Assembly: GCA_022113835.1 (NCBI GenBank)
Contig: JAILWY010000028.1
Coordinates: forward strand, 3,534,001 to 3,598,000
From: Atopsyche davidsoni
Taxonomy: Eukaryota; Arthropoda; Insecta; Trichoptera; Hydrobiosidae
Reading direction: 5' to 3'
Length of the DNA: 64,000 bases
How positions within the stretch are numbered: the stretch's first letter is position 1; each line of letters starts with the position of its first letter. A program made the translations under genes and the position numbers. Positions 1 to 64,000 of the stretch are shown piece by piece. The notes under the pieces were generated by a model. That model saw only the letters and a list, made by a program, of their open reading frames with translations. It searched no databases and was not told where the DNA came from.

Positions 1-2430
1 TATTACCGCAGTAGTGGAGCCTTGAGTTCAATGGGTTAATTAAGGAATATTTATTTCATACATAAATGCCCACAGAGAATAAATATATTTGTATTTACTA
101 GAGATATATTTACATAATTATTTATACAGGTCGAAGGAAGATCAACTGTTATTTGTCTCAATTTATATAACTCAAAACACAACATGTAGATTTGTAAGAA
201 CCTAGATTTGACTTTATTAAACACGTTTGTTAACAATTCTGTTGAGAAGGCTTCAATTGAATTGATGACGGCATTGCATATATAGTTGCCGGTTTTATTG
301 AAACTTGTGTAGAAGCCATTGGGCTACTTTATTAATCATTTCTTTCATAACACGGATCATGCTGATTCATCATGCAGGTAGGCATATACTTCCTGCTGTC
401 TGCAGCGAGTTGGCTGCGATCCCAAGTTTCCTTCTCGTCAAGTTTTGCCATGAAGCAGAAGTAGGCTGACTCCAATCTTATGAGGAAGCACTGGATTCCA
501 CTGTTTTTTATGAAGCCTGATGGAAAACGAATAAAAATGGATATAAAACTTTTCATTTTCTCTGTTCTAATGGTTCTCTACTTTACTTGAGCTCTAAGAG
601 ATGTGAGTAACTAGAACATTTGTTGCCAGAGTAGGGCAATCTAAACAATTCTTGAAAAATCGACAGGAAACCAACTTAACCTTGATGTAGCATATTGCTC
701 AGTACATTATTAGGTTGAAGTTGTCCGTGGGCTGGGAATGAATTGAACGTCATGCATAAATAATAAAAAAAACTTACTGATAGTCTCTTCCCGCCCTTTC
801 TGACATATGTAGTCTTTAGCCCAGATAAAGGTCTGCTCGCCCGCCAACGAAGCGTACGCCTGGTCAGGATCTTTCGCACAAGCTTCCAACGTCTCCACAA
901 GCGACCTGATGCTGTGCGATAGCATCGTCATGTGACCGCAGTACCTGCATGTTACAAATTATATTTATATAATGTACTGACATTGATTGGAGTAGATTAC
1001 ACAAGAATAGTATAAACCTTTCCACGACTCTGGGAATGTCATCCAATTTGCCGGATGTAAATTCAACATCTTCAAAGGTCATGTATCTCTTTATCAGCTT
1101 GCGTATATTACTGATGGTAATCTGAAACACATCGAATTTTAATTTTTGGCTACAAGAAAGAATCTTCATACATTTTAGAGGAATTATATCATATCTTTTT
1201 GGATTACTTTTACCTTCCCATTAAGCCATTCTTAAAACAGTGCATTCTTACGTTGTAATTTATATACTCTTGGGTGTTATACTCTCTGAGACATTCTGCA
1301 CTATTCTGGTGTGCGATGGTCTTCCGGGATGTCCTCTGAGTTGTAGTAGAGCTGTCATCCTGGTCCTGTCCACGCGCACAACAAACTGCAAAAAGTTGAC
1401 CATCAGATTGTAATTTATTTTCAAAGTGCCTATCATTTTGTAAAAATCTAAAAAAAATACACTCACCAATCGAAAATAGTACGAAAATTAATAAAAGCCT
1501 TGACATTATTGCTTCTTTCTATTTAGTTTTCAAAAGATAAATAATGTATCGAGCCTCGTTGTGTATTTTCAATACTGACGGAGTGCTTAAGAAAACATAC
1601 TTGAACTAAACAACTCGTTCAAAATAAATAAAGGGTTGCCACTTGTTTTTGAAAAATGTTTGATAAATAAAATAAATTCATTTTTCTTATCAACGTTTAA
1701 ATAATATATAAATTATGTTTTGAACCACATTTTTTCAGTTAGCTATAAGTTTTCAGGCATTCATCTAAACATTTGGAAAGGCTTTAATTATTCTAAATCA
1801 ATGTTTATTGACATCATAGTCTCGTCATATTTTATTTCATTTTGATGGTGTATCTTGTGTAGAGGAGTAAAGGTTGTATAATTATAAAATTAAAAATACC
1901 GTAGCTTTTATGCATCTGGTTTAGCAAATGACTGCAAATGCTGCAAAACGAGAGTGTACAGTTTTATTCATGAGGTAAATATCTTCATTAGGGTATCATA
2001 TACTGTTATTTTGTACGTTTCAATGAAAAAGTTGTATTGAATACAAAAATGCTTTTTAAAGTTGCTCAAAAATTTGAGAGCCATTGCTACACGCAACAGG
2101 TTAAAAATATAACAAACTTTCCCTTTGATCCGCTGCCGAATCTATTGACTCATTATTTTTGTAGTGGATTTTCTAAATCAGCAACGATTTTCTCCTGTGG
2201 TTACAATAGTTTGTAAGTTGCTAATAAAAATATATATTCCCTCCCCTCGACTGTGGTAACATATTTAGGCTATCTACTGCCTTCATAAATCATTTTATAA
2301 ATCGGCCTGATGCAACCTTATTTCTAATTATATTTACTAATCGAGATATATCTCTGTTTATATTATTATACAACTGCTGTGTATCAGCAATTACTTATTT
2401 ATGTTTGCCAATATGAGCTAGAGATATTTA
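1..2430. repeat. Tandem segmental duplication, unit 1 (holds copy A)
   Basis: This unit is colinear with about 4075-6590, including non-coding flanks. The 3' flank at 10-240 (GAGTTCAATGGGTT..., then CACAGAGAATA...) matches 4085-4320. The 5' flank at 2345-2410 (TTTATATTATT...TACTTATTTAT) matches 6508-6575. The repeat offset is about 4.07-4.15 kb. Non-coding flanks are more diverged and carry small indels; exons are best conserved. Confidence 0.8.
332..1506 (-). CDS. Secreted DUF1397-like protein (27-kDa hemolymph glycoprotein type), copy A
   Basis: Five exons on the minus strand: 1467-1506, 1252-1385, 1018-1121, 778-944 and 332-516. All have GT/AG borders and the phases join into 209 aa. Residues 1-15 (MSRLLLIFVLFSIGV) look like a signal peptide, so the product is probably secreted into hemolymph. 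The mature part is Cys-rich. The spacing around DYICQKGREETI, then FIKNSGIQC and SAYFC, matches my memory of the C-x3-G-x4-FI-x3-G-x2-C pattern of the insect DUF1397 family, whose function is unknown. An AATAAA on the minus strand at 50-55 is a plausible poly(A) signal. A tandem paralog with identical exon lengths lies at 4420-5858. The gene model is firm; the family assignment is by motif only. Confidence 0.75.
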
Positions 2431-2580
2431 CAAACATTTTAAAAATTACTAGTTATGTAAATATCAATCATGGAAATTATTAGTATACTAGAAATGTTGC
2501 CCGTCACAGAATGACGTATTCAATGAACGATGCAATAGTGTTTGAACATATATTTGGCTGACAATTAGATAAATATTTGC
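1507..2580. other. Intergenic 5' flank of copy A
   Basis: AT-rich sequence with no credible coding exon on either strand. The part to about 2430 is duplicated upstream of copy B. The first roughly 150 bases next to the start codon are the likely promoter, including GGGTTGCCACTTG near 1634. Confidence 0.5.
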
Positions 2581-2990
2581 TTACATTTTGTTGCGAAGGT
2601 GAAGGTGCGAAGTTCTGTGATATATTTGCCCTTGAACTTTGAAGCAGAGTGGCCCTGATTCTGCCACTGGACCTATTAATTCAGCTCCCATTGATGCAAA
2701 AAATATACTGTTATTGTATGATCTTATTTTTCTTTTGAAATTTCCATTATAAATATTTTCTGGATTTGACATAATATCCTTTAAATATACTGGGAAAATA
2801 GGCCTTGCTGGTAGTTTCACTTTACCTTTGTGACAGCAATCGTTGAACTTTCCATCTGGTGGTTTTTCTGCTTGAAAATGTAGAGCATTGCAGAATCGAC
2901 AGGTCACATGTGTTATTGCATGTTTAATTGTGCAATTCTTTTTGAATTACGTTTGCTGTGCATAGACGGTGTTATTTTTTTAGGAGGCAT
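2581..2990 (-). mobile_element. Helitron relic: N-terminal part of the Rep/helicase protein
   Basis: A 108-aa reading frame (2581-2907, minus) shows the start of the Helitron-like N domain. A zinc-binding-like CRFCNALHF is followed by CCHKGKVKLP, then IRSYNNSIFFASMGAEL, a GP..FK element and GQIYHRTSHL. This order is characteristic of Helitron replication proteins. Just upstream (2914-2990) a short frame MPPKKITPSMHSKRNSKR... resembles the usual basic start of such proteins but stops after 25 codons. The Rep catalytic HUH region and the helicase are absent, so this is a dead fragment. It lies in the spacer between the two duplicated DUF1397-like genes. Confidence 0.82.
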
Positions 2991-4074
2991 TTTGAGTTAT
3001 TAATGATGTGATTAATAATTTCTAACGCAATTTCGATAAAAAAACAAAATTGGTACTTGTGTCAAACTGACATAAACTGGAAATTTCTAAGAAATATCAA
3101 CATTTGTTTTTTTGTAAAAATTCTAAATTTGAAATTCTCGCGGTGAACAACAGAATCCTATAATTCGTATAAATTGAAACTTCTATAGTTTTATTAAATT
3201 AGTTTATGAATAAAAATATTATCGTATCGTCTTGAAATTCGGCACATAACTACGCAAAAACTTACTGAACTTACATGCAAAAAATCAGCATTGTATCTTT
3301 TAAGATATTTTATAAAGAACCAAAAAATGAAACATACACAATGGATATTATTATTATAGATTATAATCATTTTCATTATTATAGATTTTTATATCTAATT
3401 TATTATCATATTGACAACATTGCATATATAAATCGCATGCACTTCTCAAAGGATTAAAAAAATAAAAGTATTTTATATTAAACAAAAACACAATTTGAAA
3501 ATCCCATGTATTTATTTTTCAAAGTTTTTATCCATCGCCCGATAACAAAATAGTCGGATAAGACTATTTTATATGTTAGACTATTTTTGTTCATTTTTAT
3601 TTAATCACCCTGTACCTCTGTTTATTCCCATTTGTTAAATTTCCTAAATAGCAGTCAAATATCATCAAATAAATTATTTCCAAATAAACATATTTTAAAT
3701 TTTCATCATACGACTAGTCTATTAGAAAAATTATGAATCGTTTATATTTCACTGCGATCTGTTTATTATTTTTTGATAAAACAGTTGTTTGAGGAAATTT
3801 GCAACAATACGCAAACGTAAAAATGAACATAAAATAGATATGTTGTAACGTAAATAAAGCCTATACAATAAATTGGCATTCATTGTTAAAATAAACCCAT
3901 TTAAGCTTATTAAGCTTTGGCGTTTGCAAATAATTAATTTGGGGTAGGATTTTAAATAAATAAATTATCATTTATTACTGGTTAATTGTTTATAGTTAAT
4001 TATGAAACACTTTTTGCTGGTAATCGTTTTCGCCTTTGAAGTTAAATCGTTAAAAAATATGATATTTGTATTTA
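2991..4074. other. AT-rich spacer with a small hairpin
   Basis: No coding potential was seen. A perfect inverted repeat (AAAATAGTC / GACTATTTT, 6-nt loop) sits at 3547-3570, with one more GACTATTTTT at 3579-3588. The short ORFs on both strands around 3194-3457 are low-complexity AT sequence. Confidence 0.4.
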
Positions 4075-6590
4075 AATAATAGTGCAGTAGTGTAGCCTTG
4101 AGTTCAATGGGTTTATTAAGAAATATTTATTTCATATGTAAATGCGCACAGAGAATATATATATATTTGTTTTTACTAGAGATATATTTACATAATTATT
4201 AATACAGGTCGGAGGAAGATAAACTATTATCTGTCTCAATTTATATAACTCAAAACACAATATATAGATTAGTAGATTTGTAGAAACCTAGATCTGTACG
4301 TGAAGACTCTATTATACACTTTTGGAAACAATTCTGGCTTCGAATAAGTTCTATGAAAGCATTGCATGTATAGTTGGCGGTTTTGTTGAAACGTGTGTAG
4401 AAGTCATTGGGCTCCTTTACTAATCATTTTTTCCGTCACAAGGATCTAGCTGATCCTTCATGCAGGTAGGCATGAACTTTTTGCTGTCGGCAGCGAGTTG
4501 GCTGTGATCCCAGATTTCCTGCTCCTCAAGTTTCGCCATGAAGCAGAAGTAGGCTGACTCCAATCTTTTGAGGAAGCACTGGATTCCATTGTCCTTTATA
4601 AAGCCTGATGGAAAACGAATAAAAATGCATCTAAAGCTTATAATTTATAATTTTATACAATAAACTGAAAAAAAAACATTATGCATATTAATGTATCTCT
4701 ATATAAACATTTTTTTTTTAAATGTCTTGTAAATCAGGCGCAATAAATATATATAAAGTTTTGTGTTAAGTGTAATGATTTTTTCTTTGAACCCTAAATG
4801 ATTGCTATAAACGAGGGCATACATGCATGTATGGTCAAAAAATAATCAATATATACAATCTTCCTGACAACATAAAGACGGTGTTCCAATATTTAGGACC
4901 GTATAGTTTTTTACTTTACTCAAGCTCTAAGAGATGTGGGTAACTAGAATATTTGTTCCAATCGTCAGGAAACCAACATAAGCTTGATGTAGCATATTTC
5001 TCAGGAACCTAAAATTATTAGGTCGAAGTTGTCCGTGGACTGGGAAAGAATTGAACGTCATGCTTAAATAATAAAAAAAAACTTACTGATTGTTTTTTCC
5101 CGACCATTCTGACATATGTAGTCTTTAATCCAGATAAAGGTCTGCTCGCCCGCCAACGAAGCGTACGCCTGGTCAGGTTCATTCGCACAAGCTACCAACG
5201 TCTCCGCAAGCGACCTGATGCCATGCGATACTATCGCCAAGTGACCGCAATACCTGCATGTTACAAATCATATTTTAATAATGTACTGATATTGATAGGA
5301 GTAGATCACACAGGAATAGTACAAACCTTCCCACGACTCTGGCAATGTCTTCGGATTTGGTGGATGTAAATTCAACATCTTCAAAGGTCATGTATCTCTT
5401 TATCAACATGCGTGCATTACTGATGGCATTCTGAAACATATCAGATTTTAATTTTTGGTTACAAGAAAGAATCTTGATACATTTTAAAGGAATTATAATA
5501 CATAAATGCTACTAACATATCATGTAATTTTAAGATTACTTTTACCTTCCCATTTAGACAGTGGAATCATAAATCTAAGAATATTTCTTAAAACAGTGCA
5601 TTCTTACTTCGTTATTTTTATACTCTTGGGTGCTATGGTCTCTGAGACATTCTGCGCCATTCTCGCGTGCGAGGGTCTTCCGGTATATCCTCTGAGTTGT
5701 GGTAGAGCTGTCGTCCGGCTCCTGTCCACGCACATAACAAACTGCAAAAAGACGACCATCAGTTAAACTATTTTCAAAGTGCTTGTCATTTTTAAAAATC
5801 TAAATAAAATACACTTACCAATCGAAATCAGTACGAAAAATAGCAAAAACCTTGACATTATTGCTTATTTCTGTTTTCTTCCAAGTTAAAGATGTATATT
5901 ATACTCGGTGTGTACTTTAAATACTATTGGCTTGTAAAATATGACACACTCTGATTAAGTTAAACAGCGTGAACAAAATTAATAAAGGGTTGCCACTTGT
6001 TATTGAAAAATGCAATAAACTTTTAATAAAAAGTAGAATATAAAAAAATATTAATAAAAATGTAAAAATAGTGTAACAAGCATTTGTATCTGCGGTACGC
6101 AGTGAGTGTGAATTATAAGCATAAAGTTTTATTAACTATATTTTATAATATATGTAGTACAGGTATGAAAAAAAAAATATTTTTTGAAATTTTAAATTTA
6201 TATACAAATATGCATTTTTAAATTTCTCAATGTTTCAAAGCAAGCAATGCTAGATTGCTTGTATGTACCGCAAGCCACTACACAGATAGCCTGATTTAGC
6301 AAAATTGATACTTTGATCCGTAAATGAATATTTAGAATTGAGAAACTGCAATTTATTATATATAAAGATTGTTGTACTTCCCTCGATTGCAGCACCTCGC
6401 TCTGAACATTTAAATAGCTGCCTTATTAATTAAAAGACTTAAATTATCGGATAAACTACCTTTTTATCAATCGATCATATCTACAACTTAAATGTCAGAG
6501 AGCAATGGAGATATCTTTGTTTATATTATTTTCAGATCTTTGTGTACCGGAAAGTACTTATTTATATTTGCCAATTATTACACAAAACAT
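4075..6590. repeat. Tandem segmental duplication, unit 2 (holds copy B)
   Basis: Partner of unit 1. It contains copy B with the same exon-intron layout, the same 3' flank and a recognisable 5' flank up to about 6590. The gene's upstream motif AAAGGGTTGCCACTTG occurs in both units (near 1630 and 5988). Both copies therefore kept the promoter-proximal sequence as well as the coding exons. Confidence 0.8.
4420..5858 (-). CDS. Secreted DUF1397-like protein, copy B (tandem paralog)
   Basis: Minus-strand exons 5819-5858, 5608-5741, 5327-5430, 5087-5253 and 4420-4604. Each has exactly the same length as in copy A (40, 134, 104, 167 and 185 nt), giving 209 aa. The signal peptide starts MSRFLLFFVLISIG. 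The diagnostic segments are kept (DYICQNGREKTI, FIKDNGIQCFLKRLESAYFC). Differences from copy A are scattered substitutions, for example VCYVRG for VCCARG and IWIKDY for IWAKDY, with no stops or frameshifts. Both copies therefore look functional and diverged under constraint. AATAAA signals lie just downstream (minus, 4112-4117 and 4126-4131). The role is inferred to be the same as copy A, a hemolymph protein of unknown function. Confidence 0.75.
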
Positions 6591-7297
6591 ATATGATTTA
6601 TTAATAAAGAGTAATTTTTTTAAATTGGTATAGAGTATTTCCCGTTCTGTACCCTGAGCACATGTAAAGGATCGGTAATGGAGTTGAGGACTTGGAATTT
6701 CAAATTGGACAATAGGACTTCAGTCCGTGAATCTCTCGATTTTTTCGAGGATTTTCTCAGTTTTGCGCAGTTGCAACTTTACCGAAATGCCACAGAATTC
6801 TCTTCCTAGACTAATATGACGACAATAGAGAAAGGAAAAATTACATACAATTAAATATATACTTTTTTGGATGTCTTTATTCAGTTGATTTCATCTTGCT
6901 AAAAATATTGCACATTATCTAATAATAAGAACTAATTTCTCAAGTCTTAAGATAAAATCTAGACAAAACATAAATAATATCACTTTTATATTAAAATATG
7001 ATCAGGTGGTGAATTGAGCGTAAATTTTTGGTGTACTATGTTGAAGGCGTTCGGAAAAATGGGATGCCACAATTATGCAATATACATTACAATAGCAATA
7101 CACTAACAATAACCCTTCATTGTGTGTATTTTGCTACTGAAGATTGCCAATCAATTAAAATGATACCGATAAACCGACCATACGTTAATGGCACACGACC
7201 ACGCGTGCTACTTCTACACCACTATACTATTATTTAGCTACAGTCTCTAAAATGACTGGACGCTATGTACTGGCTCATGTAAACTTTTTTCCAAGTA
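5859..7297. other. Intergenic region between copy B and the ZAD zinc-finger gene
   Basis: To about 6590 this is the duplicated 5' flank of copy B. From 6640 to 7297 it is unique and somewhat less AT-rich. Part of it is probably 3' UTR of the minus-strand zinc-finger gene ending at 7298. No exon could be supported. Confidence 0.4.
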
Positions 7298-10200
7298 TCA
7301 TCTTGTTACTTCTTCACCAGCCCTTCCTTGATTTTCCTTTAAATTTTGCATTCTGTCAAGTTTCCTTTGCTGCAAGAACAATGAATACATTATTATGTGC
7401 TCTATAATATATGCACACTGTAAATAATATTTAAAATTAAAAATATATTGTACAAAATGAAACTGAGATGCTTCTAAGCCAGGAATCCTTATAGGAACTG
7501 ATATTCAACACACGTCATGTCCCTGAAGATGGCCCCAGTACCGAGACCAAATCGTCAGAACACTAAACAAATAAAAACGAGGCATTGCACCGAGTATCAG
7601 TGATTGATGCTTTAATCAAATAATTACGCTCCAATCAAAATAGAGTTCTTAAAACTTACAATGTCCAGCTGCTTGGCTTTCATTATCTCCTCCAATTGTT
7701 CCGGGTGCATTCGCTTACGATGAACATAGTAGTTCCCAGAATCAGCAAAGGTTCTCGGACAGAAGTTGCAGGCGTATTTGCGATTGCCTGTGTGGGTTGC
7801 CATATGACTCTGAAAATTGTATATATTGTGAGTTTCGTGGTTTAACAACCACTCAAAACAATTTCTAATATTACTAATAAATTTGTTTTGCTTGTCTTCA
7901 ATCTTAAGACGAACAATGAAACGTTTGATTCATTAATTGTTTAAAGTTAAATGGCAGCTATACGTTGAATAGCGATGTTTATGTGGTAATGAAATACTTA
8001 CTTCAAGGCACGACTTTAATTTGAATCCTTTGTGGCAAAAGACGCAGACAAAAGGCTTTTCATCGCAGTGCTTCACCCGCATGTGTTTTTTGAGTCTGAA
8101 GATAGTGGTCGCGCTGTAGTCGCATTGCTTGCAGAACTTTCTCTTCACGGTGGCCAAGTGTTGCTTCATGTGAGTCATGAGGGAGTACTTCGATTTACAC
8201 CTAAAACGGAGAGTAAATGAATGAAGCCATTCATTTATGATCACTACGAGTAATACGAGTTAATTGGGAAACTTTGAACACAATATGAATGAAGTTACAA
8301 CAAATGCAGGACAATCCTCAGCATGCAAATATGACCTTCCCGACAAGCTATGGACAAGCCTGAACAGATTGGGGTCTAGTGATTAGCGACTCACAGGAAA
8401 TGACATTGCTGGCACTGAACGCAGTTGTCTCCGTTGGGGTCGTGCACCACCATGTGCGCGTCCAGCCGCGACTTGACCTTGAAAGCCCGCCCGCACTCAG
8501 GACAAAGGAATGACTCTCGCGAGTGAACCGTCCTCATGTGTGTTTTCAAGGTTTTAGACAGTGTGAATCTGAAAAAATGCTATGATTCTTAACACATTGG
8601 AAATAAAAGTTGATCATATGCGTCCAATTGGAATGAAGTTACCAATGAATATTATTGGATATTTAATAAATTCGCACTTTCACCAATACCGAATTGTTAT
8701 GTATACAATATGTTTTTAGCTGATCTATTCACTCATAAAGATACTTGATCAATGGCAGTTTTACCATACTAGAAAAAAACATACATACAAGAAAATAAAA
8801 TTGTGTTAAAATAATCCAGTGTCCTTGAGCTGTTTGTTTGATTATTGTTACAAACACCAAATGTCTAAATTTATCTGCACTTTCTCATGTCTTATTATTC
8901 CAATGGTCAAAGTAGAATATAAATAAAATTGATCTCACTTCCTTGACTTACTTTTTGTCACACTCGGTGCAGTCGTAATTTGTCCTCTTCTCCACTGGAA
9001 CGTGAGACTCTTTGTGGCTGTTCAACAACACCAAATAAATAAACCTGCAAAGTGAATTCCGCAATTGATTAATTAATTATGTGATAACGTCGAGATATGA
9101 ATAATAATAAGTAATCCGTATTTCAATGTTATAATTGTCTTTGCCTGCTTTCAGGATCTGCAATATGAATATAAGACGTCGCACAGTAAAACTTAAGTCC
9201 TGAACTATCTTCGGCACCCAACCAATAATTTGGACAAGTTAAAGATCTACAAACAAATATCCATAAGGTTATCCGTGAAACACGACAGAAGGCCAAACTC
9301 ATCAAGGGTGTTAATACCCATGAAAAAGAAGAGCATTGATTGGAAGAATGATTTGTGGGAAGATAATGTCTGACTCACCCCTTGTCGCACTGGTCACATC
9401 TGTATTTCTTTTTGGAGTCGGGCATGTGCCGCTTCATGTGCTGTACCAGAGAATTTTGGGATTGGTGACTTTTTTTACAAATTAAACACCTGAAAAAAAT
9501 GCATACATAAATCACTATCACCATTATTACTTCAAGTAAACATTAACAAATGTTATGTTCCAAAAAAAATTGCTACTTGTATGGAAGTATATCTAAAACT
9601 CTGGTTTCATATCCTCTCCATCATTGCAGTGCCGCTATACAATTTTGATTGTTATTAGAGGGGATTTGGCGTACTTACTGAAAGGCTTGAGGCTGCAGGT
9701 GAGTGACCATGTGGGATATAATATTGTATCTCGTCTTTAATTGCTTTCCGCAGCAGCTTACGTAGCCTTGCTTACCATGTGACTTGGTGAAGTGAAGGAA
9801 CAGCTGAAACAATGAATACACTTATACTATCCACATCTCTTTCGATAAACCAGAGTTAGGTGTTTTTTTTTATTATTGTTACACACCGTACACGGGAGAC
9901 ATTAATCAAAAATATGCATTAGAAAAGATACAACACAAAAAGTAACAAATTTCATTTCATTGAATTTTATGATAGAATGAAAAAATGCTGTTATAAAGTT
10001 TGTTGTAATGCTGTTGTAAAATTGAATAAAAAAAAAATACTCTAGTTTGACTTCGGTAGAAACTTAATCACTTCATCTTAAAAGAGATGGGAGCAACAAA
10101 AGAGGTAGCATGCCAGCAGTAAAATATCCATTGACGTGCCTTCGTTCAATACAGATAAAGGGCTAACCTGAATTTGATCCAGACTGAATCACTTTATTAC

Positions 10201-11635
10201 TTACCATACTATATCAACGTGTATGGATGAGTGAATTCAAGAGAAAATCAAAATAATGACATTACTTATATAAATAAATATTTAAACGAGTCACTAATAT
10301 TAAGCTTTGCAACAAGTCAGCCCGAAGTTTTACTTTAAGAGGTATAGGGGTTAAAAAAGAGGACTTTAAATAATAATAACAACTGACAACCCACACTTCA
10401 CCTCCTCCACCTCCAATCCAAGAAACAAAGTGATATTATGAATATTATATTAAATAAATATATTATGAATATTGTCTGTATGAGGTGTTCACACCTGGTC
10501 ACCCTAATTACCTCACCTTCTGGTGTGTCTTGTGGTCCACATTATTATCACATATATCACAGTAGAGATTGTAAAACTTGTTCAAGATCTTATCTAGTTT
10601 CTGACCAGTTAGTAACAACTTTCCATCCTTGTATATTTCTGAAGGGAAGTCAACTTGTGTATGCTCATGTTCTACATTTTCATTACTACCCACGGTGTCA
10701 TAGATATCATCAAGCTCTGTAATATTTTCATTTTCAAGGTTATCCGATTTGGTATAGTCTTCCAATTTTATTTCTGATTCCTCGTTGATAATTTCTTGAT
10801 CCAAATCAATCTCCAATTCTTTTTTAAAAATAATTTCTTTATCTACTGAACCCGATCCCAATGCAGCCTTGTTACTTTCAGGTTTTATGAACGTTACTAA
10901 TGGTAGTTCTTGTTTGATGTTGATTTTATCAATTGTATTTAACAGACTATTTTGGGTTTCAATCTAAAAAAATAAACACAAATATTTTGCTTCAATATTT
11001 TAAAACAATATTAATATTACTTTGAAATCAATTACCTAACGCAATGGTGGCAGTCATTTTAAAGTTTGTTCTCTGATAGGTCAAAAAAATTACCATGAAA
11101 TATATCCATAAGACAATATTTAGGTTACAACTAAATTATAAAATCTTTAAAAGAAAAAGCATTCCTAAAATTTCCATACATAAATTTTACATACATTTTT
11201 TTTAAAGTAGCTTTTTTTTAATTCTTTCTGGACTTCTTTCACCCGAACAATGAAGAAGTAAAATGATCGCAGGAGATCTAAGCATTCATTGCATACGACG
11301 GATGGTAACGCATCTTTTGCTTTCACCTAAAAAAATAAGAAAACACGGTTTTTATCAATACTTGATAGCCGTATTTATATAATATTCTAAACAGAATAAA
11401 TTAGTACAAGTCAATTTATATACAGTCATTACTTGTTTATAAATGAAAGTATACATTTCTATCTAAGAAAATAATAAAAACAAGAAGTTGCTAATAATTA
11501 TTGCACCTTGAAATTAAAGAACTTGGAAATCATAGATGAAATATTCAACCCATCTACTCTGCCTTTACAAATTTCAATCTGGGAAGCATTGTACTCAAAA
11601 CAAAGTCGACACGGTTCTCTACTCCTTGCAGACAT
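7298..11635 (-). CDS. ZAD domain plus C2H2 zinc-finger transcription factor (frame disrupted in exon 3)
   Basis: Ten minus-strand exons: 11507-11635, 11195-11326, 10517-10964, 9679-9803, 9379-9489, 8952-9044, 8395-8568, 8002-8200, 7660-7809 and 7298-7369. Exons 1-2 encode a ZAD with zinc ligands C9, C12, C55 and C58 (PCRLCFEYN ... VVCNECL), the usual arthropod dimerisation domain. Exon 3 is an acidic linker ending in the first finger (YCDICDNN...). Exons 4-9 carry nine more C2H2 fingers, several split across introns in matching phase, for example CDQCDKG|FIYLVLLNSH. The last exon is a short charged tail (QRKLDRMQNL). The phases on both sides of exon 3 require a multiple of three, but the exon is 448 nt. 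It reads cleanly only if one base between 10942 and 10878 is extra, giving 543 aa. This is either an assembly indel or an inactivating mutation. The product would be a nuclear DNA-binding protein; its target is unknown. Confidence 0.85.
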
Positions 11636-11905
11636 TGCCCAATGAGTTTTATAAGAGAAATGTTTCAAAGCTTTGATAAGGAATCATTGAAAACTGAAAA
11701 CGTTAGAGAAACAAAATAATGCCACAGTAAAAAAAATATCTTATCAAACTGAAAGGCCCATTAGAAGACCGGGCAAGGCGAGCTAGATTCAGGCTTTCAT
11801 TAGTATTTTTATTTTTCAGTTTGACATATCGAGTGTTGCCAACCAAACTAAATATAATAGAGCCAAGCACAGAAACCCACCGCCGGTTTCACTATCGATA
11901 TCATT
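11636..11905 (-). promoter_or_regulatory. Probable promoter of the ZAD zinc-finger gene
   Basis: Directly upstream of the start codon are TTGACATATC, then GTGTTGCCA (11833-11841), then a perfect DRE-type TATCGATA (11893-11900). TATCGATA is the DREF site of insect housekeeping promoters. The reverse complement of GTTGCC resembles the GGCAAC core of insect promoter motif 7. The transcription start itself cannot be placed. Confidence 0.45.
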
Positions 11906-14081
11906 TAATTTACACTCTTATTTTGTACAATTCCTTAAATATTTTTTTTTTTCATCAAAACATGCAATAAAATTTTTTTTAAACATATTTTTTCCTACAC
12001 AAACACAAAAACAAAAATAAATTAATCCACCTACAATAGCACCCAAATCACACTTGTATAAGCTTCACGACGTGCACAGAGAATCAGTAAATAGCCACAT
12101 ACACCATTGTAAGCTAGCTCTCAAAACATTTGTAAAAATTTAACAAATGATAATAAAATATTTTTTTTTAGATCGGCAATAAAAGCAGGAGTGGTCCTCC
12201 CTGTATAATTTTGCAGCCACTAGCCATATAGTTTCTGCCAGGGACGTCGTTTGTCCCACTGGCCTATTTCCACGGGGCGCGCGCCAGTGCGCAGTGCACA
12301 GTGCGCACAGCCCGACATGAATGGTCCCTGGCTGAGGGCAAAATGAAACAATCAGGAATCGGACAACGCGAGCATCATGGCCGACATCTCTATACGTCAA
12401 AACTTTGTGCCACGGTAGCTGCGCTCGTTCGGAACTCTCGCGTTCGCTAATAGGCCGCTAACACGCCTTTATATGTCCTCTTCTATTATTTATCCGCTTT
12501 TTGTGTGTACCTGCGTTGTGAAGTGTTAAATACTGCTCCGTTCTAAGATGTGATACGTTTGTTTTCATTGCAAGGCAAGTTTTGTTTCTTTTCGTTTTTT
12601 TATTGCCAATTTGTCTATTTTAAAATAGATAACACGCTATGAATCATCTGGTTTTAATGCTTGAAACGTAGATTCTTCGCGTTTTCTTATTTTTATCTGA
12701 GTATCGTCTTTAATGGGCATCCTTGTCGAAGGTTTTACTATTTATCTGTCATGTGCGCCGCCAGCGATATTACGGTCGTTTTAAGTAAATATTTATTTTC
12801 TTTGTTAGTATTATAGATTCTGATGATTTCCTGCGATCTTTGTGCCAAATTAGCTTGTTCTATATGCCTGTATTTGTCTGTCTGGGTTGGCTCTTGAAAT
12901 TTGCGAGCAAAAATATTGTTTTGCGTTTGTCGGTTTCAATTCCTGACCGCAGGTTTTTCTCATGTCACCTCAGATATTTCGTTTTGATAATTGAGCTGGT
13001 ATTTTTCTACTCACGTTATCGTGGTGTTATCTAAAATCTATTATGCATACTTGCGTGTTAACTGTCAAAATCTAGTTTTATAGCAATTTAAAGAATGTCA
13101 CTTGTTGATGGAATATATTGAATATACTTTATTCATAACTGTTATTTACTTTATAAATCAATTTTGTGTATTGATTTTAAATAGTTTCAATTTAGTTATG
13201 AAATGTTAACACTGTCCTTGCTGGTGGAGAGTTCTGTGCAGCAAAAATAAACAAAAATGTATATTTATTATCAAGATAGATCTGATTCTTTGTTATTTCT
13301 TTTTGATAGTGAAAAGAAATCCAGATCCAATAGTAAAGTGACAGGTGTTTATGACTTACCCAATAGATTAAGATTGCAACATATTTTAAATGAATCATAC
13401 AAATGCTTTATAACTCCTTGGATTTCAATTTTATCATGACAGATAAATTAAGAGTTACACTTGTATCGGTATAAATTAAAATAAAGTATTTTTTATGGTG
13501 CAGTTCTGTGGTTATTTATTTTTTGTTTTGTAAGTTTTAAATTCAAATTTATAATAGACACAGGATACTGAAATGTACTTAAATATTTTTGACTGGAAGT
13601 TGACATGTTTTTTTAAATTTTTATTTTGGCAAATGACTGATTTTACCGACACCTGTAGAAACCAACATAGACTGTTAAACAAATATTTCGGAAGTGCCAC
13701 TTTGTTTTTTTTATTTTACTTTCAAATAATGTTAAGAGTTGTCGTTGTCAGAAAAATAATTAGCCTGCGTCTTCACTGTACAATACAGGCCTTAATACAG
13801 CCAGATGTCTACCTGATATAACTTAGGGCGCATAATTGGTGTTTGCTGGTTCAGAAAATATTAGAATGATTTGGACATTGTCACGCAGTGAACATTTTCG
13901 TTTTTCGGGAGTTTCATTCAAACGATTATAAATAATATATTATTTAATTATGACACCAATTATAAATAATTAATATTATAACCAAAACTAGTCTGTCGTG
14001 GAATGACATGAATTTGATCATTTAAAGACCCTTCTTTTCCTCTGTAATTTTAATTCTGATTTATTTTGGTTTTTTTTACAG
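11906..14081 (+). other. Probable promoter, 5' UTR exon and first intron of the phosphatase gene
   Basis: The segment 12225-12480 is conspicuously CpG- and GC-rich against the AT-rich background (GGGGCGCGCGCC, many CG dinucleotides), as at an active promoter. The coding exon is preceded by a strong acceptor (TTTTTTTTACAG, ending 14081), so a non-coding first exon must lie upstream. Its donor could not be chosen with confidence. Short ORFs in 12840-13821 are intronic noise. Confidence 0.45.
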
Positions 14082-14097
14082 ATGTAAGTGGTGAGCC

Positions 14098-17000
14098 ATG
14101 GAACGCGGGCACCCGGAGCCTCCGCACAGAGAGCAGCGTGAGCCCCCACGCCCGCACGAACACTCTGGTGTCACCTCGGAGCGGCTGCGGCCGCCGCCCG
14201 CCGATCTCGCCTTGCCTGCCGCTTTTCTAGGCGTAACTTTGCTCGGCATCGCCTTTGTGCTACTCATCCTCGTGATCTGGCTGCGCGCCCACTTCTCCGC
14301 AAGCCATCAACATGCCAGACGCAAGGCCCGGCCGCTCCAGCGCGGCGCCCAGATGAACAGGGACCCTGACTTTCAGATCATTGTAGACAACGCACCTGAC
14401 GACGCCAAGAAAGACGACTTCGAGTTCCGGCTGCCTGACATTCTCACCGACACTGATCTGAAGTACATTGACGAATTCGAAGGAAGCAGGAATGAGAGTC
14501 CACCCGTTTTGAAGATGAAAAAGAACGGTGGATCCAGCCCGAAGACCTTGGGAAATCCTGACAATGATGGAAAAAGCGATGACAACTCCACCCCATCGAG
14601 TGCCCCGAGAAGGTCGGATACGGAGTTTCCGTTTCCTCCTGAAGACGGGGCTGGAACATCGCGGAGCCGTAGAGCCTTAGACTCCGTCGAACTAGCTGTG
14701 TCTCTGCCCGAGCAGCGGTGGATATCTTATCCTGAGCCTCCCCTAGATTGGAGAGGATACAGTATTAACATTCCTAAAGTGTTTGGGTCGATGGGAGCAA
14801 TGGAGCCTAGCTCTGGAACGGATGCAGCAGTTCTAGGAGGGTCTCTGAATAGATACAGCACTGCAAGGTCACCATCACTGGAAAATGATAACAAAACCCC
14901 TTTTTATAGTGCTAGATGCGAATCTCCTCCGGAATTTACATTCGAAACTAACGTATCTGAAAAACCAGTAGATAATTCGAATGGCAGTCATACTAGCACC
15001 CTTACAGAAGTCAGGGTGCAACCTTCTCATCGATCAGTCTTCGATCTGAGAAGTGAAAGCGACAATTCCCAATCTAAGCGAGATAAGACGTGTAAATCTC
15101 CCGATCCCAAAAACGAACGACAAACAAACGAGAAGGAGAAGATCGGCAGGCGTCCAGGTGGATTAAGTTCTGACCTTCGCGTTACCACAGTTAATGAAAA
15201 TTTTAATCAAAATGTCAACACCGAGAGAGCGGAGATTCAGTATTCCCCAAGACTTGTGGACGCAACACCGGGAAAAGAAAATGTTCAGAGTCCTCGTTTT
15301 TCATTCTCTCCCAAATTTTTTGCAACACCAGATTCTAAATCTCCTAAATTTTTTGGCACTCCCGATCAGAAGTCCCCAAAATTTTTTGGGACTCCTGAGC
15401 AAAGGTCCCCCAGCTTCTTTGCGGAGAATCGCAGTCGGACCGCCTCACCCAGAACTTTCAGCATGGAGAAGCCCAACTCTCCCCGACTGTCCAGCGCATC
15501 TAGCTACAAAAGCCTCCGAAGTCCACTTCTCCTCAGCAACACAAATGGGGATTATTTTAAATTCGAAACCGCAGACAGTGCTGTTCACAATGACAATGAT
15601 GTGCACAATCCGTGCGATGAAGTTGACAATGTATTCGTTAGTAAAATAACTGATTATGACTATGTTGAGGGTGACGATCGTACAGATCTATGCAACGAAA
15701 AGACTGACTTAGAAAAATTGCTTCACGAGTGTGTTATTAGTGATCCTATTTTCCCGGACGACCGGAATGAAGATAAGCTCCTTAATAATATAACTCGCAA
15801 TGAGTCTGCTGCCTCCTCGCTATGTAAGCCCCAGTCCAGACGAGGGAGACTCATTCTGTCACGAGAAAACTCAATGAGACACGATGATGACGTTGACGAA
15901 GAGAATGACAATAAGACTGAAACCCATCAAATTACAGCTGCCGATCTTGCCTGCGATGTCACTGTAACTCCGGATATTTTGAAAATTGAAACAGACAGAA
16001 TAGAAAACAAAAACTCACTCACCAACAGGGAGGAGAGTCAGGACAATTTGGTAATCCCTACCTCGGGAAGTACTGCCAATTACCGACGTCAGAGACTCAA
16101 GTCCATATCTCTGGATTCAGACAATGCCAAGTTTATCGAGCAAAATCTTGGAATTCCGATTGTGAAACATCTAAGACAGGAGAATCTGTACGATATGCAC
16201 CGGGAGGATGACAAGACTTCTGTGTCCAGCTCGTATGAAGCCGATGAGAACATTGAGTACAGTAGAGATGCCACTCCTCCTCTCGTAGTTCGCAAAGATA
16301 CTTATTTCAAATTCGGAGATGATCAAAATGATGTTTACACAAAGTTTGATAATGGAAACAGCATTTCCGACTGTGTCAACCAAGCCATCACCGACATCGT
16401 GCAGAGTGACGACATGAGAGCTTCTCCTGATATCGCTTCTCCTTTGAAGTTCTTAAGAGATAATTCGTCTGCCATAGCTTTTAGTGAAATGCAACCGAGA
16501 TTTTCTCCCAAAGAATTTGAAGCGATTAGTTCTAATGAAAGCAGGTTAAAAGTGAACAAAAATATCCGAAATTTGACCATCGATCTTAACAAAAGAGATG
16601 CCGATCTTGAAAAAGACCTTCTCGAATATGACTGCATAGATTCCGCCACTGAAAAACGCATGACTCCTAAAACGCCAACGTTAAAAGTGAAAGCAACTTC
16701 CTTGGACTCGTCGGAAACGTTGAATTTATCGTTACCTCAACAAAATAACTTGCAAGTTCCTCAAAATTCCATATCTGTTCCGAACACGCCAAAAAGGCAA
16801 CTAAAAAGAGCGTTAAGTCAAAAGTCAGGGAAATTAGTCAAGTCCAGTCATTACAGCGCAGGCAACTGCGGATCCAACCTTCACGAGATTGCCTCGAGAG
16901 GGTGCCCTGAATCTCAGCAAAGAAAGTTATATATGAACGTTAAGTGTCCAGCCAACTTTATCGATAGCGGCATATTTTTAAGAGAAAACCATGCTAACTT

Positions 17001-20000
17001 AATGCTTTTCCAAGCTTCTAAGTATCCTCTGAGCAGAAGCTGCAATTCAAACTCTTCTAATTTCAGTCGTCGTATGGGATCATTTGATGAAAACATGGTG
17101 GACCTTGCCGAGTCTGGTGGCCAGACATTGACAAACAAGGAATTCACAGAAAACAGATTGAGCTTACCTCACAAAGGCCTGGAAGGAAATCTTCTGGGAT
17201 CCAATCTGCTCGGTTTCAAACAGAACCTCAGCGTTTCCAGTACCAACTTAAAGACCCTGCCAGAAGGTGTGCCCTCAAATGATTTTGGAACGCAGGCTAA
17301 CGAGAAGACTTCAAAACGAACATTGCTACAGCGACGAGGTTCCAATCAGAGCCTTACCATAAACCTAGAAGCTACCGGTTGCAATTTGAAATATTCAACG
17401 CTAAGTTTACAAGGTTCCAATCTGTCCCTCGCGAGCTTCGGAGCCTCCAGCCTAAATTTGAACAATATAAAAAATAGCGCATCAAACTTCAGTTTGAATA
17501 CAGATAATAGACATAAGAAAAATATATTAGAACGTAGGAATTCTAATACTTCACTCACATTGAATCTCGACTGCTCATCGCAGCATGGTAGAATTCATCC
17601 TGGATCCAATTGCAACTTACAAACTTCACACTTGAGCCTCGCCAGTCAGGATGTGCAAAATGTTGCGCCGAGTAAAAAGTGTCTCTTGCAGAGGAGAGGG
17701 TCAAACACCAGCTTGACTCTTAACCTGCAAGGTTCCTCTGCATCCAATCTCAGCAGGTGCACAAGCAACAGTTCCTTGAATATACACACCGAAGGAAAAG
17801 TCACTCAAAAGAAAGGACTTTTAGAAAGAAGGAGTTCAAATACCTCGCTGACCCTCAATATCAATGCACCGCACTCTCAATTTGATAGTAACCGAGTACT
17901 GAGTGTTTCCAACTATAACCTTGACGGGGGTTCCGGTCTCAGTCGGTATAACAGTAACCAGAGCATCAACAATACCGGAGAGCATCACAAGAAAGGCTTA
18001 CTAGAACGGAGAAGTTCAAATACGTCCTTAACCCTCAATCTGAACTCTTCCAATTATAATCTTCAAGGCTCCAGCTCAGAAGTGCAAGTGCCCAGAGATA
18101 TAGAAATCGATGACACCCTTGTGCAAGGGAATCTAAGTAATTACGAAGATGTAGCCCACGGAAACCAACAGAAAGAAAAACACCGCAAATCTCTGAGTAC
18201 GGAAAATCTATTCCCAAAATCTTACAAGTCAAGAACAATATGTAAAAATTCTGATAGTATGTATTCTTTCGGATCCCACGATAATCTGTGGTCTAATTCT
18301 TATGCACTTGATTTTATTGAGAACGTGGATATTGCTGGAGGGCAAAACTTGACTTACATATGTGGCGATCAGGAAAACGAGATGATTTACGCCTTTGGTG
18401 CTCGGCAGCACATTGAGAATGTCGGATTCCAGGATTCAGTTCCCATAAGGAATATCACAACAAAGCCACTGAGTCCTCTTTCCACATCGGAAGACTTCAA
18501 GGTGTACTTGGCAAACATTCATCATCTCCAAAATGCCTCAAACGTACTATCCCGACAGCAACTCAAAGACTTGAACTCCGTATTCCAGGATGGATATTCC
18601 AAAGTAGATAACCCGTTGACCGGCAAAAAATCTCCAACTGATGTGTTAAGTGCGCACATTTCAAGTTTGACACTGGACAAAGGTTCGACTGATGACATTT
18701 TGAACGAAGGCGAGTACAACCCGCAACGTCTGCTACCAGAACCGGTGCTGCCGTGCCCTGAGTATCAGAAGGCCCTTCTGAGAAATCTACACCAGGAATT
18801 TTGGGACCTGCCTACCAATTTCCAAGAGAAGCCTATGGTGTTCGGCTCCCACCCCAAGAACAGATACAAGACCATTCTGCCCAATGAACATTCCAGAGTT
18901 ATTTTAAGAGCCGAGGTCGGAGAAACGGACGAGGGCTACATCAATGCCAATTACATTAAGGTATATAATTTTTATTTTTTGCAATACCTTTTTCTAAATT
19001 AACAACAGCAAATATACCTTTAGTAAATTGTTTGTAATGTACATGGTGTAAATATCATTTCAGGGCCACGAATACACCAAGAATTGTTTCATAGCCACTC
19101 AAGGACCTCTTCAAAACACCATCTATGACTTCTGGCTGATGATTTATCAGAATAGTTGCCAATTTCAAAAGGACAACCATGTCAGTACGAACGAAGATCG
19201 TCACTTTGGATCAACCCAAGCTAGAGATAAGAACTTCACTAGTAAAGAGAGAAGTGATGCACCTCGAAATGGTATCCAAAAAATTGTAATGCTCACCAAT
19301 TTTATTGAAAACGGCCGACAGAAGTGCGAAAAGTACTTCCCGCTCGAGATCGACGAGGAGATAGTATTTAAACAGTTACCGAATTCCTGTTACTCTTCAG
19401 CGTGCAGCGCAGGAAACTTTTTCTTCGACAGTGGTAGCACTGCTGGAGATTCAAAGTCGGAAAATCTAAACGCAAATTACTTTAGAATTAAGAATATAGG
19501 AGTGTTAAATAAGACGGGTTATACGGTTAGGAAACTATCAGTTGAATATAGTAATAAGCTCTTGACGAAACTAAGTAAATCCAATTCTGCATCAGATAGT
19601 GCCAATGCTGACGATGTGAAAAGTGACAACTTGAGAATCATTGTTGACAAGCCTAGTGACATCGGAGAACGGTGTCCAGGTGAACAAATACCAAAGAACA
19701 CAGGGAAGCATGAAGAAAAATTGGAATCCAGTGCGGATTCTTTGGTGGTTTATCATTATTGGTTTGACAATTGGGCCGATCACAAATGCCCGAAGGACGT
19801 AACGGCTCTTTTGGAATTGAGTTTAGATGTCTTGCAGAATTGCCAATATAGCTTTGAAAGAAAAGCCGAAGAAGCTGTAGAGATCGCCGCGCAGCAGCAC
19901 GCTGGCCTGCTGTCTGTTAAAGCCAAGAGCTTCGACAAACCCGAAAGCCCGTCCAATAATGCACACAAAGTAGATAAATCTCTAACTTACTTCGACTTCT

Positions 20001-20599
20001 CATCTTTCACAAAAGAAGCGGAACCCAAGGTGGGAAATATTGACATAGAAATACCTCAAGAAAGGCGCCTCTCTGCTTTTCAACTTGCCAAAGCTTTCTT
20101 CGACGGAGCCACCAGAGCAAACTGCCCGGAAGAATCTCTAAAACCCAGCCGAAAAAATTCCTTAGCGAGTAGATTGGACTTGCCGAAGCGCATTGACCAG
20201 GGGGTCAGACGAGAATCTACGGGAAGAATCGACTCTTCCAAGCGCACCACAAAAACACCACAAAACACGGACGGCTTTGCAAAGAAATTAAAAATTGAGG
20301 AAGAAGCGAAAAGGGCAACTAAAATTAATCCCCACTCGGGTTATGATATTCTGAAAAGTTGCAAAGAGATGCCTCCTATCGTAGTTCACTGCTCGGCGGG
20401 CATAGGGAGGACCGGGTGCCTCATAGCCATCTTGAACGGCATCCGTCAGCTCAAGATGGACCAGCGGGTGGATATTTTGGGGATCGTGTGCAATATGAGA
20501 TTCCATAGAGGCGGCATGGTGCAAAATTCTGAACAATACGAATTGATACACAAAGTCTTATGTCTCTATGAGAACACCGGGTTGCCGGGAGTGGACTGA
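14098..20599 (+). CDS. PTP-ER: PTP-ER-like MAP-kinase protein tyrosine phosphatase with five docking motifs
   Basis: Two coding exons, 14098-18960 and 19064-20599, join in phase 0 to give 2132 aa. The ATG has a good context (GAGCCATGG) 17 nt after a splice acceptor. Residues 38-63 form a hydrophobic membrane segment followed by basic residues, so the bulk is probably cytosolic. A long low-complexity Ser/Asn-rich region follows. It holds SPKFFGTP repeats (about 398-443) and five kinase-interaction motifs (1076-1315) of the type RRxSNxSLTLNL, known from PTPRR, STEP and HePTP as ERK/p38 docking sites. The catalytic domain starts near 1560 with EFWDLP and KNRYKTILPNEHSRV. It contains GYINANYIK, the P-loop HCSAGIGRTG (Cys2064, Arg2070) and the Q-loop QNSEQY. 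The general-acid loop reads WAD (1858-1860) instead of WPD. Three insertions interrupt the domain; about 206 residues separate WAD from the catalytic Cys, against about 35 normally. Drosophila PTP-ER, which dampens Ras/ERK signalling, also has an interrupted domain. The PTP-ER assignment is by motif and architecture. Confidence 0.85.
15289..15425 (+). repeat. Intragenic SP-x-FF-x-TP repeats in the phosphatase
   Basis: Three consecutive units, SPKFFATPDSK, SPKFFGTPDQK and SPKFFGTPEQR, are flanked by degenerate SPRFSF and SPSFFAE units. Each good unit offers an SP and a TP site, the minimal target of proline-directed kinases such as MAP kinases, next to an aromatic pair. The phospho-site function is inference; the repetition is seen directly. 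Confidence 0.85.
17323..18042 (+). repeat. Five tandem kinase-interaction motifs (KIM) in the phosphatase
   Basis: The copies are LLQRRGSNQSLTINL (17323-17367), ILERRNSNTSLTLNL (17524-17568), LLQRRGSNTSLTLNL (17683-17727), LLERRSSNTSLTLNI (17818-17862) and LLERRSSNTSLTLNL (17998-18042), spaced 45-67 residues apart. All keep the Arg pair, the Ser of the RRxS protein-kinase-A site and the alternating hydrophobic tail. Mammalian PTPRR, STEP and HePTP have one such motif each. Confidence 0.9.
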
Positions 20600-21659
20600 T
20601 TTGTTTTTCAAAACATGTTAATATTGAAGGATCGTGACTTGTTTTTTTTTTTTTTTTTTTTTTCTTGACAAAAAGGGGCAAAACTGCTACCTTATTTATC
20701 TGTATTATGGATGTTTATTTATTGTTGTGATTTTTAGAGATTTTTATAAATTTAAATTTCATATTTTAAGCGATAGGCTAAGGTTAATTTTTATGAGTTT
20801 TCTATGACTATACTGTTTGCCAGACAATACCACTTTCCGTAGGTGTTTAATTTTCATATTTATTTAAACGAATCTATAAGTACTATTCCCTTTATTTTTT
20901 CATCTCCTTTTTAAATTATTATAATAATCTTTATTGATGTTTCACGGGGACCTGATTTTTAAAATTCATTATTCCTACAATCGATCATACCCTACATTAA
21001 TTTTTGTTTAAAATGTGATGAAATGGGTTTCACAAATGTGACAAATCATTCAAATACAACACACACTCAACCATGCCATTTATCTTTAAAATTATTTTCA
21101 CTTGAGAAACATCTAGAAGGATACCTAACCGAAACGTTAAAATTTTTAATCCAGAGCAGGACTTAATCAATTCGATCGTAGAAATTAAATCCAACTTGTT
21201 TTATGCCACACATGGTGGGATCATAGTAAATAGATAGTATAAAATCTAAAAGCAACTTTATTTCACACCATTTGTTCAATTGAAGTATACAGGGTGATTC
21301 CGAACTTGTTACAAATCCTTCTATCGATATATCAATCACAAAAAATACTTATATTTTAATAAAAACCAATATCTGCTACTTTCAAAGATTCGGTAAATTT
21401 GCAGTCATTCTAGCAGTATAAACGTGATGTCTGACGTGCCCCGATATGCCGACTCGCAAGATTCTTCCCAGTGACTAGCAATGAGCGTCAAAACTATGCA
21501 AATTGTAATAACTACGAATTCAATGGATTTTTATTATAAAGTACAACAGGAAAATTATGCATTTTGATTGGTTTTCTATAGTTTTTTTTACCTGTACGAA
21601 CAGTACACCACTACTATGTAGTAATAAGAAAGGTCTGTATCACATTGGAATCACGTGTA

Positions 21660-22930
21660 TACTTCATCAACGTTAGTGAGAAGTTCTACATTTTAATATA
21701 TTGTGATGTATATCTTAGCGATAGTACTCATGATTATGAAAACGTAATAATATGTCTAGGAGAAAATATGCTTCTGTTACTCGTTCATGTGAATTATCTA
21801 AAACATTAACAAGTTCAGCCGTTCTAATATATTGTGATGTACACCTTTGGTATTACACTTCATAATGATAAAAGTGTAATAACAAATATAAAACTTAAGT
21901 AGATTTTTTAAAATGTCATTTGTCCATTTGTATGATCTACTTTATTGCCAGTAATAAATGTTTTTTTTTTTTTCTAATAATTTTTGTTACGAAACATTGT
22001 GTAGCCCCCGTGGTGATAATAAAAACATTACGCCACCAAGAAATTCAATTCCACTTCTACTTTATTGACGTTAACCGATGTTCAGTATTTCTCCGGGCTT
22101 TTTGATTGTTTTGATGTCATAGTTCTAATAATACTACTTGATGTCGTACGCTCAATTAAATCATCCGAGGCGTTGCTGGCGAACAAAAGTTCATTATTAC
22201 TATAGTATCCATACTGACAAAATTTTAAAAGCTTAATATAAAAACTTAATATAAAAATCTGCAGGGAAAGTTTTACACTTAATTAAATAAATTGCTAGCA
22301 ATAGCAGTTAATAGTTAAAAACATGTTCATTGTATTGAAGTTGAATTTCAATTCCAAATACTATCAATAAATATATCTGGGTTATTGTTAGCAATCAATA
22401 GTTGAACACTTTGTGTTATGTGATACAAACATTGGTAAAATAACCATTGAACGATGGTGTAAAACTATTATTTAGTATAAAGTCTAATGGCATGCGTTAT
22501 TATAAAATGAACTCCTTTCTTAAAAATTGTGATTAAAACAGTTACGTAATATCCACAGAATGACAAAGTTTTGATAACCATTTGTATAATATCAGCAAGC
22601 GAAGTATTTTAATGTAATATGTTCATTTACACAATGTAAGACGTCAACAGCATCAAAGGTTTTATATTTTTCTTGTACTATTGTTTAAAATTTAGCTAAT
22701 CCTTTTAACGATGAAGTCGCAATAACCAGTACTTTAGTATATCTACAAATGAAGTTTTTTTATTTTTTATCCAAGACATTACCATCAATCAAGATTTCAA
22801 CATGTTACGTATATTGTGATGTAAAGTTTGATAAAACACTTATTATTGTGAAATCGTAATATTACTTAGTATAATATGTATATTTACAAGTAAACTTTTA
22901 TAATGCTATTTACTTTCTATTGCGTTACAT
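21660..22930. repeat. Degenerate repeat field with an ATATTGTGATGTA core
   Basis: The core ATATTGTGATGTA occurs near 21698, 21828 and 22811. It is followed each time, about 25-35 nt on, by a [TA]GA..AAA..CGTAAT-like block. More diverged copies start near 22430, 22545 (GTTACGTAATAT..., aligning with 22804) and 22660 (GAAGTCGCAATAACC..., aligning with GAAATCGTAATATTAC at 22850). The unit is about 115-130 bp and the copies are old. Confidence 0.55.
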
Positions 22931-24897
22931 AATTCGTTGACATTATACAAACAGAGCGGAGGATGCATGATGGAATTTAGCAATATTGTTTACTTTTCTA
23001 CTAGCCTGGACCCGCACATCACTTGTAAAGCGGAACCTTCGAGTTATCTCTTAAAATCTCCGCAAGGATGTAGATCATTACTAGAGAGCTTCAGTTCTTG
23101 GACGGTACACTTTTTGGTGCATATAATAATGTTTTCTCGTCATAATCACTTATTTGAGTAGTTACCGAGTATATTGGTCTTTTTTTGAGACAGGCATGCG
23201 TCTATCTCGCAATGAATTGCGTAATGTAAGTGTAAATAATTACCGTGGTAATAGTTCCAATTTATTTTGTTTAACTTTTTGTATTGTATTCAATATTTTG
23301 TAAGTGTAATTTATTAAATATATTGTATAAGGCGTCAGATACTAAATAATTACAATTTAATGTATGTTTATAAAAGGATAACACCAAATCTATCAGATTC
23401 ATTTCTTATAATATAATATAAATAATATTTAAATTTTTGAAGTTACAAATTATGTAATAGTAAGTATATTGTCTACACCTTTTTTACTTTAAAAATACTA
23501 GTGTTTTTGGGATGTAAATTTAATAATGATTCAAAATATGTATGTTAATTAATCAAATGATAATATCGATTGAGTCGCTCACTCGTGTGCGGCAAGCACT
23601 TAATACTAAAATATTTATCTACGTATTTGTGCAGTTATTCTGTTCTCAAACAACTTAAAAATAGGTAAAATCGTTACAAATATTTGAAGACTGTTCACAC
23701 AGAATGAATCCGATTTATTTTAATCATAGAAGATAAATTACGATGTTGAATATAGATAGCTAAATCATGCAGCGATGTTCTTAGAGATAAAAAAAAAAAA
23801 CCACTCGTAATAAAAGTGAAAAATCATTGCCATCACCCAAATCCATTACGATATCATTGAAACTGGCCACGAAACGTTTTTGGCAAAAGTAGCCGGTAGC
23901 CGAGCGGGATCTCATTCTAACTTTGACCAATATTACCAACAACGATGTGTTTCGGCCGAGCTCAAGCCTTTCACCAGTCCCTAATTATTTGTTAGTCGAG
24001 CGCCATATTCGTATTATAGGCTGGACTCGACAGTCGGAGTTTGAAAATGAATATGGTGAAAGCACCTGCTAGGGCCGATCGACGATGCAGAACATCATTC
24101 GTATTTTATACACCTTCTAATGTTGCTGTTTTTAAGCATCTATCTGTCAGTGTTTATCACCAAACCGGGTTAATGACGTCGACGTAGCGTGCATTTTATT
24201 TTACGATTCATTCATCAAACTTGCAAGGTGTAAAAAAATTATGACACTGCGAAAACTTACTTGCTTTATTCACTAATTACATAGCAGTTTAAGATAGTTT
24301 TTTTTTTTTATGCTAGATTATCCTTATACCATTGTTTATGTTTAAAAAATAGTGAAATTATTAATCATAATATGATGACAAGTGGTACTTGTAAACGTCG
24401 TAACATTTTTCTACAGTAACCTCTCAGAAGTACATAACAATCTGTGAAAATAATACCAAATAATTCTGTAAGTTAAAAAAAAACATTTGGACTTCTTGTA
24501 AATGTGCAATCCTTATTCATAGTTACTTAATAGTCTTCTTATTTAAAATTTACCAATGTTATCTCTCAAAAACTTGCTTGTTTCTTTGTAAATTACCATA
24601 ATCTAAAATATACGTAATGATTCAGTGAAAATCATTTCAGCAAACTTTATTAACGACTCTATTCAGATTTACAAGATGAACCTTTATATACATCCGTTAT
24701 GCGGTCCTCAAAAATACACTGGGTTTGTGAATGAACTTACCGAACTGAGAGATTAAATATGCTTAGAAAAAATTTACATTTAAATCGCTCAAATCACCGA
24801 TTTGTTAACTTCATTAGAAGTACCTTACATGTAAATATTTAATTGGCTTTATAGGTTTTAGAAAAGCTTTTGACGGTTAATATTCTCACAAACCTAG

Positions 24898-24970
24898 ATA
24901 GGCCGCAGTGGACAAAAAGAATAAGCAAGTTGGCTACAACAGTTAAGGATCAACGCGGGCTCGAATCCTA
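24898..24970 (+). mobile_element. tRNA-derived SINE head (relic)
   Basis: An A-box-like ATAGGCCGCAGTGG at 24898-24911 and a B-box-like GGGCTCGAATCCT at 24957-24969 lie at near-tRNA spacing. The sequence cannot fold as a complete tRNA and has no clean acceptor stem. It therefore looks like the Pol III promoter part of a SINE rather than a tRNA gene. Confidence 0.4.
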
Positions 24971-26980
24971 AAAAAATGACTATAGGCTGTATATTGTGAA
25001 CACTAAAAGGATCTCCGATAATAATACCGATGTATTATTAGTCAATATTTGATTTGATGCTTATTGATATGTAAATCTGAATATTGAAAACACGTGGGTC
25101 GTTAATATAGTTTTATTTTATTTGTCAGAGTACATTTACAAGATACCCGCAAGGACACTCGACACAATGTATCTTTTTTGTGTTGTGAGATCTTGAAAGT
25201 GGGCACATCCTCTTTCCTCGGAATAATTTTCATTACGATGGACGTCTGAAGTAATTTTCATCTCTCTCTCATATAATGTGGATATCGTGCGGTCTCATTA
25301 ATAAACAATAACAATACTTGTATCTTGTATAAATGTAAAAGATGTGGCCAACTGCCTAATACCTACGTATGTTGTTTTTTTATTACTTTTTAATATTTTT
25401 GCATCTTGTGATCTGTATATTACAATATTTATGATACCATATTTAGAAAAATAAATGTTAATAGTCTATTTATATTTCAAAGTTTATATAATTATTGTAT
25501 TTAAATGATACTCGTAAAACGTCATTGTTTTTAAATATTTTTTTACTACGGTTATTTCAAATTATCATATTTGTAACATTGTATGTAGATTTAATCGGTT
25601 GAAAGAATGAGTACATTTCTAATTCTTTACGGATCTTGCGTATATTATTGAACTCCTTCAGAATCAACTCTCTGGAAGACGAACATTGATTCCTCGATCA
25701 AAACATAGATTCAGTGATTATTATGTCTGCTGTACTTCTCGTCTTCACAATAGCTTCTCAATGGGGCAAAATGACCACTTGATAATGTATTATTCGTTTC
25801 GTGTTATTTTGTTTTCTGCCTGAGAGATGAAATGAATTTAGATTTATAAATGTTATGGCTATAGTTCATTTTAGTCAAATCAGGCACCGGGCAAAAGAAA
25901 ACGAATATAGTGTCCATTTTGATCTTCAAAAAAGCTTAAGTACAACTGTAACAGACTGCATTGTCTACTTTTTCAATACTTATAAATATTAATTTCTGAA
26001 TTGAGTGGATCCGAAAAGAATTTGAAATGCTGCCGTAAAACGTGATCTTGGTATATATTTGTTTAGCAGGGTAACATATTGGAGGTAGATGTCGTAGTAA
26101 AATATGAACAATTAGGTCAGTATAAAAAATAATATATATATTTTTCCCTTGTAGATGTTGTACATTAACTTATGTTTTGAGATTTTTTGAATAAATTATT
26201 CATCATTGGAAAAATATTTGATTACTCTTCTATTGTTGTTTATAAGCGAAATTAAATGTTTTCAATAAGGTATCCATATATTTAACTATTTATTTCAAAG
26301 CAGGCGTGATTATTAAGAATTCGGCCTGTGTCTCTACTGACAAGGATGCAAGCTGGATACACCGGAAGAATGCTGTAAGACAAACTAATGTGAGACATTT
26401 ATGTACTGAAGCTATGGTATATGCATACTGGAGAATAATATCTCCAATTACTTCAAGTACGGAAGAAATATCTTTGGCCTGAAAAGCTAAAACTGGACTA
26501 TAACTTTATCCTCTTCCACACAAACTCAATGAAAAGTGTGTCTCGCACAATAAAAATATTTTTGACATTTCATAAACATTCTTTTGGATTCTTTGATTTT
26601 TAAAAATAGTGGATTGACGTTTTTTATTTTGGAAATTGGATTCGTTGCTGTCTAATAAGTCAAAAAAATCGGACATATTTAATCAGAATAATTTAAGCCA
26701 TTTTTATGCATTGGCATTGTTTTAATTTGTACGATTTATTATTTGATGAGCTTCATTTTTTTTTGAGAATTCCGACTAACCATAAACAATAAAAGTAAAA
26801 TGACATTTCTCTTGATTTTTGTCTTTGGTTAGTTTCTTCGTTATGAGAGATAGCAATATTAATTTTAGAGACTGCGATTTATTATCTTTGTTTGTCTCCG
26901 TTCAGTAATAAAATAATAACATATAAATTCCTGATTTCTTACATTGAATTGCAAAATATTTTTATTCGAACTCATTAAAT

Positions 26981-29169
26981 ATGTCTCTATTTAATGGCCT
27001 GGTTATGAGTCGGAGACCAAATGTATTTCGGCAATTTTACTCCGCTTTTCATTCTAAACGTCTCTCCAAGTCTCGCGGTATAATGAAGTTTACACTCGTC
27101 AGTGCAAGTGTCGGAGTACTTCTTGGTACTGGATATTCTGGATACACTCATTATCAAATAAATAAAAACAGGGACTTCATAATGAAGAATGCAATTGAAC
27201 CTGTAATTCTCAAACGTCCCCCAGATGTTATACCCACCAGAAAGGTTTTTATTTTCAATGTTTCATTAATGAAATATGTTTTAATAACCATAGAAAAAAG
27301 GATCTCCTTAAACGCCCAAAGATATTATCAAAATTTTATTGCTTAAATGATATTAATTAACCTTTTTTGTATGTTTTAGATTGTGAATCCCAGTGATAAC
27401 CACAATTTGAATCTTGTACTCTTTCAATACCAGACTTGTCCTTTCTGTTGCAAAGTGCGAGCATTTCTAGATAGTCAAGGTCTATCTTACGATGTGGTTG
27501 AGGTTGACGCTGTACTCAGACAGTCAATAAAATGGTCCAACTATAAGAAAGTACCAATACTTATAGCAAAAACTGCATCTGGATATCAGGTATTTATTTA
27601 ATATTTTTGACAGAAAGTATTTTGTTTTATGTCTCCATTGGGGTTCCTATAATGAGAGTTTATACACAGTATTCATCCGTTAACATTCAAAGTACATAGA
27701 TGGGAAATAGAAGCGAATAACCATTACCTCTCTCTAACACTTTATCATTTGTAAATGTTTTACGAAATCTCATTCTGCTTAAAGATGTCTGATGTAACAT
27801 ATAAGGGAAACTAGTCATGTCAAAAAATATGTGGAAACATCACTTAATATTTCTCTTAATAAAAATATTATCAGGTGTATACTTAACAAATGAATATAAC
27901 TAGACTGATTCAATGTAGTTTTTAAATAAAAATATATAACTTCATTTTTTTCAGCAACTCAATGACAGCAGTGTGATAATTTCTGCTTTATCATCATACT
28001 TGTTGGATCCGACTCAGGATTTAGGAGAAGTGATTAAATATTATCCGACTGTCTCGTTTATAGACGATGATGGAAAAGGGAAAGACGAAGCATTGAACAA
28101 GTATTTTTTGATGTTTAATTCAATGCCAAAAAGCAGATCAGCCCAAGAACTCCAGTAAGTTCATGTATTTTTGAAATGATAATCCTTGATGTAGTGAATA
28201 ATATAATATATTTAGTAAGTCAGATAAGCTATCAAGCAAAAAATTACTTATTGAATGCAAATGAAAACTTTTATATTAATCAGCCAAAGTATTGAAATAT
28301 TTGTGATTATAAATATTTTATAGTGTGCACATCAGCCTTCATAAAATTAAAAGTTTTAATTTGACGAAACCTACCGAAAAGAGTCAAAAGCACTCCCTTC
28401 AAAAATAATTTTATTAATCCAGTCAATTGGATAATTTTATACGTTAAAGAAATTGAATATATTGTAACAATAAACTCGTGCTCATCACAAACACCATCAA
28501 TTTTCACCTATTCTCAAATATTTTTTTAATTTTAGTGAGGAACGTCGTTGGAGAAAATGGTGCGATCAGGTATTGGTTCATACGCTGTCTCCAAATGTGT
28601 ACCGCACTATGGACGAAGCTTTCCAAGCGTTCAATTGGTTCTCAGATGTCGGGGAATGGAGGCAGAATTTTCCCTCCTGGGAATGCAATTTGATGGTGAA
28701 CGTAGGAGCTTCCGTCATGTGGCTGATCGGAAAACGGCTTAAATCAAGGCAAGTATTTTTAACCATCTACGCCTTTAGAGATTATCTCATCTAACAGCCT
28801 TTTGAACCATAATTTGAGTTAAGATGATCTTTGATTTCTGGTATTTTTTATTTATTTACATCAATAAATTTGTTTTCATGATGTTGCAAATAATATTTCA
28901 GACATCAGCTAAAGGAAGATGTGCGTCAATCTCTATACGACGAGTGTAATAACTGGTTAAGAGCAATCAAAAGTAAGGGGACAACATTTATGGGCGGATC
29001 GACCCCAGATCTGTCGGACTTGGCAGTGTACGGAGTCCTCAGCAGTATTGAAGGATGTGACGCATTTCACGATTTGATGACAAATACCAAAATGAACACG
29101 TGGTATATCGCAGTAAAGGATCTTGTTGCTGCCAATAAAGGAACCGTAGTTACACCTGAAGCGATGTAA
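26981..29169 (+). CDS. PTGES2: Prostaglandin E synthase 2, mitochondrial (GST/glutaredoxin-like)
   Basis: Five exons: 26981-27244, 27380-27589, 27955-28154, 28536-28748 and 28902-29169, giving 384 aa, the usual length. The basic N-terminus suggests mitochondrial or membrane targeting. Residues 34-56 form a hydrophobic anchor (LVSASVGVLLGTGYSG). The thioredoxin-fold segment has the redox motif Q-T-C108-P-F-C111, close to human Cys110/Cys113. VPILIAK and the C-terminal GST-type helical domain (WRKWCDQVLVHTLSPNVYRT, STPDLSDLAVYGVLSS) follow. Mammalian PTGES2 converts PGH2 to PGE2 in vitro; the insect substrate is uncertain (Drosophila homolog Su(P)). Intron 4 must use a GC donor (AAG|GCAAGT) to keep the frame. 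AATAAA overlaps the stop codon (29169-29174). Confidence 0.93.
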
Positions 29170-30000
29170 ATAAAAAATTAAATCTTTATATTTTTTTTAT
29201 TATTCCCATTTATTGGATGAAAGCCCGTCCAGCACTGATTTATTTAATAAATTTTTCTTGTATATACAGCTTAGTACAAAAAAAATAAAGTATGTGAAAT
29301 TATTTAAACAACCCGGTGTAATTTCATTTTTTTTGGGAGATCAGCAAACAGTTTAACATGAACAAAAACAAAAATATCTCCTTTAATACTCGTAGAGGAT
29401 TGATTTCGAAAGCTTACTAGGCTGCACGCCACTGATCAGGGATGATAATGTTAAAAATTAGCAGGATAAGGAGTAAGTGCTTATTCATAAAGTCAGCAAG
29501 TAAATAAAACAACTTTGGTACATGTATTTCTTTTAATACTTTCTAAAAATCAATTTTTAATAACATTCCACATCAATATCATGAATTGCTGGATCTGGAC
29601 AGCCTTTCAGATCTGGAGGGCTGCCCGAGCCTCTATAAATAAAATAAAAAAATACGGCCCAGATGAAAACATCCAAATCACAACATTGTGCTACGACAGC
29701 TGGCCAGATAAAATAATACACATAAAAATAATACATAATAAAAAATATAGAGCCAGCTTCTCATCTGTGGGCCGGAATGAATCAACACAAATCGACTAAT
29801 GGGGGAAAGTAATAAATATGGCGTTGGGGTACTGGAAACATCATCGGCGCGGTCGATCGACGAAGATAGTTTAGGAAATCACCGCAGCGCGGATGAGTCT
29901 CTGCCACTCTCCCTCGGTTGTTAATTTAGTTAAATTAAGCTAGTTTTTGGTGGGCGAGTGTTGTGGTGGAACGCACTCTCGCAGCGTGTCCGGCGGTGGC
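29170..30000. other. Convergent 3' ends of PTGES2 and the phosphate carrier
   Basis: Contains the PTGES2 poly(A) signals (29169-29174, 29284-29289) and, from the other strand, the 3' UTR of the phosphate carrier. An ORF at 29515-29799 (plus) has no recognisable domain and is not counted as a gene. Confidence 0.45.
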
Positions 30001-33000
30001 TTACAGCTTGCCCTCGGCGGCCAGGCGCTTCTTCATGGACTCGGGCATCTCTGGGGGAGGAGGGCGGGGCATGCGCAGCCACACCTGCAGAACAGAAATC
30101 AACCGTTTTAAACACTGCATAAAGAGACTATTAAATAAATATTCTGACATCAGATTGGAACTAATTCAGATAAGTATTGATCCTGCATCTGTTTTTGTCA
30201 ATGATAATCCAAACGATTGGTTGTATGAAACGTACCTTGACAGCGTCATAGATGAACCACTGCAGAGCAGTGAGGGTACCGATCATCACGATCCTGGGGC
30301 CAAGTCCCTTCCAGACGCCTGCGAATCCAAGCTTGCTGACCACAGAGCCTGCTGTTGCGCTGCTGTCCTGCAAAACCCAACACAAACACTCAGTCAGAAA
30401 AACTCAGACTCAGTCTGCTTTATACATATATATCCCAAGAGTATTTTCATTAATCAATCATTAACGTATTTAATTACCAAAATGAGGCCTCGACAAATCA
30501 TAAATTAAATTTCTCTCGTTGCTTGGTGTGGATGAATTTGAACATACCTGGTTGAGCTTGGATACCACGGTGTCGGCGGGGTGAGAAACGATGGCGCAGA
30601 ACACACCGGCAATATAACCAGCAGCAAATGTCACCACCAACTGTTCTCCCTTGGTGCAATCCGCACGAGGCTTGGGCACCACGTACCTTTAAACAAACAA
30701 ACAATTATATTTCACACACATCACAAATACAAACAAATTACGTGTAAATATTATATTTTTATATTTATTCATAATTCTATAAAGGAAAGATTCCCTTTCA
30801 TACCTTCAAATCGAATCTTCTAGTCGAAGATTCTAACAATATTTATCTTCAACATGGAAAAGACTTCACTAAGATGAAAATGTTTTTTTTTAATAGAAAT
30901 TACATATTTAAAAAATTATGAGATATTTTAAAATTAAGTTTAACTTCAACTCGTTATGAAATTGCAGAATCTTGCAAGATTAATTCGTATATTTATGTAA
31001 ATGAAATATTTCCTAATAAACAATTTGAAAAATATGAAATAATCATACATTAGATTAAATCTTATTTTAGTATATTCGTCTCATATGCAAATTCTGGACT
31101 GTATAGCAGTGATAGGACTCACTGGTAGAGGGCTTCAACGGTCTTCTCAAAGCAGGCGAACTTCATCATGGTGTATGGGATCTGGCGCAGCCACAGGGGC
31201 ACGAGTCCCTTGTAGAAGGCGGTCATTCCCTCAGCAGCGATCATCTTGGGGAGGGCCTCGCGCAGGTTGCTGGCGAATCCGGGCATAGTCTGGATGCGCA
31301 CCTGTAAAGAGACAAAACATTCAAGCAAAGCACCAACAGAATGCCAACTTCCTAATCTGGCAGAGTGATATTAAATGTTTTCACGTAAATCAGTATAATT
31401 AAATCATTGGTGGAAAATAATAGAATAATAAATACCTCGGGAGGGTTATGGGAAAGGACCGGGACTTGCTTGGAAAAATGAGGTTAATCTATATCCAAAG
31501 GGAGTGAGACTCTTAAAATGAAAAATATACATTATTATTATTTGAGGAGATAAAATATATTGAAGAAACGAAAAAAGGGTACTATTCCCCATTTTATAAT
31601 TTTTTTTACATTGCGGTAGCAATTTACAAGCTGTCCTGCAAAATATCAAATCACCAAAAAATTACGAATAAAAACATTTATAAGTTGCAATTTACAAAGA
31701 CAGATACTGAATCTCTCTTTTTTAAGTTTTGAATCTCCGTATGGGTAAGAATATAAAGGTTAGAATATTATATCAAATACAACGTTGTTTGTGGTGGAAT
31801 CTACTGTCATGCTATGCTATATTACCAAGTGTTTGGGTGTACCTTGGCAGCTTCCATGGGGGACAGAGCGATGTCGGCGAAGAACTCAGCTGAGGCGGAG
31901 GCAGCGAGGTAGAGGAATGTGCGGTAAGTGTAGGCAGTCTCATCGGAGAGCATGCTTCCGTACTGTACCTTGAAGACTTCATAGAGTCCGAACTTGCACA
32001 TACCCTGGAAGCAAAGAAAACATTTGTCATATCTCCACTCATGTCTACTCGAGCTACACCGCTCGAAATTATGAACAAGAAAATTGTTTATATTATCGGG
32101 AATAATAATAATATTTTATTATGGATATTAAGCCAGACTTCAAATGAGATACAAATCTGTCGGTACAAATGTTGTGATGGAAATTAAATCGGTATTTTTG
32201 AGCTGCCGACCTGTGCAGAGTAGCCAAAGAAGGTCGGGGCCCAGCCCTTGGCCAGGCCACGCATGCCCTCCTCCTTGACGGAGACCTTGAAGCCGTTCAC
32301 CACATTCTTGTACTTATCGGGGTCCACCTGCAGGCGGCACTTCACCAGATCCAGGGGCACCACAGCTGTGTGGGTGATACCTGTGAAGCATCAATAATTA
32401 CAATGAGTATCATTTTCAAAATAATATACAGAGAAAGATGTCATTTTTTTTTATTGACCTCTACGAAAAATAGTACTAAAAATATTTCATAATTGATTTA
32501 ACAATTTACGTACATTTTTTTAAAATGGAGTCAATGGGCTTATGGACGAATGCCAACTTTCGCTTTTTGCACATTTCAACCGGTTAAAACTAGACGGCCC
32601 ATGAAATTAAATAACAAAATCTACAATAAGAGCGATAACACCAAATTAATTGTCAACTTTTAAAAAGGTTGTATCGTAAAACAGCTTCTCATTGATGCGG
32701 TGTTGTTGTGTGACGTAAGGCGCTCCAATTAATATTAGCTCGCCTCTGGCGTGTCGCCAAGCCTACATATTATATATACACTGACGCGAGATCGGCACGG
32801 CGACATTGGCAGTAGAGCGCGAGTAATGACATTGGATAAATGGGTTAGGTGAGAGTATGCATCGGCTTGCATCACACGACCCTGAGATAGCACCCTTTAC
32901 GTGCATCTTTGGGCACAACGCTCGCGGACAATTTGTATCCCTTGTGCGATAACAAAGGTCAGTAATTAATAGAATTTAAAAGTTTGGCTGCCTTGAAAAT

Positions 33001-34741
33001 TTAAGGCAAGGACCGGTGCATTCGAGGGGAACTGACCTCTCAGACATTTTCGTTTTTATAAACCGATTTATTACTGATTGAAAAAATCTATTTTCCTACC
33101 ATTCACATGCTCAATCTACTGCCTAACCGGGATATTAAATAACTGCATTTAGCGCATTCATTTATGCAAAATTATACAGATGATTTTTTCATATTCACCG
33201 GGCAGATCGACTTAACAGTAAGAATGACTCACTTCTCTGAATAAATTTGTTTTAAACAGACTTTCAAAGAGAAATCTATTACTTTGAAAGACACGCAGGA
33301 AAGCAAATGGTTAAACGTAATTAAAGACAAGACAAGACGCAGTTGTGTCGTTAGGTCTCCAACATGTACATCGTTGTATACAGTAACATCACAAAATTCT
33401 AATCTTTCAAGCCGGAGACAATTTGTACTTTTATAATTACTACAATCTAGATAGCGCTCGAAATTCTTTTTAGATTAACAAAGAAAGAAAGCAAATTGAA
33501 AGACAGACTCACTTTTATAGTGTTTTGTATTGCACGGTCTAAAAATTAGCATCTTGAGTTATGATCGATAAATTATTTATAAGATATTAAAAATTACCTT
33601 TAATATTTTTTTTATTTAAACAACGAATTTTGTTAATGAGGAGCAAAAAGATCTACATAACGAAATTTTTTACTTTAATGTTATAGATTGTTATATATCA
33701 TGTAAAATACTTTTTTTTTACTGATATGTACATTAATTTGTTGATTTCAGTCATGTTGATTATTGTTACAAGTTTTCTCAAATTGAAAACAAAAACATCT
33801 CTTCATTGCCTTACACTCTGTTATTTGCAGATTCGTATATTTTTAGTCATACTCATGGTCCGTTTTACTTAACATTGCATATTTATTACAAACACGACTA
33901 GCCAAATGACTAGATTACAAAAACACATTTGTAGAGGATACTCTATTTGGTCTTCAAAAATATTAGTTAAATCTTATAAATGTATCGATGATTTGTTTTT
34001 ATGTATTTGGATCAAATAATGTTAAAAAATAAGCTTTTTCATTTGAAACTTCCTCATTTCAAAGAATTCATTGTGAAGATCAAAATCCGCAAGTCAACAA
34101 ACACATGTTTCAAAAAATAGCTTTAAAAATGCTAAAGACAGTAGTACTTATCATAATAGTTGCTGAATGTTTAAAATAGTAAATGACGTTGATTTAAGAA
34201 AGCAAATTGTGTCAGAATCGAATCGGGGTATATTGAACAGAATGCTTTCATTTTTGGGAATCGGTGCTTGGTAAGGCGAAGCCCAGTAAAATAGAGCCGA
34301 AGCGTCAGTTCTTACCGCAAGACAGGATGCCTCCCAGTCCACACAGCATGAAATACTTGTTGGAGCCGAACTCGCAGGAGTCATCCTGAGAGACGACAGC
34401 CGCTGCCGCAGCGATGGTCCGGCTCTATACAAAACAAAAACATTCATTTTAATTAAGTGTAAACTTGCAGTAATTTTATTTTAATATTAAATAATAATAG
34501 CTTATTGAAATATCAATAAGATTTTAATAATCATTCAATCAAAGAAAAATATAGTTATTAATTCTTATAAAATGCGCCCTTTTAATATCTCACAGCATCT
34601 ATACGAGCAAATATAATATTTTTAAATTATTCTACTTACGGGAACGAGGGCATTAGCGAGACCCTCGCGGCTGGGCTCACATGATGCCGTGGAGATGGGC
34701 CCACGGAAGGGAGACTTGCGGAACAAGTTCTCTGAGAACAT
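30001..34741 (-). CDS. SLC25A3: Mitochondrial phosphate carrier protein (SLC25A3)
   Basis: Eight coding exons on the minus strand: 34640-34741, 34316-34424, 32211-32380, 31843-32004, 31123-31301, 30548-30686, 30236-30367 and 30001-30084. All borders and phases agree, giving 358 aa, the family length. The protein imports phosphate into the mitochondrial matrix (H+ symport) for ATP synthesis and sits in the inner membrane. The three carrier repeats each show the signature: PLDLVKCRLQ, SPMEAAKVRIQT and HPADTVVSKLNQ. The N-terminal 40 or so residues are a presequence-like extension. Coding exon 1 begins at an acceptor (34753), with a non-coding exon ending at donor 36053. Intron 2 is nearly 2 kb; no second, mutually exclusive exon 3 as in mammals was seen. 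Confidence 0.96.
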
Positions 34742-36861
34742 TGCGGCTGTTTGCTGGAACACAATCACGATACTATTATAAATGCCAACTCCCACTTTTC
34801 ACTAAAATCAATATATATATATAAGCAAAATTACTGAAGTGGATTTTCAATTTAATTGATTAATAGTTTTTTATTCATAAAGAGTACAATCACAATGATT
34901 TTCTGGTATTTCCATACATGCTCTTAAAAAGATAATGTTATTATAGAAAAATTACTAATATGGTGTATAGATGTTCTGTTTAGGATTCTCGCTAAGCTGA
35001 CACTTTAAAAAACAAGTTAATTTTTTTACCAGATTTTTTTCTACACAGCAAATTCGTAAACACACATTCTTACTAATGCGAAGCTTAATCAAGATTGAAT
35101 TTTTTTTTTTTCATTTAGACATTTAAATTGATTATTAGAATAAAAATAGTATTTTACTAACTAAACCCCGTTACGTACAAAGAATTTTAACCTGACTTTT
35201 GTTAAATCGTGAATCTAGCGAGGAAAATAAAATTATTTATATTTTTCTAAGATTACAATTATAATATAAGTTGACATAACTAATAATGAACTCGTGTCTA
35301 CCTTTGAAACACAAACAATAAGTCTTACAACTACTTATCGTTTGATAACTAATGTACATACAATATAAGAATACAATAATTGTGCTAATATTACTGCTGT
35401 AAAATTATGTAATACCTTTTTTAAAGATATTCACTCAGTCCATTGAAATATAAAAAGCCAAAAGGTTGAGAATTCGTTATCTATTTGATTAATTGGAAAT
35501 TACTTATTTATAACAACTAACTGGAAATGTATTAACTATACTTTGATTTATAAAGATATTCCCTTTAATGCATCACCTGACCTTGCAGAACAATAAATCT
35601 TTATAATTTCTCCTAGGAATCTGTAGTATAAAAATAGATATCGATTTAATAAAAATATATTATAGTTAAGAACCCTAACTGCTTATGGGATAAAAGTTAT
35701 TAATGATAAAACAACGTCGAGATTAATGATTATTTCTTCACATGCATTGGCTGAGAGTAATTCTCTAGAAAGTCTTGTCACTGACAAAAAATAAGAGAAA
35801 AACTCAGTGAAAAAAGCGGCACCACAATTCTCACGTCTGTTTCAATTGTCAACGTTCACCTAAGCTGATCTTTGAAGGTTACGTAAGTTAAACCGAACTG
35901 TGTCAAGATTGTCAAAATCGAATCCACATATTTAGGTCGGCGATGTAAGAGTGAACAATCCAATTGTTTAACAGAGAGAGGTCTCGTAGAGTGCGGGAAG
36001 GGACGCCCGGATCCAACATCAGCACATAGCAAACGATCAAGTATCTACTTACATAGATTTAGTTAGTAAAAATACTAGAAGCACCGCCTGCCCAGGTGCC
36101 AAAGCCGCGATGACTGACTGAAAGACCCACTGACACGATCGACCAGTGCCGGAAATTACATAATCACGTGCACTGCAGGCTGACCAACTACTGCACTATA
36201 TGGCTGTTCAAACATTTAACAAAAACTAAAGCACTTACTACACTGTAACATTTAAAAAAATTATTTAAATATTTTTAACCCAAACTTATTGAAAAAAATA
36301 ATTAAATTAATACAGTAGACTAAAATAAATTTTTGTAGGTGTGAAAAATTATATATAAAGCCAAAGCCTTAAATATTATTTTAAAAACAAACCTTTTTTA
36401 TATTTGCTACGGTTAAAATGTTTATTTAGGAAATTATTCAGTAAGTTTGCAATTGTAAACCGTAATCTGTTTTATATAACGAGAGTTTTATATTTTAAGT
36501 GTTATTGCGTTGTGTAAATGCAAAGTATTTAAGCATTTTTATAAAATTGATAATATCATGTATCAACTTATTAATTCTCTTTTGTATTAATACCGTCTCC
36601 AGTTATATCAGATAAATATATTTAAAAAAAGAAATCAATAAAACAGTTTACAACTAAAGTTAGCCGTTTAAAATCCCATAGTTTCATTCATCGAGTGCAG
36701 TTACATGTGCATCCAATTAAGTAGACTGAAAAATTACATATTAATTCACACGGCAGAGAAGCCGTTTGTCACGAGTCATCGTTGATCACATCGGCACAAG
36801 TACACATCGGTGATATACAATATTCTTGCGACCAGTATGTAACCAGTATGTGACCAGCTTA
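34742..36861 (-). promoter_or_regulatory. 5' UTR intron, first exon and promoter of the phosphate carrier
   Basis: The coding exon starts after an acceptor at 34754 (GTGTTCCAG). A matching donor CTAT|GTAAGT ends a non-coding exon at 36053, whose 5' end is somewhere in the GC-richer 36060-36200. The 1.3-kb intron is AT-rich. Beyond 36200 nothing is recognisable up to the palindrome at 36862. Confidence 0.6.
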
Positions 36862-36922
36862 GAATATTATAGTAATACTAGAAATGTAGTAATACTACAT
36901 TTCTAGTATTACTATAATATTC
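36862..36922. repeat. Perfect palindrome, 30-bp arms with a one-base centre
   Basis: The left arm 36862-36891 and right arm 36893-36922 are exact reverse complements around a single A. Just before it, ACCAGTATGT is repeated twice (about 36832-36856). Transcribed, it would form a near-complete hairpin. It is intergenic, between the phosphate carrier and the first zinc-finger gene. Confidence 0.9.
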
Positions 36923-38081
36923 ATCATTATAAAAATTAAATATTTGTACAATATTCAGCGTTGTCTTTCATTTCTAAACAAAATTCCTTACTTCTGAATT
37001 GAGACTCAATTTCATTGGTAACAATAATTTTTACATGTGTATTAAAAACACATTTGTTTTAATTTTTATACCAGTGATCCAATATACAGTTTTATTATTA
37101 AATTAAATAAAATTTGATGTTCACAGTGACAAAAAATATCATATCAATTTTTTCCCAAGAGTTCTGAAACTCGGTGGAATTCAATGCATTGTTCTGATAT
37201 ATGTTCTGATTATAGATTATGAAAACTGCACGACCTGTGAATTCATACCCCAAGTCTAATCTACATCAATATGAAACTATCTTTTATCTGCTGTGGTCAA
37301 AAGGATAAATAAAAGTCACAGATTATAATAAATAATGATTTTTATATAAGTTGTTTGATTTAGAAGAATTCATTCACAGTAAAAAGGAAAAGGGGTAGAG
37401 TCCAGATGCCATGAAGTCAGGCCCATCGTGAAAATCAAGGAGAGGTGCGGAGATGAATGAAGTCAAGAGAAGAGGGTATCTTTTTACACAATTGTTACGC
37501 TAACACTCATATTAATTTTGGCTTAACAAGTTTAAATTAGCATTTGCAAATACACAAGTGTTAATTTTGAAAGGTCGATACAAATATTTTACTTCTTTTC
37601 GGTTATAATGTTTCATTATATTAGAATTACACTAAGTAACCTAATATTACACACAATGAGATGGTCACCAACTTCCTCAGAGGAAAGGCATTTGAAGAAA
37701 AAACTTACAGTAGTTTGCAAGATTGTAAAAAAAGTCAAATTACAAATAAAATGCTACAATATCAGATGATGAAATTTTAACCCTTTTAATCCAAGGTTAA
37801 TTTAGAAGTAAAAGTAACGTTTGAATCGAGTACTGAGTTATTGGAAATGTTCTTGATAACAGCTTTAATAAACTGACTACATAAATAATTGGCATGTATG
37901 TCGAAAAGTTTGAATAACAAGTATGAAACGCCATGAGATGTAGACCGGCAAGTTGCCATGTAGAATTGGAAGACGGTGATCTGGTGACGGTGATCTGATC
38001 TTGAACTGATAGGAGCTTTATCTCTTGCTTATTAAATACTTTTGAAGCCGTTATTTTTCTGACTGTACGAGTAATTTTTAT
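36923..38081. other. Intergenic region and 3' UTR of zinc-finger gene 1
   Basis: AT-rich and without exons. Close to the gene, a short direct repeat GACGGTGATCTG occurs twice (about 37972 and 37986). The last few hundred bases are probably 3' UTR of the minus-strand gene ending at 38082. Confidence 0.4.
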
Positions 38082-40700
38082 CTAGTCATTATGAATCAAC
38101 TTGTGACTATTTAAATGCGTCAGTCTACCGCACGTATAGTTGCAGTGATCACAAGCGTATGCTTTCTCTCCAGTATGCGACAGCATGTGATTTTTCAAAA
38201 GGCATTTTCGACTGCAAATATAATTGCACTGATCGCACGCAAACGGCTTTTCGCCGGTGTGTTTTAACTTGTGGCGTTTTAAATTACATAAAATAGTGCA
38301 GGAGTAGCTACACTGGTCACAAGAGAATGGCTTCTCTCCCGAGTGGATCATTTTGTGAATCTTCAGGCTTCCAGATTGGGTACACGTGAAGTTGCACTGG
38401 TCGCACGCAAAGGGTTTCTCTCCGCTGTGTGTCAATTTGTGACTTTTTAGACCGCCGGATTGCGTGCACGTATAGCTGCACTGATCGCACAAATACGGTT
38501 TCTCTCCGGTATGTGTCAGCTTGTGACATTTCAGACTTCCAGATTGACTGCACGTGAAGTTGCATTGATCGCAAGCATATGGCTTTTTAATAGATTTGCA
38601 GTTGCTTGGATTTATAACCATTTTTCCGTTTTCATCACAAATGGATGCTGCATCTGTATTGTGGGTTAATTTATGAATTTTTAAGCTGTCGGATCGGGTC
38701 GACTTATAATCGCATTGATCACAGGTGTATCTTTTCTTACCTGTGTGTATCAGTTTGTGACGCTTTAAAAGACCGTATATACTACATTGATAGATACATT
38801 GGTCACAAGCAAAAGGCTTATCGCCCGTGTGTATCATTTTGTGTCTTTTCAAGTCGCTAGATCGATTGCATGTATAATTGCATTGGTCACATGCAAACGG
38901 TTTCTCTCCAGAATGTATCAACTTGTGTCGTTTCAAATCACTGAATAAACTACATTTATAAGCACAGTTATCACAAAAAAATGGCTTCTCACCAGAGTGC
39001 TTCAACTTGTGACTCTTTAGATTGCCCGATTTGTTGCATGTGTAATTACACTGGTCACATGCAAACGGTTTCTCTCCAGTGTGTATTAATTTATGATTTT
39101 TTACATTCCCAGAACTGGCACTTTTATAATTGCAATATGAACAAGAATACGACTTTTTTTTAGGAAAAAAATTTGAAGTAACCGACTCAGTTGATGGTAA
39201 AATATCAACAGAACAATCTGTCGCCTTTATATCCGACGAAGGCGAAGGAACACACAACACAAGTTCTATTTCAGCGTTGATTGGAGATTCAATACTTTCA
39301 TTTACCAGTGAATTATCATCATCAAATAGTGTACTTTCTTCGGAAAAGATAGTAGATAGGATCGAATCTTTTTTAACTACCGATTCTTGTTCATTTTTAT
39401 TCATAGAATAAAAGTCTAAGTGCTCAAAACTTTCATTTTTAACATCATTCATTCTACACTGAGGTTTAATAGCATAATTTTCAATATTACATGAAAACGT
39501 TTCTACAATATTTTTGGCGTTATCTTTCATTTGAATGTGTTTCAAATGATGGATTTTTAGTTCACTCAATAATCTACAAGTATAAGTACATAGATTACAC
39601 GTGAATGGTTTTTCAGAAGTGTGAATTATTTTGTGAGTCTTCAAACTTCTAGCTTGACTGCATGAATAGTTGCATTGATCACACGTGTACGGCCTTTGAC
39701 TGGAGTGTTTTAATTTATGTCGTTTTAAGTTACTCAAAACACTACAAGTATAACCACATTGATCACAAGCATACGGTTTTTCTCCAGTGTGAATTAATTT
39801 GTGACTTTTTAAACTTCCGGATTGACAGCACCTGTAACTGCATTGGTCACACGCAAAAGGTTTTTCTCCACTGTGGATAAGTTTATGTGTTTTCAAGCCT
39901 CCCAGCTGACTGCACGAGTAACTACACTGGTCACAAAGAAAAGGTTTTTCTCCAGTGTGGGTTAGTTTGTGATTTTTCAGTGTTCCCGTTTGAGTGCATC
40001 TGAAATCGCACTGATCACACGCAAACGGTTTCTCGCCCGTATGTATCAACGTATGGCTTTTGAAACTACCGTAGTGGCTGCATTTAAAGCTGCATTGGTC
40101 GCAGAGATATGGAGTTTCACGGGTGTGGCTTAATTTATGAATCTTAAGTCCGTCAGACCTGGCACACTTGTAGTTGCACTCATCACAAGAAAATTTCTTC
40201 TTACCAGAATGCGTTAGCTGATGGCGTTTTAGAAGACCGTATAAGCTACACGTGTATGTGCACTTATCGCAAGCAAACGGTTTGTCTCCTGTGTGTACCA
40301 TTATGTGACGCTTTAAGTCTGTAGTTCGGTTACATTTGTAACTGCACTTATCACAGGCCAGCAGTTTAACACCCGAGTGTATCATTTTATGACGTTTAAG
40401 ATCACTCAGTATAGTACAATTATAATTACACTGATTACACGCATACGGTTTCTCCCCAGAATGTATCAGCTTATGGCTTCTTAAATTACTGGGCTTATTA
40501 CACCTGAAGTTGCATTGATCACAGGCAAATGGTTTCTCACCGGTATGTATAATATTGTGAATTTTTAAGTGACTTCTATTATCGGTGCTATAAATGCATT
40601 GGTTGCAAGAATATAATTTTGAAGGTGGTAAGAGTTCTCCTTTGACAAGAAATGATAATGTGTCCATGTCAGCGACTTCCTCCTTTATTTCACAATTCAT
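38082..40700 (-). CDS. Multi-C2H2 zinc-finger protein 1 (25 fingers, two cassettes)
   Basis: A single coding exon of 872 aa; a splice acceptor just upstream (about 40719) implies a non-coding first exon. The start MNCEIKEEVADMD carries a SUMO-type IKEE motif. Cassette A (about 39540-40600) has 13 C2H2 fingers with TGEKPF-type linkers. After an acidic Ser-rich linker, cassette B (about 38100-39140) has six fingers, a degenerated seventh (around ICDENGKM, 38585-38665) and six more. Nearly every finger reads C-x2-C-x-[YF]-x-C, with Cys where the conserved Phe normally stands and the aromatic two residues earlier. Presumably a nuclear sequence-specific DNA-binding protein. Paralogs lie at 42443 and 49894. 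No KRAB, ZAD or BTB domain was seen. Confidence 0.93.
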   Translation of the reverse strand: MNCEIKEEVADMDTLSFLVKGELLPPSKLYSCNQCIYSTDNRSHLKIHNIIHTGEKPFACDQCNFRCNKPSNLRSHKLIHSGEKPYACNQCNYNCTILSDLKRHKMIHSGVKLLACDKCSYKCNRTTDLKRHIMVHTGDKPFACDKCTYTCSLYGLLKRHQLTHSGKKKFSCDECNYKCARSDGLKIHKLSHTRETPYLCDQCSFKCSHYGSFKSHTLIHTGEKPFACDQCDFRCTQTGTLKNHKLTHTGEKPFLCDQCSYSCSQLGGLKTHKLIHSGEKPFACDQCSYRCCQSGSLKSHKLIHTGEKPYACDQCGYTCSVLSNLKRHKLKHSSQRPYTCDQCNYSCSQARSLKTHKIIHTSEKPFTCNLCTYTCRLLSELKIHHLKHIQMKDNAKNIVETFSCNIENYAIKPQCRMNDVKNESFEHLDFYSMNKNEQESVVKKDSILSTIFSEESTLFDDDNSLVNESIESPINAEIELVLCVPSPSSDIKATDCSVDILPSTESVTSNFFPKKKSYSCSYCNYKSASSGNVKNHKLIHTGEKPFACDQCNYTCNKSGNLKSHKLKHSGEKPFFCDNCAYKCSLFSDLKRHKLIHSGEKPFACDQCNYTCNRSSDLKRHKMIHTGDKPFACDQCIYQCSIYGLLKRHKLIHTGKKRYTCDQCDYKSTRSDSLKIHKLTHNTDAASICDENGKMVINPSNCKSIKKPYACDQCNFTCSQSGSLKCHKLTHTGEKPYLCDQCSYTCTQSGGLKSHKLTHSGEKPFACDQCNFTCTQSGSLKIHKMIHSGEKPFSCDQCSYSCTILCNLKRHKLKHTGEKPFACDQCNYICSRKCLLKNHMLSHTGEKAYACDHCNYTCGRLTHLNSHKLIHND

Positions 40701-42442
40701 TTTAGCCAGTGAGATTATCTAAAAACAAAAAATAGTCATTAGATTAGTTAATGCCAATTTCAATGTTGATGCTCGATTTAGTTAGCTCTATCAGTTCACA
40801 AACAAATTGGAGAAGTTATAATGGCAGATTGCATCGAATATTAGAATATTGGAAATGGGACTTAGGTCTAATGATAGTGATACAAATTATATTCAGTCTA
40901 CTGTAATGTAAATGTAAACCTCAACATTGAATACACGAGATTTGACTACAACTACATGAAGAAAAAAAAAAACGATTGAATTGTATAACTAATTAGAGTA
41001 ACTGTATCAAAGTATTGTTAATACAAATAAAAGTGAACAATACAGTCAACTTTTGACCATTGTATTTCCGTAGGCTTTTGTGATACAAATAATATAATTT
41101 TTGTCTAAAATAATAGTAAAATCAACATTATTTTTAGTGGTGAAATATTATCTATATGCATATAAAATATAACAAAACAGTAAGTGGCAAAAAGCGAAAA
41201 AAACGATGAAATACAAGAAATCACGATTAAGAAAAGTTTCTGTTAATTAATAAATTATCTGTACAAACCGTGTTATTATAATTTTAAACAAGTAAATTAA
41301 TTACAATTCATTTTAATTTGTAAATATTGAGAGGTTAGTGCCTATCTTAGTTTCAAGTATTTTGACAGTGACAGCTTCACGATCTGTGCTGCAGTAAAAA
41401 ATAATTAGATAAACTATTTATTTTTTAATAAAATTAAAATGTGATGAATTCTTTATTCGTAAAATTTATAATCAGTGTTAATAAAATCAAATTGTAAAAA
41501 AAGTGTCAACTTGCTCTGATCTGATCGGTCAGTTATATGTGCACCAAGAATTCTGACAGCACCATTTCAAGGTCACTACCATAAGTAAAGGGTTATTACA
41601 ATATTTGCAATGCTTTTTGACAAGACAGAGAATAACAAATACTTATATTATAGTACATTAACAATTCTTTTTTTAGTACTTCAAGTTTACGTCTTCTAAA
41701 ATGATGTTTGGCACACTCATAACAAAGTTTTCACCTTTAAAATTACATTCTGATTAACGGTTAAGTTTGGAAAACTACAAAATAAATAAAATAAAAAAAC
41801 AATGTTCATATAATATTATACAAACCCATGATGTCTTCGTGGCGATAACTGTTATAATAATAGAGGAAAAAATAAAACTTCAAATACATTTTGTAGCGTT
41901 TGCGTTATTATAAAAATACAGAGATTCATCACTTATATTAAAAATATTTTAATATAAAAACACAAGACAAGGTAATAAATGGTAAATAAATAAATAATAC
42001 ACATTTGATTCAATGTTTTCAAATACACAAAAAATTGTATTCACGAGTTTTCACCTTTGGAAATGTAGTATTTCTCTTTTAGTATGCTATATTTAATATT
42101 TCAGATCTATTTGAGTTTTCAATGATGGGAATTTAATTTTTCTCATCGTTCTTAACTAAAAACATAACGTCAACACAATTTTATAATTTTTTTACTGTGA
42201 TATATAAAAGGGATTGGTAACAAGTCAATATCATCATAAAAACAATTTTTCAGAGCTTCTATAACGGTAGAGTAATCAAATAAGAATAGTACTAACAAAA
42301 TTGTCATGGCAATTGAGGCTTTGTCCATCCACATCTCACTGACTGCAGTTCTCCGACTGCAGAGATTTAACGGAATCTAACCCTCAAGGATGACGAGAAA
42401 TAACTGCATATTATTTCATACATAACCTGCTTCTAAACTGAA
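40701..42442. other. Spacer between zinc-finger genes 1 and 2
   Basis: No exon was seen. The 5' UTR exon and promoter of gene 1 are presumably around 41340-41400, where TTTTGACAGTGACAGC and GTGCTGCAG occur. The part near 42440 is the 3' UTR of gene 2. The rest is AT-rich. Confidence 0.4.
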
Positions 42443-45238
42443 TCAAATGATAAATGAAGCTCTATAGACTTTTTGTTCGGTTATGACTTCCTTATTTTCT
42501 GATGATTTTGCTATTGCATCGAAAGAACTCAAGCCCTTCTCATCGAAATTTTCATATTTAATATTTCTTCCTACATGGGATTGTAATATGATTGTTTTGC
42601 CTTTTGTATCAAAAGGCAGAATGTGAGAATTGTGTTTTTCTTCTGCTTCTTCTTTCACTTTAGTATGTTTCAAATTATGCTTTTTAAGTTCACTCATTTG
42701 CTTGCAAGTGTAACTGCATTGATGACACTGCAGGGCTTTCTCAGCAGTGTGCGTTAATTTGTGACCTTTCAAACTACTTGACTGATTACACCTGTAACTG
42801 CATTGGTCGCAAGCAAACGGCTTCTCTCCCGTGTGTCTCATCTTGTGGCGTTTCAAGTTGCTCAGGACTGTGCAAGTGTAATTACACTGGTCGCACGAGA
42901 ATGGTTTTTCCCCGCTATGTGTCAGCATATGACTTTTCAAGCTACCGGAGAGACTGCACCTGTAGTTACATTGGTCACAAACAAACGGTTTCTCTCCAGA
43001 GTGAATTAATTTATGAACTTTTAATCGGCCCAATTGATTGCAAGTGTAACTGCATTCATCGCAAAGAAATGGTTTTTCGCCGGTATGCGTGTATTTGTGA
43101 CTTTTTAAGGTTCCAGATTGCGTACATCTAAAGCTGCACTGATCACACGCAAAAGGTTTTTCTCCGGTATGATTCAATTTGTGACTTTTTAATTTTCCTT
43201 GATCAGTGCATTTAAAATTACAATCGCTACATGCAAAAGGTTTGTCTCCAGTGTGTGTAAATTTGTGGTATTTTAATTTTCCTGATTCGGTACATCTGAA
43301 ACTGCATTGGTCACATGCAAACGGTTTCTCTCCCGTGTGTATTAACTTATGAATTTTTAAACGACCTGACTGGGAACACTGATAACCGCAATGTTCACAA
43401 GAGTATTCTTTCACACCGGAATGTATCAGTTTATGCCGTCTCAAGTTACCGTATATGCTGCAAGCGAAACTACACTCATCACAAGCGAACGGTTTGTCTC
43501 CAGTGTGTATCAATTTGTGACGCTTTAAACCTGTATATCTATTACACTTGTAACTACACAGATCACATGCAAGCAGTTTCACACCTGTGTGTATCATTTT
43601 ATGACGTTTAAGATCGCTTGAACCTCTACACGTAAAACTACACTTATCACAAGCGAGTGGTTTCTCACCACTGTGTATTAATTTATGATTTTTCAGCTGA
43701 CACGAATAGTTACATCTGTAGTCACACTCATTACATGCAAAAAGTTTTTCATCAGTAGTAGTATGGTCATTGGCGATAGGCGATTTGGTATCTTCATTAA
43801 TATGAGCTGTATTAATATCAGTATCATCGTGTATGCTGTCTTCAGAATTATTCTCAGAAATATCCCCATCATTATTATTCAGCGATTGCTCAAGGCTGAT
43901 GCTATTCAAATCTGTTTCTGTGTAGTAATTCAATTTGGTATCTTCACTCGTGCAGGGTACCAGTTGGTTAGGCTTGGTTATTGTATCAGATGAAAAAGGA
44001 CCCACGGCCAGTTTGCCTTCCAAATCAGCAATTTCTTCTTTAATTGGGGCATGCTCCAGACTATGAATTTCGAGTTCACTCATTAGCCTAGAAGTGTAAG
44101 AACATTGGGTGCATGTGAATAATTTCTGAGAACTGTGTATTAATTTATGATTTTTTAAACTACTGGCTTGACTACACGAATAATTGCATTGATCGCACGT
44201 GTACGGTCTTTCACCGACATGCTTTAATTTATGTCGTTTTAAATTACTCAAAACACTGCATGTGTAACCGCATAGATCACAAGAAAATGGTTTTTCCCCG
44301 GTGTGCGTCAGCTTGTGTACTTTTAAATTGCCTAAAAGACTGCATGTGTAACTGCATTGATCGCAGAGAAATGGTTTCTCCCCAGAATGCGTTAATTTAT
44401 GACTCTTTAATGTACCTGCTTGAGTGCACCTGAAATCGCACTGATCACACGCAAAAGGTCGCTCTCCAGTATGAGTCAATTTGTGGCTTTTAAGGGTTCC
44501 TATTTGGGTGCATCGAAAACCGCACTCGTCACATGCAAAAGGTTTTTCTCCAGTGTGAGTAAATTTGTGGCATTTTAATTTTCCGGATTCGGTACATCTG
44601 AAATTGCACAGGTCACAAGCAAACGGTTTTTCTCCTGTGTGTATTAACTTGTGAATTTTTAAACGACCTGATTGAGAACATTGGTACCCGCAATGTTCAC
44701 AAGAGTATTCTTTCACACCGGAATGTATCAGTTTATGCCGTCTCAGGTTACCGTATATGCTACAAGTAAAGCCACATTCATCGCAAGCGTACGGTTTGTC
44801 TCCAGTGTGTATTAATTTATGACGCTTTAAACCTGAATATCTGTTACATTTGTAACTGCACATATCGCACGCCAACAGCTTCACACCTGAGTGTATCATT
44901 TTGTGACGTTTTAAATCATTAGATCCTCTGCATGTAAATGCACATTGATCACAAACAAAAGGTTTTTCTCCTGTATGAATTAGCTTATGACTCTTAAGGT
45001 TGCTAGATATGTTACATCTGTAGTTGCATTGGTCACAAGCAAACCTTTTCTCACCAGTGTGTACCCATTTATGAACTTTTAGGAGACTTATGCTATCACT
45101 GGTGTAGCTGCAATGGTTACAGGAATATAATTTTGCCGATCCTAAAGAATTTGAGTTGTTGACAGGTTTGGCAGAGTGATTTACATCCAATGATTTTTCA
45201 TTGACACAGGTGACTTCTTCCCTTATATTTGAATCCAT
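42443..45238 (-). CDS. Multi-C2H2 zinc-finger protein 2 (26 fingers, two 13-finger cassettes)
   Basis: A single coding exon of 931 aa, preceded by an acceptor (ATTTCTAG) 19 nt upstream of the ATG (MDSNIREEVTC). Cassette A (about 44050-45130) and cassette B (about 42660-43745) each have 13 fingers. Many correspond one to one, for example YSCEHCGYQCSQSGRLKIH, which is present identically in both. The linker between them begins PIKEEIADLEGK, resembling the N-terminus of protein 1 (EIKEEVADMD). This suggests that a cassette plus its head was duplicated. The C-terminus after cassette B starts KVKEEAEEK. The same CxxCx[YF]xC finger type as the neighbours is used. DNA target unknown. Confidence 0.93.
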   Translation of the reverse strand: MDSNIREEVTCVNEKSLDVNHSAKPVNNSNSLGSAKLYSCNHCSYTSDSISLLKVHKWVHTGEKRFACDQCNYRCNISSNLKSHKLIHTGEKPFVCDQCAFTCRGSNDLKRHKMIHSGVKLLACDMCSYKCNRYSGLKRHKLIHTGDKPYACDECGFTCSIYGNLRRHKLIHSGVKEYSCEHCGYQCSQSGRLKIHKLIHTGEKPFACDLCNFRCTESGKLKCHKFTHTGEKPFACDECGFRCTQIGTLKSHKLTHTGERPFACDQCDFRCTQAGTLKSHKLTHSGEKPFLCDQCSYTCSLLGNLKVHKLTHTGEKPFSCDLCGYTCSVLSNLKRHKLKHVGERPYTCDQCNYSCSQASSLKNHKLIHSSQKLFTCTQCSYTSRLMSELEIHSLEHAPIKEEIADLEGKLAVGPFSSDTITKPNQLVPCTSEDTKLNYYTETDLNSISLEQSLNNNDGDISENNSEDSIHDDTDINTAHINEDTKSPIANDHTTTDEKLFACNECDYRCNYSCQLKNHKLIHSGEKPLACDKCSFTCRGSSDLKRHKMIHTGVKLLACDLCSYKCNRYTGLKRHKLIHTGDKPFACDECSFACSIYGNLRRHKLIHSGVKEYSCEHCGYQCSQSGRLKIHKLIHTGEKPFACDQCSFRCTESGKLKYHKFTHTGDKPFACSDCNFKCTDQGKLKSHKLNHTGEKPFACDQCSFRCTQSGTLKSHKYTHTGEKPFLCDECSYTCNQLGRLKVHKLIHSGEKPFVCDQCNYRCSLSGSLKSHMLTHSGEKPFSCDQCNYTCTVLSNLKRHKMRHTGEKPFACDQCSYRCNQSSSLKGHKLTHTAEKALQCHQCSYTCKQMSELKKHNLKHTKVKEEAEEKHNSHILPFDTKGKTIILQSHVGRNIKYENFDEKGLSSFDAIAKSSENKEVITEQKVYRASFII

Positions 45239-46189
45239 TTCTCTTCACAAATCCCCTAGAAATAAATATATATTTTTAAAGTAGCAGGGAAGACAATATA
45301 TTAAATTTTTTTGTCAAGAAAAATATAATACAGATTATATATTATACAATAATTTATGCTGAAGACATTTATTGTTTTCAGTAAATGTGCGAGTCAGGAC
45401 TTTAAATTCAAATAGTTTTTTTTTTGTTTTTAATAAGTTTAAATACTGCATATCAATAAATAAACGCAGAGAAACCGAGGGATTTTTGGAGCTTTACCAT
45501 CCTGTTGATAGTTACTCGTAATTGTTAACAGAAAAGGTTTTGTGCCATGTAGAGTGATGATCTAGATAGAAAGCATATTAAATGATCTAGTATTTTACAA
45601 ATTAATATAACGCACCGGTTCAGATTTCCTCGAAACCTTATCCTGATGCTTGCTATTTTCGATAAAAATATATCCACAAAATTAAAGACAAGTCTATATA
45701 TTTATTTGCAAGCAAATATTAAATGTTTACATATTTATTATTTAATTTCAATTTTATTTTTGAGGAATGTGTCAATGAAATACGTAGCGAGTCTAAAGAC
45801 AAAATCGTGTAAATAACACTTTGTAATATCTATTTTTGATTGATCTGATTTGACGTTTGACATAAAATAAGTGTTGCCATAAATCAATTTAAATAATTTT
45901 CAATAAAATAAAAACGCGAAGTCTTGCAAACCATTGAAATTAGGAAATTAATTCTTAAATCTGTTTATTTTTTTATCTTTTTGTATATAAATAAATGTAA
46001 CACACTATTAAGATATTTTTGATTGAACTTATTTGACACTTGGGATAAAATCAGTGCTGCCATTTTTATAATATTTTTTCAAAAGTGCGCGAAAAAGCTC
46101 GCAGGTGTCCGCTCTGACGTCACGCCTTATGTCAATTGTCGTGCATTTCATTGTGTTTGCATTGAAGACAGTAAACGAAATTCGTATAA
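45239..46189. other. Promoter region of zinc-finger gene 2 and left flank of the ISL2EU element
   Basis: Contains a diverged direct repeat of about 75 bp (about 45831-45905 and 46014-46090). Each copy holds TTTGAC..., then [GT]ATAAAAT, then GTG[TC]TGCCA (45871-45879 and 46054-46062), then a CGCGAA. Nothing coding was seen. The 5' UTR exon of gene 2 is probably here. Confidence 0.45.
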
Positions 46190-48169
46190 ATGAATTCCAA
46201 AGTCTCTAAGTGGTGTGCAGTACCTCAGTGTACAAACACTTCGATAGTAACACCCAACAAGATGTTTATATATGTTCCAAATAAAAAAATAATAAGAGAT
46301 AAGTGGTTTAAGCTCGCACGGCGAAACCCGAAAGACGTAGTCACGAATTCATCAATTTATTTCTGTGAAGACCACTTTGATGTGAGTATGTATTATATAT
46401 TGATAGATTTTACATTTAAAATGTTTGTTTGACTCGAAATAGTTGAAATATTGAGGCTATGGAATAACTAATTTATTGAGGTTATGTTTGTTTTGGTCTT
46501 TGTTATCATTCGTAATATCAATTTTTATTGTTTACTTTTCTTTTTCCAGTTGCCAAATGACATGAAAAATTATATGGAGTATCATGTGATGGGGTCGGTA
46601 TCACAAGTACGTATGAAACCAGGATGCATGCCCAAAAAATTTATATGCCAACCAGACAGGACAAAACGAACATCTGACACAACAGAGCGACCCTATATAG
46701 CTGAGAAACGAAGGATGATGACTCTTCAAGAGTGTGAAAAGCATTTTGAAGAAAAAAGTATAGTTACAGAACAATCAGGTTCTGAAGAAATTGCATCCGG
46801 TAGTTCAGGTATATATTTTATTAACTAATTTATTAGAATATAGCATTGTAAAAGTTAATTTTATTCTCATTATTATTTTATACATTGTTGGTATACTCAA
46901 AACTAATTGATTTAAAACATTTGTTTTACAGTTCAGCAGAATATTGAAGAAGTTCCCCAATTAACTCCAAGAGTATTGGACAAATCAATTCAAGTAAACA
47001 TATGTAAAAAATTTAGAAGTAAAGCTAATCAAGCACAAGTCAGTACGGTAAATGTGATGACATCACCATTGAAGCCGTTTCTACATTCTGTCTCTACATC
47101 ACCATTTAAAATCAAGCATAGTGGTAATAGTAACCCATCAAGATCAAGTGTAAATGTTTTAAGTAAGACAGGTAAAAAAATAGAACAATCAGATAGTGAT
47201 ACTTCTTATACTCCCTCTTCAACTCGCACAGAATCACCAATATCCATAAAATCTCTTCAAATGGAGTCTACATCTGACTGTAGCGAGATGATAGAGGATG
47301 ACAAAAGGAGAGAAGCTTTAAATGCTTTAGAGTGTACCTTGAAGAAAATTAAAAAAACTCCCTTTTCTTATATTGGCATTCCTTTAAGTTGTTATTTCTT
47401 AGTTAACTTGATTCAAAAACATACAAATATACCGTTAAACCATATTTTACTATGTCTAAAAAAAATTAGATTAAATAATTCATTCCGTGAACTTGCTGAT
47501 GACTTTGGCATTGATAGAACTTATCCAAGCAAAATTTTTTTAAAAAATATACCTATTATAGCAAGTATAATGCGTCCTTTTATTGTATCATTAGATAAGG
47601 AATTGATTAAAAAAACTTTGCCCATTGCCTTTAGGCATAAATACAATAAGGTGACTTGTATAATAGACTGTTTAGAGATTGAAATACAAAAGCCTTCAAA
47701 GGCTTTAGATCAAGCTCTTACCTGGTCTGATTACAAGAAAGCCAACACAATTAAGTACCTTATATCTTATACACCTAATGGTTTGGTAAACTATATTTCA
47801 AATGGTTATGGAGGCCAAATAACAGACACATGCATTGTTGAAATATCTGACTTTTCAAAATGTTTGCAAACCAATATGTGGGTCATGGCAGATAGAGGAT
47901 TTAAGGATGTGGAAGTGTATTTAAGAAAAACGGGTGTGCTGTTAGTACGGCCTCCAAGTGTTGTATCTGGAGCTAAGTTATCTAAAGCTCAAGCAACAGA
48001 AACAAAACAAATAGCTAGCTTACGAAATTACGTTGAGCGGATGAGAAGACGGTTACTTGAATTCAACATATTAAAACCACATGTCTGTCTTAGCTTAAGT
48101 TTGGTTAAAGTTATTGATGATGTGATAACTATAGCTTGTGGTTTGATTAATATACAAGATTCTCTTTAA
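46190..48169 (+). CDS. THAP-domain DDE transposase of the ISL2EU element (intact)
   Basis: Three exons, 46190-46381, 46550-46808 and 46932-48169, give 562 aa with matching phases. Residues 1-64 are a THAP zinc finger: WCAVPQC, then C-x2-H in FCEDHF, with KWFKLARR between. A charged, Ser-rich linker follows. A helix-turn-helix segment (SFRELADDFGIDRTYPSKIFL, about 335-355) precedes the DDE nuclease. The acidic residues are D396 (CIIDCLEI), D471 (WVMADRGF) and E519 (NYVERMRRRL). The DDE_4/HARBI-like order YTPNG, ISNGYGGQITD and LLVRPP is also present. The frame is open throughout and the triad is complete, so it could be active or domesticated. AATAAA follows the stop directly. Its usual partner gene on the other strand is broken. 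Confidence 0.9.
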
Positions 48170-48202
48170 ATAAAACACATGAAATTTTTGCCTTTTTAAT
48201 TT

Positions 48203-49291
48203 TTATTCTATACTTTTATTTAATAATGGATATACATGGGATTTCCAAAATGTAATAACACTTTCAAGAAAGCCTGACATACATTGTTCATCAAATGATA
48301 TAAATAAAATCTCAACATTTTTACTAGTGGAAAAATTTGGGTCTGCAACTCAAAAGTAACAAATTTTTAGACCACTTAGATACATTTGCATTTGTATCTG
48401 GGTAAAGCATTTTTTTGCTGGGTTTTTCATTTTTTATATAATTGAGATACGTTTTGTTGCTTATAGGACATTCTATCTCCACAATGCTATCTTCACATAT
48501 TCCATCAGGGGAACCTGCTATCATTGGATGTTTTTGGGATATGAAAAGTCCAGTACTCTTGATTTTTTTCCCTAGTTTCTTGCTAACTATTTGTCTTACT
48601 TCATTTTCTAAATATCTTCCCCGATTCATTGCTGGTGTGTCTGGTATCTTCCTCCCCATGATAGTAGAAATCAGAGTCCCATCAGCGGTCTGGCACCGAC
48701 TCACTTCATAAGCTCTAGAAGCTGTTACCCTGCCGTACCTCAGTTCATACCAAAGCTTATTTTTGAACTGGTCCCTGGTTAAATTTTCAATTTCGTTGAT
48801 AAGTCCTGCTGCCAAATTCACTTTACTTAAAAATAAGTCACAGCACTCTTCTTTATATGTAAGCACAAGTTGGTGCATTGAGACACTACGTAGTTTATCA
48901 CTATTATAATCATGATACTTTAGTAGCTCGCAGTTGTTTAGATTCCTCTTTTTTCCTTCTTCTAAAAAATTTTCAAGAACTGCAGTTAGAAGGCAATATA
49001 GGGTTACCTTTAGATAAATCTTCAAGGTAGTGCCAACTCTTGATAGCTTTGATTTCTGCCAGTAACATAGACGCACATAAGCAGCGCTATGGCATGCTTA
49101 CATCCGCCCTGGGCAGCAACACAATCATGGCATTGGATTGATGTTACTTTTTCTTCATCTTCATCAACCATCAATGTTACAGCATATAGTTTTGCATGGA
49201 CTCTGGGCAAATCTTGCATTTCACTGTACAAATGTTTTCTTCCCGTTTTAGTTGTACGTAACTCATTGCATCATCATCTTGAAGACCTGAA
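48203..49291 (-). pseudogene. SWIM zinc finger / YqaJ recombinase-like gene of the ISL2EU element (broken)
   Basis: Reading down the minus strand, an acceptor (TTTCTTTCAG) opens an exon at about 49291 (LQDDDAMSYVQLKREENICTV). The frame then shifts near 49210 into RVHAKLYAVTLMVDEDEEK and the SWIM motif CHDCVAAQGGCKH. It shifts again near 49075, with a deletion, into LCYWQKSKLSRVGT. The YqaJ core WYELRYGRVTASRAYEV ... GSPDGI ... IVEIECP follows. A run of seven A (48410-48416) puts the conserved QIQMQMYLSG out of frame. A TGA at 48350-48352 stands where Cys is usual before VADPNF. The natural end would be the TAA at 48203-48205. At least four lesions make this a pseudogene. In intact elements the protein is thought to act as a recombinase accessory to transposition. 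Confidence 0.85.
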
Positions 49292-49893
49292 AGAATTGAA
49301 ATTAATTATAATAAATACATACACACTGCCTTGGTGATTATCAGATATTAGGTGTCTACCAAATAAGCAAAGTGCTTCGTAAAGCCTAGTTCGGACTAGG
49401 CTAGTAATTAGTCGAGTAGAGAGTAATTTAATTAAAATAAACTCCTATGAGTTCAAACGAGTTTGATTTTAACTAAGTTGGTTGTATCTAGTGCTAAAGA
49501 TAAATATAAACAAAATGTACTTACAAGCAAATTTTGACTTTTCTAAACTCTAAACTCGGACGAGCAAAATTCTTTATTTGTTACAAAGAAATCGCACAAC
49601 ATCAATGAATCAATCTTGGGCAAATTTGAGCTGTTTGCTTTAACAAAGCCTGATTCCATTGTTAGAGAGTCGATTAACACACTTAGGACTATTAAAAAAT
49701 CAATCCAAATGCGTAAGCAATACGGTCACAACAAAACACAGCAAAGTTTGTTTGCAATTTGTATACCGAGGCGTGACGTCGTGCGCTGTGATTCGTGTTT
49801 CAGTCAAAACGGCCGATTGCAGTATTTTAATCGTTTAATTTATTGATCAGTCTTTTAAATCCTTTTAATATGTATTATCCCTTAAATCTTTGA
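49292..49893. other. Right part of the transposon and 3' flank of zinc-finger gene 3
   Basis: Upstream, non-coding or first-exon part of the broken YqaJ gene. A small hairpin GCCTAG-TTCGGA-CTAGGC lies near 49384-49401. The inverted 12-mer at 49769-49780 is followed by the 3' UTR of gene 3. The 76-aa plus-strand ORF at 49616 has no recognisable domain. Confidence 0.4.
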
Positions 49894-52800
49894 TTATTTG
49901 ATACTGTCGTCACGCCTATTACCCGAGAAACTTTTATTTTCTTTTGAGTGCTTCACACTATGTTTTCTAAGCTCACTTGCTTGCTTGCAGGTGTAAGTGC
50001 ACTGATTACACTTAATAGGTTTTTCTGAAGTGTGTATTAGTTTGTGACCTTTCAAACTACTGGATTGAATGCACTTGTAGCTGCATTGGTCGCAGCTGAA
50101 CGGTTTTTCCCCACTGTGTCTCATTTTGTGCCGCTTAAGATTAGCCGGACATCGGCAGGCATAACTGCATTGGTCACAAGAGTATGGCTTTTCTTGATTA
50201 TGAACTAGCTTATGAAGTTTTAAATTGCCCGAATTAGTAGAGGCGTAATTGCATTGATCACAAGAGAAGGGCTTGATACCACTGTGAGTCAGTTTATGCG
50301 TTTTTAGGGCCCCCAACTGCATGCAGGAATAGCTGCACCGGTCACACAGGAAGAGTTTCTCTCCAGTGTGGGTCAATTTGTGATTTTTTAAAATCGCCTT
50401 GTGATTGGATACAAAATCGCATTGATTACACAAAAACTGTTTCTCTCCCGTGTGGCTCAGTAAATGAATTTTCAGCGCATTTGATTGGATGCAACTGTAA
50501 TTACACTGATCGCACGCGTACGGCTTTTCTTTAGTGTGCGTCAATTTGTGCCGTTTCATACGATCAGATTGGACACATTTATAACCGCACCAGTCACACG
50601 TGTACTTCTTTACGCCGGAGTGTATTAACTGATGTCTTCTCAAGTTTGCATTATTGTTACATGTAAAGTTACATTGCTTACAAGCGTACGGTTTATTTTC
50701 AGAATGGATCATCTTGTGACACTTTAAAAGTGAAGATCTATTGGTTTTATAGCTACACAAGTCGCAAGCAAATTTTTTGATATCGGTGTGTGTTATTTTG
50801 TGTCGTTTCAGTTCACTCGATGTTCTACATTTAATGCTGCATTGATCACACGCGTAAGGTTTTTCACCGGTATGCGTCAATTTATGATTGTTCAGGTTGG
50901 TGAGTTGTTTACACCTGTAGCCACATTCATCACATATGTACGGCTTATATATGGCGTGCGATTTTTCATGTACCTTAACACGAGAAATAAAATTGCTAGA
51001 ATAACTGCACTGACTACAAGAATGTAATTGTTTTATTGCTAGCCTTTTTTTGTTCTTCACTGGCGAATCTTGTGTTTGGTGTGGTTTTAAATCAGGCACC
51101 TCATAATTCTCAGCATTACTCACAGATATAGTTTGGTCTACTGGTTTAGTATCATCATTATTTGGTTCATAATCAACATCATAATTATTAATTGTGTTTT
51201 CTTCAGGTGCAGAAGGACAAAGTAAAATCTTAGAATTCATTAATTTTTCTTCATTTTTAATATAAGGCAGCGTAAGAGTAACATCAGTAAGAATTCCTGT
51301 ATCACATGATGAATTATCATTATTTTCAATATCTCGTGTCAAATTATGATTATTTAACTCACTTACACACTGTTTATATGTCGAGACATAGTTATTGTGT
51401 GTGAAGAGTTTCTCTGAAGTATTTATCGCTTCAGAATTTTCTGAAGTGCAAGGTTGAATGCATTGATCACAAGCATTTATTTTTTCACCGTTGTATTTTA
51501 TTTTGTGATGTTCAAGGCCGGTCAGATTACAATGTTTCCACGATATTGATTGCTCTTCACTGTGAATAAGTCTGTGTATTTTCAAGGCTTCCATTTCGAT
51601 ACAATTGTAATTACATTGATCACACAAAAATGACTTATCACTATTATGTGTTAATTTATGACTGCTAAAAATAGACGGAGAAATGCAAGAATAACTGCAT
51701 TGTTCACAAAGAAAATGTTTAATGCCAGTATCGGTCAATTTACGAGTTGTTAATTTAGACGATTCCTTGCCCTCGGATTGCTCAAATTTATGAATGTAAT
51801 CAGATGATTCGTATTGGCCATCGGACTGATCACTGACATGTGTCAACTGATGTTCTTTCAAAGTGTTATTATTATTACAAACGAAATTACATTTGTCACA
51901 ATGGTTATCATCGGAATGGGTTGTTTTGTGACATTTTAAAAGTGAAGATCTATCTATATAGCTACACGAGTCGTAAGAAGATTGCTTGGAATTGCAATGC
52001 TTAAGTTTGTGACACTTGTGTTCACAAGAAGCTCTGGATAAAACATCACATTGATCACAAGCAAACAGTTTCAATGTAGTTTGTAATTCATGATTTCCAA
52101 GTTGTCTACATTTGTAACCACATTCATCATTTATGGCGAGCATTGTTTCTTGTCGTTTTAATTGGGAGACATGATCGTTGGAATAATTGCACTGGTTAGT
52201 TTGTATTGTTTTCTCTTTCGTTGGTGAATCTGGTGTATGGTGTAATTGTATACTAGGCAACTCTTCTTCCTTTGGATCGTATATATTTCGGTGAACAAGT
52301 TTAGAATTGTCATTTGTATCATCAAAATTATTGTGCACGTCTTCCTCAGATATAGTCTGAGAAGCAAATATTTTATCAAACGGTTGAGCAGTAGTTTTTT
52401 TTGTAATATTTTCTTTCTTAATGACACAAGTAATATAAGGCATTGACGAAACAGCTTTTATATCACACGGTAAACTAAAGCCTCTAGATTTATTTTGAAG
52501 CTCTTTTTTGATATCATGTTTCATGTTGTGCTTTCTGAGGATACTCGATTGTTTGCAAGAAAAACTGCAGAGACTACACGTAAAAGGTTTTGCAGAGGTG
52601 TGGATCAATTTGTGAGTTTTAAGGCTACTCGATTGGTTGCATCTGTAACTGCATTGATCACAAGCAAATGGCTTTTCTCCGGTGTGTTTTAACTCATGTC
52701 GTTTTAAATTGCTCAAACAACGGCATGTATAGTCGCATCGTTTGCACGAAAAGGGTTTTTCCAGACTGTGGATCAGTTTATGCTGTCTAAAAGTAGTCAA

Positions 52801-53685
52801 ATGTCGGCAGGAGAAATTGCACTGCTCGCATGAGAATGGTTTTTCACCACTGTGTATAAGTTGGTGTATTTTCAGAGCGCCCAGCTGACTGAACGAATGG
52901 CTGCATTGATCGCACAGGTAAGGATTTTCGCCGCTGTGAGAGAATTTGTGATTTTTTAACTTCTCCGAGTCGGTGCATGTAAAGGTGCACTCATCGCAAT
53001 TAAAAGGCTTTTCTCCTGTGTGGATCAGTACGTGAGTTTTCAGTTTCCCTGGTTGAGCACATCTATAGCTGCAATGATCGCACGCGTAAGGTTTTTCACC
53101 CGTATGTGTCAGCTTATGGAGTTTCATGCGGTTGGATTGGAGACACTTGTACCCACACTGGTCACAAATATACCTCATTACACCAGAATGCTTCATTTGA
53201 TGTCGCTTTAAATTACTACTATCGTTGCAAGTGAAACTACACAAGTCACACTCATATGGTTTATCACCAGTATGAGTTAATTTGTGGCATTTTAAAAGGG
53301 CAGCACGATAGCTTTTATAACTGCATACATCACACTTGTATTGTTTAACACCGGTGTGTATTATTTTGTGCCGCTTCAGTTGATTTGGAATTCTGCATGT
53401 GTAACTGCATTGATCACAAGCATATGGTTTCTCTCCGGTGTGTGTCAGAATGTGACTCTTTAGGTTCCCGAATTGTCTACACTTGAAACTGCATTCACTA
53501 CAGGAAAATGGTTTTTCACCAGTGTGTTTTATTTCATGGGTGTTCAGTCGACTCAACACTGAACTTGTAAAATTACAATATTTGCAGGAAAATAGTTGAT
53601 TTTTTGACATCTTAAGAGATTTATTTAGTGATTTTTTATTTGATTCTAATTTATCAGCCATATCTTTCGTTACATCCACATCCAT
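49894..53685 (-). CDS. Multi-C2H2 zinc-finger protein 3 (three cassettes, the middle one decaying)
   Basis: A single coding exon. I start it at MDVDVTKDMADK (53685) because a good acceptor (CTATTTCAG) lies at 53706, leaving 1263 aa; the longer upstream frame would cross that site. Cassette A (about 52500-53590) and cassette C (about 49940-51030) each have 13 intact C2H2 fingers. Cassette B (about 51285-52190) aligns finger by finger with C but keeps only about four intact fingers. The others have lost Cys or His ligands or parts of the finger. The linkers also repeat (HTPDSPTK and HQTQDSPVK before B and C). Finger type and marker fingers match the two upstream paralogs. Presumed nuclear DNA-binding protein; its role is unknown. 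Confidence 0.92.
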   Translation of the reverse strand: MDVDVTKDMADKLESNKKSLNKSLKMSKNQLFSCKYCNFTSSVLSRLNTHEIKHTGEKPFSCSECSFKCRQFGNLKSHILTHTGEKPYACDQCSYTCRIPNQLKRHKIIHTGVKQYKCDVCSYKSYRAALLKCHKLTHTGDKPYECDLCSFTCNDSSNLKRHQMKHSGVMRYICDQCGYKCLQSNRMKLHKLTHTGEKPYACDHCSYRCAQPGKLKTHVLIHTGEKPFNCDECTFTCTDSEKLKNHKFSHSGENPYLCDQCSHSFSQLGALKIHQLIHSGEKPFSCEQCNFSCRHLTTFRQHKLIHSLEKPFSCKRCDYTCRCLSNLKRHELKHTGEKPFACDQCSYRCNQSSSLKTHKLIHTSAKPFTCSLCSFSCKQSSILRKHNMKHDIKKELQNKSRGFSLPCDIKAVSSMPYITCVIKKENITKKTTAQPFDKIFASQTISEEDVHNNFDDTNDNSKLVHRNIYDPKEEELPSIQLHHTPDSPTKEKTIQTNQCNYSNDHVSQLKRQETMLAINDECGYKCRQLGNHELQTTLKLFACDQCDVLSRASCEHKCHKLKHCNSKQSSYDSCSYIDRSSLLKCHKTTHSDDNHCDKCNFVCNNNNTLKEHQLTHVSDQSDGQYESSDYIHKFEQSEGKESSKLTTRKLTDTGIKHFLCEQCSYSCISPSIFSSHKLTHNSDKSFLCDQCNYNCIEMEALKIHRLIHSEEQSISWKHCNLTGLEHHKIKYNGEKINACDQCIQPCTSENSEAINTSEKLFTHNNYVSTYKQCVSELNNHNLTRDIENNDNSSCDTGILTDVTLTLPYIKNEEKLMNSKILLCPSAPEENTINNYDVDYEPNNDDTKPVDQTISVSNAENYEVPDLKPHQTQDSPVKNKKRLAIKQLHSCSQCSYSSNFISRVKVHEKSHAIYKPYICDECGYRCKQLTNLNNHKLTHTGEKPYACDQCSIKCRTSSELKRHKITHTDIKKFACDLCSYKTNRSSLLKCHKMIHSENKPYACKQCNFTCNNNANLRRHQLIHSGVKKYTCDWCGYKCVQSDRMKRHKLTHTKEKPYACDQCNYSCIQSNALKIHLLSHTGEKQFLCNQCDFVSNHKAILKNHKLTHTGEKLFLCDRCSYSCMQLGALKTHKLTHSGIKPFSCDQCNYASTNSGNLKLHKLVHNQEKPYSCDQCSYACRCPANLKRHKMRHSGEKPFSCDQCSYKCIQSSSLKGHKLIHTSEKPIKCNQCTYTCKQASELRKHSVKHSKENKSFSGNRRDDSIK

Positions 53686-53940
53686 TTTTCGTATAAAAAT
53701 ATTACCTGAAATAGAGTAAAGGTCAGTATTAATTACCTGCGATTTCACAGAATATCAAAATCAAATTCAAGAATCGGTCATTGAGAATTCTGAGTTTATT
53801 TAGCATAATTATTGTAGGACCAGCTCATTGTATGCGAAATTGTTAGCCATGTTATTGTTGTGTACAACAGTTATTGACTTTTATTGGTATATAGGATATA
53901 GGATTTAGGACCGAGCAAATTAAACGTGTAGAAAAATAAT

Positions 53941-54551
53941 AAAAGTATTTTATTTAATATATTAAAATGGAGTTCCACCGAGTACTCTCTGCAAAATAAA
54001 CTTTTATTGATACAAATTTCGACAGTTATTAAAAATGTTTAAAGAGTTTTCACGAAAAATTGAAACGTAAGTAAATATATCATAAAGGTATAAATAAATA
54101 TGTATCCAGATGCTACTAATTCTATTATAGAACTAATTGGCGAGAGTTTTTTATTTTGGAATATTACCATGAATGTGATCGTAGTTAAATTATTATGAGG
54201 TTTTGAAATTTGATAGTTTATACATCACGTCAAATAGGCGAGGGATAAAATTATGCGTAATGCTGTCATTCGTTATTACAAAAGTTATTAAATAAAAACT
54301 CTGATGAAAATAAACTTTTAAATAACGGCATAACAAACACTGACAAAATGACAGCCGTGCGATGAAAATAACATCAGTGCTGCCACTTTATATTTATTCC
54401 GTGTTAGCGAAAAGCTTCCTAGCAACACTAAGCAATGCAAGCTGTCATTTAATTATTTTCTTCACTTGTGTTTTTATTTATTTTTTTCAATATTTTTGAC
54501 AGCGAATACTTGGTGGAATTCCATTTTAATATTTTTGAATAAAATACTTTT
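53941..54551. mobile_element. MITE-like element with long imperfect terminal inverted repeats
   Basis: The left end 53941-54000 (AAAAGTATTTTATT...TTAAAATGGAGTTCCACC) is the imperfect reverse complement of 54497-54551, over some 50-55 bp with few mismatches. The inside (about 500 bp) codes for nothing recognisable. A further inverted copy of 22 bp lies at 54622-54645. Target-site duplications are not clear. It sits directly upstream of zinc-finger gene 3. Confidence 0.7.
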
Positions 54552-56759
54552 GTTTGATAATGCCAACGTGAAAGGTTGGCGAAACCGGTCACTAATAAAA
54601 ATAAAAATGTGGAAAATCACTCAAGTATTTTATTCAAAAATATTTATTTTTTTAACATTAAATTATAATAAACGTTATTTATTATTCAATTAAAATAATA
54701 TAATGTTTATTAACAGTACCTATTTTTAATTATTTTTTTACTACTTGCAATAATTTTGGAAAAACACCTTTTGACATTCGATTTTTTAATGCTGGTAATC
54801 AATAACGAATTGCGCGTTCGCCGGCCTGGTTGGGAGTTGACCGTGTTTATTCGTTTTTTTTTTGCAAGAAAATCGATACAACCTCCACTAAAACGGTAAA
54901 TAATTGCTCCATTTATATATATTTTTTATATTATATGCTGTTTTATTTATAACATTAAATATCTTCATTGATTACATTTAAGTTTCACGCTTTTCTTTGA
55001 TGGTTTTGTCCTTTACTTACTTTTTATACCTATCTAATTAATCGCCAACAAAAAACATTTTCATCAACGCAAAAATATTATCATGAAATCCTTTTATAGA
55101 TAAAGATCGTATTTCATGCATTTTCCTTTTTTTAAAATATGAAATTGAACAAGAGGATATTGATTTATAGAAAATGACATGATGCTGGTAGTAATGGTCG
55201 TCGCGTGATATTTTGCATCCAATAATTGATTGATAAGATGTCTGGCTTTATAAGTGGATAACGACCGGAGACGAACGATTTATTAATCTTGGGTATGTTC
55301 AAAGGATTCCACAAGACAATTTTTATTTTATGAAATTTATAAAGTGCAGTCTAGAACAAAGAGGTAGCTGGCTTCCTTTATAAGCCAGACTTCTTAGCAG
55401 GCATTAAGTCCAAAGCGTCAACTTTTACTACATGAAGGTGAACCACAAAGCTATTAATTGTGAATCTTTGATAGCAAAAAGTATCAGTAAAGTGAAAAAA
55501 CATTAAATTTATAAAGGTTACCTTCTTTAAAATTCAATGCATGCCCCTGGTGTTAGACTTACTACGCTGTTGGTATTTATATCAATTTACATAGCACGTT
55601 ATTGGTTATCTTATCTACATAATCTTGACACATTCTTGACTGAATGGTGGATATTAATTAGTCTTTCAATCAAAAAATATAATTAATATTATATTAGAAT
55701 TTATATTAATATTATGGTCTTCAATATCCTATGTAAGTTCAAACTAAACAATAACCTTGTGATGCAGATTTTCTGTATATAACAATTCTTAGAGACGTAT
55801 TAAGTCGCAACCAGTCGCAATTGAACTTCGATGCTTCCTACTACTTACCCATCTGCCTTCTTTAACCTAGGCTACCCGAGGTTGGATGTTTCCCGCTTAT
55901 TTAGCAAAGTTAAAAAATATTAATATTTCTTCTAAAAAAAACGCAAGAAATAAAAGAGCTTTATAACTAAAATTGTATGCTAAAACTAGTTATTGAAAAG
56001 ATTAAGTTCATTAGGTCATTGACTTTGAATAAAAAGTAAAAAATGACTGTACAATTATTATTATTATGGTATCAAATAACCGTTTAAGGTCTGCACGTAT
56101 GCAGTTTATCACATGTATAAGCAAGTCTGGTGTCAAGTGTCCCTCTTTGAAATGATTTGTCACTTAACTAACCGCATTGAAATAATAATACAGCCGCCAT
56201 GGCAGTGTTAATGTAGTCTGGAGGAACTTTTCTACGAATAATAATTGAAGAGGCAATCCTCTGGCCTTTAGTTATTATCAGTTGTTGCCGATGAGAGGTT
56301 GTGTTATATCAAGACAATTTCATATTACCGTGCAGGATATTTGATTTATTTTCTTATAAATGTACTAATGTATTTGTAAACACGTGATCTTTATTCTAAA
56401 AAACCTTTTATAAAAGTGGCGTGCAGTTGTCTGATATCTGAAATCTGAGTTGTCAATTTATTCTTTGAATGTAAAATTACTTATCGAGAAGGAAAACTTA
56501 TGTAAAAAATCAACAAAAATTAAATAAAATAAAATTGATTAAAATATATAATATTTTGAAGTTAATAATTATTAATTGCTTGTATAGACTGCACGCCACT
56601 GGTAATGTGTTCTGGAGATATTGTATGTTATTTGTGATTGTGTTTTAAAGTATTTATTTTAACACATTTTTATTTCGTATCTTGAAAATCTAATATATTA
56701 AAATATTACTTGATTGTCTTTAAATTGCATAATCCATCTATTAAATTCCTCAAACATCT

Positions 56760-56815
56760 ATATATATATATATATATATATAAATATATAAATATATAAA
56801 TAAATATAATTAAAT
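56760..56815. repeat. AT microsatellite
   Basis: A (TA)n run of about 22 bases grades into (AATATAT)n. Confidence 0.9.
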
Positions 56816-57327
56816 AATTGACTCATGGTCACCGGTAAACGTAGATTTATTGATCCCGTTGATAGTTTATCACTCACGCATATACAATATAATGTGTTTT
56901 TATGAATCTCGTTTTCATTTGGCAGATTAGGTAATCAAAGATAAAAGATACTTTGAATTGAATAAAACATTAATAATAATATATAACAGTGTAATTGAAT
57001 ATCCTTGTCATCTAAAACCAAAATCAAAATTGAAACGATTTTCTGAATAACTTCAAATCCTTGCAAAGTAATTCATAAAAAGTGATAATAAAAAATTGAC
57101 TTAGACTGAGAGGAGAAAATACTCTTAACATACATATCTTTGGCAAATTATTATCAAAGAATTAAATGAATTTCACTTCTGAGGTAAAAATAAAAAGACC
57201 GAATTTTCCATAATAATAATGAATTGTAATAAAGTCGGGAATGATATTGAAATTATTCAACAGGCGAAAGTTTAAAAAATGATAATAAAATAAATAAATT
57301 ATTTAATGTGAATGAATATGTAAGGTA

Positions 57328-57531
57328 GCGGTTGGCAATATTTAGATAGATTTTGAGGACCCGGTGGACTAGAAAATCACGTTCAAAGAAAATCACCTTA
57401 GCAACTCCCACTAAATAAAAGATTAATTTAATTTTCACAATTGGCCATTGAAGCTCGGAGTCCTGAAATCTTTCAGCCGACCCTTTTAACTTTTTGCATA
57501 TGTATTTCAATGAATGTCAACCCTGGCTGAA
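57328..57531. mobile_element. Candidate hAT-like non-autonomous element
   Basis: The left end GCGGTTGGCAATATT and the reverse complement of the right end (CAGGGTTGACATTCATT) share GGTTG[GA]CA[AT]T, a form common at hAT termini. The 200-bp interior is less AT-rich than its surroundings, and the 85-aa minus ORF in it has no known domain. No 8-bp target duplication is visible. Confidence 0.35.
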
Positions 57532-57894
57532 ACGAAATTTTAACGTTTAGCGCGAAAGTAAATATTTTTAACTTACCAATTATTGAAGTAATCCAAAATG
57601 TACGCGTGAATATGTTGAAATTCACAGTTTAAAGTAAAAAAACTTTAGCAGATATTTTTTTATATATTTTACGACGTGTATTTCAAAATTTTTAAATAAG
57701 AGGTTTTAATAAAAACAATACAATGTTTTAGCAATATTATATCATCACGGGTTTGCTGATTTCATGTAATCTTCGAATATTGGAGTCTCCTGACTAAAAT
57801 AAATTGTAAATTAACTTTTAACTATATATAGTCAGAAATATGCTTTTCAAACCAAATTATCAATGTAAGAAGCATAAACTATATCAGTATCAGA

Positions 57895-57933
57895 AATATA
57901 TATATATATTCACAAATATATATATATATATAT
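57895..57933. repeat. AT microsatellite
   Basis: Two (AT)n blocks separated by TTCACAAA. Confidence 0.85.
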
Positions 57934-58656
57934 AATAATGATAGAAAAACTTATTGTCATCGAATTTTAATTGGCTACTGTCGCACACGTAAAGTACAAT
58001 ATGATTCTACATTTTAATATATTTTAATGTATATTTACTAAATTAATATGTATGATTGGTATCTTATTAATAAATCACCTTGGCCTAATGGGTACGTTTT
58101 GTATTAATGAATATTATTATATCCTTTGCTATTCAATAGGCCAAACATGTTATATAATACAACCTAACCTTGTGGATGACCTAATATAGACTCTTTTAAT
58201 TAGTATTAAAAATATATATTGTCGTATAATTATTTATAATATATTATTACAATTGCAGTTTTAAAACTAAATAAACATATCTCATTGATATGCATGAAAT
58301 GAAGTGAAATTATTTTAAGGGCATAGTTTGCTAACTTAGACTATATAGAGATTCTTTTACTATCATTTAAGTAATTTTAATCAATACTCCAGTGCAGTGT
58401 CCTTATTTAGAGGCGTATGTATCGGAGTGAGTTTTTGAGTAAAACAAACTCACTCCATTTGTGAAAGACTTAAAAAAAATATTTTAGTTTCATAATAGCC
58501 AATGCAGAAATAATCATTTTGGGATTTGAACTGAACCGACGGATTCCTTGTTTAGCTCCAAAATCTTAACCATTAAGTCTTAAAATATTATGCTGCAATA
58601 GTTAAAAATATGCACTGTAAATTTATTTGTTCATTTTCTTTATTACAGATATCGAG

Positions 58657-61390
58657 ATGCCTAAATCAAAAGTTCCTACCTTGAAGATGAACGACGGTCT
58701 GGAGATTCCCGTTTTGGGACTCGGAACATACGCTGTAAGTTTTAAGCTCAATTATATTAATGCTAAACTATGTGTGTTTCATACATAGCATTCGGTTTTG
58801 AATTTTAAACATAATAATGTTTTTCTTTATTGGATTCAAAATATAAAGTAACTTATTAAATGAAATGTATTATGTGTAGTAGTTTATTATGTGAATATCA
58901 ACTTATTTTTAAGTTGATATGCATAAGTGAGTATTGTCGTACTTAATCAGGTCCAGCTGTCTACGTTGAAATGTTGTTAACATCTTACACTTCTTATTTT
59001 TACGGAAATTAGATAAGCTGCACTCGAGGCGCAAGATAAAGATTCCAGCGTCGTTACGATTAGACTCGTTTACTTTGTAAAAGTTTGCAAAGGTGCAGAA
59101 AACAAAAATGTTCTATTATAATAATAATACCACCGGTATTATTAAATAAAATGTAACGGCAATAACAAGTGTATTTAATCGGGTACAAATATCGTTTATA
59201 AATTAAGAAGGAGGAATATGCAATCTGAGAGTAAGGTAGTGAGTTTTCCATTGATGTGCTATTTTATTCCATGTCGGTCGAAGCTCCGATTTAATCTGAC
59301 CGATGAGACTTCTGCGCCTCTGCCCACTCTATCAGAGATCGCTAAGACGAATACCGGGGTAAGTATAAAGCTTAAGGGCGTATGCTTCTCGTGGGGCCGT
59401 TTTCATGTATATATGATGGTTCTTGAATGTATGAATTTTTAAAATTTGACATCAAATACAAGCCACATATAAATATACAGTTATTAATTATTTTAACAAC
59501 TAATTCATTATCATCCCAGTTTTATACTCGTGTCAGGTGATTTTTAACACAACTAATTATTCACACTAACTATATATTTTTAAAAGAAAAAAGTTATTGA
59601 AATTTTTTATAAAATAACGTTTTGCTGATATTTTAAACACTTGTATCAAGTTAATTTTTTAAATGAGTTGTACAAACCAAATGATACTTATTCACTTATT
59701 TTCATGAAAAACACAATATATGTATTCTGAGTAAAATTCAAGAGGGTCAGCGAATAGTCGAATTATAAGGTTGTGGTGACCTGGATTATACAAGGAGGGT
59801 TTTTGATGATAAGTTAACGAAATATGCTCATTAACATATGTTATCGTGATGCTTCTAGCGCAGCGGTAGCAATAACAAGGAGTGCCAGCTGGCAGTCGAG
59901 GCCGCCCTGAGCTTGGGCTACCGCCACATCGACACTGCGGCCTTCTACTTCAACGAGGAGGAAGTGGGGGAGGCCATCAATAACAAGATCGCCGATGGCA
60001 CTGTTACCAGGGAAGAAGTCTTTCTCACCACCAAGGTCACTGAAGTTAAATTAAATATTTGATTGATACAGTATTGAGCTCAGAATATACATTCAAATCG
60101 GTTCGAAAATAACACGGATCAACGGAAATCGCACTATTCTGAAACAGTGGAGGCTGCAAAGAAGAGGCAAGTAAGCAAGCAGCTGGGAGCATTTTAAGGC
60201 AATTGAAGCTGTGTCCTGTGTGGTGCATCTCTGCCATTTGCCTTTGTCGAAGACAGCTTTCTGATGATCTTTTTTTATTTCTTATCTAATGTAGTTTTTT
60301 TTTTTTTTTATTGTTTTCAGCTTTGGAATGATTTTCACGAAGAAGCCAAAGTCGTCCCGGCTCTCAGGGACTCTCTGGATAGGCTGGGCCTGGACTATGT
60401 GGACCTGTATCTCATCCACTGGCCCATCAGTGTGACAGTAAGTCTGCATCTTTCACACAATCGTACTTCACATCACAATAGATGATTAAGATTTGTCCAT
60501 AAATTGAATTTTAGAAAATAAATAATTTAAGATCATTTAACTGAAAATTTCAACACGATTCTCACCTTCAGGATAATGGGGAATATTCTGAAGTGGATTA
60601 CGTGGAGACTTGGCGCGGCATGGAAGAATGCCAAAGGCTAGGACTATGTAACTCTATTGGAGTCTCCAACTTTAACGAGGAGCAACTGGATCGACTGCTG
60701 GATTCGTGTAATGTGCCGCCTGCTGTTAATCAAGTAGAGGTCAGTTGCGCCATAACCTCACTAATATATTTTTATTATCACTAATCATTTTTTTTTCTTA
60801 CAAACTTATCGGTGTAAGTTTATGATGTAGTGTATATTTTTGTAGTAGAATGTGATATATGTCTGCTTCCAGTGTAATCCGAACCTCACGCAGAAGTCAA
60901 TGCGCAAGTTCTGCAAGGATAGGGATGTGTTGGTGACAGCCTACTGCCCGCTGGGCTCCATGCCGGAGACCAAGACCAGCGCTGAGGCACCCGCTCCTCG
61001 TATCGACGATCCGAAACTCATCGCCATTGGCCAAAAATATGGCAAGAACACCACACAGGTGGTACTGCGCTTCCTGGTAAGTGAATTGAACCTTTTTTAA
61101 AGCTGCTACTGAAAAAAACCGGTTGAGGTTTGCGCTCAATTGTATAAATGGGTACCATTTTTGTAGTTCGTATTTATAAAGTAAAAAAATTAATATGTTT
61201 CTTATTCCAGGTGGACAGTGGCCTCGTGGTGATCCCCAAGTCGGTGACTCCGTCTCGCATCAAACGCAACATTGACATCTTTGACTTTAAGCTGACCGCC
61301 GAGGAGATGGCCACTCTGGAGAGCTTCAACAAGGACCACCGCTTGGTGGGCGTTGCCTTTTGGAGGGACCACAAATTCTACCCCTTCTAA
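58657..61390 (+). CDS. Aldo-keto reductase (AKR1/AKR2 type, insect)
   Basis: Six exons: 58657-58734, 59859-60035, 60321-60437, 60572-60739, 60873-61076 and 61211-61390. All introns are phase 0, giving 307 aa. A (beta/alpha)8 barrel NADPH-dependent carbonyl reductase. The catalytic tetrad is complete: D51 and Y56 ([15 protein letters not shown]), K85 (LTTK|LW) and H118 (YLIHWP), with the same spacing as human AKR1B1. IGVSNFN, VNQVECNPNL and the NADPH-binding [13 protein letters not shown] are present. The C-terminal loop ends [10 protein letters not shown], as in moth enzymes. Relatives reduce aldehydes, steroids and 3-dehydroecdysone; the substrate cannot be told from sequence. An acceptor at 58648 implies a 5' UTR intron. 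The poly(A) signal AATAAA is at 61490-61495. Confidence 0.95.
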
Positions 61391-62666
61391 AACCTCCACC
61401 GCAAAAGTCATCACAGCGATGAGGCCTGTGAATCAGCAGGCGCCTCAAAGGCTTTAGATTTAATGTTTGCACCCTGTAAGGTATTCATGAATAAAAATGA
61501 AAAATTTAAGTAATTGCTTCCACCATAAGGAAATTAATATATTGAGATTAATATATAATATTTGTGATAACTTTTTTCAATTTTAATATTGTATATTTTT
61601 GTTTAATAAAGTAATTCAATAATATTTTTGTTTTCTTACCCCTTTACAAGACAAACGTTTCAGTTGATTCCACATATTCTTTGTGCGGAATTTATGCCCA
61701 GAGCACGGAAAACACAATCGGTATTTATTTTAATTCGTCTTTTATGTTTGTTGTGATATCTTAAAAGTGCAAGTGCAATAGCAGTAAAATTTGGCGTGCG
61801 TCGCGTGCGTTGGGTCACTCGGTAGGTCTGGATCAATAAGAAAAAGATAAAAATAAAACAATGACTAACTGAAATACATGTTTATTAGGAAATAGGTTTC
61901 CACAATTCATACATATTTTTTATTTTGATATATATGTAGTAATTCATATTTATGATGATGTTGACATATCTATATACCATGCTAAACGATTCAATTACAT
62001 TTTTTTACAGTAAATGTAATAATATATATAATTTTTCTTTTTAAACTATGTCTCTAGTACAATGTTGATTTTTTTTGCATCTTCAAAAATTATCTAATTT
62101 TATTGCATCTACAATAACATTATTTACACAAAATGATTTATTTTATTACACATATTAGGGAAAAACTAAAGAGCAAAATATTTATATCTCTTGTTCTTAA
62201 ATATCGACCCCTCGTTCTCCTTCCCCGACTCTTCAATAGCTATCCCTAAGTGACTAACTATCCGTAGCTTAACTACAAAAACATCGACTAATGTCACACT
62301 AGCAGACCGTAACAAACTGGAAACTGAACATTATATTAAAATACAGAAAATCAAACGGATTTCAACAAAAAACAACACGTATAATAACACATTTACAAGC
62401 CACCTAGCAGTGGGGCCAAATTTAATAAAAATTATATTTTTATTAGTCTAATAACGCATTACTCCTTCTATATTTCCACGCATGTATGATTACATCATTA
62501 ACTCCTAAAACACTTAGTTCTTTGCATATATTTTAAGCGTTTGCTTTGCAAAACACAATCCTTTATAAGCAGACATTTGCTACGTCGAATCAACAAAGTA
62601 AACTGTGTTCAAACGATAAGGTTGCTTATAATTTTATGAATTCATATCTTTAAATCAGAAAGTGCA
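61391..62666. other. Convergent 3' UTRs: aldo-keto reductase (plus) and a gene entering from the right (minus)
   Basis: The reductase transcript ends shortly after AATAAA 61490-61495. From the other side a 3' UTR of about 780 bp runs from 62666 down to an AATAAA on the minus strand at 61881-61886. No coding sequence lies in between. Confidence 0.6.
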
Positions 62667-62728
62667 TTAAGACGCCTCCACGGCGTCGCCAAACCCGACG
62701 TACTTCATGAATGACAAGTGTGATTGAA
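62667..62728 (-). CDS. Terminal coding exon of an unidentified gene continuing beyond the window
   Basis: A strong minus-strand acceptor (TTTTTTTTTAACAG) at 62729 is followed by a 62-nt open segment. After two bases completing a split codon it encodes QSHLSFMKYVGFGDAVEAS and ends in TAA (62667-62669). It is markedly GC-richer than its flanks, and an AATAAA lies about 780 bp downstream, as expected for a last exon with a long 3' UTR. The peptide was not recognised; the upstream exons must be beyond 64000. Confidence 0.6.
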
Positions 62729-64000
62729 CTGTTAAAAAAAAACAGGATTTTTTAATGTTTCGTGATGCAAATCAATGTACAAATGATATTGACGATCAGG
62801 CTAAAATCTAGAGCCGCATTGTTTTTAAATTAATGTTATAAAAAGGTCCACACCACGGTATTTAAACTAGTTTGATGTGGAAAACATGAATAACTGAATA
62901 TAAGAGGCAAACTAAGTGGCGATAATTAATAAATGAATTAGTGTACTGAGTGGCAATATAAACACTTGATTTTTTCAAACACGCATTCGTACAATTTCCT
63001 AGACATAGAAACTAGCAATGGTTTATAATGTTTTATATTACGGACAACAATTCTAAGTATCATCGTTTTATCCAGATGAATTGATTATAAGGGATTTTTT
63101 TGTGAAATCATTTACTATAAGGCTCTTTGCACATGAAGCTACATAAAATAAATTGAGTTAGTTACTAAAGTAGCTTCGGTATCATTATTTAGTACTTTTT
63201 AACTCAGAATATAGCCTGATGTTTTTTAAGCTGCGCGATGGTTGACTATAACCTATTTTACACGTGACATCTATCTCTGAAAATATTTTAATAGAATTCC
63301 GCTAAGAACCTTCGGTCAAAAATATTGTACACATGAAACGCGTGTTGTGTAGTTATAAATAAGCAGAATACTTAGAGGCGTGACGGGTAAAGCGAGGAAA
63401 ATACTTATATTTACTAAACTTTTGAAGGACGTATCAGACATTTTATCGAAGGCCAAATACTTTTTATTAGTTTGCCGCAATTCTCTTACTCATTATATAA
63501 GGGCGAGTCCAGAGTAGTCTTTTTTGATATCTCTTCTATCGAGATTATTAATTGGAAATGAAGTCGTTCTTACCGCTGGACCCGCTGGACATATTTTTTA
63601 AAATGCTTTAGTAATGAGAGGTGACTGAATTTTTATATTAATTGTATTGTCTGAGAGATTTGGTCAGGTCGTAATTTGTAATTAAAATCATCGATCAGTT
63701 GTATTACTTTTAAGTAGCTTCATGTGCAATACGATTTATCAAATTACATTTTATGACTCGTGTAATCAGTTACATCATTGTTTAGATGTTATATTATAAT
63801 AATCAAACTTGTCACAAAACAAGTTTAGCGACTATTTTAACAGATTTATTCATCACGTTTAGTTTTGTGAAACTATTTATGCAATATAACATAAAGCTTA
63901 CGTTGTGATACTAGTTTTATATAAGAAGTAGACGCATTTCAATACACGTTGAGGTACGAAAACTGGCAACAATAAATACAATATTGAAATAATAATTAAG
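62729..64000 (-). other. Probable intron of the unidentified minus-strand gene
   Basis: AT-rich and without exons on either strand. It is consistent with being the last intron of the gene whose terminal exon is at 62667-62728. Confidence 0.4.

Follow-up and report, generated by a model that had tools for sequence, protein, structure and literature searches.

Five tandem KIM-type docking motifs in a probable PTP-ER ortholog of the caddisfly Atopsyche davidsoni: an old array whose copy number varies among insect orders

The window, the whole 64,000-nucleotide stretch of Atopsyche davidsoni DNA that was analysed, contains a two-exon gene on the + strand, where all of the gene's features described below are also read. 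Exon 1 (14098..18960), delimited by its open frame and a GT-AG splice, with the start codon placed by eye against the database protein P0001, encodes the N-terminus, a membrane-helix-like stretch, a long region without a Pfam match, five KIMs (MAP kinase docking motifs), and the start of the PTP domain. The intron (18961..19063) is bounded by the sole in-frame GT-AG pair in the ranges tested, and exon 2 (19064..20599) encodes the rest of the PTP domain together with several large insertions. The spliced product has 2132 residues. Both exons match Pfam PF00102: the Y_phosphatase match at residues 1585-1624 is the only Pfam match of exon 1, and exon 2 is matched in three stretches (1.9e-42). The spliced protein also contains the KNRY and VQNSEQY motifs and an intact PTP signature, HCSAGIGRTG (20387..20416), which fits the HCSAGxGRxG pattern of a classical single PTP domain. 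Large insertions inside the PTP domain (19064-20599) set NRYK about 476 residues from the catalytic Cys.

Among single-domain PTPs, a PDB search places the catalytic domain nearest PTPRR, PTPN7, and PTPN5. The first part of the domain scores 79.4 bits against PTPRR (1jln) and up to 79.0 bits against PTPN7 chains, the top scores among chains of single-domain length; the nine chains that outscore 1jln are 575-627 aa long and are each matched in two stretches, and in the two such alignments shown each stretch alone scores 43.0-58.5 bits. Exon 2 scores 120.4 bits against PTPRR (2a8b), below five chains of 575-599 aa. In one-way searches, the aligning homologs that bear the source name PTP-ER come from Maniola, Battus, Plodia, and Aphomia, and a profile search adds source-named PTP-ER proteins of Drosophila takahashii, D. 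virilis, and D. busckii. The gene is thus most likely a KIM-type tyrosine phosphatase and the PTP-ER ortholog; a sequence-only reading of this DNA had assigned it to that type, and the Pfam domain, the signature, the PTP-ER-named homologs, and the presence of KIMs upstream of the PTP domain bear the assignment out.

The membrane-helix-like stretch, AFLGVTLLGIAFVLLILVI (14221..14277; residues 42-60), has a hydropathy peak of 2.98. Similar N-terminal peaks are seen in P0001, in many lower Diptera, and in Lepidoptera: a peak of at least 1.8 occurs within the first 160 residues in 21 of 27 lepidopteran and 18 of 25 lower dipteran proteins. None was found by the same measure in 22 drosophilids, 11 other Cyclorrhapha, or 26 beetles, whose models may lack the first exon. 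Exon 1 also holds a 33-base tandem repeat (15346-15410) of SPKFFxTPxxK units, which are rich in Ser/Thr-Pro and Phe and are possibly kinase sites.

In the catalytic domain, comparison of the WPD loop shows that it reads WADH (19772..19783), Pro being replaced by Ala and the catalytic Asp kept. Among the 119 proteins in which the loop was located, 72 have WPDH and 14 have WQDH; WADH is shared by Atopsyche and 32 others; 25 of these are among the 27 named Lepidoptera, 7 carry no taxon name, and none is a named fly or beetle. The beetle loops that were located and listed read WPDH or WQDH. Because the catalytic Asp remains, PTP activity would still be expected, perhaps at a slower rate. Upstream of the PTP domain lies a segment TKPLSPxSTSEDF...LQNASNVLSRQQLKDL (18460..18573) with an SP site, which is alike in 13 aligned rows; these were picked by a SEDF-like anchor inside the segment, and 8 of the 21 proteins were omitted. 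By its position and sequence, this segment may be the counterpart of the mammalian kinase-specificity sequence (KIS), although the distance of the LQNASNVLSRQQL segment and its SP site, between the KIMs and the PTP domain, is unlike that of the mammalian KIS.

The five KIMs are exact matches to [LI][QE]RRxSNxSLT[LI] in one open frame, at residues 1077, 1144, 1197, 1242, and 1302. Their 16-residue cores, each identified by pattern, profile, and residue check, are copy 1, TLLQRRGSNQSLTINL (17320..17367); copy 2, NILERRNSNTSLTLNL (17521..17568); copy 3, CLLQRRGSNTSLTLNL (17680..17727); copy 4, GLLERRSSNTSLTLNI (17815..17862); and copy 5, GLLERRSSNTSLTLNL (17995..18042). The cores span residues 1075-1315 and lie in exon 1 only, so whole-exon skipping cannot remove single copies. 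Successive copies are 67, 53, 45, and 60 residues apart, spacings that a rough chain estimate puts at 50-63 Å, about the width of a kinase. The array is expected to be disordered, and it lies far from the catalytic domain, with 284 residues between the last KIM and NRYK. In all six frames of the 64 kb window RRxSNx[SA]L matches these five copies only; within the exon 1 frame the five KIMs hold the only RRxS sites, and two others occur in exon 2. In the model of PTP-SL bound to ERK2, contacts are made by L225, R228, R229, L235, L237, and M239, and S231 is the PKA site (PMC2675061, excerpt). Arg-Arg and the RRxS serine are present in all five copies, and each of the four hydrophobic contact positions is occupied by a hydrophobic residue. 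Both the number of well-conserved copies and the retention of the Arg pair, the serine, and the hydrophobic tail in each had been claimed from the letters, and the residue check agrees with them.

Chance and low complexity are excluded as the origin of these motifs. The expected count of the 12-residue pattern is 8.6e-8 in the open frame and 1.3e-7 with the array region's own composition; in 3000 shuffles of the protein the pattern arose 0 times and the shorter RRxSNxSL 3 times. The five KIMs have profile scores of 44.6-49.9 bits, compared with 16.4 for the best of 300 local-composition shuffles, although the profile was trained on copies from these same families and its scores lean upward. 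The copies appear to be old duplicates held by selection, a rough estimate from 18 codons a pair. Between copies, 14-29 of the 54 bases in the 18-codon cores differ; dS is undefined (saturated) in 8 of the 10 pairs and is 2.2 and 4.1 in pairs 1-5 and 2-4, and dN is 0.06-0.55, again rough with just 18 codons a pair. This amount of synonymous change rules out recent slippage or gene conversion.

Comparison with relatives points the same way. With P0001, the nearest relative, identity is 79/80 in the KIM cores and 131/183 in the linkers, 487/924 in the remaining N-terminus, and 79/85 in the first PTP part. With Manduca, the corresponding values are 61/75, 82/151, 329/761, and 65/81. Thus, the copies are conserved in a close relative, and one of the two refutations named in the sequence-only reading fails.

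Shorter fragments of the motif lie between the copies. The linkers contain 6 instances of SNx[SN]L, where 0.17 are expected and none of 5000 shuffles reached as many. Two of the fragments, LSRCTSNSSL after copy 3 (17749..17778) and LSRYNSNQSI after copy 4 (17938..17967), have a single Arg and look like KIM copies that have lost one Arg and the tail. Both recur at matching places in aligned Lepidoptera: fragments of the type LSRxxSNxS[LI] follow copies 3 and 4 in Atopsyche, P0001, and the five Lepidoptera listed, and all 27 Lepidoptera have at least one. The fragment after copy 3 also has similar counterparts in lower Diptera, where LNRFNSHSSL or a similar sequence occurs in 8 of 9 proteins examined. 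The earlier suggestion that degenerate SNxSL fragments reflect repeat expansion gains from both the excess over expectation and the positional recurrence in Lepidoptera.

Copy number was counted in 194 database proteins and the Atopsyche protein with a profile cut-off of 15 bits, which is just under the best shuffle (16.4), so the weakest hits, in two drosophilids (15.0), are uncertain. Searching with the array favours multi-copy proteins; the beetles and drosophilids came from a query with the stretch that leads up to the PTP domain and extends into it, and from a ten-row whole-protein profile, which itself contained KIMs and of which the best 120 of 272 proteins were used. Counts are of proteins, a few species being present twice (Lutzomyia longipalpis, Diabrotica virgifera), and the models P0098, P0099, and P0101, which are without all or part of the array, count as 0, 1, and 0.

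Among the matches listed, copy number is graded by insect order, as the proposed search for the pattern across PTP-ER orthologs was meant to reveal. At one end stand the named beetle proteins, with 1 profile hit in 26 of 26 among the matches listed. Named fly proteins among the matches listed have 2-3 hits in 56 of 58 cases: drosophilids have 3 hits in 22/22, some of them degraded (two canonical copies in 20, one in 2); other Cyclorrhapha have 3 in 11/11 (three canonical in 9, two in 2); and the 25 lower Diptera have 3 hits in 15, 2 in 8, 1 in 1, and 0 in 1 (three canonical in 12, two in 11, one in 1, none in 1), the last two hit classes being models without all or part of the region. Of the 27 lepidopteran proteins among the matches listed, 22 have 5 hits and 5 have 4, with three canonical copies in 26 and two in 1. 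The 83 listed matches without a taxon name have 0 hits in 1, 1 in 3, 2 in 20, 3 in 36, 4 in 5, and 5 in 18. Five canonical copies were found only in Atopsyche and one relative among the matches listed, and inspection of the listing shows five copies in P0001. No protein of Hymenoptera, Hemiptera, or any other order was named among the matches listed.

The multi-copy arrays across flies and Lepidoptera exclude a single-species oddity. Truncated gene models are an unlikely cause of the single copy of beetles in the array region, as LKTLPE lies 30-44 residues before the lone KIM in 26/26. At the 15-bit cut-off, none of the 26 beetles among the matches listed gave a second hit; all but P0129 (25/26) have other RRxS sites, which do not score as KIMs.

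A register alignment covered 13 of 21 chosen proteins, the 8 without one or both anchors being left out. In it, Atopsyche copies 1-5 align in order with five lepidopteran positions. No contact is missing from copies 3, 4, or 5 in any of the 27 named Lepidoptera. Copy 1 is without at least the first and last hydrophobic positions in 27/27, a Leu standing one residue later than the first, and copy 2 is without at least three of its four hydrophobic positions in the 22 Lepidoptera where the pattern was found and is absent or otherwise written in the other 5. In Drosophila the middle copy has decayed, and in an alignment by eye Diptera appear to hold copies 1, 3, and 4. The simplest history would be one copy before the beetle split, three in the ancestor of flies and moths, five in the ancestor of Atopsyche and Lepidoptera, and then decay of two in Lepidoptera. 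A tree built from the stretch that leads up to the PTP domain and extends into it (31 rows, 6 of 37 chosen being dropped for a missing anchor) does not settle to which insect order the protein belongs: Atopsyche and P0001 fall between Lepidoptera and Diptera and are not mutual sisters, and the three beetles sit implausibly, on a very long branch. It is the five-copy layout and the WADH loop, both shared with Lepidoptera, that point to Trichoptera. Judged by the sequences, the array is an old expansion within the KIM-PTP family, an origin by expansion that had been proposed beforehand and that agrees with the age of the copies, their order-graded number, and the degenerate fragments between them.

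What might such an array do? In mammalian KIM-PTPs, the KIM mediates binding to ERK2 and p38, assisted by the KIS and by residues beyond it, and the HePTP KIM peptide alone binds both kinases (PMC3956856, excerpt). Phosphorylation of the KIM serine, S231 in PTP-SL, impairs binding (PMC2675061), and section 9 of PMC4670726 describes a MAP kinase as holding one motif at a time. Five sites would then either allow several kinases to be docked together or secure the capture of a single kinase against partial phosphorylation. We consider it probable that this protein is a membrane-anchored ERK/p38 phosphatase in which a single ancestral KIM became five, with several kinases docked or with capture that is robust despite phosphorylation. 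For the Atopsyche protein itself, we infer kinase binding, stoichiometry, phosphorylation, and membrane location from the sequence. Each KIM would fill the single docking groove of a MAP kinase, and up to five kinases could be held in the flexible cytoplasmic tail; alternatively, one kinase would meet five alternative sites, which would increase its capture and rebinding near the membrane. The sequence allows PKA to block docking in all five copies, and since every site brings an RRxS serine of its own, a PKA-like kinase would have to phosphorylate all five for full release of MAP kinase. If a fraction p of sites were phosphorylated independently, the probability of at least one open site would be 1-p^5 rather than 1-p (0.41 versus 0.10 at p=0.9), and inhibition would be buffered or thresholded rather than linear.

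Several observations speak against this proposal. Since a kinase has one groove, repeated sites should give no avidity for a monomeric one. The array sits a long way from the catalytic domain, unlike the KIM of PTP-SL with its S240-P254 linker (PMC2675061, excerpt). In hNHE1, one D-domain of three provides ERK2 scaffolding, according to an excerpt of PMC4833948, so copies need not be equal. The decay of copies 1 and 2 in Lepidoptera and of the middle copy in Drosophila indicates that the full set is not always needed.

A more elaborate version of the docking proposal, for caddisflies and Lepidoptera, is in our view doubtful. In it, the protein would be a membrane-anchored MAP kinase sink whose loop without the WPD Pro gives slow turnover and whose KIM array holds several kinases; cAMP or another basophilic kinase would open it stepwise, giving a threshold and not a gradient, and evolution would have tuned that threshold through copy number, from 1 in beetles and 2-3 in flies to 3 intact plus 2 decayed in Lepidoptera and 5 in Atopsyche.

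It is also unlikely that the main role of the copies is to be phosphorylation or 14-3-3-type targets of a basophilic kinase (PKA or AMPK/SIK-type), with docking by one or two only. The residues that flank the serine in the insect copies, hydrophobic at -5 and Leu at +4, suit the AMPK/SIK-type consensus; all but 2 of the 583 profile hits (581) retain RRxS, tail-less degraded copies included, though by a profile trained on RRxSN and therefore biased; and both linker fragments keep RxxS, with one Arg only. A phosphosite needs no hydrophobic tail, however, and the L-x-L-x-[LI] tail is present in copies 3-5 of all 27 Lepidoptera and in 5/5 Atopsyche copies. Quite unlikely, too, is sloppy redundancy, by which copies beyond three would be near-neutral extras whose retention or loss is a matter of drift and which serve no graded or multivalent purpose. 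The decays just described would suit it, but copies 1 and 2 are unchanged between Atopsyche and P0001 while 52 of 183 linker sites differ, and the saturation of synonymous change in most pairs of copies also argues against it. Low-complexity Ser/Asn/Leu slippage that merely resembles KIMs is exceedingly improbable, for although the array region is rich in S, N, and L, this composition predicts only 1.3e-7 copies, the best shuffle reaches 16.4 bits against 44.6-49.9, and the KIM cores are conserved in relatives.

The original PTP-ER paper is reportedly that of Karim and Rubin in 1999, on Drosophila. Drosophila PTP-ER is termed a MAPK phosphatase, whose knock-down raises phospho-MAPK (excerpts of PMC3958334 and PMC1761141). 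By homolog names and alignment it is the same gene as in Atopsyche, with the HCSAG and NRYK motifs, and the LKTLPE segment before the KIMs is also found in the one drosophilid examined (P0173). Unlike Atopsyche, the 22 drosophilid proteins (none named D. melanogaster) have one or two canonical KIMs, no membrane-helix-like peak (0/22), and no member among the 33 WADH proteins. Mammalian PTPRR/PTP-SL, PTPN5/STEP, and PTPN7/HePTP resemble the Atopsyche protein in having a KIM with an RRxS serine and a single PTP domain, and PTPRR and STEP61 are membrane-anchored. They have one KIM near the PTP domain (in PTP-SL, residues 224-239 with a linker, 240-254, to the domain; PMC2675061, excerpt), whereas Atopsyche has five, the nearest 284 residues before NRYK.

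Several MAP kinase docking sites in one N-terminal region are also found in MKK7, which has three D-sites (PMC2928751, excerpt). In Atopsyche, unlike MKK7, one KIM has been duplicated within a phosphatase. MKK7 is an activating kinase for JNK, with D-sites of another class. The tail of hNHE1 offers another parallel, since this membrane protein, a transporter and not a phosphatase, holds ERK2 in a disordered tail with three D-domains (PMC4833948, excerpt). The polarity protein hScrib also has more than one KIM for ERK, namely two; the phosphatase proposed for it, PP1 gamma, is a separate protein (PMC3554735, excerpt). Among the open-licence papers listed in the literature searches, none was seen to describe a tyrosine phosphatase with tandem KIMs, though the original PTP-ER paper may mention more than one. 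Queries with the array or with a 21-residue copy retrieved no KIM structure from PDB chains of at least 20 residues; the array query gave one chance-level match, to a ribosomal protein.

It has been called unclear why some proteins have more than one docking motif for a single-groove kinase (Zeke et al. 2015, PMC4670726, section 9). In PTP-ER, related insects provide naturally occurring versions with 1, 2, 3, and 5 near-identical copies, each bearing the same regulatory serine, so the effect of copy number could be measured in one protein background.

Elsewhere in the window, the - strand between 38082 and 53754 has three long open frames (878, 933, and 1286 aa from stop to stop) that look C2H2 zinc finger-like by eye. 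A transposase-like frame with a DDE_Tnp_4 domain lies at 46916-48169, and a YqaJ-like recombinase/exonuclease frame lies at 48324-49097 on the - strand.
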